From positions 310,001-374,000 of the forward strand of contig NZ_SSXX01000001.1 of assembly GCF_009469615.1 (NCBI RefSeq): a stretch of 64,000 nucleotides of DNA. The letters run 5' to 3'. Below the pieces are notes generated by a model. The model saw only the letters and a program-made list of their open reading frames with translations. It had not been told where the DNA came from and did no database searches. Positions 1 through 64,000 of this stretch are shown here, piece by piece. The first letter of the stretch is position 1; each line of letters begins with the position of its first letter. The DNA comes from Dechloromonas sp. H13. Its GTDB lineage: Bacteria > Pseudomonadota > Gammaproteobacteria > Burkholderiales > Rhodocyclaceae. The position numbers and the translations under genes are program-made.

Positions 1-1596
1 GGCCACCAGATCCCGGCCTGGTACGGCGTCAATGGCGAGGTCTTCGTCGCTCACAGCGAGGAAGAAGCCCGTCACCTGGCCGACCAGGCGGGTTACGCCG
101 GTCAGCTCAACCGCGACGAGGACGTCCTCGACACCTGGTATTCGTCTGCCCTGTGGCCGTTCTCGACGCTGGACTGGAGCGGCGACGAGGCGACCGACGC
201 GACCAACCAGGTCCTGCAGCAATACCTGCCGTCGTCGGTGCTGGTCACCGGCTTCGACATCATTTTCTTCTGGGTCGCCCGCATGGTCATGATGACCAAG
301 CACATCACCGGCAAGATCCCGTTCAAGCACGTCTATGTGCACGGCCTGATCCGCGACGGCGAAGGCCAGAAGATGTCCAAGTCCAAGGGCAACGTGCTCG
401 ACCCCATCGACCTGATCGACGGCATCGGCATCGACGCACTGGTCGACAAGCGCACCTTCGGCCTGATGAACCCCAAGCAGGCCGAGAGCATCGCCAAGAA
501 GACGAAGAAGGAATTCCCGGAAGGCATCCCGGCCTTCGGCACCGATGCGCTGCGCTTCACCTTCGCCTCGCTGGCCAGCCCTGGCCGCGACATCAAGTTC
601 GACCTGAACCGCTGCGACGGCTACCGCAACTTCTGCAACAAGCTGTGGAACGCCACCCGCTTCGTGCTGATGAACGTCGAAGGCCACGACCTGGCGCTCG
701 ACCACCAGCAGATGCCCAATAGCGGCGCCTGCGTCGTGCCGGCCGGCGGCGAGCCCCGCCTGAAGTTCAGCTTCGCCGACCGCTGGATTGTCAGCCTGCT
801 GCAGAAGGTCGAGAAGGAAGTCGAGCAGCATTTCATCGACTACCGCTTCGACCTGCTCGCCCAGGCCATCTACAAATTCGTCTGGGACGAGTTCTGCGAC
901 TGGTACCTGGAAATCGCCAAGGTCGAAATGCAGACCGGTGACGAGGCGCAGCAGCGCGGCGCCCGCCGCACGCTGGCGCGCGTGCTGGAAACGGTACTGC
1001 GCCTGGCCCACCCGCTGATTCCCTTCATCACCGAGGAGCTCTGGCAGGTCGTCGCGCCCATTGCCGGCAAGAAGACGCACGCTTCGATCATGCTCGCCGC
1101 CTACCCCGAGGCCGACCTCGCACGCGTCGACGAGGACTCCGAAGCCAAGGTCGAGCGCCTCAAGGCGCTGGCCTACGCCTGCCGCAACCTGCGCGGCGAA
1201 ATGGGCCTGTCGCCCGCGCAGCGCATGCCGCTGCTGGTCGCCGGCGGCGGTGCGGAAATCGCCGAATTCGCGCCCATCCTGCAGGCGCTCGGCAAGCTGT
1301 CCGAGGTGCAGATCGTCGACGACATGCCGGCCGACGCCATGGCCCCGGTCGCTGTCGTCGGCGAGACGCGCCTGATGCTCAAGGTGGAATTCGACGTCGC
1401 CGCCGAACGCGCGCGCCTGGCCAAGGAAATCGAGAAACTCGAAAAGCAGATCGCCATCGCGCAGAACAAGCTGTCCAACGAGGGCTTCGTCGCCCGCGCC
1501 CCGGCGGCGGTGATCGATCAGGAAAAACAGCGCCTCGCCGACTTCACGGCGACCCTCGAAAAACTCGTACCCCAGCTCGCCAGGCTGGGCCAGTAA
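1..1596 (+). CDS. valS: Valine--tRNA ligase, C-terminal part (5' end outside window)
   Basis: Class I aminoacyl-tRNA synthetase that charges tRNA-Val in the cytoplasm. The frame is open from base 1, so the N-terminal catalytic half lies outside the window. Visible are GHQIPAWYG at the very start, the KMSKS ATP-binding loop in [10 protein letters not shown] (bases 370-384), the tRNA anticodon-binding domain and a C-terminal coiled coil (about the last 65 residues, rich in Lys, Glu and Leu) typical of ValRS. The 3' end is intact and 9 bases precede the next start, so the small membrane gene may be cotranscribed. Family assignment is firm. Confidence 0.97.
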
Positions 1597-1605
1597 AGGA
1601 ATAGC

Positions 1606-2085
1606 ATGCCCCAAGACAAACGCGGTTTTTTTGCCCAGATCTTTCTCGCCATGATGATTTTCTGCGGCCTGGTGTGGATCTGGACGGTCGCCTTCATCAT
1701 CGCCTGGCCGTGGGAAAAGAGCGGCGAATGGAAACCGGAATTCCGCATCGTCGCCGTCTGCGGCGACAAGGGCGAATTCTGCAGCGTGCCGCATGGCGAG
1801 CTGGAGGCCGCGCGGGCCAAGGGGCTGTTCAAGAGCCTCGACCTGCCGGGCGATGCCGGCGAAGCCATGGAGGAAGGCGGCTGGCTGCGCTGGAAGCGGG
1901 TGAACGGCCTGATCGAGGCCAAGTGGTCGTCGTGGTATTTCCAGACCACCATCCGCTACAAGGTGGAGGATGGCCAGCCGGTGCTGGTCGAATACCAGGA
2001 CGTCGCTGCCCGCGCCTTCTATTTCGGCATCGCTGCCGCGCTGTTCTCGCTCCTCGGCATCTACCTGCGCAAGCTGCGCGGCTGA
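1606..2085 (+). CDS. Small two-helix membrane protein of unknown function
   Basis: Protein of 159 residues that I do not recognise. A hydrophobic helix near residues 7-33 (rich in Met, Phe, Ile and Trp) and a second at about 135-153 flank a central soluble stretch of roughly 100 residues that contains two Cys (CGDKGEFC). The central part would face the periplasm or the cytoplasm as one loop. An AAAGGA ribosome site lies just before ATG 1606. It follows valS by 9 bases and is followed by a strong hairpin, so it is probably the last gene of a valS transcript. Confidence 0.75.
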   Translation: MPQDKRGFFAQIFLAMMIFCGLVWIWTVAFIIAWPWEKSGEWKPEFRIVAVCGDKGEFCSVPHGELEAARAKGLFKSLDLPGDAGEAMEEGGWLRWKRVNGLIEAKWSSWYFQTTIRYKVEDGQPVLVEYQDVAARAFYFGIAAALFSLLGIYLRKLRG

Positions 2086-2087
2086 TG

Positions 2088-2123
2088 GTTGCGGTCGACT
2101 GCCTGAAAGGATCAATTTTCAGG
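2088..2123 (+). repeat. USS-like bipartite repeat, copy R1
   Basis: Core TGCGGTCGAC at 2090-2099, read on the plus strand, followed 16 bases later by TTTTCAGG. It is intergenic, directly after the stop of the small membrane gene. The downstream part is also one arm of a perfect inverted repeat. Confidence 0.75.
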
Positions 2124-2130
2124 CAGTCGA
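2095..2130 (+). terminator. 14-bp perfect inverted repeat, probable terminator
   Basis: Arms 2095-2108 (TCGACTGCCTGAAA) and 2117-2130 (TTTCAGGCAGTCGA) are perfect complements around an 8-base loop. Placed 10 bases after the stop at 2085 it could end the valS transcript, although no long T run follows, so intrinsic termination is not certain. Confidence 0.6.
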
Positions 2131-2183
2131 AACTCTTGCCCGGCAAAGCCATCTGACATGGGTCGCCAGCCCCTCGCCTGAAG

Positions 2184-3905
2184 ATGCCCCATAACATCAG
2201 CCTCATCACCACCATCACCGCCGCCTTCGGCCTGGCCCTGATCTTCGGGGTCATCGCCGCGCGCCTGCGCATGCCGCCACTGGTCGGCTACCTGCTGGCC
2301 GGCATAATGATCGGTCCGGCCACCCCCGGCTTCGTCGCCGATCTCGACCTCGCCGGGCAACTGGCCGAAATCGGCGTCATGCTGCTGATGTTCGGTGTCG
2401 GCCTGCATTTCTCGCTGGAAGACCTGCTGGCCGTCAAGCGCATCGCCATCCCCGGCGCCATCGTGCAGATCGCCGTCGCCACCGCCATGGGCATGGCGCT
2501 GGCCATGTTCTGGGGCTGGGACCCCGGCGCCGCGCTGGTTTTCGGCCTGGCGCTGTCGGTCGCCAGCACCGTCGTCCTGCTGCGGGCGCTCGAGGCGCGC
2601 GGCGTGCTGGATTCGATCAACGGGCGCATCGCGGTCGGCTGGCTGGTCGTCGAAGACCTCGTCATGGTCCTCGTCCTCGTTCTGCTGCCGCCGCTGGCCG
2701 GCCTCCTGGGCGGACAGCAGGCCGGGGCGGCGGCCGCCGTTTCGAGCGAGATCTGGACCACGCTTGGCCTCACCTTCGCCAAGATCGCCGCCTTCATGGC
2801 GCTGATGCTGATCGTCGGCCAGCGCCTGCTGCCGCGCCTGCTGTGGCTGGTAGCGCGCAGCGGTTCGCGCGAGCTGTTCACGCTCTGCGTGATCGCCGCC
2901 GCGGTCGGCGTCGCCTACGGTTCCGCCCACCTGTTCGGCGTCTCCTTCGCGCTCGGCGCGTTCTTCGCCGGCATGACCATACGCGGCTCGGAATTCAGCC
3001 ACCGCGCGGCCGAGGAATCGCTGCCGCTACGTGACGCTTTCTCGGTCCTCTTCTTCGTCTCGGTCGGCATGCTGTTCGACCCCCTGGTGCTCCTCGCCGA
3101 ACCGCTCAAGGTGCTCCTCGTCACCGCCATCATCATGCTCGGCAAGACCGTCGCCGCCGTCGCGCTGGTGCTCGCCTTCCGCTATCCGCTTAACACGGCG
3201 CTGACGGTCGGCGCCAGCCTGGCGCAGATCGGCGAATTTTCGTTCATCCTCGCCGGCCTCGGCGCCTCGCTCGGCCTGATGCCGGCCGAAGGCAGCAGCC
3301 TGCTGCTGGCCGGCGCGCTCTTTTCAATCGCCTGCAATTCGCTGATCTTCGCTGCGATCGCCCCCCTACAGAAGTGGCTGCGCGCCAACTCCGCCCTCGC
3401 CCGCCGGCTCGAGCACCGCGCCGATCCGCTGGCCGAACTGCCGATGAGCACCGACCAGGCGAACCTCACCGGCCAGGTCGTGCTGGTCGGCTACGGCCGG
3501 GTTGGCCAGCGCATCGCCGCCCTGCTCGCCGAACGCGGGGTCAGCCACGTGATCGTCGAACAGAACCGCGAACGGGTCGAAGAACTGCGCGCCCGCGGCA
3601 TCCTCGCTGTCTGCGGCGACGCGACCGAACCGGCGGTCCTGATCCAGGCCCACATCGCCCGTGCCGGCATGCTGGTGATCGCCACGCCGGACGCCTTCGA
3701 CGCGCGCAAGATGCTGGAGATCGCCCGCACCCTGAACCCCGGCATCGAGACGGTGCTGCGCACGCACAGCGCGGAAGAAGCCGAACTGCTGCAGCGCGAG
3801 GAGGCCGGCGCCGTCTTCATGGGCGAGCACGAACTGGCGCGCGGTATGGCGCAGCATGTCCTGATGCGCATGGGGCTGGCCGGCAAGCCGTCGGCGAATC
3901 ACTGA
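2184..3905 (+). CDS. ybaL: YbaL/KefB-type monovalent cation:proton antiporter
   Basis: CPA2-family inner-membrane antiporter of 573 residues, likely K+/H+ exchange or efflux. The N-terminal part (about 1-385) is a string of hydrophobic helices with the family motif PPLVGYLLAGIMIGP and the conserved FGVGLHFSLEDL. From about residue 430 an RCK_N (TrkA-N) domain follows, with the nucleotide-binding glycine motif VGYGRVGQRIA, which senses NAD(H)-type ligands in relatives. Both length and C-terminus match YbaL more closely than KefB/KefC. ATG 2184 is used because the conserved transmembrane block begins right after it. It converges on pabBC. Confidence 0.9.
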   Translation: MPHNISLITTITAAFGLALIFGVIAARLRMPPLVGYLLAGIMIGPATPGFVADLDLAGQLAEIGVMLLMFGVGLHFSLEDLLAVKRIAIPGAIVQIAVATAMGMALAMFWGWDPGAALVFGLALSVASTVVLLRALEARGVLDSINGRIAVGWLVVEDLVMVLVLVLLPPLAGLLGGQQAGAAAAVSSEIWTTLGLTFAKIAAFMALMLIVGQRLLPRLLWLVARSGSRELFTLCVIAAAVGVAYGSAHLFGVSFALGAFFAGMTIRGSEFSHRAAEESLPLRDAFSVLFFVSVGMLFDPLVLLAEPLKVLLVTAIIMLGKTVAAVALVLAFRYPLNTALTVGASLAQIGEFSFILAGLGASLGLMPAEGSSLLLAGALFSIACNSLIFAAIAPLQKWLRANSALARRLEHRADPLAELPMSTDQANLTGQVVLVGYGRVGQRIAALLAERGVSHVIVEQNRERVEELRARGILAVCGDATEPAVLIQAHIARAGMLVIATPDAFDARKMLEIARTLNPGIETVLRTHSAEEAELLQREEAGAVFMGEHELARGMAQHVLMRMGLAGKPSANH

Positions 3906-3909
3906 GCCG

Positions 3910-3945
3910 GCTGCGGTCGACGCCCGAAAAAGGCCGAATTTCAGG
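3910..3945 (+). repeat. USS-like bipartite repeat, copy R2
   Basis: Core TGCGGTCGAC at 3912-3921, then GCCCGAAAAAGG (first AT tract) and GAATTTCAGG (second AT tract). It fills the gap between the convergent genes ybaL and pabBC and reaches the pabBC stop codon. GCCCGAAA pairs with TTTCAGGGC in a stem with one bulged base, so it may also serve as a bidirectional terminator. Confidence 0.8.
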
Positions 3946-5698
3946 GCGCCGGCGCGGCGAGCCGGACCGCGATCAAGCCGCGCAGCGCATTGCCGAGCAA
4001 AAACCCCTGCTCCAGGTCCGCGGGCCGCAGCACCGCCTCGCGCGCCCGGCCACTCGCCAGCAGTTCGGCGCGCAACACGCCCGGCAAGGCGCCGCTTTCC
4101 AGCGGCGGTGTCAGCAGCTGCCCGCCGCGCTCGACGAACACATTGCTGCGCGCCCCCTCGGCCACTTCGCCGCGCTCGTTGAGGAAGACCACGTCGAATA
4201 CCGGCGAATCGGCGTCCAGGCCGCGCAACGCCGCGTCGTAGAGCGGTCGTGCCGTCGTCTTGTGGCGCCGCAGCGGATCGCGCGAATCGATCGTCTCGAC
4301 GGCCAGGCGCGCCAGGCGCGGGCCGGCCGCCTCGTCGGCCAGCGGGAACGCCTGCACCTCGATCGCGCCGGCCTTGTCCAGCGTCAGGCGCACCCGCCAG
4401 GTGCCGCTGGCCGGCAGGCCGTCCAGGCGCTGGCGGAGCGCGGTCTCGTCGAACGCGAAGCCGAACCACGCCGCCGAGCGCCGCAGACGTTCCAGATGGC
4501 CGTTCAGGCGCGGGCATTTTCCCGCTTCGCGGCGCAATGTTTCGATCAGCCGCACCCCGGGGTCGCCGGCGCGCAGGAAGTCCGCCTTGAGCTGGCATTC
4601 CCGCCATTCGGCCGCCGCCGTCGAGTCGGCGACGATGCCGCTGCCGATGCCGAGCCTGCCGGTCCGGTCGGGCGCCAGTTCCAGCGTGCGGATGGCGACG
4701 TTGAGGCGGAAATCGCCGTCCGGTGCGACCCAGCCGAAGGCGCCGGTGTACAGGCCGCGCGGCGCCTGCTCGAGCTCCACGATGATCTGCATGGCACGAA
4801 TCTTCGGCGCCCCGGTAATCGAACCGCAGGGAAACAGCGCCGGCAGGATGGTCGCCAGCGTGGCGTCCGGCACGCATGCCGAAATTTCCGACACCATCTG
4901 CCAGACCGTCGGGTAGTCCTCGATGTCGAACAGGCGGTCGACGCGGACGCTGCCGCTCGTCGCCACGCGCCCGAGGTCGTTGCGCAGCAGGTCGACGATC
5001 ATCAGGTTCTCGGCCCGGTCCTTCGGCGATTCGCGCAGACGCGCGGCGGGCTCGTCGCGGGCCAGCGTTCCCTTCATCGGCCGCGTGACCAGTCGCGCGC
5101 CAGTTTTTTCCAGGAACAGTTCCGGCGAAAGCGAGACGACGCCCCCCCCGGCCGTCGCCACGAAGCCGCCATAGCGCACCGGCTGGGCGGCGCGCAGGCG
5201 GCTGTAGATGGCGACTGGCGGGCCAAACCAGGAAAAGACCAGGGGAAAGGTGAAATTGACCTGATAGCAGTCGCCGTCGGAAATATAGTCGCGGATGCGG
5301 TCGACCGCAGCAGCATGCCGTTTTTCGTCGACGGTGGCGCTCAGGCCGCCGATGCCCGCGGGTTCCCCGGCGCCTTGTGTGGCCAGCCAGGCCTCGGCCG
5401 CCGCGGCATCCATGGCGATGCGCCGCCGGAAACGCCAGAAGCGGGCAAGCGGCCGGCCGGCCGGCGGCACCCGACCGGCCGGCGCAGCGGCCGGTTCGAG
5501 CAGATAACCGAGTTCGAAATCGAGCGCCGCCACGCACCAGAGCTGGTCGGCGGCGATCGCCGCGAGTGCCCGGGCCAGGCTATCGGCATCAGTGACCGGC
5601 AGGCAATCTACCGGCTCCTCGAAACGCCAAGCGGCAGGCTGCCCCTGCGGCGCCCGCCGATCTTCGAAAAATGCGTGGAAAGCCGCGTCTATTTGCAC
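3941..5698 (-). CDS. pabB-pabC: Fused aminodeoxychorismate synthase component I / aminodeoxychorismate lyase
   Basis: Makes 4-aminobenzoate for folate: the first half turns chorismate plus ammonia into aminodeoxychorismate and the second half releases pyruvate. Residues 1 to about 340 are a chorismate-binding domain with the hallmark PCGSITGAPKIRAM near residue 290. Residues from about 345 to 585 are a PLP fold-type IV lyase with a Lys in RHKTTARPLYD and the ERGEVAEGARSNVFV block. Start is GTG at 5698, overlapping the tusA-like stop by 10 bases, which implies coupling. A partner glutamine amidotransferase (PabA) is not in the window. The fusion is known from other bacteria. Confidence 0.93.
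   Translation of the reverse strand: MQIDAAFHAFFEDRRAPQGQPAAWRFEEPVDCLPVTDADSLARALAAIAADQLWCVAALDFELGYLLEPAAAPAGRVPPAGRPLARFWRFRRRIAMDAAAAEAWLATQGAGEPAGIGGLSATVDEKRHAAAVDRIRDYISDGDCYQVNFTFPLVFSWFGPPVAIYSRLRAAQPVRYGGFVATAGGGVVSLSPELFLEKTGARLVTRPMKGTLARDEPAARLRESPKDRAENLMIVDLLRNDLGRVATSGSVRVDRLFDIEDYPTVWQMVSEISACVPDATLATILPALFPCGSITGAPKIRAMQIIVELEQAPRGLYTGAFGWVAPDGDFRLNVAIRTLELAPDRTGRLGIGSGIVADSTAAAEWRECQLKADFLRAGDPGVRLIETLRREAGKCPRLNGHLERLRRSAAWFGFAFDETALRQRLDGLPASGTWRVRLTLDKAGAIEVQAFPLADEAAGPRLARLAVETIDSRDPLRRHKTTARPLYDAALRGLDADSPVFDVVFLNERGEVAEGARSNVFVERGGQLLTPPLESGALPGVLRAELLASGRAREAVLRPADLEQGFLLGNALRGLIAVRLAAPAP
5276..5329. repeat. USS-like repeat, copy R3, two-directional
   Basis: The palindrome TGCGGTCGACCGCA at 5296-5309 holds the core in both orientations. 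Reading right, TTTTTCG lies 15 bases after GTCGAC. Reading left, ATATTTCCG lies at the matching distance. It sits inside the pabB part of the coding sequence. Confidence 0.65.
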
Positions 5699-5916
5699 TT
5701 CAGGTAAAACTCGAAGACGCGATTCACTTCCAGCTGTTCGACCAGCTCATTTCCCGTCTGCTTGGCAAACGCGGGGAAATCCTTGAGTGAACCGGGATCG
5801 GTCGCCAGCACCCGCAACACCTGGCCGCTTTCCATCTCGGCCAGCGTCTTCTTGGTGCGCAGAATGGGCAGCGGGCAGTTGAGCCCCTTTACATCGAGGT
5901 CGCGATCAAATTGCAT
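5689..5916 (-). CDS. TusA/SirA-family sulfurtransferase
   Basis: Small cytoplasmic sulfur carrier of 75 residues. The family signature CPxP is present as NCPLPILRTKK (Cys about residue 14), where the Cys would carry a persulfide. The remainder has the alternating strand-helix pattern of TusA with a late EFYLK strand. It overlaps the GTG of pabBC by 10 bases. With moaC and soxYZ a few kilobases away, a role in sulfur transfer for cofactor or thiosulfate metabolism is plausible, but the specific partner cannot be told (TusA versus the YedF/YeeD group). Confidence 0.88.
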   Translation of the reverse strand: MQFDRDLDVKGLNCPLPILRTKKTLAEMESGQVLRVLATDPGSLKDFPAFAKQTGNELVEQLEVNRVFEFYLKCK

Positions 5917-5953
5917 GGTCTGTTACCCAATATGAGAACCGTGGATTTTACCC

Positions 5954-7402
5954 CTAATTCTGCCGCTCCTTCATTTCCTCGAGCTGGCGCTTCTTCATTT
6001 CCCGCAGGCGCCCGTCGATCACCGACATCTCGTAGAAATTGGCGTCACCCGCCTGTTGCGCCAACTGCAGCTGCTCGATGGCGCCCGCCGTCTGTCCCTT
6101 GAGCAGCGACATCTCGGCCAGCGCAAGATGCTGCTGCGAGCGGCGCCCGAGGCCGGCATAGGATTCGGCGCGCATCCGGTAGAAGCGCGTGTCGCGCGGG
6201 TAGTTTTGCAGCTGCTCGTCAACGAAGCGGAGCGCCTCGGCGAACTTGCGCTCGGCCACCAGGGCATTGCCGTAGCCGTAAAGCAGGGCCAGGTTGTGCG
6301 GGTAACGCACCATCGCCTCGCGATAGAGCTGCATGCCCGCCTCCTTTTCGCCACGGGCGATTTTCACCTCGGCGAGCAGGCGGTCGACCATCGCCAACGA
6401 CGGCTTCAGCTTGCGCACCGCCTGCAATTCGCGTTCGGCCGCCGTCCAGTCGCCCTTGCGCACGTACGCCACGGCCAGGCCGTAGCGCGCACTGGCCTCG
6501 GACGAATACTTGCGCTCGCGCAACAGGGTCTCGAAATCCCGGATCGCCTCGGCCGGGCGCCCCTGCATGGCCCGCACCCGGGCGCGCACGAGCTGGAATT
6601 CCTGGCTGTCGGCCACCTGGCGGTAGGCGACCGGCTGCTCGCGGTTCTGCATGTCGGACAGGCGCTCGCCGGTCAGCGGGTGGGTCCGCAGATAGGCCGT
6701 GGCGTTGTTTTCATAAAGCCGCGAATTCTGCTGCAGGCGCTCGAAGAACGCCGACATGCCGCGCACGTCGTAACCGGCCTGGCGCAGGATATCGAAGCCG
6801 AGACGGTCGGATTCGCGTTCGAAATCCCGCGAAAACGCCAGTTGCGCCGAGATCGCCGCCGCCTGCGACGTGGTCATCGCCGCCCCGGCGGCCTGCGGGT
6901 TCGAGCGGGCCGCCAGCAGGGCGAGGCCCATGGCAAGCATCGAGGCCATCGACAGCTTCTTCGACTGGAACACCTGGCGGGCGATATGACGCTGTGTCAC
7001 ATGGGAGATTTCGTGCGCCAGCACGCCGGCCAGTTCCGATTCGGTCTGGGCGGCGAGGATCAGCCCGGTATGGACGCCGATGAAGCCGCCCGGCATCGCG
7101 AAGGCGTTGATGCTCGGGTCGTTGATCGCGAAGAACTGGAAGCCCATGCCGGGATCGTTGCTGACGGCGACCAGCCGCCCGCCCAGCTGATCGAGGTAGT
7201 TTTCGATGTCGGGATCGTCGAGATAGGACGGTTCGCGCCAGCGAATCTCGTTCATGATCTGCTGGCCGATCTTCTTCTCCATCGCCAGCGACAGTTCGTT
7301 GCTGGCGACATCGCCCAGTTCCGGCAGATCGTCGGCGCGCGCCGCCTGTGCGCTCAGGGCACAGGCCAGGACGCCGACGAGGAAACGGTGGGCAACGCGC
7401 AT
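5954..7402 (-). CDS. bepA: BepA-like periplasmic M48 metalloprotease with TPR repeats
   Basis: Periplasmic zinc protease/chaperone that helps assemble or degrade outer-membrane proteins. ATG 7402 was chosen because a Sec signal peptide starts there (MRVAHRFLVGVLACALSAQA, cleavage about residue 22); the frame extends 27 codons further upstream without a recognisable leader. Zinc motif HEISH lies at about residues 130-134. The C-terminal third has several TPR-like helical pairs (from about residue 290), as in E. coli BepA/YfgC. It is divergent from moaC with a short shared intergenic region. Confidence 0.92.
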   Translation of the reverse strand: MRVAHRFLVGVLACALSAQAARADDLPELGDVASNELSLAMEKKIGQQIMNEIRWREPSYLDDPDIENYLDQLGGRLVAVSNDPGMGFQFFAINDPSINAFAMPGGFIGVHTGLILAAQTESELAGVLAHEISHVTQRHIARQVFQSKKLSMASMLAMGLALLAARSNPQAAGAAMTTSQAAAISAQLAFSRDFERESDRLGFDILRQAGYDVRGMSAFFERLQQNSRLYENNATAYLRTHPLTGERLSDMQNREQPVAYRQVADSQEFQLVRARVRAMQGRPAEAIRDFETLLRERKYSSEASARYGLAVAYVRKGDWTAAERELQAVRKLKPSLAMVDRLLAEVKIARGEKEAGMQLYREAMVRYPHNLALLYGYGNALVAERKFAEALRFVDEQLQNYPRDTRFYRMRAESYAGLGRRSQQHLALAEMSLLKGQTAGAIEQLQLAQQAGDANFYEMSVIDGRLREMKKRQLEEMKERQN

Positions 7403-7467
7403 GGTGATATGATAGCGCAGGCCATCGCCCCACCCGCCGGGCCGGGCGTAACCAAGCGTAACGAATC

Positions 7468-7950
7468 GTGACAGATCAAACACTTACCCATTTCGATGCC
7501 GCCGGCCAGGCGCATATGGTCGACGTCGGCAGCAAGGCTGAGACCGCCCGCGTCGCACGCGCGGCTGGCAGCATTTTCATGCAGCCGGAAACCCTGGCGC
7601 TGATCCGCTCGGGATCGGCGAAGAAAGGGGACGTTCTCGGCATCGCCCGCATCGCCGCGATCCAGGCCGCCAAACGCACCGGGGAACTGATCCCGCTCTG
7701 CCACCCGATCGCCCTCACCCGCGTCACCGCCGATTTCACCATCGACGCCGAACACAATGCGGTGCACTGCGCGGTCGCCGCCGAATGCTTCGGCCGCACC
7801 GGTGTCGAAATGGAAGCACTGACCGCGACCTCGGTCGGCCTGTTGACCATTTACGACATGTGCAAGGCCGTCGACCGCGGCATGCGCATCGACGACATCC
7901 GCCTGCTCGAAAAGCAGGGCGGCAAATCGGGCCATTGGGTGGCTGAATAA
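7468..7950 (+). CDS. moaC: Cyclic pyranopterin monophosphate synthase MoaC
   Basis: Second step of molybdenum cofactor synthesis, converting the MoaA product into cyclic pyranopterin monophosphate. It has 160 residues, the usual length. Signature blocks are [30 protein letters not shown] and KAVDRGM, with the end block GGKSGHW. The start codon is GTG at 7468. No other moa genes are nearby. It is followed 29 bases later by soxY, which may be a separate unit. Confidence 0.97.
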
Positions 7951-7979
7951 TTCCGCTTGAACTGCAACGCAACGAAAAC

Positions 7980-8450
7980 ATGAACGAATTACGCCGAAAA
8001 CTGCTGCGGGGCAGCAGCGCCGCCCTGCTCACGCCGCTTCTCGGCACCGGCCTGCTGCTGCCCGGCAGAGTCGTCGCCGCGGAGTGGAACAAGACCGCAT
8101 TCACCGCGCGCAACGTCAATGACGCGCTCAAGGCCTGGGGGGCGGCCAACGCCGCCGAGTCGCGCGACATCGTCATTCAGGCGCCGGAAATCGCCGAGAA
8201 CGGCGCCAAGGTGGAAATCGACATCACCAGCCTGGTTCCGGCCACGCGCAGCATTGCCGTATTCGCCGACAAAAATCCGATGCCGCTGTGCGCCGCGCTC
8301 GAATTTTCCGGCAATGCCGTCGCCTACTGCCGGGTGCAGGTCAAGCTGGCCGAAACGACACGCGTCCGGGCCGTGGCCAGGGCGGCCGACGGCAAGACCT
8401 ACGTGGCATTTCGCGAAATCAAGGTCACCCTCGGCGGGTGCGGAGGATAG
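7980..8450 (+). CDS. soxY: Thiosulfate oxidation carrier protein SoxY
   Basis: Periplasmic carrier that holds sulfur intermediates on a C-terminal Cys during thiosulfate oxidation. It has 156 residues, with a Tat-like signal (LRRKLLRGSS plus a hydrophobic stretch to about residue 34) and the diagnostic C-terminus GGCGG, whose Cys is the swinging-arm attachment site. soxZ starts 3 bases after its stop. SoxXAB, SoxB and SoxCD are not in this window, so here it is a YZ pair only. Confidence 0.96.
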   Translation: MNELRRKLLRGSSAALLTPLLGTGLLLPGRVVAAEWNKTAFTARNVNDALKAWGAANAAESRDIVIQAPEIAENGAKVEIDITSLVPATRSIAVFADKNPMPLCAALEFSGNAVAYCRVQVKLAETTRVRAVARAADGKTYVAFREIKVTLGGCGG

Positions 8451-8452
8451 AC

Positions 8453-8764
8453 ATGGCCGACACGATCAAGATCCGTGCCCAGGTCCAGGGCGACATCGCC
8501 GACATCCGCATCCTCATGCAGCACCCGATGGAAACCGGGCAGCGCAAGGATGAAAAGGGCGATCTCCTGCCGGTCAACTTCATCAAGACCTTCAGGGTCC
8601 TGCATAACGGCCAGCCGCTGATCGACGGCCAGTTGAACACCTCGGTCTCGAAGAACCCGCTGTTCGCCTTCAAGGCCAGGGGCATCAAGACCGGCGACCG
8701 GCTGACGGTCTCGTGGAACGACAATCTCGGCGACAAACGCCAGGACGAGATAACTGTCGCGTAA
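8453..8764 (+). CDS. soxZ: Thiosulfate oxidation carrier partner SoxZ
   Basis: Partner of SoxY, forming the SoxYZ heterodimer. The protein has 103 residues, without a signal peptide, so it would be exported together with SoxY by the Tat route, as known for the family. Sequence blocks such as LMQHPMETG and the KNPLFAFKARG-GDRLTVSWNDN core are typical. The ATG at 8453 follows GGAG-like GGAGGAT. A hairpin follows the stop. Confidence 0.96.
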   Translation: MADTIKIRAQVQGDIADIRILMQHPMETGQRKDEKGDLLPVNFIKTFRVLHNGQPLIDGQLNTSVSKNPLFAFKARGIKTGDRLTVSWNDNLGDKRQDEITVA

Positions 8765-8771
8765 ACAAAAA

Positions 8772-8797
8772 AGGCCCGTCTGATATCAGACGGGCCT
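8772..8797 (-). terminator. Intrinsic terminator of the cold-shock gene, possibly bidirectional
   Basis: A perfect 12-bp stem AGGCCCGTCTGA / TCAGACGGGCCT with a 2-base loop. Read on the minus strand it is followed by a T run (six T), which makes it a good terminator for the cold-shock gene. Read on plus it closes the soxZ side but lacks a T run. Confidence 0.85.
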
Positions 8798-8819
8798 CAA
8801 TATGTTGCGTATCCGGTGC

Positions 8820-9023
8820 TCAGGCGCCCTGGATATTGGATGCCTGCTTGCCCTTGGGGCCCTGCACGACATCGAAGGAAACTTTTTGACCTTCCTTCAG
8901 GGTCTTGAAACCACTCATGTTGATGGCGGAGAAGTGTGCGAAAAGATCTTCGCTGCCATCGTCAGGCGTGATGAAGCCAAAACCCTTGGAATCATTGAAC
9001 CACTTGACAGTACCCAGTGCCAT
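8820..9023 (-). CDS. Cold-shock domain protein (CspA family)
   Basis: Single-stranded nucleic-acid-binding protein of 67 residues that acts as an RNA chaperone. RNP1 is KGFGFIT and RNP2 is DLFAHF, both intact, with the usual start [12 protein letters not shown] roughly 260-base gene-free region upstream would provide the long 5' leader characteristic of cold-regulated csp mRNAs. Which Csp paralogue it is cannot be assigned. Confidence 0.95.
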
Positions 9024-9282
9024 GTCTGCTACTTTCTTACAAAAAACTGAAAATTACGGGTCACCCCGACTCCCTGTTTGAGCTCAGTGACCCGGCGCTT
9101 TGGGCAACCTTGATGCCGCGTGAATTCAAACACAAGCGCTTTCTACCTCTGCGTTCGGATTGCGTCAACATTTTTCAATGACGCAGCGCAGCATAAATTA
9201 AGAAAAATACCAGCGCTCGCGCCCGGAAATTTGTCCGCGGCCGGTAGTTGCACATTGGAGCGGACTGTATAGAATCCATCTC
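9024..9282. promoter_or_regulatory. Intergenic region between cold-shock gene and clpS
   Basis: A gene-free stretch of 259 bases with lower GC than its flanks. The left part is the expected csp promoter and long leader. At the right edge, TTGCAC (9248-9253) and TAGAAT (9270-9275) are 16 bases apart, a fair sigma-70 promoter for clpS. The -10 ends 7 bases before the clpS ATG, so the clpS transcript would have little or no leader. Confidence 0.5.
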
Positions 9283-9591
9283 ATGGCTACGAAATCCCAG
9301 GAAGGGAGTCTGCTCGAAGCACAACGTGCCAAGGCGACGCCTCCAAAGATGTACAAGGTGCTGCTGCTGAACGACGATTACACGCCAATGGAATTCGTGA
9401 TCGTCGTGCTCCAGCGTTTTTTTGCCATGGATACTGAACAAGCGACGCGAATCATGCTCAAAGTTCACAACGAAGGCCGCGGTGTGTGCGGGGTTTTCCC
9501 GCGCGACATCGCCGCGACCAAGGTTGAGCAGGTGAGCGCATTTGCCCGCCAACACCAGCATCCACTCGCGTGCGTCATGGAGGAAAATTGA
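9283..9591 (+). CDS. clpS: ATP-dependent Clp protease adaptor ClpS
   Basis: N-end-rule adaptor that delivers substrates to ClpAP. It has 102 residues, with a flexible N-terminus followed by the core block [16 protein letters not shown], the substrate-pocket region, and the [12 protein letters not shown] segment. No ribosome site is visible before ATG 9283 (CCATCTC precedes it), which fits a leaderless transcript. Its stop overlaps the clpA start by one base (TGATG), the usual clpS-clpA operon. Confidence 0.97.
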
Positions 9592-11849
9592 TGATTGCCC
9601 AGGAACTCGAAGTCAGCCTGCACATGGCTTTTGTCGAAGCGAGACAGAAGCGCCACGAGTTCATCACCGTGGAGCATCTGCTCCTCGCGCTGATCGACAA
9701 CCCGTCGGCGGCAGAGGCCCTGCGCGCCTGCGGCGGCAAGCCTGATGCACTGCGCAAGGATTTGACGAATTTCATCAACGAGCACACCCCCATCGTTTCC
9801 GGCGAGGATGACATCGACACCCAGCCGACGCTCGGTTTCCAGCGCGTCATCCAGCGCGCCATCCTGCATGTCCAGTCGTCCGGGAAGAAGGAGGTCAATG
9901 GCGCCAACGTGCTGGTCGCCATCTACGGCGAGAAGGACTCGCACGCGGTCTACTTCCTGCAGAAGCAGGGGATCACCCGCCTCGACGTGGTGAATTTCAT
10001 CTCGCACGGCATCAGCAAGGTGCCGCAGCAGAAGACGCCGACCGAGGGCGAAGTCGAAACTGAGGGCGAAAAGGAGCAGGCCGGGCCGCTGGAGCAATAC
10101 ACGATCAACCTCAACGCGCTTGCCCTGCAGGGCAAGATCGACCCGCTGATCGGCCGCGACAAGGAACTCGAGCGCGTCATCCAGACGCTTTGCCGGCGGC
10201 GCAAGAACAACCCACTCTTGGTCGGCGAGGCCGGCGTCGGCAAGACGGCGATCGCCGAAGGACTGGCCCGGCGCGTCGTGGAAGGCGATGTTCCGGACAT
10301 CCTGACCAAGGCGAACGTCTATTCCCTGGACATGGGCGCCCTGCTGGCCGGCACCAAGTACCGCGGCGATTTCGAGCAGCGCCTGAAGGGCGTCATCAAG
10401 CAGTTGGGCGACAATCCCAATGCCATCCTGTTCATCGACGAGATCCACACGCTGATCGGCGCCGGCTCGGCCTCCGGCGGCACGCTGGACGCCTCCAACC
10501 TGCTCAAGCCGGCACTTTCCTCCGGCCAGCTGAAGTGCATCGGCGCCACCACCTACACCGAGTTCCGCGGCATCTTCGAGAAGGACAGCGCGCTGTCCCG
10601 GCGCTTCCAGAAGATCGACGTCAATGAACCCTCGGTCGCCGAAACCGTGGAAATCCTCAAGGGCCTCAAGGCGCGCTTCGAGGCGCACCACGGCATCAAG
10701 TATTCCGGTACGGCCATCTCCTCGGCCGCCGAACTGGCTGCTCGCTACATCACCGACCGCCACCTGCCCGACAAGGCCATCGACGTCATCGACGAAGCCG
10801 GTGCCGCGCAGCGCATCCTGCCCAAGTCGAAGCAGAAGAAGGTGATCGGCAAGACCGACATCGAGGAAATCGTCGCCAAGATCGCGCGCATTCCGTCACA
10901 GCACGTCACCCTCGACGACCGCGGCGCCCTGAAGAACCTCGACCGCGACCTGAAAGCGACCGTTTTCGGTCAGGACAAGGCGATCGACGCGCTGGCCAAG
11001 GCGATCAAGATGGCGCGTTCCGGCCTCGGCAATCCGGGCAAGCCGATCGGTTCCTTCCTGTTCAGCGGTCCGACCGGCGTCGGCAAGACCGAGGTTGCCA
11101 AGCAGTTGGCCTACTGCCTCGGTATCGAGCTGACCCGCTTCGACATGAGCGAGTACATGGAGCGCCATGCGGTTTCCCGCCTGATCGGCGCCCCGCCGGG
11201 CTACGTCGGTTTCGACCAGGGCGGCCTGCTGACCGAGGCGGTGACCAAGAAGCCGTACTGCGTGTTGCTGCTCGACGAAATCGAGAAGGCCCACCCGGAC
11301 ATCTTCAACATCCTGCTACAGGTCATGGACCACGGCACGCTGACCGACAACAACGGGCGCAAGGCCGATTTCCGAAACGTGGTCATCATCATGACCACCA
11401 ACGCCGGCGCCGCCGACCTGCAGAAATCGAGCATGGGCTTCACCAGCAGCAAGCAGACGGGCGACGAGATGGTCGAAATCAAGCGGCTGTTCACGCCGGA
11501 ATTCCGCAACCGGCTGGATGCGACGATCTCCTTCGCGCCGCTCGATCACGAGGTCATCCTGCGCGTGGTCGACAAGTTCCTGATGCAGCTCGAGGAACAG
11601 TTGCACGAGAAGAAGGTGGAGGCGCACTTCACCGAGGCGGTCAAGGAAATGCTCGCCGAGAAGGGTTTCGATCCGCTGATGGGCGCCCGGCCGATGGCAC
11701 GCCTGATTCAGGACGTCATCCGTTCGGCGCTCGCCGACGAACTGCTGTTTGGCCGCCTCGCCAGCGGCGGGCATGTTACGGTCGACCTCGACAAAGAGGG
11801 CAAAATCAAACTCGATTTTTCGGAAGAAAAATCAGAAGCCGTCGTCTAA
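9591..11849 (+). CDS. clpA: ATP-dependent Clp protease ATPase subunit ClpA
   Basis: AAA+ unfoldase that feeds proteins to ClpP. Start ATG 9591 is chosen because it gives the family N-terminus [10 protein letters not shown] and overlaps the clpS stop; an upstream in-frame ATG at 9570 lies inside clpS. Length is 752 residues. N domain about 1-150, first ATPase with Walker A GEAGVGKT near residue 212 and Walker B FIDEIH, second ATPase with Walker A GPTGVGKT near residue 493. Terminated by a hairpin 19 bases downstream. Confidence 0.97.
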
Positions 11850-11868
11850 ATTCCATCCACATTCCAAC

Positions 11869-11894
11869 AAGCCATGCGATGCATGGCTTTTTTT
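11869..11894 (+). terminator. Intrinsic terminator after clpA
   Basis: AAGCCATGC / GCATGGCTT stem (9 bp) with loop GAT, followed by a T run at 11888-11894. It lies between the clpA stop and rraA. Confidence 0.85.
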
Positions 11895-11911
11895 CTGCCA
11901 GGGAGACCCCA

Positions 11912-12403
11912 ATGACCTTCAAGACCCCCGACCTCTGCGATGAATTCGAAACCGAACTGGGCAAGACCGTGCGCGTCGTCGCCCCCATGTTCCAGCGTTA
12001 CGGCGGCCGCACCAGCTTTTCGGGCCGGATCGTCACGCTGAAGCTGTTCGAGGACAATTCGCTGGTCCGCACGGCCTTCGGCGAGGACGGCACGGGCAAG
12101 GTCCTGGTCATCGACGGCGGCGGCTCGCTGCGCTGCGCCCTGGTCGGCGACCAGCTCGCCATCCTGGCGCACAAGAACGGCTGGGCAGGCGTCGTCGTCT
12201 ATGGCTGCATCCGCGATTCGGGCGACATCAACGACATCGACATCGGCGTTCGCGCCCTCGATACCCATCCGCAGAAGAGCATCAAGAAAGGGGTGGGCGA
12301 CCGCGACATCGCCGTCACTTTCGGCGGCGTCACGTTCAACCCGGGTGAATATCTCTATGCCGACGAGGACGGTGTACTGGTCAGCAGCAAGCCCTTGTGC
12401 TGA
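11912..12403 (+). CDS. rraA: RraA family protein (RNase E regulator / HMG aldolase-like)
   Basis: RraA-fold protein of 163 residues. In E. coli RraA inhibits RNase E; many close relatives are 4-hydroxy-4-methyl-2-oxoglutarate/oxaloacetate aldolases, with which it shares G-x-x-D/R-x-x-G-type site residues (here [12 protein letters not shown]). ATG 11912 has GGGAGA upstream; the longer frame from 11879 would run through the clpA terminator. Blocks [29 protein letters not shown] and [12 protein letters not shown] are conserved. Sequence alone does not decide between RNase regulator and aldolase. Confidence 0.93.
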
Positions 12404-12617
12404 CGCAATGCGGTTTCATTTCACGAACGCAAACAACGTTTCATATCGTGAAAATACACATGCAATACATTGTTTTATTTAAATAAAATTTTGTCTTATG
12501 TCTTATATAAGACTCTTGCTGCTGCGCAAAAATATCTCTATACTTTTTCCATCGCTCAGGCAAAATAGTCTAGGCATAAAGTAGTAACTCCCAACCCTAC
12601 CTTTTGAGGAATTCACA
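12404..12617 (+). promoter_or_regulatory. AT-rich control region upstream of aceA
   Basis: A 214-base gap that is strikingly AT-rich. It contains an inverted pair TTTCACGA (12419-12426) / TCGTGAAA (12446-12453), a perfect palindrome TTTTATTTAAATAAAA (12473-12488), and GTCTTATATAAGAC (12500-12513), preceded by another GTCTTAT at 12493. AGGA before the aceA ATG is the ribosome site. These palindromes are candidate operators for control of the glyoxylate shunt; the binding protein is unknown. Confidence 0.55.
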
Positions 12618-13916
12618 ATGAGCACTCGCGAACAGCAAATCGCCGAACTGGAAAAAGACTGGGCCACCAACCCCCGCTGGAAAGGCATCAAGCGCGGCTA
12701 CTCCGCCGCTGACATCGTCCGCCTGCGCGGCTCCTTCCAGGTCGAGCACACCCTCGCCCGTCGCGGTGCCGAAAAGCTGTGGAACCTCGTCAACAACGAG
12801 CCGTACGTCAACTGTCTGGGCGCCCTGACCGGCGGCCAGGCCGTCCAGCAGGCCAAAGCCGGCATCAAGGCGATCTACCTGTCCGGCTGGCAAGTCGCTG
12901 CCGACAACAACGAGTATGCCGCCATGTACCCGGACCAGTCGCTGTATCCGGTGGATTCCGTGCCCAAGGTCGTCGAGCGCATCAACAACGCCTTCAACCG
13001 TGCCGATGAAATCCAGTGGTCCAAGGGCGGCAACCCGGGCGATGCCGGCTACATCGACTACCACCTGCCGATCGTCGCCGACGCCGAAGCCGGTTTCGGT
13101 GGCGTGCTGAACGCCTACGAACTGATGAAGGCCATGATCCGCTCCGGCGCCGCCGGCGTGCACTGGGAAGACCAGCTGGCCTCCGTCAAGAAGTGCGGCC
13201 ACATGGGCGGCAAGGTTCTCGTGCCGACCACCGAAGCTGTCCAGAAGCTGATCGCTGCCCGCATGGCGGCTGACGTCTATGGCGTCCCGACCCTGGTCAT
13301 CGCCCGTACCGATGCCGAAGCGGCCGACCTGCTGACTTCCGACTACGATCCGAACGACAAGCCGTTCCTGACCGGCGAGCGCACCCCGGAAGGCTTCTAC
13401 AAGACCAAGAAGGGTCTGGACCAGGCCATCTCCCGCGCCATCGCCTACGCCGACTACGCCGACCTGGTGTGGTGCGAAACCGGCACGCCGGATCTGGAAT
13501 TCGCCCGCAAGTTCGCCGAAGCCGTGCATAAGGTTCACCCGGGCAAGATGCTGGCCTACAACTGCTCGCCGTCCTTCAACTGGAAGAAGAACCTCGACGA
13601 CGCCACCATCGCCAAATTCCAGCGCGAACTGGGCGCCATGGGCTACAAGTACCAGTTCATCACCCTGGCCGGCATCCACTCCATGTGGTACAACATGTTC
13701 GATCTGGCCCAGGACTACGCCAAGCGCGGCATGTCGGCCTACGTCGAGAAGGTCCAGGAGCCGGAATTCGCTGCCCGCGACCGTGGCTACACCTTCGTCT
13801 CGCACCAGCAGGAAGTGGGCACCGGCTACTTCGACGAAGTCACCACCGTCATCCAGGGCGGCAAGTCCAGCGTCACCGCGCTGACCGGCTCGACTGAAGA
13901 AGAGCAGTTCCACTAA
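12618..13916 (+). CDS. aceA: Isocitrate lyase
   Basis: Splits isocitrate to glyoxylate and succinate, the first step of the glyoxylate bypass. The protein has 432 residues, the length of the short proteobacterial form. The catalytic signature [10 protein letters not shown] is present, as are the Mg-binding DAEAGFGG segment and the [12 protein letters not shown] block. A good ribosome site (GAGGAAT) precedes ATG 12618. Codon choice is strongly biased to C-ending codons, suggesting high expression. It ends with a GC-rich hairpin. Confidence 0.98.
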
Positions 13917-13956
13917 GCTTACCGCTTTGACTTGCCGCCTCACCGGGCGGCATCGG

Positions 13957-13985
13957 GGCCGGCGCTCACAAGGCGCCGGCCTTAT
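13957..13985 (+). terminator. Intrinsic terminator after aceA
   Basis: GGCCGGCGC / GCGCCGGCC, 9-bp stem with a 7-base loop, followed by TTATTGTTT. It sits just before the next start codon. Confidence 0.75.
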
Positions 13986-14001
13986 TGTTTGCAGCCGCGA
14001 C

Positions 14002-14523
14002 ATGCCCGAACACCACGCCCGCAGTTTCCCCCCGCTTGCGGCCCCCGACGCCCGCGTCCTGATCCTCGGCAGCATGCCCGGGCTGGCGTCGCTCGCCGCC
14101 GGGCAATACTACGCTCACCCACGCAACGCCTTCTGGCCGCTGATGGGCGAACTGTTGAGCATCCCGCCGGGGCGCGACTATCCTGCGCGCGTCGCCGCCC
14201 TGTGCCACGCCGGCATCGCGCTGTGGGACGTGCTGTACTCCTGCCGGCGCCAGGGTAGCCTCGACACCGCCATCGAGGACGACTCGCTGGTGCCCAACGA
14301 CCTTGCCGGATTCATCGCCGCCCATCCGGCGGTCCGCCACATTTTCTTCAACGGTGCCAAGGCGGAAAGCTGCTTTCGCCGCCATATCAGGCTACCCGAT
14401 GCGGAGCGGCAGATTGCGTTCACCCGCCTGCCATCGACCAGCCCTGCCCATGCCGGCCGCTCGTTCGCCGAAAAACTGGCCGCGTGGCAGGCCGTGCGCG
14501 CCGCCCTAGACGCTCGGCCGTGA
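14002..14523 (+). CDS. Hypoxanthine-DNA (deoxyinosine) glycosylase, UDG superfamily
   Basis: Base-excision repair enzyme of the uracil-DNA glycosylase superfamily, probably the family that removes hypoxanthine. It has 173 residues from ATG 14002; the frame is open further upstream but that part overlaps the aceA terminator. Motif GSMPG near residue 23 and YYAHPRNAFW are the active-site blocks, and TRLPSTSPAHA is the late motif. The GSMPG form, rather than the Mug or Ung forms, points to the HDG group. Its last 18 bases overlap the convergent DUF454 gene. Confidence 0.85.
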   Translation: MPEHHARSFPPLAAPDARVLILGSMPGLASLAAGQYYAHPRNAFWPLMGELLSIPPGRDYPARVAALCHAGIALWDVLYSCRRQGSLDTAIEDDSLVPNDLAGFIAAHPAVRHIFFNGAKAESCFRRHIRLPDAERQIAFTRLPSTSPAHAGRSFAEKLAAWQAVRAALDARP

Positions 14524-14859
14524 CCACATCCAGGCCAGCACCAGCACGCCGACCGCCGCCGGCACATAGCGCCAGGGCTCGGGCAGCGTCAGCCAGCCGC
14601 CGACGGCGCTGATCGCCAGCAACAGCGTCGCCAGCCGTTTGGCGACTCGCGGAATGGCACCGTGGTCGCGCCAGGCGCGAATCGCCGGGCCGACCTCGGG
14701 ATGCGCCAGCAGGCGCGCTTCCCACTCCGGGTGCGAGCGGGCGAAAAAGTAGGCAGCGAGAATCAGGAATGGCGTCGTCGGCAGCAACGGCAAAAAGGCG
14801 CCGACGACACCAAGGCCGACAGAGCACAGCCCGAGGATGCGGTAGACCGGTTTTTTCAT
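14506..14859 (-). CDS. DUF454 (YbaN-like) inner-membrane protein
   Basis: Membrane protein of 117 residues with three likely helices. The DUF454 signature is GLGVVGAFLPLLPTTPFLILAAYFFARS near the N-terminus. The family function is unknown; homologues such as E. coli YbaN lie near priC or redox genes. The start is 8 bases after the stop of the upstream LysR gene, so the two may be cotranscribed. Confidence 0.9.
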   Translation of the reverse strand: MKKPVYRILGLCSVGLGVVGAFLPLLPTTPFLILAAYFFARSHPEWEARLLAHPEVGPAIRAWRDHGAIPRVAKRLATLLLAISAVGGWLTLPEPWRYVPAAVGVLVLAWMWSRPSV

Positions 14860-14866
14860 GCCGTTT

Positions 14867-15769
14867 TCAGCGCAACTCCCAGTAACTCGGCCGCCCGTAG
14901 GTTTCCTTGAGCAGATCGATGAACAGCCGGACGCGCAGCGGCAAATGGCGGCGCTGCGGAAACACCGCGTAGATGCCCATCGGCGGCGCCTGCCAGGCGT
15001 CGAGCACCGAGGTCAGCGTGCCCTCCTTCAGGTCCTGGCCGACTTCCCACAGCGAGCGCCAGGCCAGCCCGCGCCCGGCCAGCGCCCATTCGTGCAGCAC
15101 GGCACCGTCGTTGCATTCGAAGCTACCGCTGACCTTGATGGTATCGACCGTGCCGGCAGCCGGATCGCGGAACACCCAGCCGCGCTGCTGGCCGAGCGAC
15201 AGGCAGTTGTGCGCCGCCAGATCGCCGGGTTCGCGCGGCACACCGTGCGCCACCAGGTAGGCGGGGCTGGCCACCACCATGCGGCGCATCTCGCCGAGCC
15301 TCACACTGACGAGGCTGGAATCGGTGAGTTCGCCGATGCGGATGGCACAGTCGATGTTCTCGTTGAGCAGATCGACCAGGCGGTCGCTGAGATCGAGATT
15401 GACCGTCACCTCCGGGTTGGCCAGCATGAACTCGCCGACCAGCGGCGCCACGTGCCGGCGCCCGAAGCCGGAGGGCGCCGACACCCGCAGCTGGCCGCTG
15501 GCCCGGACGCCTCCCAGCGACACCGCCGCCTCGGCATTGGCCATGTCGTTGAGCAGCTTCTGGCAGTCCTCGAGAAAGGCCTGGCCTTCAAAGGTGATCG
15601 TCAGCTTGCGCGTCGTCCGCAGCAGCAGCTTGACCCCGAGGCGTGCCTCCAGCGCATCCAGGCGCCGCCCGATGATCGCCGGGGTCACGCCTTCGGCGCG
15701 GGCAGCAGCGGAAAGGCTACCGCGGCCCGCAGTCGAGACGAAGGCCTCGATCTGTTTCAGCCTGTCCAT
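14867..15769 (-). CDS. LysR-type transcriptional regulator
   Basis: LTTR of 300 residues: winged helix-turn-helix at about 1-60 (SLSAAARAEGVTPAIIGRRLDALEARLG) and a periplasmic-binding-like effector domain from about residue 90. It is divergent from aceB, the classical arrangement for a regulator of its neighbour. A T-N11-A dyad (TTAC-N5-GTAA) lies 4-16 bases upstream of its own ATG and the same sequence recurs before cidA, so aceB, itself and cidAB are candidate targets. The effector is unknown. Confidence 0.93.
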   Translation of the reverse strand: MDRLKQIEAFVSTAGRGSLSAAARAEGVTPAIIGRRLDALEARLGVKLLLRTTRKLTITFEGQAFLEDCQKLLNDMANAEAAVSLGGVRASGQLRVSAPSGFGRRHVAPLVGEFMLANPEVTVNLDLSDRLVDLLNENIDCAIRIGELTDSSLVSVRLGEMRRMVVASPAYLVAHGVPREPGDLAAHNCLSLGQQRGWVFRDPAAGTVDTIKVSGSFECNDGAVLHEWALAGRGLAWRSLWEVGQDLKEGTLTSVLDAWQAPPMGIYAVFPQRRHLPLRVRLFIDLLKETYGRPSYWELR

Positions 15770-15772
15770 TAT

Positions 15773-15785
15773 TTACCTGATGTAA
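15773..15785. promoter_or_regulatory. Candidate LysR operator (T-N11-A) between lysR gene and aceB
   Basis: TTACCTGATGTAA, a TTAC/GTAA dyad that satisfies the LTTR T-N11-A rule. It lies 4 bases upstream of the LysR start codon, so binding would also block the regulator's own gene. A near-identical 13-mer (12 of 13) lies at 17926-17938. Confidence 0.5.
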
Positions 15786-15878
15786 AAGATGAAATGATTT
15801 TATCCCGGTTTTTATCGACACTGAATAGCAATAGAATTCGCAACGTCACTTCAATTTACCATCCCTTCAGGAGCTGCC

Positions 15879-17477
15879 ATGAGCCTCAACCTTCCGCAAG
15901 GCGTGCAAGTCACCGGCCCGATCAAGCCGGGTTACGAATCCATTCTCACCCACGACGCGCTGACCCTGGTCGCCAAGCTGCACCGTGCCTTCGAAGGCCG
16001 CCGCCAGGAACTGCTCAAGGCCCGCGTCGCCCGCCAGGCCCGCATCGATGCTGGCGAAATGCCCGATTTCCTGCCCGAGACCAAGGCCATCCGCGAAGGC
16101 GACTGGAAGATCGCGCCGCTGCCCAAGGCCCTGGAATGCCGTCGCGTCGAGATCACCGGCCCGGTCGAGGCCAAGATGATCATCAACGCCTTCAACTCCG
16201 GCGCCGACTCCTACATGACCGACTTCGAGGATTCCAATTCCCCGAACTGGGACAACCAGATCCAGGGTCAGGTCAACCTCTACAAGGCGATCCGCCGCGA
16301 GCTGTCGTTCAAGAACGAAGCCGGCAAGGAATACAAGCTCAACGACAAGATCGCCACCCTGCAGATCCGTCCGCGCGGCTGGCATCTCGACGAGAAGCAC
16401 GTCCTCGTTGACGGCCAGCGCGTCTCCGGCGGCCTGTTCGACTTCGGCCTGGTCTTCTTCCACAACGCCAAGGAGCAGATCGCCCGCGGCGCCGGCCCCT
16501 TCTACTATCTGCCGAAGATGGAATCCCATCTCGAAGCCCGCCTGTGGAACGACGCCTTCGTGATGGCCCAGGACCACTGCGGCATCCCGCAGGGCACGAT
16601 CAAGGCCACGGTGCTGGTCGAAACCATCCTCGCCACCTTCGAGATGGAAGAAATCCTCTACGAACTGCGCAACCACTCCGCCGGCCTCAACGCCGGGCGT
16701 TGGGACTACATCTTCTCCTGCATCAAGAAGTTCAAGAAGAACAAGGACTTCTGCCTGGCCCAGCGCGGCGCCATCACCATGGAAGTGCCTTTCATGCGCT
16801 CCTACGCGCTGGCGCTGGTGCAGGCCTGCCACAAGCGCGGCGCCCCGGCGATGGGCGGCATGTCGGCGCTGATCCCGATCAAGAACGATCCGGTCGCCAA
16901 CGAAAAGGCGCTCGCCGGCATCCGCCACGACAAGACCCGCGACGCCAACGACGGCTTCGACGGCGGCTGGGTGGCCCACCCGGGTCTGGTGCCCATCGCC
17001 ATGGAAGAATTCGTCAAGGTGCTGGGCGACAAGCCGAACCAGTGGGAAAAGCAGGTTTCCGGCAGCTTCGGCCCGGCCCAGTGGCTCGACTTCCAGCCGA
17101 CCACGCCGATCACCGAAGCCGGCCTGCGCAACAACATCAACGTCGGTATTCACTACCTCGGTTCCTGGCTGGCCGGCAACGGCTGCGTGCCCATCCACAA
17201 CCTGATGGAAGACGCCGCCACCGCCGAAATCTCCCGCTCGCAAGTCTGGCAGTGGGTGGTTTCGCCGAAGGGCATCCTCGACGACGGCCGCAAGGTCACC
17301 GAAGAGATGGTCCGCCCGATGATCGCCGAGGAACTGGCCAAGGTGAAGGCCACCGTCACCGCCCAGGGCGAGGACACCGCCAGCTACGACCAGGCTGCCG
17401 TCATCTTCGACAAAATGTCGCTGACCCCGGACTACCCGGAGTTCCTGACCCTGCCGCTGTACGAAGCGATGGAATAA
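15879..17477 (+). CDS. aceB: Malate synthase A
   Basis: Condenses glyoxylate with acetyl-CoA to malate, the second glyoxylate-bypass step. It has 532 residues, the isoform A length. Family blocks include SYMTDFEDSNSPNW, the signature LQIRPRGWHLDEKH, and late GCVPIHNLMEDAATAEISR carrying the catalytic Asp. CAGGAG precedes ATG 15879. aceA is 2 kb upstream in the same direction, separated by a glycosylase, the DUF454 gene and the LysR gene. Confidence 0.98.
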   Translation: MSLNLPQGVQVTGPIKPGYESILTHDALTLVAKLHRAFEGRRQELLKARVARQARIDAGEMPDFLPETKAIREGDWKIAPLPKALECRRVEITGPVEAKMIINAFNSGADSYMTDFEDSNSPNWDNQIQGQVNLYKAIRRELSFKNEAGKEYKLNDKIATLQIRPRGWHLDEKHVLVDGQRVSGGLFDFGLVFFHNAKEQIARGAGPFYYLPKMESHLEARLWNDAFVMAQDHCGIPQGTIKATVLVETILATFEMEEILYELRNHSAGLNAGRWDYIFSCIKKFKKNKDFCLAQRGAITMEVPFMRSYALALVQACHKRGAPAMGGMSALIPIKNDPVANEKALAGIRHDKTRDANDGFDGGWVAHPGLVPIAMEEFVKVLGDKPNQWEKQVSGSFGPAQWLDFQPTTPITEAGLRNNINVGIHYLGSWLAGNGCVPIHNLMEDAATAEISRSQVWQWVVSPKGILDDGRKVTEEMVRPMIAEELAKVKATVTAQGEDTASYDQAAVIFDKMSLTPDYPEFLTLPLYEAME

Positions 17478-17508
17478 GCAGCACCCGAAAAAAGTGGAGA
17501 GAGACCGA

Positions 17509-17536
17509 AGCGCCGGGGCAACCCGGCGCTTTTTTG
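17509..17536 (+). terminator. Intrinsic terminator after aceB
   Basis: AGCGCCGGG / CCCGGCGCT, 9-bp stem with loop GCAA and a T run of six. This is a textbook rho-independent terminator. Confidence 0.92.
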
Positions 17537-17550
17537 TCGACTGCCGCCCG

Positions 17551-17585
17551 GCTGCGGTCGACGCCCGAAAACGGGCAAAAACCGG
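17551..17585 (+). repeat. USS-like bipartite repeat, copy R4
   Basis: Core TGCGGTCGAC at 17553-17562 preceded by GGC, then GCCCGAAAACGGGC and AAAAACCGG. Both AT tracts are present one helical turn apart. GCCCG/CGGGC can pair. It is intergenic, between the aceB terminator and the next small gene. Confidence 0.8.
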
Positions 17586-17677
17586 AACCGGCGTTCCCGG
17601 TCTGCCAATGTCGGCACGATTTGTGCACCGCACAAATCGCAACTGCCCGAATGTTGGATACACGACAGGAGAACAGC

Positions 17678-17878
17678 ATGGATATCTGGACCAAACTCAC
17701 GGAATTCCTCGCCTGCGGCTTGTTCGTATTGCCGGCGATGCTTGGCTTCGGCCTCGACAGCTTCGAGGTTTTCGCCGTCACCCTCGGGCTGATGCAGATC
17801 CTGCTGATCGGCGTCACGGTCGGCGCCCCGACGGTAATGCCAACGCACCACGACGATGCCGGGAAGCACCGACATTGA
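17678..17878 (+). CDS. 66-residue small membrane protein
   Basis: ATG 17678 follows CAGGAGAAC, a good ribosome site. The product has two hydrophobic helices (about residues 11-28 and 31-50, separated by GLDSFE) and a His-rich tail (PTHHDDAGKHRH). I do not recognise the family. It lies alone between aceB and cidA in the same direction; the His-rich end could bind metal, which is a guess. Being short and high in GC it could be missed by gene callers, but the ribosome site, hydrophobic profile and stop support it. Confidence 0.6.
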   Translation: MDIWTKLTEFLACGLFVLPAMLGFGLDSFEVFAVTLGLMQILLIGVTVGAPTVMPTHHDDAGKHRH

Positions 17879-17925
17879 GCATGGCGCGGGAGGCAACGCC
17901 GCAGCGTGGCACCGCGAATGGGTAA

Positions 17926-17938
17926 TTACCTGAAGTAA
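17926..17938. promoter_or_regulatory. Second candidate LysR operator, upstream of cidA
   Basis: TTACCTGAAGTAA at 82 bases before cidA, differing at one base from the site at the LysR/aceB boundary. It satisfies T-N11-A. In Staphylococcus the cid operon is controlled by a LysR protein (CidR), so a link is plausible. Confidence 0.45.
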
Positions 17939-17941
17939 CGG

Positions 17942-17990
17942 ATCAATGGACATTTTTTGGTCTATTGATGACGTGCAATAAGCAATAGAC
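17942..17990. promoter_or_regulatory. Three copies of an ATCAATRGAC-like motif before cidA
   Basis: ATCAATGGAC at 17942-17951, its inverted near-copy GTCTATTGAT at 17960-17969 and AGCAATAGAC at 17981-17990. Spacing is regular (18-21 bases). It could be an operator cluster or a leader hairpin for cidA. A further GCAGGC/GCCTGC inverted pair (17992-18016) encloses the ribosome-site region of cidA. Confidence 0.4.
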
Positions 17991-18019
17991 TGCAGGCTTC
18001 ACTATTCGAGGCCTGCATC

Positions 18020-18379
18020 ATGCTTTCCGCCCTGACCCAATTGCTCGTCTTCCAGCTGGCCGGCGAGGTCGTCGCCCGCGGCCTGAACCTGCCGGTGCCG
18101 GGGCCGGTGCTCGGCATGCTTTTCCTCTTCGTCGCTCTCGCCCTGCGCGGCGGGCCGGGGCACGAACTGCAGACGACCAGCCAGAACCTGCTGCAACATC
18201 TGTCGCTGCTCTTCGTGCCGGCCGGCACCGGGATCATGGTGCATCTCCATCGCGTCGCCGACGAATGGCTGCCGCTGCTGCTGTCGCTGCTGATCAGCAC
18301 CGTCGCGACGCTGGTGGTGACGGCGCTGGTGATGAAGCTGTGCATGCGCCGACAGGCGGCGCCGGGAGAAGCGCCATGA
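18020..18379 (+). CDS. cidA: CidA/LrgA family holin-like protein
   Basis: Membrane protein of 119 residues, the size of CidA/LrgA, with about four hydrophobic helices and the family block LNLPVPGPVLGMLFLF. CidA/LrgA proteins are holin-like and are linked to murein hydrolase control, overflow metabolism and, in some bacteria, pyruvate uptake. It overlaps cidB by four bases (ATGA). Location next to the acetate/glyoxylate genes and a shared candidate LysR site would suit a role in carbon overflow, which is inference. Confidence 0.92.
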   Translation: MLSALTQLLVFQLAGEVVARGLNLPVPGPVLGMLFLFVALALRGGPGHELQTTSQNLLQHLSLLFVPAGTGIMVHLHRVADEWLPLLLSLLISTVATLVVTALVMKLCMRRQAAPGEAP

Positions 18380-19095
18380 CGCCGCAGCTCACCGAGATCT
18401 GGGTCTACCTGTCGGCCTCGCCGTTGCTCGGGCTGACCGTGACGCTGCTCGCCTACCAGGCCGCCTTCTGGCTCTACCGGCGTTCCGGCATGAATCCGCT
18501 GGCCAACCCGGTGCTGATCGCCGTCGCCATTTTGGTGCTTTTGTTGACGTCGACCGCAACCAGCTACGAAACCTACTTCGCCGGTGCGCAGTTCGTGCAT
18601 TTCCTGCTCGGCCCGGCCACGGTGGCGCTCGCCATCCCGCTTTACACACAGTTCCGCCGCGTGCGCTCGATGTTGCTGCCCGTTGTCGCCGGGCTGATCG
18701 CCGGCAGCCTGACCGCCGCGCTCTCGGCGATCGCCATCGCCCGCCTGTTCGGCGCCAGCCTGCCGACCCAGCTGTCGCTCGCCCCCAAGTCGGTGACGAC
18801 GCCGATCGCCATGGGCATCGCCGAACGCATCGGCGGCATCCCCTCGCTGACCGCCGTGCTGGTGATCGTCACCGGCATTCTCGGCGCGGTCGGCGCGCGC
18901 GCCATCTTCGATGCAATGAAGCTGCACGACCCGGCGATCCGCGGCTTCGCCATCGGCGTCGCCTCGCACGGCATCGGCACCGCGCGCGCCTTCCTGGTCA
19001 GCGAGCAGGCCGGCGCCTTCGCGGCGCTGGCGATGGGCCTCAACGGCGCGCTGACCGCCCTGCTGCTGCCGCTGCTGCTGGGCTGGCTGCGCTGA
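18376..19095 (+). CDS. cidB: CidB/LrgB family membrane protein
   Basis: Partner of CidA, 239 residues from ATG 18376, which overlaps the cidA stop (ATGA). It is strongly hydrophobic with seven or so helices. LrgB signatures are LAPKSVTTPIAMGIAERIGG and FAIGVASHGIGTARAF. CidA and CidB work as an oligomeric membrane system. An internal copy of the dispersed repeat (R5) falls in codons for LTSTATSYE. Confidence 0.94.
   Translation: MTPQLTEIWVYLSASPLLGLTVTLLAYQAAFWLYRRSGMNPLANPVLIAVAILVLLLTSTATSYETYFAGAQFVHFLLGPATVALAIPLYTQFRRVRSMLLPVVAGLIAGSLTAALSAIAIARLFGASLPTQLSLAPKSVTTPIAMGIAERIGGIPSLTAVLVIVTGILGAVGARAIFDAMKLHDPAIRGFAIGVASHGIGTARAFLVSEQAGAFAALAMGLNGALTALLLPLLLGWLR
18525..18560 (-). repeat. 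USS-like bipartite repeat, copy R5 (inside cidB)
   Basis: Core at 18549-18558 read on the minus strand. It is followed by GTCAACAAAAGC and CCAAAATGG, so both AT tracts are present. Confidence 0.7.
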
Positions 19096-19132
19096 ACCGT
19101 TCGTCATGCTCCGGGTGTTAGGGTAACTACCA

Positions 19133-21523
19133 ATGGCCGTGCCGCGCCGGCAGGCGAAGAATCAGTCCATGCTCGTCCGTCCCCCACCCCGCCAGCCCAA
19201 GCAGACCTGGCTGTGGCTCGCGCCCTATGCGGCCATCGGCATCTTCGCCTTGGCCATGCTGGTCGTCACCGCCCTGCTGCAGTGGCGCGAGCATGACACC
19301 GCGCTGTCGGCGCTCGAAGGCGACATGCACTGGGCCGAGCGCACCATCGAGAACCGCCTTCACGCGCACCAGGATTTCCTGACCGAACTCGGCCGCGAGC
19401 AGGAATTCCGCCAGCTCACCTACGAAGCCTTCCAGGTCCGCGCCAGCCGCTACGTGCGCGACAACCCGGAAATTGCCGCCGTCATCTGGGTCGATACCGA
19501 CGGCAAGGTCGAATGGGTGGCCCCCAACGAGGCGCTGGCGACCTTCGTCGGCGAACAGTTGACCGGCATCCGCCTGGTCGCCCTGCAGGAAGCGCTGCGC
19601 ACGCGCCGCGCACTGTTCTCGCCGAATTACCGGGGCGCCGACCAGCGCCACGCCAACGACCTGATCCTGCCCGTCCAGCGCGGCAGCAGCGATCTTGGCG
19701 CCTTCATCGCCATGCAGTCGCTGGAAACCCTGCTGCGCGTGACCCTGCCTGCCGGCTTTACGGCGCGCTACAGCCTGACGGTGGTCGACGCCGACAACCG
19801 CGAAGTGCTGAGCAATTCGTCGATCAGGCCGACCGACCGGCGCATTTCCGGCACCATCAGCCTCGACCTGCCCAATAACCGGCTCGGTCTCCACATCGTT
19901 GCCTACCGCGGCGGCGGCGCCTGGCTGTCCTTCGTCCCGGCCGCGCTGATCCTGTTCCTGACCCTGATCGCCAGCGCCACCCTGTTCCAGCTGCGCCGCC
20001 ATGCGCAGCGCCGCGCCGAAACCGAGGAGCAGCTGCGCGCCGCCTACGCCTTCCGCCAGGCGATGTCGAACTCGCTGGTCACCGGCCTGCGCGCCATCGA
20101 TCTCGAAGGCCGCATCACCTTCGTCAACGCCGCCTTCTGCCGGATGACCGGCTTCGACGAAGCGGAGCTGGTCGGCGTCGCCCCGCCCTATCCCTACTGG
20201 CCGCCCGAGGAATTCGACCGGCTCCAGAACAACATCGACACTGCGCTGGCCGGCCGCGCGCCGCCCAGCGGCTTCGAGATGCGGATCATGCGCAAGAACG
20301 GCGAGCGCTTCGACGTCCGTCTCTACTTCTCGCCGCTGATCGACACCGCCGGCAAGCAGATCGGCTGGATCGCCTCGATGAACGACATCACCGAGCCCAA
20401 GCGCGCCCGGGTCGAGCTCGAGCGCGCCCACGAGCGCTTCGTCACCGTCATCGACGGCCTCGACACGGCGGTGCACGTCGCCGACGCCAGGAGCGGCGAA
20501 ATCCTCTTCGCCAACCGCGCCTTCCAGTACATCTTCGGCTTCGACACCGTCGGCCGCGACTCGGCGCTGGTTACCGCCGCCTGCCGCCCGCCGCCCGAGG
20601 CCCTGAGCCGCGACCCGGCCGACCTCGACGCCGCCGACCTGCCGTGCGAACTGTTCGACGGCGAGATCCAGCACGCCCTTTCCGGCCACTGGTATCACCT
20701 GCATGAGCGCGCCATCCGCTGGGTCGACGGGCGCACCGTGCGCGTCCAGATCGCCGCCGACATCACCGACCGCAAGCACATCGACGAAGTGAACCTGCAG
20801 CAGCAGAAGCGCCTGGAGCAGACCTCGCGCCTGATCACCATGGGCGAGATGGCCTCGTCGCTGGCGCACGAGCTCAACCAGCCGCTGTCGGCGATCGCCA
20901 ACTACTGCGCCGGCTGCATCAAGCGCATGCAGGCCGGCAACTACAAGTTCGAGGACCTGCTGTCGGCGATGCAGAAGGCCAGCGACCAGGCCGAGCGGGC
21001 GGGCAAGATCATCCGCCGCATGCGCGACATGGTGAAGAAGAGCGACCCCAACCGGCAACCGATCGCCCTGGCCGAGCTGCTCGACGAGGCGCGCGCCTTC
21101 GCCGACATCGAGGCGCAGCGCACCAGCACGCAGATCGTCGTCGACCTGCCGGAAAACTTGCCACGCATCGTCGTCGACCGCATCATGATCGAACAGGTGC
21201 TGCTCAACCTGGTCAAGAACGGCATCGAGGCCATGCACGACACCCCGGTCGAGCGCCGCCGCCTGTATATCGGCGCCCGCCAGATCGACGCGCGACTGCT
21301 GCAGGTGGAGGTCGTCGACAACGGCCACGGGCTACCGGAAGAAGACGTGGAAAAGATTTTCGCACCGTTCTATACGACCAAGCAGGAAGGCATGGGCATC
21401 GGCCTGGCGATCTGTCGCTCGATCATCGAGTTTCACCAGGGGCACCTGTGGGTCGAGGCACGCCGCGAGGGCGGCACCGTGTTCCGTTTCACCGTACCGA
21501 TAGAGGGAGACGCCGATGAGTGA
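19133..21523 (+). CDS. PAS-domain sensor histidine kinase (FixL/DctB-like)
   Basis: Membrane sensor of 796 residues. Helix at about 25-57, a periplasmic sensing domain of about 200 residues (IWVDTDGKVEWVAPNE is CHASE-like), a second helix at about 260-285, two PAS domains (about 300-420 and 430-550), then HisKA with phospho-His 579 in SLAHELNQPLSAIANY and a HATPase domain (NLVKNGIEAM, DNGHGLPEE, GMGIGLAICRSIIEFH). The stop overlaps the regulator gene by 8 bases. The MHS transporter downstream suggests it senses an organic acid. Confidence 0.93.
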   Translation: MAVPRRQAKNQSMLVRPPPRQPKQTWLWLAPYAAIGIFALAMLVVTALLQWREHDTALSALEGDMHWAERTIENRLHAHQDFLTELGREQEFRQLTYEAFQVRASRYVRDNPEIAAVIWVDTDGKVEWVAPNEALATFVGEQLTGIRLVALQEALRTRRALFSPNYRGADQRHANDLILPVQRGSSDLGAFIAMQSLETLLRVTLPAGFTARYSLTVVDADNREVLSNSSIRPTDRRISGTISLDLPNNRLGLHIVAYRGGGAWLSFVPAALILFLTLIASATLFQLRRHAQRRAETEEQLRAAYAFRQAMSNSLVTGLRAIDLEGRITFVNAAFCRMTGFDEAELVGVAPPYPYWPPEEFDRLQNNIDTALAGRAPPSGFEMRIMRKNGERFDVRLYFSPLIDTAGKQIGWIASMNDITEPKRARVELERAHERFVTVIDGLDTAVHVADARSGEILFANRAFQYIFGFDTVGRDSALVTAACRPPPEALSRDPADLDAADLPCELFDGEIQHALSGHWYHLHERAIRWVDGRTVRVQIAADITDRKHIDEVNLQQQKRLEQTSRLITMGEMASSLAHELNQPLSAIANYCAGCIKRMQAGNYKFEDLLSAMQKASDQAERAGKIIRRMRDMVKKSDPNRQPIALAELLDEARAFADIEAQRTSTQIVVDLPENLPRIVVDRIMIEQVLLNLVKNGIEAMHDTPVERRRLYIGARQIDARLLQVEVVDNGHGLPEEDVEKIFAPFYTTKQEGMGIGLAICRSIIEFHQGHLWVEARREGGTVFRFTVPIEGDADE
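21149..21184 (-). repeat. USS-like bipartite repeat, copy R6 (inside kinase gene)
   Basis: Core at 21173-21182 on the minus strand, followed by GACGATGCGTGGCAAG and TTTTCCGG at the standard distance. The first AT tract is missing. It coincides with conserved kinase codons (IVVDRI). Confidence 0.6.
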
Positions 21524-22124
21524 GCCACAACCGACCATCCATGTCGTCGACGACGACGAGGCGATGCGCGATTCGATGACCTGGCTGCTCGAAAGCGAGG
21601 GCTATACCGTCGCCTGCTACGACTCGGCTGCCGGCTTCCTGGCCGCGCGCGGCGACCACATGCGCGGCTGCATCGTTCTCGACGTGCGCATGCCGGAAAT
21701 GAGCGGCCTCGAACTGCATGAAAAACTCGAGGCGCTCGGCTCACGCCTGCCGATCATTTTCGTCACCGGCCACGGCGACGTACCGATGGCGGTCTCGGCG
21801 CTGCAGCGCGGCGCCTGCGACTTCATCGAGAAGCCCTTCAACGACGAGGACCTGCTGTCGCGCATCCGGCGCGCGCTGGAACTCGATGCCGAGCTGTCGG
21901 CCCGCGAGCAGCGCAACCACGCCATCGCCCGGCGCCTGGAGCAACTGACCCTGCGTGAACGCGAAGTCATGCAGCTGGTCGTCGCCGGCAAGCTCAACAA
22001 GCAGATCGCCGACGCGCTGGACATCAGCATGAAGACGGTCGAGGCACACCGCGCCCGGGTCATGGAAAAAATGGGCGTGCGTACCCTGGCCGAACTGGTC
22101 AAGGCGGTGATGACCCTCAACTAG
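21516..22124 (+). CDS. FixJ/NarL-type two-component response regulator
   Basis: Response regulator of 202 residues. Receiver domain about 1-120 with acidic pair DDDE, phospho-Asp at about residue 56 in VLDVRMPEMSG, and Lys in EKPFND. LuxR-type helix-turn-helix at about 140-200 (LTLREREVMQLVVAGKLNKQ, MKTVEAHRARVMEKM). It overlaps the kinase gene by 8 bases and precedes the MHS transporter by 62 bases, which is its likely target. Confidence 0.95.
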   Translation: MSEPQPTIHVVDDDEAMRDSMTWLLESEGYTVACYDSAAGFLAARGDHMRGCIVLDVRMPEMSGLELHEKLEALGSRLPIIFVTGHGDVPMAVSALQRGACDFIEKPFNDEDLLSRIRRALELDAELSAREQRNHAIARRLEQLTLREREVMQLVVAGKLNKQIADALDISMKTVEAHRARVMEKMGVRTLAELVKAVMTLN

Positions 22125-22186
22125 CACGGTTTGGAAGCCGCCGCCCGGCAGGCGATAATGGCGGCCCCTCGTCCGCCCCCAGCATC

Positions 22187-23503
22187 ATGACGCCACCGGA
22201 AAGCCAGCAGACCATCCAGAAGAAGGTCGTGGTCGCCGCCTGTTTCGGCACCTTCCTGGAATGGTACGACTTCCTGACCTTCGCCTCGCTGGCCGTCCAT
22301 TTCAGCCTCCTCTTCTTCCCCGCCGACGATCCGGTCGCCGCGCTGCTCGCCAGCCTCGGTACCTTCGGCGTCGGCATGATCGTGCGCCCGCTCGGCGCCG
22401 CGCTGTTCGGCTCGCTCGGCGACCGCCACGGCCGGCGCACCATCTTCCTCGCCACCATCGTCCTGATGGGCGTGTCGACCGTATTCGTCGGCCTGCTGCC
22501 GACCTACGAACAGGTCGGCCTGCTCGCCCCCGCCCTGCTGCTCATCCTGCGCATGCTGCAGGGGCTGTCGGTCGGCGGCGAGATCGGCGGCGCCGCGGTC
22601 TACCTCACCGAACACGCGCCGGCCGGCCGGCGCGGCCTTTACACCAGCGTCCTACAACTGATGGGGCCGCTCGGCATGATGGCCTCGACGCTGCAGATCA
22701 TCGTCCTCCAGCAGTGGCTGAGCGATGCCGAGTTCCGGGCCTGGGGCTGGCGCATTCCCTTCCTGCTTTCCGCCGTGCTGCTCGCCATCTCGATCAGGAG
22801 CCGGCTCAACCTGCATGAATCGCCGGTCTTCCGCCAGTTGCGCGAGAAGAACGCGCTGGCCAAGACGCCGCTGCGCGAATGCTTCCGCGACCGCCACACG
22901 CTGGGGCGCATGGCGCTGCTCTTCTTCTGCATTTCGGCCGGCGGCTCGTTGCTCTTCTTTTCGGCGCAGGTCTATACCGGCGTCTTCCTGAAAACCGTGC
23001 TCAACCTGCCGTCGACCGCAGCCGGCTGGCTGGTGACGATCTCGACGCTCGCCCTGTTCCCCGCGACGCTGTTCTGCGGCTGGCTGTCCGACCGCATCGG
23101 CCGCCGCCCGGTGCTGCTGGCCGGCCTGATCGGCGGAGCACTGACGGTACTGCCGGTCTTCCACGGGCTGCAGCACTACGCCGGGCTGGCGACGCCGGAC
23201 ACGACGATGATCGCCGTCCTGCTGCTGGTTCTCGTCGTGCCGCTGGCCTGCATCACCGGGCCGCAGACGGCGACGCTGCCCGAACTCTTCCCGGCGCGCA
23301 CCCGCTACACGGCGGTCGCCCTGCCGCACAACCTGGCGGCCGGCTGGATCGGCGGCATGTCGCCGTTCATGGTGACCTGGCTGGGCGTCCGCTTCGGCGA
23401 CCCGCTGGCCGGTCTGTGGTATCCGACCGCCCTGCTGATCGTGGCCGCCGTCATCGGGCTGCTGTTCCTGCCCGAGGTACGCGACCGGCCGCTGGCAGAC
23501 TAA
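22187..23503 (+). CDS. MFS transporter of the metabolite:H+ symporter (MHS) family
   Basis: Inner-membrane transporter of 438 residues with 12 predicted helices. The MHS signature FLEWYDFLTFAS follows the first helix start, and the MFS loop motif GSLGDRHGRRTIFL is present, repeated as GWLSDRIGRRPVLL in the second half. Relatives carry dicarboxylates, citrate, proline or shikimate, so an organic acid is likely. The preceding two-component genes support substrate-induced expression. The last 4 bases overlap the convergent ankyrin gene. Confidence 0.93.
   Translation: MTPPESQQTIQKKVVVAACFGTFLEWYDFLTFASLAVHFSLLFFPADDPVAALLASLGTFGVGMIVRPLGAALFGSLGDRHGRRTIFLATIVLMGVSTVFVGLLPTYEQVGLLAPALLLILRMLQGLSVGGEIGGAAVYLTEHAPAGRRGLYTSVLQLMGPLGMMASTLQIIVLQQWLSDAEFRAWGWRIPFLLSAVLLAISIRSRLNLHESPVFRQLREKNALAKTPLRECFRDRHTLGRMALLFFCISAGGSLLFFSAQVYTGVFLKTVLNLPSTAAGWLVTISTLALFPATLFCGWLSDRIGRRPVLLAGLIGGALTVLPVFHGLQHYAGLATPDTTMIAVLLLVLVVPLACITGPQTATLPELFPARTRYTAVALPHNLAAGWIGGMSPFMVTWLGVRFGDPLAGLWYPTALLIVAAVIGLLFLPEVRDRPLAD
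22987..23022 (-). repeat. USS-like bipartite repeat, copy R7 (inside MHS transporter gene)
   Basis: Core at 23011-23020 on the minus strand preceded by GGC, then a weak first tract (GGTTGAG) and a clear GGTTTTCAGG second tract. It lies in codons for LPSTAAGW. Confidence 0.65.
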
Positions 23504-24540
23504 TCCTTTTTGGCGCCACCCTTGGGCGGTGCGGCCTTGGCCGGCGCCCTGGGCTCGACGGTCTTGCCCTTGCCGTCGTAAATGATCTTCGCCGACTGAT
23601 CCTTCGGCGCCTTGCGGCTAGCGGTGATTTCCATCGTCGCCGCCCTTTGCGGCGTCACCGGCTGGTCGATCTCGCTGCGCATGACGCGCACGCGCTCGAT
23701 GGAAATCCGTTTGTCGATGGCTGCGGTCGACTCGCCGCGCTCGACCAGTTTCTCGCGCATTTCCATCAATTCCTCGAGTTCCTTCGACATACGCAGCGAG
23801 CGGGTCGGCTCGCCCCAGGTCTCCTTCGGCTGGTTGACCGCGAGATTGAACTCTTCCGGGTTGGTGATCATGCGCGCGATGCCCAGCTGGTTGTAGCGCA
23901 TCGCCCATTCCAGCGCACCATCGCCCCAGTCGTTGCGGAAACTGCGCTCGGCCCCCTTCTCGATCAGCAGACGTGCCATGTCTTCGCGCCCTTCGTAGAT
24001 GGCCATCATCAGGACGCTGGAACCGTTGGTGCTCAGGGCGTTGATGTCGGCGCCCTGTTCCATCAGGTAATCGACCACCGGGCGATGACCGGCGAACACC
24101 GCGTAATGCAGCGGCGACCACTGGCGCGCCGGCGCATTGATGCGCGCCCCGCGCTCGACCAGCCACTTGACCGCCTCCAGATGCCCACGCCAGGCGGCCA
24201 GGATGATGGCCGTCTCGCTGTTGCCGTTCATCCGGTTGATGTCGGCGCCGCGCGAGATGAACAGGCGCATCATGTCGATGTTGCCTTCCCAGGCGCCGAT
24301 CATCAGGCCGGAACCGATGCGGCTGCCCATGAAGTCGGGCGCCAGGCCGGCGTCGAGCCAGGCCTTGGCCTGCTCCAGGTCGCCCAGCTCCAGGTTGGTG
24401 ACGAAGGCCGTCGGGGTCGGCAGGGCCGCCGGGTCGCGCGCCCAGAATTGGGCCTGGGCCGGCAACACCAGCCCCATCCCGATTATCATTGCGACCAGCA
24501 GTTTCACTCGACCCGGTTTCATCAGCGTACTCATCTCCAT
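23500..24540 (-). CDS. Exported ankyrin-repeat protein
   Basis: Protein of 346 residues with a signal peptide (about residues 1-30, ending PAQAQF; ATG 24534 is an alternative start). Residues about 50-215 hold five or so ankyrin repeats (for example SPLHYAVFAGHRPVVDYLMEQGADINA). A predicted coiled stretch follows (KELEELMEMREKLVERGES), then a Lys/Pro/Ala-rich tail. A periplasmic protein-interaction role is likely; the partner is unknown. It is divergent from the TonB-like gene, whose start it abuts. Confidence 0.9.
   Translation of the reverse strand: MEMSTLMKPGRVKLLVAMIIGMGLVLPAQAQFWARDPAALPTPTAFVTNLELGDLEQAKAWLDAGLAPDFMGSRIGSGLMIGAWEGNIDMMRLFISRGADINRMNGNSETAIILAAWRGHLEAVKWLVERGARINAPARQWSPLHYAVFAGHRPVVDYLMEQGADINALSTNGSSVLMMAIYEGREDMARLLIEKGAERSFRNDWGDGALEWAMRYNQLGIARMITNPEEFNLAVNQPKETWGEPTRSLRMSKELEELMEMREKLVERGESTAAIDKRISIERVRVMRSEIDQPVTPQRAATMEITASRKAPKDQSAKIIYDGKGKTVEPRAPAKAAPPKGGAKKD
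23720..23755 (+). repeat. USS-like repeat, copy R8 (weak, inside ankyrin gene)
   Basis: Core TGCGGTCGAC at 23722-23731 preceded by GGC. The downstream half is degenerate: only CAGTTTCTCG resembles the second tract. Confidence 0.45.
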
Positions 24541-25097
24541 TGGCCAGCCCGCATTTTCTCACGTCCCGGAACCAGCGCCGGCTATTCCTCGCCCTGGCCG
24601 CGTCTCTGCTGTTGCACTCCCTGCCCTTCGTTCGCGGCCTGTTGCCCGAGCCGTCACCGCCTCCGCCGCCCCCGCCGCTCACTGCCAGCCTGCGCCCGCC
24701 GCCCGTCGCGCCACTGCCGCCGCCCCCGCCGCTGACCCTGCCCGAGCCACCGAAATCCGCGCCCCCCGTTGCGAAACCGCCGCCCAAGCCCAGGCCGCCG
24801 GAAAAGCCGCCGGCCGCCGCGAAAACCTGGACCCAGGCGGTCCGCCAGCATCTGAAGAAACTCGACGACAGCGGCCAGTTCTACCCGGCGGAGGCGATTG
24901 CCCGCGGACTGGAGGGCGAAGCGCTGGTCCTCATCATCATCGACGAGAGCGGAAGCGTCACCGCCGCCCGCATCGAGCAAGGCAGCGGCCACCGCCTCCT
25001 CGACGACGCCGCCTTGCGCGCCGTCCGCTCGCTGCGTTCGCTGCCCGCCGATGCGCCGCGCGAGGCCCTGCTGCCGGTCCGCTTCCGCCTGCGCTGA
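24540..25097 (+). CDS. TonB-like C-terminal domain protein
   Basis: Energy-transducer-like protein. The start is uncertain: TTG 24540 is preferred because it gives a short basic N-terminus and a single helix (LFLALAASLLLHSLPFV); an ATG at 24489 would overlap the divergent ankyrin gene. A long Pro-rich spacer (about residues 35-95) would span the periplasm. The C-terminal TonB box-binding domain has YPAEAIARGLEGEALVLI, with the ID-SGSV and LLDDAALRAVRSLR blocks typical of TonB. No ExbB/ExbD or TonB-dependent receptor is adjacent. Confidence 0.8.
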   Translation: MASPHFLTSRNQRRLFLALAASLLLHSLPFVRGLLPEPSPPPPPPPLTASLRPPPVAPLPPPPPLTLPEPPKSAPPVAKPPPKPRPPEKPPAAAKTWTQAVRQHLKKLDDSGQFYPAEAIARGLEGEALVLIIIDESGSVTAARIEQGSGHRLLDDAALRAVRSLRSLPADAPREALLPVRFRLR

Positions 25098-25100
25098 GGG

Positions 25101-26300
25101 TCAGACGGCGCCGGCCGCGCGCAATTCCGCGATCGCCGCCGCGTCGTAGCCCTGCGCAGCAAGCACCTCGTCGGTATGCGCGCCAAGTGTCGGCCCCACC
25201 CATTCGGTGCTGCCCGGCGTATCCGACAGCTTGGGCACGATGCCGGGCATCCGAAAGGCCCGGCCATCCGGCAGCGTGGCCGACTCGATCATGGCGCGCG
25301 CGATGAATTGCGGGTCGGCGAACATGTCGACCGCGGAATACACACGCGACGACGGCACCTCGGCCGCCGCCAGCGTCGCCAGCACCTCGCTCTCGTCGTG
25401 CGCGCCACACCATTCGTCGATCAGCGCATAGATCTCGTCGCGCCACGCGTCGCGCCCGGCGTTGTCGGCCAGCCCCGAATCGTCGGCGAGGTCGGCGCGG
25501 CCGATGGCATGCATGAAGCGCCGGAAGATCGCGTCGCCGTTGGCGCCGATGGTGACATGCTTGCCGTCCCGGGTGGTGTGCGTGTTCGACGGCGTGATGC
25601 CGGGCATGATGTTGCCGGTGCGCTCGCGGACGAAGCCGAAGACGTCGAATTCCGGCACCAGCGACTCCATCATCGCGAACACCGCCTCGTAGAGCGCGAC
25701 GTCGACGACCTGCCCGGCACCGCCATTGACCTCCCGGTGGCGCAGCGCCATCAACGCGCCGATGGCACCCCACAGCGCGGCGATCGAGTCGCCGATCGAG
25801 ATGCCGGTGCGCACGGGCGGCCGGTCCGGGAAACCGGTGACGTAGCGCAGGCCGCCCATCGACTCGCCGACCGCGCCGAAGCCCGGCTGGTCCTTGTACG
25901 GCCCGCTCTGGCCGAAACCGGAGAGGCGCACCATGACCAGCCCCGGGTTGTCGGCCTTGAGTTGCTCCCAGCCGAGCCCGAGCTTCTCCAGCACGCCGGG
26001 ACGGAAGTTCTCGACCAGGATGTCGGCTTCGGCGATCAGCTTGCGCACGAATTCGCGCCCTTGCGGGTGCTTCAGGTTAGCCGTCACCGATTTCTTGTTG
26101 CGCGCCTGTACGTACCACCACAGCGAGGTGCCTTCGTACAGCTTGCGCCACTTGCGCAGCGGGTCGCCGCCATCGGGCGCCTCGACCTTGACCACCTCGG
26201 CGCCGAACTCGGCCATGATGCGGCTGCAGAACGGGCCGGCGATCAGCGTGCCGAGTTCGACGACCTTGACGCCGGCCAGCGGCTTTTGCGTTTTGCTCAT
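25101..26300 (-). CDS. Family III CoA transferase (CaiB/BaiF type)
   Basis: Moves CoA between carboxylic acids. The protein has 399 residues, the usual length. Conserved blocks are GVKVVELGTLIAGPFCSRI, ADILVENFRPGVLEKLGLG, LSGFGQSGPY and GISIGDSIAAL, where the Asp is the expected nucleophile that forms the acyl anhydride. Substrates cannot be predicted; formyl-, succinyl- and benzylsuccinyl-CoA transferases all share this fold. It begins one base from the end of murI on the same strand, so cotranscription is likely although function is unrelated. Confidence 0.92.
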   Translation of the reverse strand: MSKTQKPLAGVKVVELGTLIAGPFCSRIMAEFGAEVVKVEAPDGGDPLRKWRKLYEGTSLWWYVQARNKKSVTANLKHPQGREFVRKLIAEADILVENFRPGVLEKLGLGWEQLKADNPGLVMVRLSGFGQSGPYKDQPGFGAVGESMGGLRYVTGFPDRPPVRTGISIGDSIAALWGAIGALMALRHREVNGGAGQVVDVALYEAVFAMMESLVPEFDVFGFVRERTGNIMPGITPSNTHTTRDGKHVTIGANGDAIFRRFMHAIGRADLADDSGLADNAGRDAWRDEIYALIDEWCGAHDESEVLATLAAAEVPSSRVYSAVDMFADPQFIARAMIESATLPDGRAFRMPGIVPKLSDTPGSTEWVGPTLGAHTDEVLAAQGYDAAAIAELRAAGAV

Positions 26301-26301
26301 C

Positions 26302-27108
26302 TCAGGGCTCCCAGTGTTCGACGTGCATTTTTGCCCCGAAAAGGCGGTCGACCGTAGCCGTCACCGCCAGCGGCGCGCCACTGGTGGCCACCGTCAAACC
26401 GCCTTGCCCGCCGCCGAGCAGGCCGGCCGCCGCCAGCAGGCGCTCGAGCTGGCGCGCCACGGCCTCGCCGGTGTCGAGCAGGGTCACGCCGGGCGGCATG
26501 CGCCGGGCGATCGCCTCCGCCACCCACGGGTAATGCGTGCAGCCGAGCACCACGACATCGGCGCCGGCGGCCGCCAGCGGTTCGACGAAGGCATCGAGCA
26601 GCGCCGCCACCGCCGGGCCCTGCGGCCCCTCCGTCTCGATCGCCTCGGCCAGGCCGGGGCAGGCCTGCCCGACGACCCGGACATGGTTGGCATGATTGCC
26701 GACCAGCCGCTGAAAGCGTTCGCTGTGCAGGGTGCGCGTCGTCGCCAGGACGCCGATGACGCCGCTTCGGGTCAGGGCGGCGGCCGGCTTGACGCCGGGT
26801 TCGAGCGCGACGATCGGCAGAGCGCTCGCCGCCCGGATCGCCTCCGCGGCCGCCGCGGTCGCCGTGTTGCAGGCGATCACCAGAGCCTTCGCCCCGCGCC
26901 GCGCCAGCGCCTCGGCGATCAGCACGCCGCGTTCCTTGAGGAAGGCTTCCGGCCGGTCGCCGTAGGGCAGGAAACGGGTGTCGGCGAAGTAGAAATAATC
27001 CTCCAGCGGCAGTCGACCGCGCAAGGCGCGCAGCACCGTCAGGCCGCCAAGGCCGGAATCGAAGACGGCGACGGGGTGAGGCGCGGAATCAGCCGGCAAT
27101 TTTTCCAC
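26302..27108 (-). CDS. murI: Glutamate racemase
   Basis: Makes D-glutamate for peptidoglycan. It has 268 residues. Both catalytic Cys motifs are present: ACNTATAAA in the first half and GCTHYPWV in the second, with FDSGLGGLTV at the N-terminus. The C-terminal end (TATVDRLFGAKMHVEHWEP) is encoded within a copy of the dispersed repeat (R9) and is longer than I expect for the family. It is upstream of the CoA transferase with only one base between. Confidence 0.95.
   Translation of the reverse strand: MEKLPADSAPHPVAVFDSGLGGLTVLRALRGRLPLEDYFYFADTRFLPYGDRPEAFLKERGVLIAEALARRGAKALVIACNTATAAAAEAIRAASALPIVALEPGVKPAAALTRSGVIGVLATTRTLHSERFQRLVGNHANHVRVVGQACPGLAEAIETEGPQGPAVAALLDAFVEPLAAAGADVVVLGCTHYPWVAEAIARRMPPGVTLLDTGEAVARQLERLLAAAGLLGGGQGGLTVATSGAPLAVTATVDRLFGAKMHVEHWEP
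26323..26358 (-). repeat. USS-like bipartite repeat, variant copy R9 (3' end of murI)
   Basis: The minus strand reads TACGGTCGAC (one change from the core), then CGCCTTTTCGGGG and CAAAAATGCAC. Both AT tracts are clear, and the match to copy R10 extends beyond the core (GGGGCAAAAATG versus CGGGCAAAAATC). Confidence 0.65.
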
Positions 27109-27135
27109 GGCCGGTCGGCAGGACTGCGGACAAGC

Positions 27136-27456
27136 TCACTCGGTCGGCCCCGGGCGCGGTTCGACCGGCTCCGGGTTTTGCCGGGCGACCGCCGGCGGCT
27201 TGGGGAACAGGTTCGCACGCAGGTTGAACAGGTAGCTGCCGGTCGCCACGAACCCCGCTAGAACGCCGAGAATGTATTTCAAGGGCGGTTCCACCAGCGA
27301 ATCAGGTGCGAACAGGATCCACCAGGCCGCCAGCAGGATGCCGAGGAACAGCCCGCGCAGCAGTATCCATTTACGTACGTTCTTCTGGCGCAGCGCGAGT
27401 TCTTCAGCGCTCAAAGGCTGGGGCTGGGGGGCCTGATCCGGGTTCATCGTGGGCAT
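27136..27456 (-). CDS. Small two-helix membrane protein of unknown function
   Basis: Protein of up to 106 residues; an internal Met (MNPDQ, 27447) is an alternative start. Pro/Gln-rich N-terminus, helices at about 30-50 (WILLRGLFLGILLAAWWILF) and 62-80, then a Pro-rich tail. It lies between icd and murI on the same strand. I do not recognise the family and see no functional motif. Confidence 0.65.
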   Translation of the reverse strand: MPTMNPDQAPQPQPLSAEELALRQKNVRKWILLRGLFLGILLAAWWILFAPDSLVEPPLKYILGVLAGFVATGSYLFNLRANLFPKPPAVARQNPEPVEPRPGPTE

Positions 27457-27499
27457 CTGGGAAATAGGTTGGGGGAAGGATTCTACGCGAAAAGAAGAA

Positions 27500-27515
27500 G
27501 CCCCCTTGCGGGGGC
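27500..27515 (-). terminator. Intrinsic terminator of dimeric icd
   Basis: On the minus strand GCCCCC-GCAA-GGGGGC followed by TTCTTCTTTT. It lies 25 bases after the icd stop. Confidence 0.85.
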
Positions 27516-27539
27516 CTCGAGCGGGCGCGCGTCACGCCA

Positions 27540-28781
27540 TCACATGCGGGCGATCATCGCATCGCCGAAGCCCGAACAGGAGAGCTCGTCGGCCCCGTCC
27601 ATCAGGCGCGCGAAGTCGTAGGTCACCTGCTTGTCGCCGATGGCGGCTTCCATGGCCCTGATGACCAGGTCGGCCGCCTCGGTCCAGCCGAGATGGCGCA
27701 GCATCATCTCGGCGGAAAGGATGAGGGAGCCCGGGTTGACCTTGTCGAGGCCGGCGTACTTCGGCGCCGTGCCGTGGGTGGCCTCGAAGCAGGCGTACTG
27801 GTCGGAGATGTTGGCCCCCGGCGCGATGCCGATGCCGCCGACCTGGGCGGCCAGCGCGTCGGAGATGTAGTCGCCGTTCAGGTTGGTGGTGGCGATCACG
27901 TCGTATTCGGCCGGGCGCAGCAGGATCTGTTGCAGGAAGGCGTCGGCGATCGAATCCTTGACGATCACTTCGCGGCCGCTCTTCGGGTTCCGGAACTTGC
28001 ACCACGGGCCGCCGTCGATCAGTTCGGCGCCGAACTCCTCCTGGGCCACCTTGTAGGCGGTGTCACGGAACAGGCCTTCCGTGAACTTCATGATGTTTCC
28101 CTTGTGCACGATGGTCAGCGACTTGCGGTCGTTGGCGATGACGTACTTGAGCGCGGCGCGCACCAGGCGCGTGGTGCCCTCGATCGAGATCGGCTTGATG
28201 CCGATGCCGGACGATTCCGGGAAACGGATTTTCTTGACGCCCATTTCCTTCTGCAGGAAATCGACGACCTTCTTGCAGGCCTCCGAGTTGGCGGCCCATT
28301 CGACGCCGGCGTAGATGTCCTCGGTGTTCTCGCGGAAGATGACCATATTGGTCAGTTCCGGGTTCTTGAGCGGCGACGGCACGCCCTTGAAGTACTGCAC
28401 CGGGCGGACGCACTGGTAGAGGTCGAGTTCCTGGCGCAGGGCGACGTTGAGCGAGCGGATGCCGCCGCCGACCGGCGTCGTCATCGGTCCCTTGATGGAA
28501 ACCGAGTATTCCTTGAGCGCATCGAAGGTCTCCTTGGGGAACCACTCGTCCGGCCCGTAGAGACGGGTGGATTTCTCGCCGGCATAGACCTCCATCCAGT
28601 GTATCTTCTTCGTGCCGCCGTAGGCCTTGGCGACCGCGGCGTCGATCACCTTGATCATGACCGGCGTGATGTCGATGCCGATGCCGTCGCCCTCGATGTA
28701 GGGAATGATCGGATTGTCCGGGATCGCCTGCCCGGGAACGATTTTCTGACCGCCTTGCGGAACCGTGATGCGAGAAGCCAT
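27540..28781 (-). CDS. icd: NADP-dependent isocitrate dehydrogenase, dimeric form
   Basis: Oxidises isocitrate to 2-oxoglutarate and makes NADPH. ATG 28781 is chosen because GGAG lies 7 bases upstream; a GTG two codons earlier is too close to it. 413 residues. The AceK phosphorylation site is conserved: [18 protein letters not shown], with Ser at about residue 110 (E. coli Ser113). The isocitrate/isopropylmalate dehydrogenase signature [20 protein letters not shown] is present. Opposite to aceK and next to an unrelated monomeric Icd. Confidence 0.97.
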
Positions 28782-28964
28782 AGTCACACTCCATGTATTG
28801 TTATGAGACGACCCGGTGTTACGTCGTAAGCCCCGCTGAAGGGGCCGGCCAGGGGACGCCGAGGGCGCCGTGACAAATTTGATTATGCGGCAAAACCGGG
28901 AACGGTGTCAGCCATTTGCCGAACGGAAGGCGACCATCCGGCAAGGGGGCGCCGCCGGCTGACG

Positions 28965-29001
28965 AAAAAACGCCGGCGCACGGGTTGCCCCGTCGCCGGC
29001 G
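28965..29001 (-). terminator. Intrinsic terminator of monomeric icd
   Basis: On the minus strand CGCCGGCG pairs with CGCCGGCG across a partly paired inner region (CGGG/CCCG), followed by a run of six T. Confidence 0.8.
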
Positions 29002-29021
29002 TCGCGCTGGCGGTCAGCCGA

Positions 29022-31259
<2,238 letters not shown>

Positions 31260-31457
31260 GCGACCCCCTCGAATTGGATTGATAAACGCGGGCCGAATCT
31301 AAAGCCGGCCCCTTTCGCCTTGCTTACAACCTTGAAACATTCGAGTATCGTTTTCTGCGCCGCCGTAGTCAATGGCAGTCGTCGTCGGGCAACGCCGGCC
31401 AGCCGTTCGGCCTACGTCCAAATGCTAGAATTGGCCGCTGCAGCAGGAGAGATGACG
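31260..31457. promoter_or_regulatory. Divergent promoter region, monomeric icd / aceK
   Basis: 198 bases without a gene between two divergent starts. The middle is less GC-rich than the flanking genes. I see no strong palindrome or riboswitch. AGGAG before aceK serves as its ribosome site. Confidence 0.35.
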
Positions 31458-33230
31458 ATGAAGATTTCGGTCGGCCTCTATGGCACGAACGCACACCAGA
31501 TCGCCCTGGCCCTGATCCAGGGCTTCAACAAGCACTACACCCTGTTCCGCGAAACGAGCAAGGAGGCCAAGGTGCGCTTCGAACAGGGCGACTGGCTGGG
31601 CGTGCACAAGGCGGTCCGCGAACGCATCCGCTTCTACGACGACCGCGTCGACGAATGCGTCGAGCGCCTGCGCACCGAATTCGACGCCAGCAACATCGAC
31701 CAGCCGACCTGGCAGCAGGCCAAGCTGCTCTACATCGGCCTGCTGCTCAACCACAAGCAGCCGGAACTGGCGGAAACCTTCTTCAATTCGGTGACGACCA
31801 AGATCCTGCACCGCAACTACTTCCACAACGATTTCATTTTCGTCCGGCCGACGGTGTCGACCGAGAACATCGAAGCCGACTACGACCCGACCTATCGCAG
31901 CTACTATGCCAAGGAAGACGGCCTGCACGGCGCGATCCGCAGCATCGTCGAGGATTTCGGCTGGAAGCGCCCGTTCGCCGATCTCGGCCGCGACGTCAAT
32001 CATGTCTACCATGCGATCCGCCGCTTCCTGAAGGGCATGCCGCATCGCGAAGTGAATTTCCAGATCCAGGTGCTGGCCTCCGCCTTCTATCGCAACAAGG
32101 CCGCCTACATCATCGGCAAGGCGATCAACGGCGCCACCGAATACCCCTTCGCGATCCCCGTCCTCCACGACGAGAACGGCAAGCTGTATCTCGACACCGT
32201 GCTGCTCGACGCCTGGCGGATCGGCCTGCTGTTCTCGCTGTCGCGCGCCTACTTCATGGTCGACATGGAAGTACCCTCCGGCTACGTCCAGTTCCTGCGC
32301 GCCATCATGCCCAACAAGCCGCGCTCGGAGATCTACATCATGCTCGGCCTCGGCAAGCAGGGCAAAACCATGTTCTTCCGCGATTTCATCTACCACCTGC
32401 ACCATTCCGAAGACAAGTTCATCATGGCCCCCGGCATCCGCGGCCTGGTCATGCTGGTCTTCACGTTGCCGTCCTACCCCTACGTCTTCAAGATCATCAA
32501 GGACGTCTTCGGCGCCTCGAAGAACATGGATCGCGCCACAGTCAAACGCAAATTCATGATGGTCAAGCAGGTCGACCGCGTCGGGCGCATGGCCGACACG
32601 CTGGAGTTCTCCAACGTGCTCTTCCCGCTCGACCGCTTCGCCGACGAAGTGCTGGAGGAACTGCGCACCCTCGCCCCCTCCTGCTACGAGATCGATGGCG
32701 ACCAGCTGATCATCAAGCACGTCTACATCGAACGCCGCATGGAGCCGCTCAACATCCATCTCGACCGCATGGAGCGCAGCAACAACATCGACGGCCTCGA
32801 ACATGCGATCAAGGAATACGGCAGCGCCATCCGCGAACTGGCCCAGGCCAACATCTTCCCAGGGGACATGCTGTGGAAGAACTTCGGCGTCACCCGCTAC
32901 GGCCGCGTCGTGTTCTACGACTACGACGAAATCGAGTACATGACCGACTGCAATTTCCGCAGGATCCCGCCGGCCCCGGACTTCGAAACCGAGATGTCCG
33001 GCGAAATCTGGTATTCGGTCGCCAGGAACGACGTCTTCCCGGAGGAATTCGGCACCTTCCTGCTCGCCTCGCCGACCCTGCGCAAGGTCTTCCACAAGCA
33101 TCACAAGGATCTGCTGTCGCCGGAATTCTGGCAGAAGTCGCAGCAGAAGATCCGCGAGGGGCACGTCGAGGACTTCTTCCCCTACCCGCAGGAACTGCGC
33201 TTTTGCAACAGCCCGCCGGTTGCCGAATGA
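31458..33230 (+). CDS. aceK: Isocitrate dehydrogenase kinase/phosphatase
   Basis: Bifunctional enzyme that phosphorylates dimeric Icd to divert isocitrate into the glyoxylate shunt and reverses this. ATG 31458 has AGGAG about 8 bases upstream; ATG 31452 is in frame but too close. 590 residues. ATP-binding loop GLGKQGKTMF near residue 298, with kinase-lobe motifs NIFPGDMLWKNFGVTRYGRVVFYDYDE (catalytic and metal-binding part, read as NIFPGDMLWKNFG and VVFYDYDEIEYMTDCNFR). It is not in an aceBAK operon here: aceB is 14 kb away. Confidence 0.96.
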   Translation: MKISVGLYGTNAHQIALALIQGFNKHYTLFRETSKEAKVRFEQGDWLGVHKAVRERIRFYDDRVDECVERLRTEFDASNIDQPTWQQAKLLYIGLLLNHKQPELAETFFNSVTTKILHRNYFHNDFIFVRPTVSTENIEADYDPTYRSYYAKEDGLHGAIRSIVEDFGWKRPFADLGRDVNHVYHAIRRFLKGMPHREVNFQIQVLASAFYRNKAAYIIGKAINGATEYPFAIPVLHDENGKLYLDTVLLDAWRIGLLFSLSRAYFMVDMEVPSGYVQFLRAIMPNKPRSEIYIMLGLGKQGKTMFFRDFIYHLHHSEDKFIMAPGIRGLVMLVFTLPSYPYVFKIIKDVFGASKNMDRATVKRKFMMVKQVDRVGRMADTLEFSNVLFPLDRFADEVLEELRTLAPSCYEIDGDQLIIKHVYIERRMEPLNIHLDRMERSNNIDGLEHAIKEYGSAIRELAQANIFPGDMLWKNFGVTRYGRVVFYDYDEIEYMTDCNFRRIPPAPDFETEMSGEIWYSVARNDVFPEEFGTFLLASPTLRKVFHKHHKDLLSPEFWQKSQQKIREGHVEDFFPYPQELRFCNSPPVAE

Positions 33231-33296
33231 CAAGAATTATTAGAAAACCCTGAAATTCGGGATAATCCCCGACAAACAATCCCTGGAGAGAGCAGC

Positions 33297-34424
33297 ATGC
33301 CCCTGAGCATTGCAGTCGCTCGCGAACGAACGCCCGGCGAAGGCCGGGTCGCCCTCGTTCCCGAGACCGCCAAGAAGTTCGCCGCCCTCGGCGCCAACCT
33401 GCGCATGGAACAGAGCGCCGGCATCGAGAGCCATTTTCTCGACTCGAACTACACCGAGGTCAGCATGGTCGGCGGCATCGCCGAAGCCTACGGCCAGGCC
33501 GGCCTGATCCTGCGTGTGACCCCGCCGTCGCCGGACGAGATCGCCGCGCTGCCCGAAGGCTCGGTACTGATCGGCCTGTTGAAGCCCTTCGAAGACAAGG
33601 CGCGGCTGGCCGCCCTCAACGCCCGCAAGATCACCGCCTTCGCGCTCGAACTCCTGCCGCGCATCTCGCGCGCCCAAAGCATGGACGCCCTGTCGTCGCA
33701 AGCCTCCTGCGCCGGCTACCAATGCGGCCTGATCGCCGCCGCCCGCTGCACCAAGTTCTTCCCGATGCTGACCACCGCCGCCGGCACCATCCGCCCGGCC
33801 CGGGTGCTCGTCATCGGCGCCGGCGTCGCCGGCCTGCAAGCCATCGCCACCTGCAAACGCCTGGGCGCCATGGTCGACGCCTACGACGTGCGCGCCGCCG
33901 CCCGCGAACAGATCGAGTCGCTCGGCGCCAAGTTCGTCGACACCGGTGTCGCCGCCGACGGCGCCGGCGGCTACGCCCGAGAACTGTCGGCCGAAGAGAA
34001 GGCGCAGCAGGCCGAGAAGCTGGCCAAGGCCGTCGCCCTCGCCGACGTCGTCATCACCACCGCGGCGATTCCCGGCAAGAAGGCGCCGGTCATCATCACC
34101 ACCGAAATGATCGCGCGCATGAAATACGGCGCCATCGTCGTCGACATGGCCGCCGAATCCGGCGGCAACTGCGCCCTGACCCAACCCGGCGAACACGTCA
34201 TCGCCAACGACGTGAATATCCACGGACCGCTCAACCTCCCTTCCCGCATGCCGACCCACGCTTCCGAGCTCTACGCCAAGAACCTCTACAACTTTATCTC
34301 GCCGTGGATCAGGAACGGCGAACTCGAATTCGACTGGAACGACGAGGTCGTCGCCGGCACCGTACTGTGCCGGGACGGCGCCACGGTCAGCCCGATCGTC
34401 AAACAAGTGCTGGGAGACGCCTGA
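33297..34424 (+). CDS. pntA: NAD(P) transhydrogenase subunit alpha, part 1
   Basis: Soluble NAD(H)-binding domain (dI) of the proton-pumping transhydrogenase. 375 residues. Signature of alanine dehydrogenase/PNT: VLVIGAGVAGLQAIATCKRLGA (nucleotide-binding, near residue 165) and MAAESGGNCALTQPGE. The subunit is split as in Rhodospirillum rubrum, with the membrane part encoded separately. Stop overlaps the next start by one base (TGATG). GGAGAG precedes ATG 33297. Confidence 0.96.
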   Translation: MPLSIAVARERTPGEGRVALVPETAKKFAALGANLRMEQSAGIESHFLDSNYTEVSMVGGIAEAYGQAGLILRVTPPSPDEIAALPEGSVLIGLLKPFEDKARLAALNARKITAFALELLPRISRAQSMDALSSQASCAGYQCGLIAAARCTKFFPMLTTAAGTIRPARVLVIGAGVAGLQAIATCKRLGAMVDAYDVRAAAREQIESLGAKFVDTGVAADGAGGYARELSAEEKAQQAEKLAKAVALADVVITTAAIPGKKAPVIITTEMIARMKYGAIVVDMAAESGGNCALTQPGEHVIANDVNIHGPLNLPSRMPTHASELYAKNLYNFISPWIRNGELEFDWNDEVVAGTVLCRDGATVSPIVKQVLGDA

Positions 34425-34708
34425 TGGACGGCATGCTCGCGCTCTACATCTTCATGCTCGCCGCCTTCACCGGCTACGAGATCATCGCCAAGGTGCCGGT
34501 CATCCTGCACACGCCGCTGATGTCCGGCTCCAACTTCATCCACGGCGTCGTCGTCGTCGGCGCCATGGTCGCGCTCGGCGGCGCCGACACCGTCCTCGAA
34601 CAGGCCATCGGTTTCTTCGCCGTGGCGCTGGGCGCGGCCAACGCGGCCGGCGGCTACGTGGTGACCGAGCGCATGCTCGCCATGTTCAAGAAGAAGGAGG
34701 GCGCGTAA
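34424..34708 (+). CDS. pntA2: NAD(P) transhydrogenase subunit alpha, part 2
   Basis: 94 residues with three hydrophobic helices, the membrane part of the split alpha subunit (PntAB). The motif GYEIIAKVPVILHTPLMSGSNFIHG is conserved in its first half (seen as GYEIIAKVPVILHTPLMSG). It overlaps both neighbours by one base (TGATG before, TAATG after), so translation of all three pnt genes is coupled. The split is normal in many alpha- and betaproteobacteria and is not a frameshift. Confidence 0.95.
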   Translation: MDGMLALYIFMLAAFTGYEIIAKVPVILHTPLMSGSNFIHGVVVVGAMVALGGADTVLEQAIGFFAVALGAANAAGGYVVTERMLAMFKKKEGA

Positions 34709-36078
34709 TGACTCTGCCCCTCTACGTCCAGGGTGCCTGGTTCGTCGGCGCGCTACTCTTCATCTTCGGCCTCAAGGGCATGAGTTCGCCGGCCTCGGCG
34801 CGGCGCGGCATCGTCATCGCCGGCTACGGCATGCTGATCGCCATCGCCGGCACCTTCCTCGTGCCCGGCCTCAAGAACATCGCGCTGATGCTCGTCGCGC
34901 TGGTCGTCGGCGGCGCCAGCGCCTGGATCTCCGGCAAGAAGGTCAAGATGACCGACATGCCGCAGATGGTCGCAATCTACAACGGCATGGGCGGCGGCGC
35001 GGCGGCAGCGATCGCCGCCATCGAGTTTGCCCGCGGCGAATCGCACAGCCTCGTCGTCATCATCCTGGCGGTGCTCGGCGCCCTGATTGGTGCCGTCTCG
35101 TTCACCGGTTCGTGCGTCGCCTACGCCAAACTGCAGGGGCTGCTCAAACGGGCCGTCCGCCTGCCGGCGCAGAACGTGGTCAACGTAATGCTGGCGCTGG
35201 CCGCCGTTGCCCTCGGCGTCGCCATGATCGTCACCGCCCCGGCGCAGCCGGAGCTGATCTACGGTTTCTTCGCCCTCGCCCTGCTGCTCGGCCTGATCGT
35301 CACGCTGCCGATCGGCGGGGCCGACATGCCGGTCGTCATTTCGCTATTCAACGCCTTCACCGGCCTCGCCGTCGGCTTCGAGGGCTACGTCCTCGGCAAC
35401 CCGGCGCTGATCATCGCCGGCATCGTCGTCGGCGCCGCCGGCACGCTGCTCACCCAGCTGATGGCCAAGGCGATGAACCGGCCGATCTCCAACATCCTGT
35501 TCACGCCGATGGTGGCCAGCGGCGGCGGCGAGGCGATCACCGGCACGATGAAAGAGGTCGGCGCCATCGACGCGGCGGCGATGATGCGCTACGCCAGCAA
35601 GGTCATCATCGTGCCGGGCTACGGCATGGCGGTGGCGCATGCCCAGCACAAGGTGTGGGAGATGACGTCGATTCTGGAAGAAGCCGGGGTCGAGGTGAAG
35701 TTCGCCATCCACCCGGTCGCCGGGCGCATGCCGGGCCACATGAACGTGCTGCTGGCCGAGGCCGGCGTGCCCTACGACAAGATCTTCGACCTCGAGGAAA
35801 TCAACGGCGAGTTCCCCCAGGCCGACGTGGCGCTGATCATCGGCGCCAACGACGTGGTGAACCCGACGGCGCGCACCGACAAGTCGAGCCCGATCTACGG
35901 CATGCCCATCCTCGATGCCGACAAGGCGCAGAACGTCATCGTCATCAAGCGCGGCAAGGGCACCGGCTACTCCGGGGTCGAGAACGCGTTGTTCTACACC
36001 GACAACTGCCGCATGCTCTACGGCGATGCGCAGCCGATGGCCGGGGAGATCATCCAGCACCTCAAAGCCATGGGCTAG
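34708..36078 (+). CDS. pntB: NAD(P) transhydrogenase subunit beta
   Basis: 456 residues: N-terminal membrane domain of about nine helices that carries protons, and a C-terminal NADP(H)-binding domain from about residue 275 (IIVPGYGMAVAHAQHKVWEM, HPVAGRMPGHMNVLLAEA, VALIIGANDVVNPTAR). The complete enzyme uses the proton gradient to reduce NADP with NADH. The neighbouring two Icd enzymes and transhydrogenase form an NADPH-related cluster. ATG 34708 overlaps the pntA2 stop by one base. Confidence 0.97.
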   Translation: MTLPLYVQGAWFVGALLFIFGLKGMSSPASARRGIVIAGYGMLIAIAGTFLVPGLKNIALMLVALVVGGASAWISGKKVKMTDMPQMVAIYNGMGGGAAAAIAAIEFARGESHSLVVIILAVLGALIGAVSFTGSCVAYAKLQGLLKRAVRLPAQNVVNVMLALAAVALGVAMIVTAPAQPELIYGFFALALLLGLIVTLPIGGADMPVVISLFNAFTGLAVGFEGYVLGNPALIIAGIVVGAAGTLLTQLMAKAMNRPISNILFTPMVASGGGEAITGTMKEVGAIDAAAMMRYASKVIIVPGYGMAVAHAQHKVWEMTSILEEAGVEVKFAIHPVAGRMPGHMNVLLAEAGVPYDKIFDLEEINGEFPQADVALIIGANDVVNPTARTDKSSPIYGMPILDADKAQNVIVIKRGKGTGYSGVENALFYTDNCRMLYGDAQPMAGEIIQHLKAMG

Positions 36079-36084
36079 GCGCCG

Positions 36085-36120
36085 GTTGCGGTCGACCCCG
36101 AATTTCGGGCAAAAATCAGG
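36085..36120 (+). repeat. USS-like bipartite repeat, copy R10
   Basis: Core TGCGGTCGAC at 36087-36096 preceded by GGT, then CCCGAATTTCGGG (first AT tract in a small inverted repeat) and CAAAAATCAGGG (second). It is intergenic, right after the pntB stop, and could help termination. Confidence 0.8.
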
Positions 36121-36219
36121 GAACGCCCGGGCGCGCCCGGCGTCCACGTCTGGCATTCACCCAACCGGCAGCCGCCCAGCCGCGGCGGCCGCTAACCACC
36201 ACAACCACAGGAGAGACAC

Positions 36220-36726
36220 ATGTCGAATACCGTAACGCTGGGCGGCAATCCCGTCACCGTCGGCGGGCACTTCCCCGCCAAGGGCGAGCAGGCCCCCGCC
36301 TTCTCGCTGGTCGGCAAGGATCTCGCCGACGTCACCCTGGCCAGCCTGGGCGGCAAGCGCAAGATCCTCAACATCTTCCCGAGCATCGACACCCCGACCT
36401 GCGCCACCTCGGTGCGCAAGTTCAACCAGAGCGCCGGCGACCTCGCCGACACCGTCGTGCTGTGCATCTCGGCCGACCTGCCCTTCGCCCAGGCCCGCTT
36501 CTGCGGCGCCGAGGGGCTGGCCAACGTGCAGACCCTGTCGACCATGCGCGGTCGTGACTTCCTCGACGCCTACGGCGTCGCCATCGCCAGCGGCCCGCTG
36601 GTCGGCGTGGCGGCACGCGCCGTGGTCGTCGTGGACGAGAACAACCGCGTGCTGCACAGCGAACTGGTCGGCGAGATCAAGAACGAACCGGACTACGCCG
36701 CCGCCCTCGCCGCCCTGGGCAAGTAG
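36220..36726 (+). CDS. tpx: Thiol peroxidase Tpx
   Basis: Atypical 2-Cys peroxiredoxin of 168 residues that reduces lipid and other hydroperoxides with thioredoxin. Peroxidatic Cys lies in [15 protein letters not shown] and the resolving Cys in [15 protein letters not shown] before ATG 36220. Single gene with its own terminator. Confidence 0.97.
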
Positions 36727-36747
36727 AACGTACAGCCTACCGACGGA

Positions 36748-36776
36748 AAAATGCCCGCCACTCAGGCGGGCATTTT
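36748..36776. terminator. Bidirectional terminator between tpx and cytochrome c4 gene
   Basis: AAAATGCCCGCC / GGCGGGCATTTT, perfect 12-bp stem with a 5-base loop and A/T runs on both sides. It can serve both convergent genes. Confidence 0.9.
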
Positions 36777-36817
36777 CGTTTTCCGGCCGCCCGGCTGCGG
36801 CCCGCGTCGGTAAGAAA

Positions 36818-37432
36818 TCAGTCCAGCGTGGCGATATATTCGGCCACGGCATGCGTTTCCAGCTCGGTCAGCCTGGATGCCACCGTATGCATCACCGCGT
36901 TGTCGTTGGTCCGTTCGCGCTTGTTGAACTGCTTGAGCTGGTCCTCGATATAGCGCGGATGCTGGCCGGCGAGGCGCGGCAACTGCGCCGTGCCGTGGCC
37001 CTGCGGGCCGTGGCAGGAAGCGCAGGCCGGCAGGCCGGAATAACGGTTGCCATAGGCGAAGATGTATCTGCCGACGGCCACCAGCTCGCCATCCTGCGCC
37101 CGGCGCGGCGCCCCCTTCCGGCTTTCGAAATAGGCGCCGAGCGCCGCCATTTCCTCCGGCGTCAGGCTCTCGGCCTGCGGCTTCATGGTCTCGCTGGCGC
37201 GCTTGCCGCTCTTGAAGTCGGCCAGCTGGCGGGCGATGTATTCGGCATGCTGGCCGGCCAGCCGCGGATAAACGGCGCTCGCCGACTCGCCGCCCTTGCC
37301 GTGACACAGGGCGCAACGCGCCGCGACGATCTCCTCCGCCCGCTTCTGGTCGCCGGCATCCGCCGCCGACGCCAGCGCCGGGAACAGGGCGCTGATTGCC
37401 AGCAGCGCCCCACCTACGATCGCTTGTCGCAT
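36818..37432 (-). CDS. Diheme cytochrome c4
   Basis: Periplasmic electron carrier. ATG 37432 is chosen for its signal peptide (MRQAIVGGALLAISALFPAL, cleavage near ASA-AD, about residue 24); the frame extends upstream into dut. 204 residues with two CxxCH heme sites, CALCH and CASCH, one per half, and Met ligands in conserved positions (EMAALGAYF, HAVAEYIA follow each half). It would feed a terminal oxidase. Located downstream of dut with 10 bases between. Confidence 0.94.
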   Translation of the reverse strand: MRQAIVGGALLAISALFPALASAADAGDQKRAEEIVAARCALCHGKGGESASAVYPRLAGQHAEYIARQLADFKSGKRASETMKPQAESLTPEEMAALGAYFESRKGAPRRAQDGELVAVGRYIFAYGNRYSGLPACASCHGPQGHGTAQLPRLAGQHPRYIEDQLKQFNKRERTNDNAVMHTVASRLTELETHAVAEYIATLD

Positions 37433-37442
37433 GACTCCCTCC

Positions 37443-37892
37443 TCAGTGCTTGCCGGTGCTGCCGAAACCGCCCTCGCCGCGGGCGCTGGCATCGAAATCC
37501 TCGACCACGTTGAAGCCGACCTGCAGCACCGGCACCACGACCAGCTGCGCGATGCGTTCCAGCGGGTTGAGCGTGAAGCTCGCCTGGCCGCGATTCCACA
37601 CCGAAACCATCAACTCGCCCTGGTAGTCGCTGTCGATCAGCCCGACCAGGTTGCCGAGCACGATGCCGTGCTTGTGGCCGAGGCCGGAGCGCGGCAGGAT
37701 CATCGCCGCCAGGCCTGGGTCGGCGAGGTGGATGGCCATCCCGGTGCGCACCAGCGTCGTCTGGCCGGGCAGGATTTCCAGCGGCGCATCGAGACAGGCG
37801 CGCAGGTCGAGCCCGGCAGCGCCCGGCGTCGCGTAGTGCGGCGGGCTGTCGTGCAGGCGGGGATCGAGGATCTTGACGTCGATACGGTGCAT
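37443..37892 (-). CDS. dut: dUTP diphosphatase
   Basis: Hydrolyses dUTP to dUMP, keeping uracil out of DNA and feeding thymidylate synthesis. 149 residues with the five trimeric dUTPase motifs: [41 protein letters not shown] and the C-terminal [11 protein letters not shown]. Its start overlaps the coaBC stop by one base (TGATG), the common coaBC-dut order. Confidence 0.97.
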
Positions 37893-39082
37893 CAGGCGGC
37901 TCCGGTCAGATGGGCGATATGTTCGACCAGCTGGCGCGCCAGCACCGATTTCGGCGCCGGCGTCAGCGGGTGCGTGCCGTTGTCGTCGAACAGGACGAGG
38001 CGGTTGTCGTCACCGCCGAAACCGTCCTGGATCAGGTTGCCGGCGATCAGCGGGATGTTCTTCCGGCGCCGCTTGGCCTGCGCGTACTCTTCCAGGTTGC
38101 GGCTCTCGGCGGCAAAGCCGACGCAGAACGGGCCGTCCTTGAGCGCCGCCACCTCGGCCAGGATGTCCGGGTTCTCGACCAGTTCGATCGGCGGCACGCC
38201 GCCCGCATCCTTCTTGAGCTTGTGCTCGGCGGCGTTGGCGACACGGTAGTCGGCGACGGCGGCGACGGCGACGAAAATGTCGGCCTCCACCGCCCGCGCC
38301 ATCACCGCCGCGTGCATTTCAAGCGCACTTTTCACATCGATGCGGTCGACACCCTGTGGCGGGCCAAAACCAACCGGCCCGGAAACCAGCGTCACCGCCG
38401 CTCCGGCATGCCGTGCCGCGCGCGCCACGGCGTAACCCATGCGCCCGGACGACAGGTTGGTGATGCCGCGCACCGGGTCGATGGCCTCGAAGGTCGGCCC
38501 GGCGGTGACCAGCACCTTGCGGCCGGCCAGCACCTTCGGCGTGAAGAAGGCGATCACCTCTTCGAGAATTTCCTCAGGCTCCAGCATGCGGCCGGCACCG
38601 ACCTCGCCGCAGGCCTGCTCGCCGCTGGCCGGGCCGAGGAGGTGGACGCCGTCCGCCGCCAGTTGCGCCATGTTGCGCCGGGTCGCCTGGCTTTCCCACA
38701 TCTGCCGGTTCATCGCCGGCGCCGCCAGCAATGGGCAGTCGCGCGCCAGCACCATGGTCGTCAGCAGGTCGTCGGCCAGGCCGTTCGCGACGCGCGCCAA
38801 GAAATCGGCCGAAGCCGGCGCGACGACGATGCAGTCGGCCTGCCGCGAGAGGTCGATGTGCGCCATCGCGTTCGGCATGCGCGCATCCCACTGGTCGGTG
38901 AACACCGGCTTGCCGGACAAGGCCTGGAAGGTCGTCGGCGTCACGAAATGCGTCGCCGCCGCGGTCATCGCCACCTGCACGTCGGCGCCCTGCCTGCCGA
39001 GCAGGCGGACCAGTTCGGCCGCCTTGTAGGCGGCGATGCCGCCGGTGACGCCGAGAACGATGCGCTTTCCCTGTAATTCCAT
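37892..39082 (-). CDS. coaBC: Coenzyme A biosynthesis bifunctional protein CoaBC
   Basis: Phosphopantothenoylcysteine synthetase (C-terminal half) and decarboxylase (N-terminal half). ATG 39082 gives the family start [20 protein letters not shown]; the frame is open 47 codons further upstream but that overlaps radC. 396 residues. The decarboxylase PAMNRQMWE motif and the synthetase [22 protein letters not shown] block are present. Repeat copy R11 lies in codons for the [12 protein letters not shown] loop of the synthetase. Confidence 0.96.
38339..38377 (+). repeat. USS-like bipartite repeat, copy R11 (inside coaBC)
   Basis: Core TGCGGTCGAC at 38341-38350, then ACCCTGTGGCGGGCC, AAAACCAACCGG. 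The second AT tract is present; the first is absent and the spacing is slightly longer. Confidence 0.55.
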
Positions 39083-39128
39083 TGTCGTGCCGTTAGAATG
39101 AGCGTTTTCCCATTCTACTGGAAATGGC

Positions 39129-39809
39129 ATGGCGATCACCGACTGGCCCGAGGGCGAGCGCCCGCGCGAACGCCTGCTGGCGTATGGCCCGCAGGCGCTG
39201 TCCGACGCCGAGTTGCTGGCCATCTACCTGCGCGTCGGCGTGCGCGGCAAGAGCGCCGTCGATCTCGCGCGCGACCTGTTGCAGCGTTTCGACGGCCGTC
39301 TCGGCGCCCTGGCCGAAGCCTCGCTGGACGAACTGGCCAGCGTTTCCGGGATCGGCATGGCCAAGGCCGCGCAGCTGAAGGCCAGTTTCGAACTGGCGCG
39401 CCGCGCGCTGGGGCAGGAAATGGCCAGCCGCGACACCTTCTCGGCGCCCGGCAAGGTGCGCGACTGGTTGCGCCTGAAACTGGCCGCGCGCCCGCACGAA
39501 GTCTTCATGGCGCTGTGGCTGGACGCCCAGAACCGGCTGATCAAGGCCGACGAACTCTTCTCCGGCACGCTGACGCAAACCAGCGTCTACCCCCGCGAAG
39601 TGGTCAAGGCGGCGCTCGCCCACAACGCGGCGGCCGTCATCCTGGCCCACAACCACCCGTCCGGCGTCGCCGAGCCGTCGCGCGCCGACGAAATGCTGAC
39701 CCGCGCGCTGAAGGAGGCGCTGGCCCTGGTCGACGTCCGCCTGCTCGACCACTTCATCGTCGCCGGCAACGCCATGCCGCTATCGTTCGCCGAAAGGGGA
39801 CTTTTGTAG
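39129..39809 (+). CDS. radC: RadC/YeeS family JAB-domain protein (UPF0758)
   Basis: 226 residues. N-terminal helix-hairpin-helix-like region (about 30-100) with [15 protein letters not shown], then an MPN/JAB metal-binding domain with [14 protein letters not shown]. Once thought to be a DNA-repair protein, its biochemical role is unresolved. ATG 39129 is chosen for the conserved start [17 protein letters not shown]. It is divergent from coaBC with a 46-base gap. Confidence 0.95.
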
Positions 39810-39825
39810 GAAAGACAAAAACCAC

Positions 39826-39855
39826 TTGAAACAACAACCTGTTTTTCGCTATACT
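39826..39855 (+). promoter_or_regulatory. Sigma-70 promoter of rpmB-rpmG
   Basis: TTGAAA (39826-39831), 18-base spacer, TATACT (39850-39855), about 38 bases before rpmB. It matches the strong housekeeping promoter pattern expected for ribosomal-protein genes. Confidence 0.75.
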
Positions 39856-39892
39856 CGCGGGCTTTCTTCTAGCGAATTCTGGAGCACCAATC

Positions 39893-40126
39893 ATGGCGCG
39901 AGTCTGCCAAGTAACGGGTAAAGCCCCGATGGTTGGGAACAAGGTTTCCCACGCCAACAACAAAACGAAGCGCCGCTTCCTGCCGAACCTGCAGTATCGC
40001 CGCTTCTGGGTCGAAAGCGAGAACCGCTTCGTCCGTCTGCGCGTTTCCAACGCCGGCCTGCGCCTCATCGACAAGAATGGTATCGACACCGTCCTCGCCG
40101 ACCTGCGCGCGCGCGGCGAAGTCTGA
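39893..40126 (+). CDS. rpmB: Large ribosomal subunit protein bL28
   Basis: 77 residues, the usual length. The block [20 protein letters not shown] and following [18 protein letters not shown] are diagnostic. It is in a two-gene operon with rpmG, 19 bases apart. Confidence 0.98.
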
Positions 40127-40145
40127 CTAAGGAAGGATAAAGAAA

Positions 40146-40313
40146 ATGGCTAAAGGCGGTCGCGAAAAGATCAAGCTGGAATCCACGGCTGGCACCGGGC
40201 ACTTCTACACCACCTCCAAGAACAAGCGCACGACGCCTGAGAAGCTGGAGATGATGAAGTACGACCCGAAGGCCCGCAAGCACGTGGCCTACAAGGAAGT
40301 GAAGCTGAAGTAA
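40146..40313 (+). CDS. rpmG: Large ribosomal subunit protein bL33
   Basis: 55-residue protein, shorter than most gene-finding cut-offs but unmistakable: [20 protein letters not shown] start and [18 protein letters not shown] end. There is no zinc-ribbon Cys set, so it is the Cys-lacking (C-) form. GGAAGG ribosome site upstream. Follows rpmB in the standard order. Confidence 0.97.
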
Positions 40314-40336
40314 TTCGGCGCGCTCCAGCTTTCGAC

Positions 40337-40358
40337 AAACCCGCCTTCCGGCGGGTTT
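40337..40358 (+). terminator. Intrinsic terminator after rpmG
   Basis: AAACCCGCC / GGCGGGTTT stem with loop TTCC, then TGTTTTTT. It lies 24 bases after the rpmG stop. Confidence 0.92.
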
Positions 40359-40371
40359 TGTTTTTTGTGGG

Positions 40372-40869
40372 CTACGCCCGGTGCCTGCACAGCGCCAGTA
40401 GCGCCGCGTAGCCGACGATCCCGGCAAAGACCAGCACCGACCAGTTGGCCATCGACAGACCGAGGAATTCCCATTCGCGGCTGGTGCAGAAGCCGGTGGC
40501 GAGGAACAGCCCGGGCCACTGCATCCCCAGCCAGTCGACCAGGCGCTCGATCAAGTTCGGGTCGCTGTAGCCGCACTCGGTGGCCAGGTGCGGGAAGGCC
40601 TGCATCCACGTCTGATAACCCGCCACCGCGACACCGCCGGCGGCCAGGAGGGCGATCAGGCCCGACCACAGCAGGCGGCCGCCGGGCCATAGCGTGCCGC
40701 CCAGCGCCAGCAAACCGATCACGAGGTAGAGCAGGCGCTGGAAGATGCAGAGCGGACAGGGCGCCAGCCGCAGCAGGTGCTGTAGTTCCATACCCAGGGT
40801 AACGAGCCCGAAAACGCCCAGGGCCAGCGTGGCGAACCACGCGCGAACGGGTACCTCACGCCACGGCAT
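40372..40869 (-). CDS. dsbB: Disulfide bond formation protein DsbB
   Basis: Inner-membrane quinone reductase that reoxidises DsbA. 165 residues with four helices. First periplasmic pair is CPLC (about residues 38-41); the second pair is formed by the Cys of ATECGYSD and of GFCTSREW. It overlaps the start region of the upstream desaturase gene end by 14 bases on the same strand, so the two are cotranscribed. Confidence 0.95.
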   Translation of the reverse strand: MPWREVPVRAWFATLALGVFGLVTLGMELQHLLRLAPCPLCIFQRLLYLVIGLLALGGTLWPGGRLLWSGLIALLAAGGVAVAGYQTWMQAFPHLATECGYSDPNLIERLVDWLGMQWPGLFLATGFCTSREWEFLGLSMANWSVLVFAGIVGYAALLALCRHRA

Positions 40870-42019
40870 AGCTGCGCATCCTGATCGAAAGTTCCTGCAA
40901 CTGGCGGATCCCCGAGGCCTCGGCCTTGTGGCACCACGCCTGGAGATCGGCGACCAGTTGCTCGCGGCTGGCGTTGGTGCGGTTCCACACCGCCGTCAGT
41001 TCGGCGCGCATGGCGTACAGGGTAGCGAGGCGCTGGCTCCTCGCCAGCATGGCCTCGAAACGCTTGCGCCAGTCTTCGGGAATCTGCTGGGCATCGACTT
41101 CCAGCCATTGCCGGAGGTCCTTGAAGGAGGCACGGTCCTGCAGCCTGCCCAACTCCTCGCGGTAGAGCTTTTTCAACGAACGCCCATAGCGCGCGAGGAC
41201 GTCGTAGCGGTTGTCGATGACCGCCTGCAGCGTGGCGAAATCGACCACCTGGCGCGGCGAAACGATCTTCGGCACGGGCGCCAGCTTCTTCACCCGGGCC
41301 AGGCCCAGCGCAGCGAGAATGCGGATGTACATCCAGCCGATGTCGAATTCGTACCAGCGGCTCGAGAGCTTGGCCGAGGTCGCGAAGGCGTGGTGGTTGT
41401 TGTGCAGTTCCTCGCCGCCGATCAGGATGCCGAGGGGGGAAATGTTGGTCGAGGCGTCGGTGCAGTTGAAGTTGCGGTAGCCCCAGTAATGGCCGAGGCC
41501 ATTGATGACGCCGGCGGCCCAGAAGGGAATCCAGACCATCTGCGCGCCCCAGATGAGCACGCCCGGCACTGCGCCGAAGAGAACGACGTCGATCGCCAGC
41601 ATCAATACGATGCCGAGCTTCTGGCCCGGCGTGTAGACATGGCGCTCCAGCCAGTCGTCCGGCGTGCCGTGGCCGTAACGCCGCATGGTCTCGGGGTTCT
41701 TCGACTCCCGGACGTAGAGGAAGACGCCGCCCCACAGCACGCGGTGGATGCCGAACACCTGGGGGCTATGCGGATCGTCCGCCGTCTCGCACTTGGCGTG
41801 GTGCTTGCGATGAATCGCCGCCCACTCCTTGGTCACCATGCCGGTGGTCAGCCACAGCCAGGCACGGAAGAAATGCGACGGCAACGCCGACAGGTCAAGC
41901 GCGCGGTGCGCCTGATGGCGATGCAGGAAGATGGTGACCGAGGCAATGGTGACATGGGTGAGGCCGAGCGCCACGAGCGCATAGCCCCACCAGGGAAGAT
42001 CGAAAACGCCGGATGACAT
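40856..42019 (-). CDS. Acyl-CoA/acyl-lipid delta-9 fatty acid desaturase
   Basis: Membrane di-iron desaturase of 387 residues. All three His boxes are present: HRHQAH, HRKHH and HNNHH. Helices lie between them. The C-terminal 110 or so residues after the third box (from about KKLAPVPK) form a predicted helical, charged extension, longer than in the shortest bacterial desaturases. It would adjust membrane fluidity. The stop overlaps dsbB by 14 bases. Confidence 0.93.
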   Translation of the reverse strand: MSSGVFDLPWWGYALVALGLTHVTIASVTIFLHRHQAHRALDLSALPSHFFRAWLWLTTGMVTKEWAAIHRKHHAKCETADDPHSPQVFGIHRVLWGGVFLYVRESKNPETMRRYGHGTPDDWLERHVYTPGQKLGIVLMLAIDVVLFGAVPGVLIWGAQMVWIPFWAAGVINGLGHYWGYRNFNCTDASTNISPLGILIGGEELHNNHHAFATSAKLSSRWYEFDIGWMYIRILAALGLARVKKLAPVPKIVSPRQVVDFATLQAVIDNRYDVLARYGRSLKKLYREELGRLQDRASFKDLRQWLEVDAQQIPEDWRKRFEAMLARSQRLATLYAMRAELTAVWNRTNASREQLVADLQAWCHKAEASGIRQLQELSIRMRSYAVA

Positions 42020-42106
42020 GGGGTCCTTGAAAGGCAGATCGGTGCTTGCATTCTAAAGCATGCGCCCGCCGGGCGGCACGCGAGATGGGCAGCCGGGGGC
42101 GGCAAT

Positions 42107-42142
42107 TCCGAAAATCGCCATCGCCAGCCAGTCGACCGCAAC
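42107..42142 (-). repeat. USS-like bipartite repeat, copy R12
   Basis: Core at 42131-42140 on the minus strand, followed by TGGCTGGCGATGGCG and ATTTTCGG. The first AT tract is absent. It lies in the intergenic region between the desaturase and rstA starts. Confidence 0.7.
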
Positions 42143-42181
42143 AGGGTGGACCGCCAGGCAGGGCGCCGTTAAGATTGGCGG

Positions 42182-42886
42182 ATGAATACACGCATCCTGC
42201 TGGTCGAAGACGACGAACGCCTGGCCGAACTGACGGCCGAATACCTTACCAAGAACGACATGCAGGTCGCCGTCGAGCCGCGCGGCGACATGGCCGAGGC
42301 CCGCATCCTCGCCGAGCAGCCCGACCTCGTCATCCTCGACGTGATGTTGCCGGGCAAGGACGGCTTCGAGGTCTGCCGCGCCGTGCGCCAGCAGTACCGC
42401 GGCGTGATCCTGATGCTGACGGCGCGCGACGAGGATTTCGACCAGATCCTCGGCCTCGAGATGGGCGCCGACGACTACATCGCCAAGCCGGTGCAGCCGC
42501 GCGTGCTGCTCGCCCGCATCAAGGCCCTGCTGCGCCGCCTGCCGGCCACCGGCGAAGGCCCGGCCAGCGAATCCGAAAAGATGATGTTCGGCCAGTTCCG
42601 CATCAGCCAGGCGACGCGCACGGCGTCGCTGGGCGACGAAACGATCGACCTGACGACCGCCGAATTCGACCTCCTCTGGCTGCTCGCCTCGCATGCCGGC
42701 AACGTCCTGTCGCGCGACGACCTGCTGCAGGAACTGCGCGGCATCGGCTTCGACGGCCTCGACCGTTCGATAGACGCCCGCATCTCGCGCCTGCGCAAGA
42801 AACTGAACGACGACCCGGAAAACCCGACCCGCATCAAGACCGTGCGCGGCAAGGGTTACCTCTTCAGCAAGCATGACTGGAACTGA
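42182..42886 (+). CDS. rstA: OmpR-family response regulator RstA
   Basis: 234 residues. Receiver domain with phospho-Asp 53 in LVILDVMLPGKDG and acidic pocket VEDDE, and C-terminal winged helix (about 135-232, RISRLRKKLNDDPENPTRIK and TVRGKGYLF). The stretch MQVAVEPRGDMAEA and the LEMGADDYI region match E. coli RstA closely. The stop overlaps rstB by 14 bases. Confidence 0.93.
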   Translation: MNTRILLVEDDERLAELTAEYLTKNDMQVAVEPRGDMAEARILAEQPDLVILDVMLPGKDGFEVCRAVRQQYRGVILMLTARDEDFDQILGLEMGADDYIAKPVQPRVLLARIKALLRRLPATGEGPASESEKMMFGQFRISQATRTASLGDETIDLTTAEFDLLWLLASHAGNVLSRDDLLQELRGIGFDGLDRSIDARISRLRKKLNDDPENPTRIKTVRGKGYLFSKHDWN

Positions 42887-44297
42887 GCCCGGCGACGGGC
42901 ACGAAAAAAGCCAGGGCCTCGTCCGCTCGCTCTTCCGCGTCTCGCTGCCGCGCTGGCGCGGCGGGCGCTACAGCCTGTCCAAGCTGTTCTTCAATTTCTA
43001 CCTGCTGGCGATGGGCTCCTTCGTCGCCATCGCCTTCACCGCCGACTTCGTCATCTCCACCGCGCAGCGCGGCATCACCGACGACTACGCCCGCCGCTTC
43101 ATGCGCGGCACCATCACGCTGATCGAGGACGAGCTTTATCGCACCCCGCGCAACGCCTGGCCGAAGAAAATCAAGGAACTGGACGAGAAGTTTTCCTACC
43201 GCCTCGGCATCGTCGAGCGCATCAGCCTCGACAGCACCGTCACACCCGCCCAGGTCGCCAAGCTCGATGCCGGCGACATCGCCATCGACCACGACGGCGA
43301 CGTCATGTACCACCGTCTCGGCACCAGCAGCAAGGTGCTCGTGGTCGGCCCGCTGGCCGCCAACCGCAATCCGGAACTCGCCGACCGCCTGCCGCTCGAC
43401 CTGCGCCTGCGTCTACTGACCTGGAGCCTGACCGGCGTCATCTTCGGCATCGCCCTCTGGTTCTGGGTGCGCCCCGTCTGGCGCGACCTCGAAACCCTGC
43501 GCCAGACTGCCCGCGACCTAGGCGACGGCGATTTCGAGGCGCGCTCGCCGGCCGCCCGCAGCCAGCTCTTCGCCCCGCTGTCCGACACCATGAACAGCAT
43601 GGCCGAGCGCGTCCAGCAACTGCTCGCCACCCACCGCGAGCTTTCCTCGGCGATCTCCCACGAACTGCGGACGCCGATCGCCCGCATGCGCTTCGCCCTG
43701 GAAATGCTCTCCGGCACCGACGAGCGTGCCGAGCGCGAACGACTCTGGGCGATGATGGAGGCCGATCTCGACGAGCTCGACCACCTCATCGACACCAGCC
43801 TGACCTACGCCCGGTTTGAACGCGAAGCCCCCGAACCGCACTTCTCCAGCGTCCGCTTCGCCGAATGGCTGAGCGACGAGGTCGACGCCGTGCGCCTGCT
43901 CGGGCGCGACCTGGCGATCACGGTCGACACCGCGAAATTGCCGGAAAACCTGAACGTCGACCTCGACCGCAAGGCAATGCCGTATGCCCTGCGCAACCTG
44001 CTGCGCAATGCGTTCAAGTACGCCAGCAAGCAGATCGTGGTCAGCAGCGAACTGCGCGACGGACACATCCTGGTCCACGTCGACGACGACGGCATCGGCA
44101 TTCCGCCCGAGAACCGCGAACACGTCTTCTCCGCCTTCACTCGCCTCGACCGCTCGCGCGACCGCGCCACCGGCGGCTACGGCCTGGGCCTGGCGATCAC
44201 CCGGCGCGTGCTCGAGCTGCACGGCGGGACGGCGACGGCGGACGCCGCGCCGCTCGGCGGCGCCCGCTTCACGCTGGAATGGAAGGCGCAGCAGTAG
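42873..44297 (+). CDS. rstB: Sensor histidine kinase RstB
   Basis: 474 residues. Helix at about 44-66, a small periplasmic domain (about 67-185), second helix at about 190-208 (SLTGVIFGIALWFWVRPVWR), HAMP, HisKA with phospho-His 263 (SSAISHELRTPIARM), and a HATPase domain (LRNLLRNAFKYA, DDDGIGIPPENR, GGYGLGLAITRRV). Partner of RstA by overlap and domain match. The signal in E. coli is Mg/acid related; here it is unknown. Confidence 0.93.
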   Translation: MTGTEPGDGHEKSQGLVRSLFRVSLPRWRGGRYSLSKLFFNFYLLAMGSFVAIAFTADFVISTAQRGITDDYARRFMRGTITLIEDELYRTPRNAWPKKIKELDEKFSYRLGIVERISLDSTVTPAQVAKLDAGDIAIDHDGDVMYHRLGTSSKVLVVGPLAANRNPELADRLPLDLRLRLLTWSLTGVIFGIALWFWVRPVWRDLETLRQTARDLGDGDFEARSPAARSQLFAPLSDTMNSMAERVQQLLATHRELSSAISHELRTPIARMRFALEMLSGTDERAERERLWAMMEADLDELDHLIDTSLTYARFEREAPEPHFSSVRFAEWLSDEVDAVRLLGRDLAITVDTAKLPENLNVDLDRKAMPYALRNLLRNAFKYASKQIVVSSELRDGHILVHVDDDGIGIPPENREHVFSAFTRLDRSRDRATGGYGLGLAITRRVLELHGGTATADAAPLGGARFTLEWKAQQ

Positions 44298-44302
44298 CCG
44301 CC

Positions 44303-44318
44303 GTCACACAGCGTCACA
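44303..44318. promoter_or_regulatory. Tandem GTCACA repeats 10 bp apart, upstream of small genes
   Basis: GTCACA at 44303-44308 and again at 44313-44318, exactly one helical turn apart, about 115 bases before the 38-residue gene. Direct repeats with 10-bp phase are the usual form of OmpR-family binding sites, so RstA is a candidate binder. Confidence 0.4.
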
Positions 44319-44433
44319 AAGCATCAAACCCCGTTACGTCCGCGCCACGCGCCCGCAACAGACGCGGCCACCGATCGCCCATAGACTGCAAGGCATGGAA
44401 AAGCAGCACTCCCAACAAGAGGAAAGAAGCAAA

Positions 44434-44550
44434 ATGATCCAAACGAACATCAAGCAGTTTCTGGCCGCAGCCCGCCAGCACCTGCTCGGCCTGATCCCGG
44501 CGCCGCAAGTCTTCGCCACCATCCCGGTCGCAGCGCGCAAGGTACGCTGA
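44434..44550 (+). CDS. 38-residue peptide gene, coupled to the next gene
   Basis: ATG 44434 has AGAGGAAAG 8 bases upstream, a strong ribosome site; an ATG at 44395 would give 51 residues. The product (MIQTNIKQFLAAARQHLLGL then a short basic tail) is amphipathic and basic. Its stop overlaps the next ATG (TGATG). It is not a recognised family. The good ribosome site and coupling argue that it is real. It might be a regulatory or membrane-associated peptide of the rstAB locus. Confidence 0.5.
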   Translation: MIQTNIKQFLAAARQHLLGLIPAPQVFATIPVAARKVR

Positions 44551-44729
44551 TGGCCTTCGCCGACAATCTGCCGATCTCCGAAAGTCTCGGCGTCTTTGTC
44601 GGCGTCGCAGGTATGGACTGGCTGGCCGACGGCCAGGCGGAACCGGTCAAGGCCCTGCTGGCGGCCGTTGCCGCCGGCGCGGCGATCGTCGTGGCACGGC
44701 GCTGGCTCCGGCACCGCCGCAAGGACTGA
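44550..44729 (+). CDS. 59-residue protein with one membrane helix
   Basis: Starts at ATG 44550, overlapping the previous stop by one base. An acidic N-terminus (MAFADNLPISESLGVFVGVAG begins it) is followed by a helix of Ala/Val at about residues 37-50 (ALLAAVAAGAAIVVAR) and a very basic end (RRWLRHRRKD). Topology would follow positive-inside: C-terminus in the cytoplasm. I do not recognise the family. An intrinsic terminator follows 48 bases later. Confidence 0.55.
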   Translation: MAFADNLPISESLGVFVGVAGMDWLADGQAEPVKALLAAVAAGAAIVVARRWLRHRRKD

Positions 44730-44776
44730 CCTCTTTACCCTCCCTCGAAAATCCCCCTTTCGAGACCTCCCTGTTA

Positions 44777-44803
44777 CCCCGCCCCCGTGGCGGGGATTTT
44801 TTT
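44777..44803 (+). terminator. Intrinsic terminator of the rstAB/small-gene unit
   Basis: CCCCGCC / GGCGGGG stem with a 5-base loop, then ATTTTTTT. Confidence 0.88.
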
Positions 44804-44854
44804 GCCTGGAGAATTTGTATCGCCAGCCCCGGCCGGCGATCCGCTCCAAGAAAA

Positions 44855-44877
44855 AAGGGACTCCATCGGAGTCCCTT
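44855..44877 (-). terminator. Intrinsic terminator of the Tim44-like gene
   Basis: On the minus strand AAGGGACTCC / GGAGTCCCTT with a 3-base loop, followed by a T run (TTTTTTC). It lies 27 bases after the gene's stop. Confidence 0.88.
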
Positions 44878-44903
44878 CGATACGGCTTGCGGCGCGCCCG
44901 GGT

Positions 44904-45809
44904 TTACTGGACCTGCTGGATCCCCGCCAGCACCCAGCCGCCCTTGCCATCGCGCGGCTTGGTCATGTGCCAGATCTCGTCGAACGGCTCGGCAGTCGCG
45001 TTGGCGTCTTCGCGGATGAGGCCGGTGAAGCGGACGCTGACGATGTAGCGGGTGCTCTCCTCGGTCACGTCGAGCACCTCGGCATTGACGGTGACGACAT
45101 CGGTCTGCTGCGTCGCCTGGCCGCGATCGACGAAATTCAGCTTGATCTCGCCAAACATCTCCGGCGTCGTGAATTCGCGAATGTCCTCGAGGTTGCCGGC
45201 GTCGTTGGCGGCCTGCAGGCGGATGAAATTCACCTTGGCGTTGCGGACGAAGGCATCCACATCGAATCCAGCCGGGATATTGCCGCCACCGCCACCCGCC
45301 ACCGCGGGTGCGGCACCGCCGAAGGCGACCGGCGCGGGAGTGACTTCATGTCTGGCCGGCGGCTCGCTGCCGGTGTAGCGCATGCCGCCGGCACCGGCAA
45401 GCGCCGGTTGCTGGGCGGCCGCCTTGCGGCGCATGACGAGGCCGACGACGACCATCACGGCCATGATCAGCAGGCCGATCATCAGCATGGAAGCGAGTTC
45501 TTCGCCGAACCCGAAGTGCGAGGCCAGCGCGGCCAGGCCGAGACCGGCGGCGAGGCCGGCCAGCGGGCCCATCCAGGAACGCTTCGGCTGGGCTTGCGGA
45601 GCGCCGGGCGCCGCCTGCGGCTTGGCTGCCGTCGGCGCTGCTGCCTGGCTCGGGGCCGGCGTCGCGGTCGGCGCCTTTTGCGGGCTGATCGATTCGCGCT
45701 GCATGCCGGAGGACGAACCGCCCCCCAGGCGCTTGGCCGCTTCGGCGTCACCGGTCACCAGCGTGAAGCCGAGGACCAGCGCAGCGGATAAAAGGGCAAA
45801 TGATTTCAT
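44904..45809 (-). CDS. Tim44-like domain membrane protein
   Basis: 301 residues from ATG 45809, chosen because it begins the signal sequence MKSFALLSAALVLGFTLVTG. Then KRLGGGSSSGMQRES (conserved in this bacterial family), a low-complexity Pro/Ala linker, two helices (about 90-140) and a C-terminal Tim44-like domain (about 185-300; VRFTGLIREDA, HMTKPRDGKGGWVLAGI). Mitochondrial Tim44 helps import; the bacterial role is not settled, possibly an inner-membrane stress or assembly factor. Confidence 0.85.
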   Translation of the reverse strand: MKSFALLSAALVLGFTLVTGDAEAAKRLGGGSSSGMQRESISPQKAPTATPAPSQAAAPTAAKPQAAPGAPQAQPKRSWMGPLAGLAAGLGLAALASHFGFGEELASMLMIGLLIMAVMVVVGLVMRRKAAAQQPALAGAGGMRYTGSEPPARHEVTPAPVAFGGAAPAVAGGGGGNIPAGFDVDAFVRNAKVNFIRLQAANDAGNLEDIREFTTPEMFGEIKLNFVDRGQATQQTDVVTVNAEVLDVTEESTRYIVSVRFTGLIREDANATAEPFDEIWHMTKPRDGKGGWVLAGIQQVQ

Positions 45810-45925
45810 CGATGTCTCCGTTGAGGGTATGGGATGCAAGAGTCAGGATACGCCCGATTGGCGATCCTGTTAAAGGTGAATATATCGAAACTTTAGTTCG
45901 TTAAATACGAAGAATTGCTGGCCCC

Positions 45926-46531
45926 TCACGGCGTTTCCCCGAACCAGTTGGCGCCGAGGCAGGCGCGCAACGCCAGGCGCGCGCGGTGCAACTGGACCCA
46001 GCAGTTGTTGGCGGTGATGGCCAGCGTCGCGCAGATTTCGTCAGTCTCGAAGCCGAGGACCTCGCGCATCGTGAAGATCCGGGCCGCGGCCTCCGGCAGA
46101 CGGTAAAGGCAGGCTTCGAAGACCTCCCAGAAGCGCTTGTTTTCCGTCGCCTGTTCCGGCGTCGGCCAGTCCGCCGGGCGGGTGTCCTCGGCCCAGTGCT
46201 CGCGCCGGTCGAAATAGGCGTTCAAATCGGCATCATTTTCGCCGTCGACCGCAACCGCCCTGTCGCGCACCCGCCGGCGCAGGGTATCGACGATCTTGTG
46301 CTTGAGGATCGCCAGCACCCAGGTCCGCAGGGAGGCCCGCGAGGCAAAGCCCGACTGCCCCTGCAGGGCCGCCGCCAGCGCCTCCTGAACGGCATCCTCG
46401 GCCTGCGCCCGGTCGCGCAACTGCAGTTCGGCGAAGCGGACCATGTCGCGGCGCAGGCCGGTGAGGAACTCGGGATCGCGCAGCGGGTCTTGGCTCATGT
46501 CGGGTATCTGCGATGCGGGTTTTTCGATCAT
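45926..46531 (-). CDS. ECF-type RNA polymerase sigma factor
   Basis: 201 residues. Region 2 (about 20-90: RDMVRFAELQLRDRAQAEDA, SLRTWVLAILKHKIVDTLRR) and region 4 (about 140-190: RIFTMREVLGFETDEICATL, NNCWVQLHRARLALRACL). ATG 46531 lacks a clear ribosome site; ATG 46498 (MSQDPLRD) is an alternative. It is divergent from the zinc-finger/HvfA operon, 84 bases apart. Sigma factors of this type commonly control hvf/bufferin operons, so that is the likely target. Repeat copy R13 lies in its region 2-4 linker. Confidence 0.9.
   Translation of the reverse strand: MIEKPASQIPDMSQDPLRDPEFLTGLRRDMVRFAELQLRDRAQAEDAVQEALAAALQGQSGFASRASLRTWVLAILKHKIVDTLRRRVRDRAVAVDGENDADLNAYFDRREHWAEDTRPADWPTPEQATENKRFWEVFEACLYRLPEAAARIFTMREVLGFETDEICATLAITANNCWVQLHRARLALRACLGANWFGETP
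46220..46255 (-). repeat. USS-like bipartite repeat, copy R13 (inside sigma gene)
   Basis: Core at 46244-46253 on the minus strand preceded by GGT, then GGCGAAAATGATGCC and GATTTGAAC. Both AT tracts are present. It encodes VAVDGENDAD, in the variable linker. Confidence 0.7.
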
Positions 46532-46615
46532 ACTGCAAAAAAATTGTAAGGTTTTTCATGCGCCGCCGACCAATCGGACAGGCATCGCGCCATGACGCCG
46601 GAAACAGGAACGGAA
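46532..46615 (+). promoter_or_regulatory. Divergent promoter region, sigma factor / zinc-finger gene
   Basis: 84 bases. TGTAAGG (46545-46551) and CGACC (46567-46571) are 15 bases apart and could be an ECF -35/-10 pair for the zf-hvfABC operon. The assignment is tentative because the consensus of this sigma factor is unknown to me. Confidence 0.35.
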
Positions 46616-46795
46616 ATGATCAGTTGCAAGGAAGCCACCCGCCTCGCCTCGCTACAGCTCGAACGCCAGCTCACGCTGCGTGAACGTCTGGCGCTGCGGA
46701 TGCATCTGGCGATCTGCGTCGGCTGCCGAAGGATGGAAAGGCAGTTCCGTTTCCTGCGCCAGGCAGCCGGTGCCTGGATGAGCCTCAAGGATTGA
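46616..46795 (+). CDS. Zinc-finger (zf-HC2 type) anti-sigma candidate
   Basis: 59 residues from ATG 46616 (CAGGAACGGAA upstream). It carries Cys4, His30, Cys34 and Cys37 in HLAICVGC, the HxxxCxxC of zinc-binding anti-sigma domains. There is no membrane helix, so a soluble ChrR-like redox or metal-sensitive anti-sigma factor is plausible. It is divergent from the ECF sigma gene and only 29 bases before hvfA. Size is at the lower limit of the family. Confidence 0.7.
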   Translation: MISCKEATRLASLQLERQLTLRERLALRMHLAICVGCRRMERQFRFLRQAAGAWMSLKD

Positions 46796-46824
46796 CACCC
46801 ACCGCAACCTCAACGGAGAAAACC

Positions 46825-47136
46825 ATGAAAAAGCAAAACGTCGTGACCCTGGCCATCGGCTCCGCCTTTGCCGCCGGCGCCCTGACCCCGCTGGCGCACG
46901 CCGCCGGCGACAACCCCTTCGGCGCAACCCGCCTGACGGCCGGCTATCAGCTGGCCCAGGCCGACGCCAAGCAGGCGGACGGCAAGTGCGGCGCCGACAA
47001 GAAGGCGGCGGAAGCCAAGTGTGGGGCGGACAAGAAAGCCGCCGAAGCGAAGGTTGCCGCCGACAAAAAGGCGGGCGAGGCGAAATGCGGGGCCAGCAAG
47101 AAGGGCGCCGAGGCGGCGTGCGGTGCCAAGAAGTAA
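46825..47136 (+). CDS. hvfA: HvfA-like RiPP precursor with 11-residue Cys repeats
   Basis: Secreted precursor peptide, 103 residues from ATG 46825 (CGGAGAA upstream). Signal peptide about 1-26 (cut at AHA-AG), then DNPFGATRLTAGYQLAQA, typical of HvfA/bufferin leaders. The rest is a Lys/Ala-rich tract of 11-residue repeats of the form EAKCGADKKAA with Cys at 55, 66, 88 and 99. The same position 77 in the third repeat is Val. In the family an MNIO enzyme turns Cys into oxazolone-thioamide or thiooxazole groups that bind copper. The operon partners follow. The repeat AKCGADKK differs from the classical EGKCG. Confidence 0.85.
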   Translation: MKKQNVVTLAIGSAFAAGALTPLAHAAGDNPFGATRLTAGYQLAQADAKQADGKCGADKKAAEAKCGADKKAAEAKVAADKKAGEAKCGASKKGAEAACGAKK

Positions 47137-47152
47137 GCCGTTGCCGAAGGTT

Positions 47153-47185
47153 GGCGCCGGCTTCCCGGCAAGGGACGCCGGCGCC
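47153..47185 (+). promoter_or_regulatory. Strong hairpin between hvfA and hvfB
   Basis: GGCGCCGGC (47153-47161) pairs with GCCGGCGCC (47177-47185), and the inner TCCC/GGGA extends the stem to about 13 bp around loop GGCAA. There is no T run. It could stabilise the hvfA message or attenuate read-through, giving more precursor than enzyme. Confidence 0.6.
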
Positions 47186-47256
47186 CACGGACACCACGAC
47201 TTGACGATGCGTTCCCCCATGCCGTACCCGCCCGTCGCGCCGCGCGGAGCGGGCTG

Positions 47257-48096
47257 ATGCACGCCCGTCCCGCCAGCGGCGCCGGCCTCGGTTTCCGCCG
47301 TGAACTGATCGAGCCGCTCAAGGCCGGCGTGCCGGCGGCGATCCGCTTTTTCGAACTGGCCCCGGAGAACTGGGCCGGCATCGGCGGCAGGGCGGCCCGC
47401 GACCTGCGGCTGTTCACCGAGCGCTATCCCTTCGTCTGCCACGGCCTGTCGCTGTCGCTCGGCGGCCCCGCCCCGCTCGACGAAAACCTGCTGCGACAGA
47501 TCAGGCGCTTCATGGCCGAGCACGGCATCGCCCTGTACACCGAACACCTCGCATGGTGCGCCGACGACGGCCATCTCTATGACCTGCTGCCGATCCCGCT
47601 CTCCGAAAAAGCCCTCAAATGGACGGTCGACCGCATCGGGCGGGCGCAGGACGCGCTCGGCATGCGCATCGGCATCGAAAACGCCTCGTACTACGTCGCC
47701 CCGCCGGGTGCCGAGATGGACGAGAGCGAATTCATCGCCGCCGTCGTGCGCGAAGCCGACTGCCTGCTCCATCTCGACGTGAACAACATCTATGTCAACA
47801 GCCGCAACTTCGGCTTCGACCCGCTGGCATTCCTGGCCGCGCTGCCGCTCGAACGCACCTGCTATATCCATGTCGCCGGCCATTACGTGGAACCTGACGG
47901 CCTGCTGATCGACACCCACGGCGCCACCGTCATCGACCCCGTGTGGTCCCTGCTCGCCGCCTCCTACGCGCGCGTCGGCCCGGTGCCGACCTGCCTCGAA
48001 CGCGATTTCAACATCCCCGACCTGGCGCAGCTGGGCGCCGAAGTCGGGATCATCGCCGGCCTGCAGGCGGCCGCCGGCCGACGCGAGGCGGCCTGA
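47257..48096 (+). CDS. hvfB: MNIO-family oxidative enzyme HvfB/BufB (DUF692)
   Basis: 279 residues of the multinuclear non-heme iron oxidase family that modifies Cys in partner peptides. Blocks: GLGFRRELIEPL, FFELAPENWAG, VCHGLSLSLGGPAPLD, YTEHLAWC, IGIENASYYV, LLHLDVNNIYVNSRNFGFD and IHVAGHY, which provide the Glu, His and Asp metal ligands. Its stop overlaps hvfC by one base (TGATG). It lies 120 bases after the precursor gene with a hairpin between. Substrate assignment to the adjacent precursor is inference from gene order. Confidence 0.93.
   Translation: MHARPASGAGLGFRRELIEPLKAGVPAAIRFFELAPENWAGIGGRAARDLRLFTERYPFVCHGLSLSLGGPAPLDENLLRQIRRFMAEHGIALYTEHLAWCADDGHLYDLLPIPLSEKALKWTVDRIGRAQDALGMRIGIENASYYVAPPGAEMDESEFIAAVVREADCLLHLDVNNIYVNSRNFGFDPLAFLAALPLERTCYIHVAGHYVEPDGLLIDTHGATVIDPVWSLLAASYARVGPVPTCLERDFNIPDLAQLGAEVGIIAGLQAAAGRREAA
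47602..47637 (-). repeat. USS-like bipartite repeat, copy R14 (inside hvfB)
   Basis: Core at 47626-47635 on the minus strand, followed by CGTCCATTTGAGGGC and TTTTTCGG. Both AT tracts are present. Confidence 0.6.
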
Positions 48097-48839
48097 TGCA
48101 GCCGCCGGATTTCCAGGCCTTCCAGCGCGCATTCGCCCGCCACATCCGCGACCCGCGGCGCGCGCCGCGCCCGGCCGGCGTCCCGGCGCGCCGGATGGCG
48201 GTCTACAACGAACTGCTTTTCGCCAACATCACCGGCGTTCTCGACGCCTGCTTCCCGGTCGCCCGCGCCACCCTCGGCGACGCACGCTGGCGGCGCCTGA
48301 ACCGGGCCTTCTACCGCGACTGGCCGTCGCATACCCCCTGGTTCCGCGAAATTCCGCGCGAATTCGTCCACTACCTGAACGCGGCCACGATCCGCCAGCC
48401 GCTGCCGGCCTGGCTGCGCGAACTGGCGCATTACGAATGGACCGAACTGGCGGTCGACCTCATGGCCTGCCCGCCTCCCCGCCACGAGCCGGCCGGCGAC
48501 CTGATGCACGAGCCCGTCGTGCTCAACCCGGCGCTCTTCAACCTGCAGTACGCCTGGCCGGTGCACCGCATCGGGCCGGGCTACCGGCCGCGCAAGCCGC
48601 GCCCGACCTGCCTCGTCGTCTTCCGCGATGCGGCCGAGGAAGTCCGCTTCGTCGAAACCAGCCCGGTCACCTGCCGCCTGCTGGCGCTGATGGTGGAACA
48701 ACCGGCCAGCGGCACCGCCGTCTGCCGACGCATCGCCGAGGAGTTGCAGCACCCGGCGCCGACGCAGTTGATGGACTTCGCCGCCCCGCTGCTCGACGAC
48801 CTGCGTCACCAGGGCATCGTCCTCGGCACCGCCCGCTGA
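48096..48839 (+). CDS. hvfC: HvfC/BufC partner protein (DUF2063)
   Basis: 247 residues from ATG 48096, overlapping the hvfB stop. The N-terminal DUF2063 region (MQPPDFQAFQRAFARHIRD, RRMAVYNELLFANITGVLDACFPVARATLG) is clear; the family is annotated as putative DNA-binding, but in HvfBC pairs it binds the leader of the precursor and hands it to HvfB. The C-terminal half has the usual YAWPVHRI and FRDAAEEVRF segments. No DoxX-type HvfD gene follows. Confidence 0.92.
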   Translation: MQPPDFQAFQRAFARHIRDPRRAPRPAGVPARRMAVYNELLFANITGVLDACFPVARATLGDARWRRLNRAFYRDWPSHTPWFREIPREFVHYLNAATIRQPLPAWLRELAHYEWTELAVDLMACPPPRHEPAGDLMHEPVVLNPALFNLQYAWPVHRIGPGYRPRKPRPTCLVVFRDAAEEVRFVETSPVTCRLLALMVEQPASGTAVCRRIAEELQHPAPTQLMDFAAPLLDDLRHQGIVLGTAR

Positions 48840-48946
48840 GCGCGGCGCCTGTCAGGCAATGTTACAAAGCAGGCAAGAAAGTCGAACAGACGTTCGCTGC
48901 CGCCGGCCTTAAATTGTCTTCGTCGTCAGTCACCAAAGGAGACATC

Positions 48947-49093
48947 ATGGAGAAAACGAAGAGCAAGGCGAAGCGCTTTCTGAAGCTGGACCGCCTCGGC
49001 ATGCGCATCGCCCACGCCCAGAAATATTTCACCCGGCGCCGCAAGGAGCGCGCCGAACGGGCCTTCGAACGGAGCATGCTGCAGGCGACGTAA
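48947..49093 (+). CDS. 48-residue very basic small protein
   Basis: ATG 48947 has AAAGGAGA upstream, a strong ribosome site. The product is 48 residues, with many Lys and Arg (MEKTKSKAKRFLKLDRLG; KYFTRRRKERAERAFERS), predicted helical and without a membrane helix. I do not recognise it; a nucleic-acid or ribosome partner is possible. It follows hvfC by 107 bases and has its own terminator, so it may be a separate small gene. Confidence 0.55.
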   Translation: MEKTKSKAKRFLKLDRLGMRIAHAQKYFTRRRKERAERAFERSMLQAT

Positions 49094-49117
49094 TCTCCAT
49101 CGCCCCCGGGAACACCG

Positions 49118-49155
49118 AACGGCGGAGACCCGCGACGGGTCACTCCGCCGTTTTT
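49118..49155 (+). terminator. Intrinsic terminator after the 48-residue gene
   Basis: AACGGCGGAG / CTCCGCCGTT stem with an inner ACCCG/CGGGT stem, then a T run. It overlaps the 3' end of the convergent mscS-type gene. Confidence 0.8.
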
Positions 49156-50411
49156 GCGTCGAGCACGCGGATTTCGCGCTGCGGGAAGGGAATCTGGATG
49201 CCGTGCGCCTTGAACGCCTGCCAGATGGCGAGGTTGATGTCGGAAATGACGTTGCCCTTGCCCTCTTCCGGATCGGCGATCCAGAAGCCGAGTTCGAGGT
49301 TGATGGCGCTCTCGGCGAAGGCTGTCAGGAAGACGCGCGGCGGCGAGTCGGCCAGCACCCGCGGCTGGGCCGCCGCCGCTTCGCGCATCAGACGCATCGC
49401 CAGTTCGAGGTCGGTGTCGTAGGCGACGCCGATGGTGGTCGCCAGGCGCAGCCGGGTGTCGGAATACGACTGGTTCTGCACCACGTTGGCGATCAGCGCC
49501 TCGTTGGGCACGATGAATTCCGTGCCGCCCGGGTTCTTGAGCACCGTGTAGCGCGTCGTGATCTTGCTCACCTGGCCGCCGTCGGCGCCCACCTGGACGA
49601 CATCGCCGAGATGGATCGAGCGGTCGAGCAGGATGATGAAGCCGGAAACGTAATTGCTGGCGATGCGCTGCATGCCGAGGCCGAGGCCGACGCCGAGGGC
49701 ACCGGTGAACACCGAGAAGGCGGTCATGTCGATGCCGACCATCGACAGGCCGGTGACCAGCGCCGCCACCGTGAGCAGCGCCTTGGCGACGCGCACGCCG
49801 ACGATGCGCAGGCTCGAATCGACATCTTCCATGCGCATCAGGCGCGCCTCGATCAGGCCGGCAACCCACAGGGCGACGACCACCGTCAGGAAGACGGTGA
49901 CGATGCCCTGGAGGATCATCCACAGGTTCAGGCGCTGGGCGCCGAGCGGAAAGACGACGCCCTCCAGCGCGTCGACCACGTGCGGCGCCAGGTCGGTGAT
50001 GTAGAGCGCCAGCCAGCCCCAGATGAAGGTGGCGATGATGCGCTCCCAGGTCGTCAGCCAGGTCGCCTTGGGGAAGGCTTGACGGAGGACGAAGACGACG
50101 GCGCGCACGAGCGCCATCGAGCCGATCAGCGGCAGCGCCAGGCGCAGCAGGTTGACGTGGATGAACTTCTGCAGCACCAGCTTGGCGATGCCCACCAGCG
50201 CGATGGCTGCCAGCGGGAACGCCAGGCGGGCGCCGGCATCGCGCAGGCGCCCGGCGCCCTCCTGGTGGTGGCGGCCGACCCACCAGCGCGCGAACAGCCA
50301 GGCGACGCCGACGCAGGCGACGAGGGCGACCACCTGCCAGACGAAATTGGGGTCGCCGAGGTCGTCGACCAGATCGCGGAACAACTGCAGGGCCTGATTT
50401 TTCCCGGTCAT
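49140..50411 (-). CDS. MscS-family mechanosensitive ion channel
   Basis: 423 residues from ATG 50411, chosen because it overlaps the rsmB stop by four bases (ATGA); the frame is open further into rsmB. About five or six helices in the N-terminal half, then the pore helix (VFTGALGVGLGLGMQRIASN) and the MscS beta domain (FIILLDRSIHLGDVVQVG, TVLKNPGGTEFIVPNEALIA). C-terminal alpha/beta part to the end. Larger than E. coli MscS (286 residues). Releases solutes on osmotic down-shock. Confidence 0.93.
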   Translation of the reverse strand: MTGKNQALQLFRDLVDDLGDPNFVWQVVALVACVGVAWLFARWWVGRHHQEGAGRLRDAGARLAFPLAAIALVGIAKLVLQKFIHVNLLRLALPLIGSMALVRAVVFVLRQAFPKATWLTTWERIIATFIWGWLALYITDLAPHVVDALEGVVFPLGAQRLNLWMILQGIVTVFLTVVVALWVAGLIEARLMRMEDVDSSLRIVGVRVAKALLTVAALVTGLSMVGIDMTAFSVFTGALGVGLGLGMQRIASNYVSGFIILLDRSIHLGDVVQVGADGGQVSKITTRYTVLKNPGGTEFIVPNEALIANVVQNQSYSDTRLRLATTIGVAYDTDLELAMRLMREAAAAQPRVLADSPPRVFLTAFAESAINLELGFWIADPEEGKGNVISDINLAIWQAFKAHGIQIPFPQREIRVLDAKTAE

Positions 50412-51679
50412 GGTCGCTTGTCCAGAACGGCGGCGAAGAAGCCGTCGGTGTTGTGGCGATGCGGCAGCAGGTGCAGGCAATCGCCGGCATCGCCGTCGAC
50501 CGCGATGCCGTGGCGGGCCAGCACGCCGGCGGCCGGCGTCAGCGTGAACTCCGGATGCGCGGCGAGGAAGGCGGCGACGATCGCATCGTTCTCCGCGGTC
50601 AACAGGCTGCAGGTGGCATAAACCACGCGCCCGCCGGGGCGCACCAGTTTCGCTGCAGCAGCGAGGATGGCGGCCTGCTTGAGCGCCAGTTCGGCGACCG
50701 AATCCGCGCTCTGCCGCCATTTGAGATCGGGGTTGCGGCGCAGCGTGCCGAGGCCGGAGCACGGCGCATCGACCAGCACGCGGTCGACCTTGCCCGCCAG
50801 GCGCTTGATCTTGCTGTCGCGCTCATGCTCGATGCGCGCCGGATGGACATTGGACAGCCCGGAGCGGGCGAGGCGCGGCTTCAGGTTGGCGAGGCGCTTG
50901 TCGGACACGTCGAAGGCGTAGAGGCGGCCGGTATTCTTCATCAGCGCGCCGAGCAGCAGCGTTTTGCCGCCGGCCCCGGCACAGAAATCGACGACCATTT
51001 CGCCGCGCTTCGGCTCCAGCAGGTAGCCGAGTAGCTGGCTGCCCTCGTCCTGAACCTCGAAGGCGCCTTCGAGGAACAGCGGATGCCTGGCCAGCGCCGG
51101 CTTGTCGCGCAGGCGCACGGCGAGCGGCGACAAGGGGCCGGGCACGGCGGCGATGCCGTCCGCCGCCAGGCGGGCGAGCAGCGCCTCGCGATTCGTCTTC
51201 AGGGTGTTGACGCGCAGGTCGAGCGACGCCGGCTGGTTGAGCGCCTGTGCCAGCGCGAGCACCTCGGCGGCGCCGAACTGCGCCGCCAGCCGCTCGTACA
51301 GCCAGTCCGGCAGGTCGCAGCGCACGGCGGGCGGCAGTTCGGCTTCCGGCAGCGCCTTGGCGGCGGCCAGCCATTCCTCCTCGCTCGCCTTGAGCACCGG
51401 CGCCAGTTCGCGCTGGCTCCAGCCGCGCGTCACGGCCAGGGCCGCCAGCAGCCGGTTGCGATCCGAGAGCTTGCCGGCGCAGCGCGCCTCGAGGCTGCGC
51501 CCGCGGCGCAGGACGGCGAACACCGTCTCGGCGACGAAGGCGCGGTCGGCATGGCCGAGCTGGCGGTGCTCGCGGAAATAGCGCGAAACAACGGCGTCTG
51601 CCGGATGCTCGAAGCGCAGCAGCAGGCCGAGCACGGCTTCGGCGTGGGCGAACAGGGCGGGAGTGAAGCGGGCTTTCAT
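50408..51679 (-). CDS. rsmB: RsmB-family 16S rRNA (cytosine-C5) methyltransferase
   Basis: 423 residues. N-terminal NusB-like part is divergent; the C-terminal methyltransferase is clear: SAM motif VVDFCAGAGGKTLLLGALM near residue 235, catalytic DAPCSGLGTLRRNPD and ATCSLLTAEND. Both Cys of m5C enzymes are present (in DAPCSG and ATCSLL). The gene is tightly packed between DUF3108 (4-base overlap) and mscS (4-base overlap). Assignment to RsmB rather than another m5C rRNA enzyme is likely but not certain. Confidence 0.85.
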   Translation of the reverse strand: MKARFTPALFAHAEAVLGLLLRFEHPADAVVSRYFREHRQLGHADRAFVAETVFAVLRRGRSLEARCAGKLSDRNRLLAALAVTRGWSQRELAPVLKASEEEWLAAAKALPEAELPPAVRCDLPDWLYERLAAQFGAAEVLALAQALNQPASLDLRVNTLKTNREALLARLAADGIAAVPGPLSPLAVRLRDKPALARHPLFLEGAFEVQDEGSQLLGYLLEPKRGEMVVDFCAGAGGKTLLLGALMKNTGRLYAFDVSDKRLANLKPRLARSGLSNVHPARIEHERDSKIKRLAGKVDRVLVDAPCSGLGTLRRNPDLKWRQSADSVAELALKQAAILAAAAKLVRPGGRVVYATCSLLTAENDAIVAAFLAAHPEFTLTPAAGVLARHGIAVDGDAGDCLHLLPHRHNTDGFFAAVLDKRP

Positions 51680-52650
51680 GGCGATCCTATTTCGGTGGCG
51701 ACCTGCTCGTAGCTGTCGCCTTTTTTGTCGGTGAAGCGGATTTTAACCGGCAAGCGCTGGCGATCGAGCGCGATCCAGATTTCGGTGACGTTGTCGGTCA
51801 TCGCCCGCAGGTGCAGGGTGCGGAAACGGCCGGCCGGCGTCTCGATCTCCTCCTCGCCCAGCGAATCGAGGGCGTAACGCTCGTACTTCTTGCCGGTGAC
51901 GACGCCCAGCGTGCTGCCCTCGGCCAGCTTGCCGAGGTAGGCCAGCTGGTAGTTGAGCGACAGGATGTCCTGCGTGCCTGGCGCCACCGGACGCACGCTG
52001 CCGTCGCGGGCGAGGCGGACTTCGCCGGTCGACCAGTCGAAATCGGCGTTTTCGTTGGCGTCCCGGCCGTTCTTCAGGCTGCGGTAGGTGTCCGGCTGCA
52101 GGCCGCCGGCGACCAGCCGCCCACGGCTTTCCGTTTCCAGGCGCACCGGCTTGAAGAGCGAGACCAGACCGCTGGTTTCGGTGATGCCGACCAGCCGGTA
52201 GCCGCCGTCCTCGGCGAATTCCCAGCGATGCTCGGCACGGCCGATCTGCAAGCCGAGCGATTCCTTGTAGATGGCGAAGCGGATGGTACCGGTCGCCGGC
52301 AGGAGCGGCCTGGCGGGCTCGGCGGCGGGGGCGGTTGCGGTCGACGGCATTTCAGGGGCGATTTCCGGGACAGCTTCGCCGGCGGGCGCGAGCGGGACCG
52401 ACTGCGCCGCCGGCGCGACGCTCGCCAGCCGCGGCGAGCGGGCCGGCCGGGTGGGCGGCCTGGCGGCAACCGGCGCGCTTGGCGGCACAGCGGCCGATGG
52501 CGTGGCGGGCGGCGCCGGCGGCGGCCGCAATTCGGCCTGCAGGGGCGCCGGCTCGGGTCCGCCGCCGAACAGTTCGACATCGGTCGCCAGCAGCGCAGCG
52601 GCATGGATCGCCAGCGAACCGAGCAGGGCCGCGAACAGGGCGACCGGCAT
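51676..52650 (-). CDS. DUF3108 domain protein with Pro/Ala-rich linker
   Basis: 324 residues. One helix at the N-terminus (LFAALLGSLAIHAAALL), then a low-complexity Pro/Ala region (about 30-115), and a periplasmic DUF3108 domain (about 120-320; YRLVGITETSGLVSLFKP, LSLNYQLAYLGKLAEGS). Family function is unknown, often near purN/purM. The linker contains repeat copy R15 as codons for PEIAPEMPSTATAP, so the linker partly consists of the dispersed repeat. Upstream stop/start overlaps with rsmB. Confidence 0.85.
   Translation of the reverse strand: MPVALFAALLGSLAIHAAALLATDVELFGGGPEPAPLQAELRPPPAPPATPSAAVPPSAPVAARPPTRPARSPRLASVAPAAQSVPLAPAGEAVPEIAPEMPSTATAPAAEPARPLLPATGTIRFAIYKESLGLQIGRAEHRWEFAEDGGYRLVGITETSGLVSLFKPVRLETESRGRLVAGGLQPDTYRSLKNGRDANENADFDWSTGEVRLARDGSVRPVAPGTQDILSLNYQLAYLGKLAEGSTLGVVTGKKYERYALDSLGEEEIETPAGRFRTLHLRAMTDNVTEIWIALDRQRLPVKIRFTDKKGDSYEQVATEIGSP
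52334..52368 (+). repeat. USS-like bipartite repeat, copy R15 (inside DUF3108 gene)
   Basis: Core TGCGGTCGAC at 52336-52345 preceded by GGT, then GGCATTTCAGGGG and CGATTTCCGGG. Both AT tracts are present. It lies in the Pro/Ala-rich linker-coding region. Confidence 0.75.
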
Positions 52651-52656
52651 CGCCGT

Positions 52657-53304
52657 TCAGCACACCTCGGGCGCGATCAGCACGGCTTCGGCGCGCGGCG
52701 CGGCGGCCAGGCGCACGCACCCTTCTTCGAGGCGCAGGCGGTCCTCGGCGAACCAGCGCACGGCCTGCGGATAGACCACGTGCTCCTGGCGCAACACGCG
52801 GGCGGCCAGCGTCGCCTCGTCATCGCCGTCGAGCACCGGCACCGCGGCCTGGATGACGATCGGCCCGTGATCGAGGGTCGGCGTCACGAAATGCACGGTG
52901 CAGCCGTGGATGCGGACGCCTTCCTCGAGCGCCTTGCGATGGGTGTGCAGGCCCGGAAAGGCCGGCAGCAGCGAGGGATGGATGTTGATCAGGCGGCCGG
53001 CATAGCGGCGCACGAAGCCGTCGCTGAGAATGCGCATGAAGCCGGCGAGGACGACGAGGTCGGGCGCGAAGCCGTCGATGCATTCGGCCAGCGCGGCGTC
53101 GAACGCCTCGCGCCCGGCGAACGCCTGGTGGTCGACGAAATGGGCAGTGATGCCGGCCCGGGCGGCCGTTTCCAGCCCCCGGGCGTCGGGCCGGTTGCTG
53201 ATCACGGCGGCGATGTTGACCGGCAGCCGGCCGGCGTCGCGGGCGGCGATCAGGGCTTCCATGTTGCTGCCGCGACCGGAGATGAGGATGACGATGTTTT
53301 TCAT
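52657..53304 (-). CDS. purN: Phosphoribosylglycinamide formyltransferase
   Basis: Third step of purine synthesis, using 10-formyl-THF. 215 residues from ATG 53304 (MKNIVILISGRGSNMEALI). Active-site blocks: VVLAGFMRILSDGFV, INIHPSLLPAFPGLHTHRKALE with catalytic Asn/His, and GCTVHFVTPTLDHGPIVIQA with Asp. The stop is followed 6 bases later by the DUF3108 start, a common pairing. It overlaps the lipoprotein gene by 4 bases. Confidence 0.96.
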   Translation of the reverse strand: MKNIVILISGRGSNMEALIAARDAGRLPVNIAAVISNRPDARGLETAARAGITAHFVDHQAFAGREAFDAALAECIDGFAPDLVVLAGFMRILSDGFVRRYAGRLINIHPSLLPAFPGLHTHRKALEEGVRIHGCTVHFVTPTLDHGPIVIQAAVPVLDGDDEATLAARVLRQEHVVYPQAVRWFAEDRLRLEEGCVRLAAAPRAEAVLIAPEVC

Positions 53305-54005
53305 TTGATGAAGCTTACAGGCAGGAAAATGGTGGACGCCACCGACTGGGTGGCCCGCGAAAAGCCGCGGCCGTTGCGGTCGGCGACGATCTTGGCCATC
53401 AGGTCGTGCAGCGCGATCTCGCGGCCGAATTCGCGCTCGAAGGAAATATTGGGGTTGGCCGGGTCGAGTTCGTTCGACAACAGGTAGAGCTGGCCGGCCG
53501 GGTTGCGGTCGCCGCTCAGCTTCCAGACGGCGATCTCCATGTTGCGCGCGCAGTTGTAGAGCTTGCGCTCGTCGAGCCCGTCGAGGATGTAGAACTCGTT
53601 CTTGTGTTCGAAGGCGGCGTCGGTCATCGTCAGCAGGCCGAACATCAGCGCCAGCACGCGATCGCCGTCGTAGGACTCGCTGAAGGCCAGCGCCGCCGCC
53701 GGCCCCTCGCGCATTCCGCCGAGTTCGGGAAAGCTCCCGGTCTGGCGCTTCTTCAGCCGCTCGACCGCCGCGTCGCGGCTGACCGCGCCGCCCTTCTTCC
53801 ATTCGCGCGGGTTGCGCTTGTAGAGCTTGTCGGCGATCAGCAGCAGGCCGTCGACGATGTCGCTGCGCACGGTGTCGGCGATACGGTCGACCTCCGTCTT
53901 GGCCAGGTATTTGACGTCGACCGTCGTCTCGGTACTGCCGTCCTTGCCCATCTTTGTCGCGCAGGCGGCGACCAGCGGGACGAGCAGGACGGCCAGCCAG
54001 CGCAT
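53301..54005 (-). CDS. Predicted lipoprotein of unknown function
   Basis: 234 residues from ATG 54005 (MRWLAVLLVPLVAACATKMG). The lipobox is VAAC with Cys at residue 15, so it would be lipid-anchored. The rest is helical and charged, with EVDRIADTVRSDIVDGLLLI and HKNEFYILDGLDERKLYNC. I do not recognise the domain. It is in a tight cluster with dedA (one-base overlap, TGATG) and purN (4-base overlap), so cotranscribed. Confidence 0.8.
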   Translation of the reverse strand: MRWLAVLLVPLVAACATKMGKDGSTETTVDVKYLAKTEVDRIADTVRSDIVDGLLLIADKLYKRNPREWKKGGAVSRDAAVERLKKRQTGSFPELGGMREGPAAALAFSESYDGDRVLALMFGLLTMTDAAFEHKNEFYILDGLDERKLYNCARNMEIAVWKLSGDRNPAGQLYLLSNELDPANPNISFEREFGREIALHDLMAKIVADRNGRGFSRATQSVASTIFLPVSFIK

Positions 54006-54649
54006 CAGGCCGCCGTCTTGTGCTTGAGGTAGCCGATACCGACGGGAACCAGCGTGAAGGCGATGATGCCGACGATGATCAGCGTCAGGTTGGCACGCAC
54101 CCACGGCAGGTTGCCCAGCCAGTAGCCGGCCAGGCACAGCGAGACGACCCAGGCGAGCGCGCCGATCAGGTTGAAGAGGGTGAACTTGGCGTAGGACATC
54201 GACCCGATGCCGGCCACGAACGGCGCGAAGGTGCGGAAGAGCGGCAGGAAGCGCGAGATGACCAGCGTCTTGCCGCCGTGCCTTTCGTAGAAGGCATGCG
54301 TCTTGACCAGCGCATCGCGGTTGAAGAAGCGCGAGTTTTCCCAGTGGAAGACCTTGGGCCCGAGGAAGCGGCCGATCTGGTAATTGAGCGTGTTGCCAAG
54401 GACCGCGGCGGTCGTCAGCACCCCCATCAGGATGAGGATGTCCATGCCGCCCTCGCCGATCGCCGCCAGCGCGCCGGCGACGAAGAGCAGCGAATCACCG
54501 GGCAGGAAGGGGGTCACGACGAAGCCTGTTTCGGCGAAGATGATGACGAACAGGATGCCGTAGATCCACAGGCCGTACTGCTGGACCAGCAGCGCTAGAT
54601 GCTTGTCGAGATGGAGGACGATGTCCATGAACTGCATGAGTAAATCCAT
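54005..54649 (-). CDS. DedA family membrane protein
   Basis: 214 residues with the DedA pattern: amphipathic first segment, FAETGFVVTPFLPGDSLLFVAG, and the conserved YQIGRFLGPKVF and SRFLPLFRTFAPFVAGIGSM blocks. DedA proteins flip undecaprenyl phosphate or phospholipids and are needed for cell division and proton-motive force balance in E. coli (YqjA/YghB). ATG 54649 is the best start though its ribosome site is weak; ATG 54637 is an alternative. Divergent from mutL. Confidence 0.94.
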   Translation of the reverse strand: MDLLMQFMDIVLHLDKHLALLVQQYGLWIYGILFVIIFAETGFVVTPFLPGDSLLFVAGALAAIGEGGMDILILMGVLTTAAVLGNTLNYQIGRFLGPKVFHWENSRFFNRDALVKTHAFYERHGGKTLVISRFLPLFRTFAPFVAGIGSMSYAKFTLFNLIGALAWVVSLCLAGYWLGNLPWVRANLTLIIVGIIAFTLVPVGIGYLKHKTAA

Positions 54650-54692
54650 CGGAAGGCACCTAGCGTGATAAAGGCGTGATTTTACCTCAAGG

Positions 54693-54704
54693 TATAATCC
54701 ACTC
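54693..54704 (+). promoter_or_regulatory. -10 element immediately before mutL (leaderless candidate)
   Basis: TATAAT at 54693-54698, six bases before the mutL ATG at 54705. Transcription would start at or next to the ATG. There is no ribosome site (CCACTC precedes ATG). A -35 element is not obvious. Confidence 0.5.
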
Positions 54705-56510
54705 ATGCCGACCATCGCCCGCCTCCCCGACCTGCTGATCAGCCAGATCGCCGCGGGCGAAGTGGTCGAACGGCCGGCCTCGGTGCTCAAGGAATTGCTG
54801 GAAAACAGCCTCGACGCCGGCAGCCGGGCGATCCAGGTGCATCTGGAGGAAGGCGGCGTCAAGCTGATCCGCGTCACCGACGACGGCTGCGGCATTGCCC
54901 GCGACCAGCTGGCGCTGGCCCTGACCCGCCACGCCACCTCCAAGATCGCCTCGCTCGACGACCTCGAACGGGTCGGCACCCTGGGTTTTCGCGGCGAGGC
55001 GCTGGCCTCGGTTGCCTCGGTGGCCCGCCTGGCCATCACCAGCCGCGAGCGCGCAAACCATGAATATTCGGCCCACGCCTGGAAGCTCCGCGCCGAGCCA
55101 GGCGCCGAACCCGAACCGGCGGCGCTGATGGCCGGCACCGTCGTCGAGATGCGCGACCTCTATTTCAACACCCCGGCCCGCCGCAAGTTCCTCAAGGCCG
55201 AGGGCACCGAGTTCGCCCACTGCGCCGACGCCGTCAAGCGCCTGGCGCTGACCCGCCCCGACGTCGCCTTCAGCCTGACCCACAACGGCCGCAGCCTATT
55301 CCAGCTCGCCCCGGCCGACCGCACGCGGCGCATCGCCGACATCCTCGGCGACGATTTCGTCGGCGCCGCCCGCCGCCTGGAGGCCGCCGCAGGTTCCCTC
55401 GCCATCGCCGGCTTCGCCATCGACCCGACGCGCGCCGGCGAAGCGAAGGACGGCCAGTACGTCTTCGTCAACGGCCGTTTCGTGCGCGACAAGGTGATCG
55501 CCCACGCCCTGCGCGAAGCCTACCGCGACGTGCTGCACGGCAGCCGCCAGCCGGCCGTCTGCCTGTTCATCGCCATCGACCCGGCGCTGGTCGACGTCAA
55601 TGTGCACCCGGCCAAGACCGAAGTCCGCTTCCGCGATTCGCGCGCCATGCACCAGTTTGTCTTCCACGCCCTCCAGCGCACCCTGGCGGCGCCGGTGCAG
55701 GCGGAAACCCCGGCTTTCGCGGCAGCTGCGGTCGACGTCAAAATACCGGCAAATTCCGGCCCGGCGCCTGCCTACGCCGCGCCACTGCGCCATCAGGAAT
55801 CGCTCGGCGTCGGCGAACCGGCGGCCGCCGCCTACCTCGCCTGCGCCCGCGCCGCCCAGGGCACCGCCGCGCCGGCCACCGCCACCGCCCCCCAATTTAC
55901 GTCCGCCGCGGCCGTCGACCGCGACGGCCCGCCGCTCGGCTATGCCCTCGCCCAACTGCACGGCATCTACATCCTGGCCCAGAACGCGCGCGGCCTCATC
56001 GTCGTCGACATGCACGCCGCACACGAGCGCATCCTCTACGAAAAGCTGAAGGCCGCCCTCGACAGCCGCCAGATCGCCACCCAGGCGCTGCTGATCCCGG
56101 CCGTCTTCGCCGCCGACCCGCTCGACATCGCCGCCGTCGAGGAACATGCCGACGCCCTGGCCGACCTCGGCTTCGCCATCGCCCCGCTCGGCCCCGGCCA
56201 GCTCGGCGTGCGCGGCATCCCGGCCCTGCTCCAGTCCGGCGATCCGGCCGCGCTGGCCCGTGCGCTGATCGCCGAGCTGCGCGAACACGGCATCACCCAG
56301 CTCGCCACGGCGCGGCGCAACGAACTGCTCGCCACCATGGCCTGCCACGGCGCCGTGCGCGCCCGCCGCCAGCTCACGCTGCCGGAAATGAACGCCCTGC
56401 TGCGCCAGATGGAAGAAACCGAACGCGCCGGCCAATGCAACCACGGGCGGCCGACGTGGACCGAGCTGCCGCTCGACCAGCTCGACCGGCTCTTCCTGCG
56501 CGGCCAGTAG
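54705..56510 (+). CDS. mutL: DNA mismatch repair protein MutL
   Basis: 601 residues. N-terminal GHKL ATPase: VLKELLENSLDAGSRAIQV, DDGCGIARDQL, TLGFRGEALASVASV, and transducer domain VFVNGRFVRDK and VDVNVHPAKTEVRF. The C-terminal dimerisation domain (from about residue 410) lacks the endonuclease motif DQHAxxERIxYE but has DMHAAHERILYEKLK. The linker (about 325-400) is low-complexity and includes codons from repeat R16. Repairs mismatches with MutS. Confidence 0.96.
   Translation: MPTIARLPDLLISQIAAGEVVERPASVLKELLENSLDAGSRAIQVHLEEGGVKLIRVTDDGCGIARDQLALALTRHATSKIASLDDLERVGTLGFRGEALASVASVARLAITSRERANHEYSAHAWKLRAEPGAEPEPAALMAGTVVEMRDLYFNTPARRKFLKAEGTEFAHCADAVKRLALTRPDVAFSLTHNGRSLFQLAPADRTRRIADILGDDFVGAARRLEAAAGSLAIAGFAIDPTRAGEAKDGQYVFVNGRFVRDKVIAHALREAYRDVLHGSRQPAVCLFIAIDPALVDVNVHPAKTEVRFRDSRAMHQFVFHALQRTLAAPVQAETPAFAAAAVDVKIPANSGPAPAYAAPLRHQESLGVGEPAAAAYLACARAAQGTAAPATATAPQFTSAAAVDRDGPPLGYALAQLHGIYILAQNARGLIVVDMHAAHERILYEKLKAALDSRQIATQALLIPAVFAADPLDIAAVEEHADALADLGFAIAPLGPGQLGVRGIPALLQSGDPAALARALIAELREHGITQLATARRNELLATMACHGAVRARRQLTLPEMNALLRQMEETERAGQCNHGRPTWTELPLDQLDRLFLRGQ
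55725..55759 (+). repeat. USS-like bipartite repeat, copy R16 (inside mutL linker)
   Basis: Core TGCGGTCGAC at 55727-55736, then GTCAAAATACCGG and CAAATTCCGG. Both AT tracts are present. It encodes AVDVKIPANSGP in the disordered linker, where insertion would be tolerated. Confidence 0.8.
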
Positions 56511-56522
56511 ACGCCCGCGCAA

Positions 56523-58088
56523 TCACGCGCAAACCGCCGCCAGGGCGTCGAATGCCCGGTCGGCATCCCGGGCGTGGCGCACCTCGACCAGCCTGACGTC
56601 GTTCACCCCGTCGCCCAACGCCAGCTGCAATAGCGAACGGTCGGTCGTCGCATCGACGACCAGCACCACGCGCCGCAACGGCAGGCGCTGCGCCAGCTGC
56701 TGCAGCTCGAACTCGCAGCCGCGACGCGCCGGGGTCAGCCCGCGCGCGTCCATGATGACTGCATCGGCGCGCAACATCAGCTCGACGACGGTCGCCTGCC
56801 AGGTCGCTTCCCGGCAGCAGAATTCGTTGATCCGGAAGCGCCCGTCGGGGTCGGGCTGCAGATCGAGCGAGGCCAGCCGGGCGTCCAGGTCGGCGCGCGA
56901 ATTGACGAACAACTCGTCGACGCGCCCGGTCAGCCAGCGCAGGTAGTCGCCGGCATCGATGGTCCGGGCGGTGACGTCGGGCGCGGCGATCATCGTCACC
57001 GGGCCGATCAGCCGCCAGCGCGACGCCACCCGGTCGAACAGGCGCTCGGTGCGCGCGGTATAGCCGAACACGCGCAACAGCAGCAGGGTCGGTGCCGCTT
57101 CGGAGCGCCTGGCGACGCCCAGCCGGCGCAAGGCCCAGGCGTTGACCGGGGCGAAGAGCAGGATTTCCCCGACGATCAGCAGCAGCGCGATGCCCGCCTG
57201 TTCGCGGGCGATCAGGATGTCGAAGCCGATGGTGACGACCAGCATCAGCCACCAGGTCCGCGCCAGCAACTGCGCATCGGAAAAGCGCTTGGCCTCGTAA
57301 TCTTCGGCCAGCCGGTGCAGGCGGCGCCAGGCCAGCCAGCCGACCGGCAGCGCGATGAGCAGGAAAATCCCGTTCAGCCCGAGCCTGAGCACCCAGGGCG
57401 TGCCGAATTCGGTGCCGGCCAGGACCGCCGTCAGCCGCGACCCGGCAAAGGGCGCCAGCCCGAAGACCAGCACCGCGGCGAAGGTGACCGGCACTACGCC
57501 GCGCAGGCGGACCGGCCAGGAAAACAGCCAGAACAGGCCGGCCATCCCCAGCTGGTTCCAGGCCAGCTCGAAGAACAGCGGGATCAGGCCGAGAATCTGC
57601 CAGCCGACCGGACGCCCGCCCAGCGAGCGCTCGATGACGCCGGCCGCCAGCACCAGCCCGGCGAAGCAGAGCATCATCGCGATCAGGGCACCGAGGATGC
57701 GCAGCGGCTGCCAGGCCAGCGTGGCGGCGATCATCGGCAGGGCGGCGATCGTGTAGCAGAGCGTCAGCCCCAGCGCATAAGTCGGCGCCTTGCCGAAATC
57801 CGCCGCGACCATGTAAACGAGCGCCATCGGCAGCGCGCAGAGCGCGGTCGTCAGCAGCCAGGCGGCAACGATGCGACGGCGCAGCGATCGCTCGCCGGCC
57901 AGCGGATGGCCGCCGCCGCTCCCGGCCACGGCCGGCGTTACCGCTGCGGGCAACGGCAGCGGCGCGCAGGCGCCCTGCGTCATGCCGGTCAGGATGGCCT
58001 GCCGGTAACGCCAAAGCACGAACACCGCGATCGCCGCCGTGACCAGCACGCTGTTCGTGAAATGCACACTCAGTTCGCCGCCATCCAC
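56523..58088 (-). CDS. Multi-helix membrane protein with C-terminal cytoplasmic domain
   Basis: 521 residues. About eight hydrophobic helices in residues 1-320, then a soluble domain (about 325-520) with RVFGYTARTERLF, IGPVTMIAAPDVTARTI, DPDGRFRINEFCCREATWQ, ADAVIMDARGLTPARRGCEFEL and VVLVVDATTDRSLLQ. The alternating strands and helices ending in Asp-rich loops look like a Rossmann or TIR-like fold; the domain is widespread but I know no function. No immune-system partner is adjacent, so a defence role is only a possibility. Confidence 0.75.
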   Translation of the reverse strand: MDGGELSVHFTNSVLVTAAIAVFVLWRYRQAILTGMTQGACAPLPLPAAVTPAVAGSGGGHPLAGERSLRRRIVAAWLLTTALCALPMALVYMVAADFGKAPTYALGLTLCYTIAALPMIAATLAWQPLRILGALIAMMLCFAGLVLAAGVIERSLGGRPVGWQILGLIPLFFELAWNQLGMAGLFWLFSWPVRLRGVVPVTFAAVLVFGLAPFAGSRLTAVLAGTEFGTPWVLRLGLNGIFLLIALPVGWLAWRRLHRLAEDYEAKRFSDAQLLARTWWLMLVVTIGFDILIAREQAGIALLLIVGEILLFAPVNAWALRRLGVARRSEAAPTLLLLRVFGYTARTERLFDRVASRWRLIGPVTMIAAPDVTARTIDAGDYLRWLTGRVDELFVNSRADLDARLASLDLQPDPDGRFRINEFCCREATWQATVVELMLRADAVIMDARGLTPARRGCEFELQQLAQRLPLRRVVLVVDATTDRSLLQLALGDGVNDVRLVEVRHARDADRAFDALAAVCA

Positions 58089-58153
58089 CGCCCCGCCCCC
58101 GTTGTGCCGGAACGGTGATAGCCTACCCCCGTTGTCATCTTCGGGAAACTCCC

Positions 58154-58954
58154 TTGGCCGGCACCCAACTCGACACCGCGCAGCAAGGCGCCCGCCGGCG
58201 GGAGGCGCGGCGTTTCCTGCTGGCCACGCTGGCGATCACCCTCCTCTACCTCGCCATCCAGGAAACCTGGATGTGGGGCGCGACCCAGCTGGCCCACCGG
58301 GGTTGGACGTTCAATGATCCGGCGCGCACCTTCGCCGCCGAAGCCGGCGCCATCGCCGAACGCTCGCGCCCGCTGGAGGCCCGGCTGGCAGCGGATTTCC
58401 CGTGGCAGGTCTTCCTTCTCGGCTACGACTTCGGCTACCTCAGCCAGTGGCTGGGCGGCTACGGGCAACAAAGCGAGGAAACGATGCGCCAGCTGGCACA
58501 ACCGGTAGCCGTGCCGCTACGCCGGCTGCGCGAAACCGCCGAGCACCTCGGCATCGACCCGCCGGTCCCGTTGCCGGTGCGCACCGCGGCGGATTTCAGC
58601 GGCCTCACCCAGCGCATCGAAAGTGACGTCGCCGGCAGCGCCGCCCAGATCGAACGGGCCTGCTCGCCGCGCCTGCGGCATCTGTTCCTGTTCGCCGCCC
58701 ACGTCGGCACCGAGGCCGCGGCGCTCGAATCGCCGGGCGACATGGCGCCGATCCCGGCGACCGCGCTGATCGGCATGCACGCGACGCTGGCCGGCGTGCC
58801 CGAAGCGCTGTGGCGGCCGCTCGGCCGGGTTGCCGAGGGATCGGCAGCCGAGCGGCAGCGTCGCTACATGCAGGCACTCGCCGATCTGGAAAAGTGGCTG
58901 AAAACCTCGGCGATGCACGCCGACGCGGCCGACGAGGGCGGCGCGCGGCGCTGA
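58154..58954 (+). CDS. Membrane-anchored protein of unknown function
   Basis: About 266 residues. The start is uncertain: TTG 58154 has GGGAAA seven bases upstream; GTG 58115 is another option. One helix at about residues 15-35 (RFLLATLAITLLYLAIQETW), then a mostly helical, probably periplasmic part with FPWQVFLLGYDFGYLSQWLGG. I do not recognise the family. It is divergent from the multi-helix protein; the two may be functionally linked. Confidence 0.65.
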   Translation: MAGTQLDTAQQGARRREARRFLLATLAITLLYLAIQETWMWGATQLAHRGWTFNDPARTFAAEAGAIAERSRPLEARLAADFPWQVFLLGYDFGYLSQWLGGYGQQSEETMRQLAQPVAVPLRRLRETAEHLGIDPPVPLPVRTAADFSGLTQRIESDVAGSAAQIERACSPRLRHLFLFAAHVGTEAAALESPGDMAPIPATALIGMHATLAGVPEALWRPLGRVAEGSAAERQRRYMQALADLEKWLKTSAMHADAADEGGARR

Positions 58955-59114
58955 ACCCTCGCGCGCCAGGACGGGAGAGGCTGCGCCAGGTTGCCAGCCA
59001 GCACGGCCTTTCGGGAGATCCCGTCGCCCCATGCCCGGCAATGCGCTTCGAATAGACAGGCTTCGGCTGCTGACGTATTCTCGACGGCTCTCCCAACGAG
59101 GAAACAGCGCCGCC

Positions 59115-59531
59115 ATGAACCCCCTAGCCCGACTTGTCTCAAGCGCCCTGCTCTGCATCTGCAGCGTTGCCTTCGCCCTGCCGGCCGGCGCCGGGGAAAC
59201 CGCCGCGCCGACCGCGGCAGCCGACCCGCGGCAAGGCAACAACATCGTCTGGCGCGGCGATGTCGATGGCACCATCGACATCTCGCTCCGCCATCGCAGC
59301 GTCCGGGTCAACGTCGTCTCCGGGCGCAGCCTGCGCCGGCAGCACCAGAACTATCGCGTGCAGGGCTTCCTGCCGGCGCGCCCGCTCACCGTGCATCTGG
59401 AAAACGTCGAAGGCCCGGGCACCGTCGAGGTCACCCAGCAGCCCGACGAGGCGAACAACTTCACCGCCATCGTCCGCGTCACGAACAAGGAACCCAGCCG
59501 CGCGGAATTCCGCTTCACCCTGGCCTGGTAA
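59115..59531 (+). CDS. Secreted small beta-rich protein of unknown function
   Basis: 138 residues from ATG 59115 (GAGGAAA upstream), chosen because a signal peptide starts there (ending GAGETAA, about residue 26). The mature part alternates strands: NIVWRGDVDGTIDISLRHRS, QGFLPARPLTVHLENVEGPG, NFTAIVRVTNKEPSRAEFRF. It has no Cys. The fold looks like an immunoglobulin-like sandwich. No family is recognised. Periplasmic or secreted. Confidence 0.7.
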   Translation: MNPLARLVSSALLCICSVAFALPAGAGETAAPTAAADPRQGNNIVWRGDVDGTIDISLRHRSVRVNVVSGRSLRRQHQNYRVQGFLPARPLTVHLENVEGPGTVEVTQQPDEANNFTAIVRVTNKEPSRAEFRFTLAW

Positions 59532-59554
59532 GCAGGCGGCGCCCTGCCGGCCGT

Positions 59555-59791
59555 TCAGCCGTTCGCCGGCTTCGCCATCTGCTGCTTGATGATCGGCCCG
59601 ACCGCATTCCACGCCATGTTGCCAGCGATGAACAGCACGCCGAAGCCGATCACCAACTGAATCAGCAGCACGATCAGGTCGTGCTGCTGGCGGCTCATCT
59701 TGCGCCCCGGGTTAGTGGCTCCACAACCGGGACAGGCTTCGGCCGAGGTATCGACCTGGTGGCCGCAGGCGCGGCACGGAACGAGCGGCAT
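59555..59791 (-). CDS. Zinc-ribbon membrane protein
   Basis: 78 residues from ATG 59791 (MPLVPCRACGHQVDTSAEAC). The N-terminus is a zinc ribbon of two CxxC pairs (CRAC and CPGC, 12 residues apart), followed by one helix (LIVLLIQLVIGFGVLFIAGN, about 42-62). This zinc-ribbon plus single-helix form is common in small membrane proteins of unknown function. The frame extends 21 codons upstream without supporting features. Confidence 0.8.
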   Translation of the reverse strand: MPLVPCRACGHQVDTSAEACPGCGATNPGRKMSRQQHDLIVLLIQLVIGFGVLFIAGNMAWNAVGPIIKQQMAKPANG

Positions 59792-59862
59792 GGCTTCTCC
59801 CCCTATGATGGCGCGATTATAGGCCGGCCTTGCCGCTGGCGTGCGTGGTAGCATTCGCCGCC

Positions 59863-60807
59863 ATGAATCCTCCCCGCCTGCCCCCCGCCATCCTGCTCAT
59901 GGGCCCGACCGCCTCGGGCAAGACGGCGGTTGCCATGGCGCTGGCCGACCGCTTTCCGGTCGAGCTGATCAGCGTCGACTCGGCGCAGGTATTCCGCGAC
60001 ATGGATGTCGGCACTGCCAAGCCGGATCGCGACACGCTGGCGTGTTACCCCCACCGCCTGATCGACCTCATTTCGCCGGAAGAAAGCTACTCGGCCGCCC
60101 GCTTCTGCAGCGACGCGCTGGCGGCGATGGCCGAGATCACGGCGGCCGGCAAGGTGCCGCTGCTGGTCGGCGGGACGATGCTCTATTTCCGCGCCCTGCT
60201 GCACGGGCTGGCCGATCTGCCGCAGGCCGATGCGGCCTTGCGCGCCGAAATCGACGCCGAAGCCGCCGCCGAGGGCTGGCCGGCGATGCACGCGAAATTG
60301 GCCACTTTTGACCCGTCGACCGCAGCAAGGCTGCATCCGACCGACAGCCAGCGTCTGCAACGCGCGCTGGAAATCTATCGCCTGACGGGACGGCCAATGT
60401 CGGAACTGCTGGCTGAGAGCGAACAGCAAAAGCCGCCTTACGACCTCCTCTCGATTGGCCTGCTGCCTTCCGAGCGCGCGGTGCTGCACGAACGCATCGC
60501 CCGCCGCTTCGACGAGATGCTGCTGGCCGGGCTGGACGAGGAAGTGCGGATGCTGCGCGCGAAATACACGCTGCACCTGAACCTGCCGTCGATGCGCTGC
60601 GTCGGCTACCGGCAGACCTGGGAGGCGCAGGAAGGCATCATTCCGCTGAAGGAACTGCGCGACCGCGGGATTTTCGCGACGCGCCAGCTGGCCAAGCGCC
60701 AGATCACCTGGCTGACCAATTCCTTCGAAGCCGAGAATTACGACTGCCTCGACCCGGCACTCGCAGACCGGATCGCGGCCCGCACGGCGACCTTTCTCGG
60801 CGCCTGA
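59863..60807 (+). CDS. miaA: tRNA dimethylallyltransferase
   Basis: Adds the dimethylallyl group to A37 of tRNAs that read UNN codons. 314 residues from ATG 59863; an in-frame ATG at 59830 lies before the conserved start. P-loop GPTASGKT at about 14-21, substrate block [20 protein letters not shown], and [18 protein letters not shown] late. Repeat copy R17 falls in the codons FDPSTAARL. No hfq follows, unlike in enterobacteria. Confidence 0.96.
60291..60326 (-). repeat. USS-like bipartite repeat, copy R17 (inside miaA)
   Basis: Core at 60315-60324 on the minus strand preceded by GC, then GGGTCAAAAGTGGCC and AATTTCGCG. Both AT tracts are present. Confidence 0.65.
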
Positions 60808-60830
60808 ACCGGCGCCCGGCCGGGCTGGCT

Positions 60831-62186
60831 TCAGCCGATGACGCCGACGACGTGCAGGAAAATGAGGCCGATCGCCAGCGGCGAGCCGAAGCGCAGGACG
60901 TTCAGCCAGACCCCCAGCTGTGCCCCGGACAGGCCCATTTCCTCCGCGACATGATGGCGGCGCATGACCCAGCCGACGAACAGCGCGATCAGCAGCCCGG
61001 CCAGCGGCATCATGATCTTGGTCGTCAGGGTGTCGAGCAGGTCGAAAACGCCCAGCCCGAGAATCTTGAAGCCGCTCCATTCGTTGAAGGACAGCGCGAC
61101 GGCGATGCCGAGCAGCCAGGCGACCAGCCCCATGCCGCCGACCGCAGCGCCGCGCGACAGCCCGAAGCGCTCGATGAGAAAGGCGGCGAAAGGCTCCATC
61201 AGCGAAATCGACGAGGTCCACGCGGCAAAAATGACCAGGATGAAGAACAGCGGCCCGACCACCGCGCCCCCCGGCATCTGGGCAAAGGCCAGCGGCAGCG
61301 TCTGCAGGATCAGGCCCGGGCCGCTGGCCGGTTCCAGCCCCTGGGCGAAGACGATCGCGAAGATGGCGAGGCCGGCCATCAGGGCAATTCCGGTGTCGGC
61401 CAGGGCGACGTAGAAGGCCGTGCGCATGATCGAGGTGCGGCGGTCGAGGTAGGAGCCGTAGGCCATGATCGCCCCCATGCCCAGACTGAGCGTGAAGAAG
61501 GCATGGCCCATCGCCGAGAGCACGACCTCGCGGCGGACGGCGCCGAAATCGAAGTGGAACATGAAGCGCAGCGCTGCGGCCATGTCGGCGGCGACGATGC
61601 CATAGACGATCAGCGCGACGATGATGGCGAACAGCGCCGGCATCATGATCTTGTTGGCGCGCTCGATGCCGCTGGTGACGCCGCTCGCGACGACCGCCGC
61701 GGTGAGGATCATGAACACCGTGTGCCAGCCGATCAGGCGCAGCGGATCGGCGAGCAGCGCGGCGAAGGTGGCGCCGGCCTCCTCCCTGGTCAGGCCGGAG
61801 AAGCCGGAGAAGGAACGCGCAGCGTAGTCGAGAATCCAGCCGGCGACGACGCTGTAGAACGAGAGGATCATCAGCGCGCCGAGAATGCCGATGAAGCCGA
61901 TGGCGATCCAGCCGGGATGCGCCCCGGCTTCGGCGACCACCCGGCGCATCGAACCGACCGGGTTGGCCTGCCCGCGGCGGCCGAGCATGGTTTCCGCCAT
62001 CAGCAGCGGCACGCCGATGAAGGCGATGCAGAGCAGGTAGACGAGCACGAAGGCGCTGCCGCCGTTGGTGCCCGTCATGTAGGGAAACTTCCAGATGTTG
62101 CCGAGACCGATGGCCGATCCGGCAGTCACCAGGACGAAGGCCCAGCGGCTCGACCAGTGGCTGCGCGCGACTGCGGTGGAATCCAT
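60831..62186 (-). CDS. Sodium:neurotransmitter symporter family (NSS/SNF) transporter
   Basis: 451 residues, 11-12 helices. The NSS signature lies in the first helices: SRWAFVLVTAGSAIGLGNIW and KFPYMTGTNGGSAFVLVYLL, including the Na-binding GSAIGLGNIWKFP motif. Members take up amino acids such as tryptophan, tyrosine or leucine with Na+ in bacteria (LeuT/TnaT type). The substrate cannot be read from the sequence. Convergent with miaA. Confidence 0.95.
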   Translation of the reverse strand: MDSTAVARSHWSSRWAFVLVTAGSAIGLGNIWKFPYMTGTNGGSAFVLVYLLCIAFIGVPLLMAETMLGRRGQANPVGSMRRVVAEAGAHPGWIAIGFIGILGALMILSFYSVVAGWILDYAARSFSGFSGLTREEAGATFAALLADPLRLIGWHTVFMILTAAVVASGVTSGIERANKIMMPALFAIIVALIVYGIVAADMAAALRFMFHFDFGAVRREVVLSAMGHAFFTLSLGMGAIMAYGSYLDRRTSIMRTAFYVALADTGIALMAGLAIFAIVFAQGLEPASGPGLILQTLPLAFAQMPGGAVVGPLFFILVIFAAWTSSISLMEPFAAFLIERFGLSRGAAVGGMGLVAWLLGIAVALSFNEWSGFKILGLGVFDLLDTLTTKIMMPLAGLLIALFVGWVMRRHHVAEEMGLSGAQLGVWLNVLRFGSPLAIGLIFLHVVGVIG

Positions 62187-62203
62187 GATGCGTGTACTCC
62201 TGA

Positions 62204-64000
62204 TTACGAGGCCGCCAAGGCGGCGACGGGCTCAGGCATCTTGCGCGCTGCCAGCAACGTATAGACCGTCGGCACCACGAACAGCGTGAAGAATGTGCCG
62301 AGCAACAGGCCGCCGACGATGACCCAGCCGATCTGCTGACGCGATTCGGCGCCTGCGCCAGTCGCCAGCGCCAGCGGCACGGCGCCGAGCACCATGGCGC
62401 CGGTGGTCATCAGGATCGGCCGCAGGCGCAGCGTCGCCGCCTCGATCACCGCCGCCTTCAGTTCCAGCCCCTTTTCCTGCAGCTGGTTGGCGAATTCGAC
62501 GATCAGGATGCCGTGCTTGGTGATCAGGCCGACCAGCGTCACCAGCCCGATCTGACTATAGACGTTGAGGGTGCCGCCGGTCAGCCACAGCGCCAACAGG
62601 GCGCCGGCCATCGACAGCGGCACCGTCAGCATGATGATGAACGGATCGCGGAAGCTCTCGAACTGCGCCGCCAGCACCAGGTAGATGAAGGCGAGCGCGA
62701 GGGTGAAGGTCAGCCCCAGCGAGGACGACGACTGGCGGAACTCGCGAGTCTGGCCGTTGTAGTCGACGGCGTAGCCGGGCTTGAGCAGTTGGTTGGCGAC
62801 GCCGTCCATGAAGCTCAGGGCCTCGCCCATCGTGTAGCCAGGCGCCAGGTTGGCGGTGATAGTCACCGCGCGGCGCTGGCCGAAGTGGTTGAGTTCGCGC
62901 GGCGCGACGGTCTCGCTGACGCCGACCAGGTTATCGAGCGAGATCATGCTGCCGTCGCGACCGCGGGCATAGATGTCGCGGATGTCGTCGGGGTTGGTGC
63001 GGCCGCTGTCGGCGACCTGGACGATCACGTCGTACTGCTCGCCGTCGCGCTTGAAGCGCGTCACCTGACGCCCGCCGAGCAGCGTTTCCAGCGTGCGGCC
63101 GATGGTCTCGACCGGGACACCCATGTCGGCCGCCTTGTCGCGCTTGACCTCGACCGACAGCTCCGGCTTGTTCAGCTTGAGGTCGGTATCGACGTTGGTC
63201 AGGCCCGGGTTCTTCGCCAGGTCGGCGAGGAACTGGCTGGTCACGTCCTGCAGCTCCTCGTAGGAGGCCGAGGTGACGATGACGAAATTGATCGGCCGCT
63301 CGCGCGGGCTCTGGCCGAGCGACGGCGGCGTCACCGGGAAGGCCAGCACGCCGGGAATGCCCATGAATTTGGGAAACAGTTCCTTGGCGACGTCCGGCGA
63401 GCGGCGGTCGCGTGCCTTCCAGTCGGTCAGGCCGACGAAGGAAATGCCCTGGCCGACGGTCGGGTTGCCGGAAACGACGAAGAAACGCTCGACATCCTTG
63501 GTCTGGCTGTAGATGCCCTCGATCTGGCGTGCGTACTTGTCGGTGTAGTCGAGCGTCGCGCCGTCCGGCCCGAGGAAGACGCCGAGGATGACGCCGCGGT
63601 CCTCGACCGGCGCCAGCTCCGACTTCAGCGCGCCGAGCAGGGCAACGCACGACGCGGCGACGGCGACGAAGCCGCCCATGACGATCCAGCGCCGCGCGAG
63701 CGCTGCGGTCAACACCCGTTTGTAGCCCGAATTCAGCCAGTTCAGGAAACCTTCGATCATCAGGAAGGCCTTGCCGTGCTTTTCCTCGTGCTTGAGCAGC
63801 AGCGAGCACATCATCGGCGACAGGGTCAGCGCGACGAAGCCGGAGACCAGCACGGCGCCGGCCAGGGTCAGCGCGAACTCGATGAACAGCTTGCCGGTGC
63901 GCCCGGTCATGAAGGCGACCGGGGCGTACACGGCGGCCAGGGTCAGCGTCATCGCCACCACCGCGAAGCCGATTTCCTGCGACCCCTGCAGGGCCGCCTT
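62204..64000 (-). CDS. RND efflux pump inner-membrane permease, C-terminal part (5' end outside window)
   Basis: Proton-driven multidrug pump (HAE1/AcrB-like). About 598 residues are visible, the frame runs through the right window edge (KAALQGSQEIGFAVVAM onward), and the N-terminal third or so is missing. Visible are the SPMMCSLLLK helix, periplasmic porter subdomains, the AAQFESFRDPFIIMLTVPLS loop and GLITKHGILIVEFANQLQE, typical of RND permeases. The stop is 17 bases from the symporter start. The membrane fusion partner, if adjacent, lies beyond the window. Confidence 0.94.
   Translation of the reverse strand, partial: KAALQGSQEIGFAVVAMTLTLAAVYAPVAFMTGRTGKLFIEFALTLAGAVLVSGFVALTLSPMMCSLLLKHEEKHGKAFLMIEGFLNWLNSGYKRVLTAALARRWIVMGGFVAVAASCVALLGALKSELAPVEDRGVILGVFLGPDGATLDYTDKYARQIEGIYSQTKDVERFFVVSGNPTVGQGISFVGLTDWKARDRRSPDVAKELFPKFMGIPGVLAFPVTPPSLGQSPRERPINFVIVTSASYEELQDVTSQFLADLAKNPGLTNVDTDLKLNKPELSVEVKRDKAADMGVPVETIGRTLETLLGGRQVTRFKRDGEQYDVIVQVADSGRTNPDDIRDIYARGRDGSMISLDNLVGVSETVAPRELNHFGQRRAVTITANLAPGYTMGEALSFMDGVANQLLKPGYAVDYNGQTREFRQSSSSLGLTFTLALAFIYLVLAAQFESFRDPFIIMLTVPLSMAGALLALWLTGGTLNVYSQIGLVTLVGLITKHGILIVEFANQLQEKGLELKAAVIEAATLRLRPILMTTGAMVLGAVPLALATGAGAESRQQIGWVIVGGLLLGTFFTLFVVPTVYTLLAARKMPEPVAALAAS

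Follow-up and report, generated by a model that had tools for sequence, protein, structure and literature searches.

The operon at positions 46616–48839 of the window (the whole 64,000-nt stretch analyzed here, from the freshwater bacterium Dechloromonas sp. H13) raises two questions: whether its precursor, built from 11-residue repeats, is of a distinct kind, and what the missing DoxX gene means. We prefer, with a probability of about 0.8, to read it as an operon for a captophorin of the HvfA/oxazolin type, controlled by an ECF/anti-sigma switch that responds to oxidants; its pairless form accompanies the loss of HvfX, and HvfX would serve paired sites only. Judged from the sequence, the locus is a variant of a known operon type, and its secreted peptide probably binds copper. 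Few RiPP classes are counted as more populous than the captophorins (PMC13097082).

Genes and predicted control of the operon

The sequence-only reading had described an HvfABC-type RiPP operon with a divergent ECF sigma gene. Gene calls and family profiles confirmed the genes, their order, and their coordinates (Table 1). The sigma protein scores 302 against NF008892 (cut-off 291) and 268 against TIGR02943 (cut-off 162), HvfB scores 383 against NF003818 (cut-off 360), and HvfC scores 288 against NF050145 (cut-off 142). These family scores support both the operon type and the ECF control. The precursor gene lies directly 5' of the MNIO and PME1 genes (hvfB and hvfC), which is the gene order of captophorins. 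Tight packing had also been claimed; it holds for hvfB and hvfC, which overlap at TGATG, but not for hvfA and hvfB, which are separated by 120 bases, looser than the rest of the operon.

Table 1. Features of the operon and its upstream region (positions in the window).
Feature	Position	Strand	Basis
ECF sigma factor (SigE/RpoE2-like)	45926..46531	-	Divergent; NF008892, TIGR02943, PF04542, PF08281
Predicted ECF promoter	46545..46573	+	-35 TGTAAG 46545-46550, -10 CGACCAA 46567-46573
ZAS-type anti-sigma factor (MseR/HrsE-like), 59 aa	46616..46795	+	PF13490, NF052368; C4 H30 C34 C37
HvfA-type captophorin precursor, 103 aa	46825..47136	+	NF050137; TRF repeats
HvfB, MNIO/DUF692 maturase	47257..48096	+	NF003818; relative of the solved MNIO 3BWW
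HvfC, DUF2063/RRE partner	48096..48839	+	NF050145; relative of the solved partner 3DEE

The gene called a zinc finger is indeed of the zf-HC2 family, its product scoring 33.7 bits against PF13490 (cut-off 22.2) and 68 against the anti-sigma profile NF052368 (cut-off 50). It is best read as an anti-sigma factor, because its four putative zinc ligands are exactly at the positions given for MseR (PMC2893595). An upstream ATG at 46592 is an alternative start and yields 67 aa. Cys4 and Hx3Cx2C beside an ECF sigma gene, with a promoter of the known type, place the predicted control in the SigE/MseR type.

The predicted promoter is located 42 bases before the anti-sigma ATG and is similar to the meningococcal SigE motifs, GTMAGBWTT and CGTCTAAH (PMC2893595). 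With a relaxed pattern, it is conserved at all 20 divergent loci (the window included and L035 added by hand); shuffles gave 0.015. In the same genome, predicted sites are seen 29, 42, and 57 bases before the starts of an MsrP-like gene (a periplasmic molybdoenzyme), the anti-sigma gene, and a thioredoxin gene, respectively; their number, 3, is not above that of a control pattern, 2, and it is their places that lend support. In Haemophilus, RpoE2 directs expression of msrAB and of the doxX-hvfABC genes, the latter being induced by HOCl (PMC7907618). The conserved promoter would link the peptide to a small periplasmic oxidation-repair regulon in free-living bacteria, as is known for Neisseria and Haemophilus.

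HvfB contains R14, R15, H62, H97, E141, N142, D174, N176, N177, H205, H209, D219, H221, E248, D250, and F251, whose conservation was assessed in 230 sequences. Two Arg and the catalytic Asp followed by Phe are residues of the Lys-Cys group of enzymes; R14/R15/D250/F251 were matched to R15/R16/D249/F250 of FonB by motif, without alignment of FonB. Phe follows the catalytic Asp in 214 of the 230 HvfB relatives. The modification made by the HvfB group is 5-thiooxazole, and the oxazolone/thioamide structure of oxazolin has been revised (PMC13097082, PMC13419390), which makes the oxazolone-thioamide chemistry formerly proposed for this locus outdated.

The precursor and its 11-residue repeats

The precursor is composed of a signal-like N-terminus (judged by eye), the segment NPFGATRLTAGYQLAQAD, and five repeats. 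The period of 11 residues noted earlier is exact: the repeat positions are C55, C66, V77, C88, and C99, and TRF reports a period of 33 with 3.9 copies and 69% matches in the gene. Since Val replaces Cys in one of the five repeats, the number of Cys is four. The precursor scores 25.1 bits against NF050137, the Lys-Cys motif profile of the HvfA family (cut-off 19.5), and 12.5 against NF050188, the curated HvfA equivalog (cut-off 95). Two precursors of the same genus with pairs are also under the latter cut-off (50.6 and 61). The window precursor contains no Cys pair five residues apart, and no KCGE[AG]KCG coding motif is found in the whole genome. A whole-genome scan for further precursors with a KCGExKCG model was blank even for the known precursor, as it was for the control genomes, and so carries no weight.

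The survey of relatives started from 257 loci, the fetched regions being part of the listed places (60 from one listing and 80 from another). Removed were one locus in which HvfB was not called, 26 whose HvfB duplicated an earlier sequence exactly, 25 in which no precursor could be called (L056 and L058 of these being frameshifted or truncated), and 9 with less than 1.5 kb after hvfC, leaving 196 distinct loci. L124, L139, and L146 were absent from the first precursor call; the second recovered L139 and L146, and L124, which is cut, was excluded. Absence of the precursor from relatives that keep hvfBC had been named as evidence against the sequence-only reading; a callable precursor is present at 205 of the 230 distinct HvfB loci.

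The proposal that the precursor is of a distinct kind was weakened. Within the genus, some precursors have KCGEAKCGADKK pairs, some have AKCGADKK sites standing alone, and some have both; they can be aligned with one another. Relatives combine KCGE[AG]KCG pairs with lone sites 9–11 residues apart, and at least one Cys spacing of 9–11 is seen in 106 of the 196 loci. AKCGA is already listed among the common motifs (PMC13097082). Because both forms are mixed in one genus and 11-residue runs also appear in other families (L092, L096, L198, L211, and others), the idea of a new precursor class was dropped. We also dropped the idea that the repeat forms a defined helix displaying its Cys on a single face, the AlphaFold2 model of the precursor being uninformative (mean pLDDT 46.9).

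HvfX and paired cysteines

The missing DoxX, a passing remark in the sequence-only reading, proved to be the informative feature. With PF07681, a 12-row DoxX profile, and NF050144 (HvfX), no DoxX was found after hvfC or anywhere in the genome. To our knowledge, DoxX/HvfX is the sole core member of captophorin clusters without a known task.

The 196 distinct loci include 120 with doxX, every one of which has a precursor holding a Cys pair five residues apart, and 23 pairless ones, the window among them, none of which has doxX. The other 53 loci are paired without doxX, indicating that pairs do not need HvfX. L198 was scored as paired because of a tandem second precursor; before that, the set had one exception. 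In the set fetched after the pattern was noticed, doxX accompanies 59 of 100 paired loci and 0 of 9 pairless loci (Fisher 5.9e-4). Whole genomes are concordant in 18 of 18 cases, four with both the pair motif and HvfX and 14 with neither. No published statement of this rule was found. A crude scan of HvfB columns against the pairless state picked out no active-site position; the columns it ranked highest were the C-terminal end and markers of the near clade.

From this distribution we infer that the paired site is what HvfX acts upon. It can be tentatively speculated that HvfX is a partner devoted to the paired thiooxazole site, in which two Cys are spaced by five residues. HvfX may use quinol electrons to reduce a disulfide between the two thiolates, or it may load or unload copper at the pair. 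Possibly, once HvfX is lost, the pair is no longer under selection and lone sites come to replace it, as in the window. Where HvfX is kept, at least one pair might be kept too, even with all other sites lone, though we hold this no more firmly.

It is rather unlikely that the locus is an ordinary captophorin with no special HvfX link, in which loss of pairs and loss of doxX coincide by shared ancestry or general relaxation. Changes on the HvfB tree are few (12 for the pairless state and 35 for doxX), and the same-genus pairless loci are mostly close relatives; pairless loci nevertheless occur in Azonexus, in Zoogloea, and in other orders as well. Comparison of independent pairs is a weak test (5.5 to 0, median p 0.031, and 0.125 before the L198 correction), but the Pagel test on the same tree gives LR 36.5 (p 2.3e-7). 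In tree simulations before that correction, 1 of 24 was reached in 0 of 8000 runs, and the value of the later set in 48 of 6000. Moreover, in the four genomes having both kinds, a few kb at most separate HvfX from the paired precursor.

A product that acts mainly as a sacrificial thiol or redox buffer protecting from hypochlorite, with copper binding secondary, would fit a promoter-defined regulon of periplasmic oxidation repair and the HOCl induction of the Haemophilus homologues through RpoE2. We regard it as doubtful, as copper binding was demonstrated for fontiphorin and gonophorin (PMC13097082) and bufferins improve growth under copper stress (PMC12452194). Quite improbable is a decaying copy, one repeat being without Cys and the lone sites no longer modified. 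V77 stands where Cys is expected, L036 likewise has lost one site (KAAADKK), and FonBC, the one reconstituted relative, left a single-repeat peptide unmodified and made just one modification in an AKCGA double repeat (PMC13097082). Lone sites could thus be poor substrates, which also counts against the preferred reading. Nevertheless, the frame is open, the leader-like segment and the promoter are conserved, HvfB and HvfC are intact, and lone-site-only precursors with up to six Cys are retained in several genera.

The captophorin reading is supported at the sequence level by the ECF sigma and ZAS genes, the conserved promoter, the intact metal and specificity residues of HvfB, and the predicted sister sites. 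In this operon, hypochlorite or a similar stress would cause the anti-sigma factor to release sigma, HvfBC would convert Cys of the AKCGADKK sites into 5-thiooxazoles, and the exported peptide would bind Cu(I) in the periplasm, alongside the repair of oxidised Met and Cys. The spacing of 11 residues keeps neighbouring sites from forming the compact two-thiolate site of KCGEGKCG, and copper would therefore be bound more loosely or shared between molecules. The rule links HvfX to one feature of the peptide, the modified Cys pair, setting paired against lone-site peptides in the presence and absence of HvfX. As a control, the window and its near relatives offer natural systems that have neither HvfX nor pairs.

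Comparison with known systems

Bufferins (DUF2282 or 6/12-Cys precursors, bufABC) share the secreted precursor, the MNIO, the DUF2063 partner, and copper stress. They differ in that the window precursor matches no Pfam family up to E 10, DUF2282 included, and HvfB is under the cut-off of NF050167 for BufB (251 against 310). Fontiphorin (FonABC of Fontimonas thermophila) is likewise a minimal cluster of precursor, MNIO, and partner, and the window HvfB has the same Lys-Cys group residues, whereas FonA carries EGKCG 5-mer repeats, and FonBC treated single and AKCGA double repeats as described above.

The captophorins oxazolin (hvfABCX) of Haemophilus influenzae and gonophorin of Neisseria share with the window an HvfA-type secreted precursor, HvfB, HvfC, an ECF sigma factor with a small zinc anti-sigma factor, and a regulon with methionine sulfoxide reductase. 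Unlike them, the window has a precursor with lone AKCGADKK sites, four Cys, and no EGKCG pair, its genome is without HvfX, its sigma gene is divergent, and the anti-sigma gene is first in the operon. RpoE2/HrsE of Haemophilus is an ECF/zinc-anti-sigma pair like that of the window. The meningococcal SigE (RpoE)/MseR operon NMB2140-NMB2145 is one polycistron with doxX first and sigma and anti-sigma last, whereas the window sigma gene is divergent. Except for DoxX, the two gene sets are equal, and C4, H30, C34, and C37 of MseR are at positions identical to those of the window anti-sigma factor, with the same kind of promoter motif (PMC2893595).

Gene set of the hvf locus and the repeat of its precursor

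The gene order proposed in the sequence-only reading (zinc finger, precursor, hvfB and hvfC, with a divergent sigma gene) is borne out by the gene coordinates, and the TGATG overlap between hvfB and hvfC is present. The genome contains one MNIO gene. The closest named relatives by HvfB belong to Dechloromonas and Azonexus (84% identity and less).

Features of the hvf locus in the window
Feature	Coordinates	Strand	Family or remark
ECF sigma gene	45926-46531	minus	NF008892, TIGR02943
Predicted promoter TGTAAG-N16-CGACCAA	46545-46573		Upstream of the anti-sigma gene
Anti-sigma factor gene (small zf-HC2 gene)	46616-46795	plus	NF052368
Precursor gene (hvfA), 103 residues	46825-47136	plus	NF050137 (KCGExKCG)
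hvfB	47257-48096	plus	NF003818
hvfC	48096-48839	plus	NF050145
48-codon basic frame 3' of hvfC	48947-49093	plus	No family above cut-off

The basic frame recurs near hvf loci of several relatives with 60-96% identity. In eight Azonexus hydrophilus-type loci (L041, L043, L045, L049, L051, L053, L059, L064), a peroxiredoxin/AhpC-TSA-like gene, named by eye, lies between hvfA and hvfB.

HvfB matches the solved MNIO structure 3BWW (E 4e-70), and HvfC matches the solved partner 3DEE (E 2.7e-16). The putative HvfB ligands D174, N176, N177, H205, H209, D219, H221, E248 and D250 are conserved in 230/230 relatives, and H62, H97, E141 and N142 in 229/230. In the accessible text of PMC13097082, Lys-Cys substrates are linked to two Arg and an Asp-Phe of the enzyme; the window HvfB carries these as R14, R15, D250 and F251. 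The oxazolone-thioamide rings expected earlier are superseded, and the product of this enzyme group is now given as 5-thiooxazole (available parts of PMC13419390 and PMC13097082). With the fontiphorin enzymes FonBC, a two-repeat peptide is modified while a one-repeat peptide is not, and an AKCGA double repeat is modified once (PMC13097082, same text). For FonBC, these results argue that lone sites are not readily modified; the window enzyme may behave differently.

The precursor scores 25.1 bits with NF050137 (cut-off 19.5). With the stricter HvfA equivalog NF050188 it reaches 12.5, under the cut-off of 95, and two same-genus precursors with KCGE[AG]KCG pairs are also under it (50.6 and 61). 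The captophorin identity of the locus is well supported by these sequence features. The 11-residue period is exact, with Cys at 55, 66, 88 and 99 and Val at 77. The proposed distinctness of this unit does not hold: 106 of the 196 distinct loci show Cys spacing of 9-11 of the lone-site kind, and same-genus precursors, which align to that of the window with 68-78% identity, contain pairs, lone sites, or both. Runs of at least two 11-residue steps occur in 10 of the 196. The mixing and the common spacing point to a natural variant lacking one half of a KCGEA-KCGADKK unit.

Other precursors upstream of hvfB vary as well. Those of L305 and L308, from two families and both at loci without doxX, have Cys four residues apart (KCGNICG, KCGTFCG), not five. 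An EF-hand-like stretch is found between lone KCG sites in L203. In Dechloromonas SSB2 (L056/L085), hvfA is frameshifted in the assembly, by sequencing error or as a broken gene, and hvfB, hvfC and doxX are intact.

Association of doxX with paired cysteines

It was first seen in the gene-order table that doxX, encoding HvfX, never occurs at loci without a pair, that is, two precursor Cys five residues apart. After this, searches across orders and classes supplied further loci (HvfC at E 1e-40 in 68/399 genomes in one wide search and 118/369 in another), and a DoxX profile of our own was built. Removal of duplicates, cut loci and loci without a callable precursor reduced 257 loci to 196. Based on the hvfB-adjacent precursor, doxX is present at 1/24 pairless loci versus 119/172 paired loci. 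In the sole exception, L198, a second precursor in tandem carries a KCGEGKCG pair; the other 23 pairless loci lack such a precursor. When L198 is counted as paired, the numbers are 0/23 versus 120/173. In the later-fetched set alone they are 0/9 versus 59/100 (Fisher 5.9e-4), or 1/10 versus 58/99 (p 0.005) before this correction. Among 19 loci in the divergent order of the window, 10/10 pairless loci lack doxX and 5/8 paired loci have it; the remaining one has doxX and a frameshifted precursor.

The HvfB tree (IQ-TREE quick, LG+G4) implies 12 changes of the pairless state and 35 of doxX. The LR from Pagel's test is 36.5 (p 2.3e-7; LR 28.9 before the L198 correction), with rates at their bounds, so that no direction is read from them. 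Independent pairs are 5.5 for, 0 against and 3.5 undecided (median p 0.031); before the correction, 4.5, 0.1 and 3.3 (median p 0.125).

Eighteen genomes, each with a pairless precursor, were examined as a whole. HvfX (NF050144) is above the cut-off in four (G029, G168, G260, G606), and the same four match the KCGE[AG]KCG DNA pattern. In the other 14, HvfX is not above the cut-off (one, G578, has a sub-threshold match of 40 bits), and the DNA pattern has 0 matches, as do the controls. In G029 (L318, contig 14, minus), a second hvfA, which encodes three pairs, is immediately followed by the HvfX gene, and an ECF promoter site of their own precedes the two. This operon consists of the paired hvfA and doxX only, with no adjoining hvfB or hvfC, and its hvfA would have to use hvfBC located elsewhere in the genome. 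HvfX lies near a tandem paired precursor in G168 and beside the other hvfC in G260. In G606 (L320, contig 90), some 2.8 kb separate it from a paired second hvfA, and the frames of hvfB and hvfC in this second cluster look broken or truncated.

A strict two-way rule is contradicted by 53 paired loci without doxX. Genomes of seven such loci were searched for DoxX-like genes, which are absent genome-wide in five (G044, G038, G010, G011, G062) and present away from the hvf locus in G003 and G075. Pairs therefore do not need HvfX, and HvfX is not seen without a pair among the loci and genomes examined. Exactly one hvfB-adjacent pair is found in 48/120 doxX loci, 47 of which have at least four Cys; one pair stays while all other sites may be lone.

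HvfX is a DoxX protein, and its weak DoxD matches suggest a family that includes thiosulfate:quinone oxidoreductase subunits. We infer that HvfX acts on a pair of thiolates at the five-residue spacing; it may, for instance, reduce a disulfide that joins the two, or move copper. Once HvfX was lost, precursors might have drifted to lone sites; this order of events is a guess. In the accessible text on DoxX, HvfX, bufferin and MNIO (PMC12452194 and PMC13097082 included), no statement ties DoxX to Cys spacing.

The predicted sigma/anti-sigma switch and related systems

The relaxed form of the promoter pattern is found 38-44 bases upstream in 20/20 divergent loci, including the window and L035, which was added by hand and whose sigma gene was missed by the search (shuffles 0.015). 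The strict pattern is found in 17/20 (shuffles 0). Among loci starting with hvfA, 38/64 have the relaxed pattern. In the genome of the window the strict pattern occurs three times, a number not above the control pattern (3 versus 2). One site is 42 bases before the anti-sigma ATG. Another is 29 bases before a PF00174 molybdoenzyme gene, read by eye as msrP, and the third is 57 bases before a secreted-type thioredoxin (PF00085) gene followed by a CcdA-like gene; these two sister sites are in L316 and L317 (contigs 15 and 60). The names of CcdA and the MsrQ-like neighbour of msrP were also assigned by eye. In 28 same-genus genomes, own included, there are 44 sites versus 22 control matches; in the returned loci, many precede msrP-, thioredoxin/CcdA-, hvfA- or doxX-like genes, and others precede nothing recognised.

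An ECF switch at the locus is well supported by sequence. The Cys and His of the anti-sigma protein, C4, H30, C34 and C37, are at the same positions in MseR of Neisseria meningitidis, where Cys4, Cys34 and Cys37 are important for the anti-sigma function (accessible text of PMC2893595). In the operon NMB2140-NMB2145 described there, sigma and MseR are accompanied by a DoxX gene and by three genes that were unknown at the time. We read these three as hvfABC, which is supported by NGO1945 being a DUF2063 partner.

Copper binding by the product is predicted from characterised relatives, and a serious rival reading is that the peptide serves as a hypochlorite sink. In Haemophilus influenzae, msrAB is controlled by the ECF factor RpoE2 and the 67-residue anti-sigma factor HrsE, and RpoE2 is required for the HOCl induction of a DoxX gene and of the three genes adjoining it (COG3767, COG3220, DUF2063) (available text of PMC7907618).
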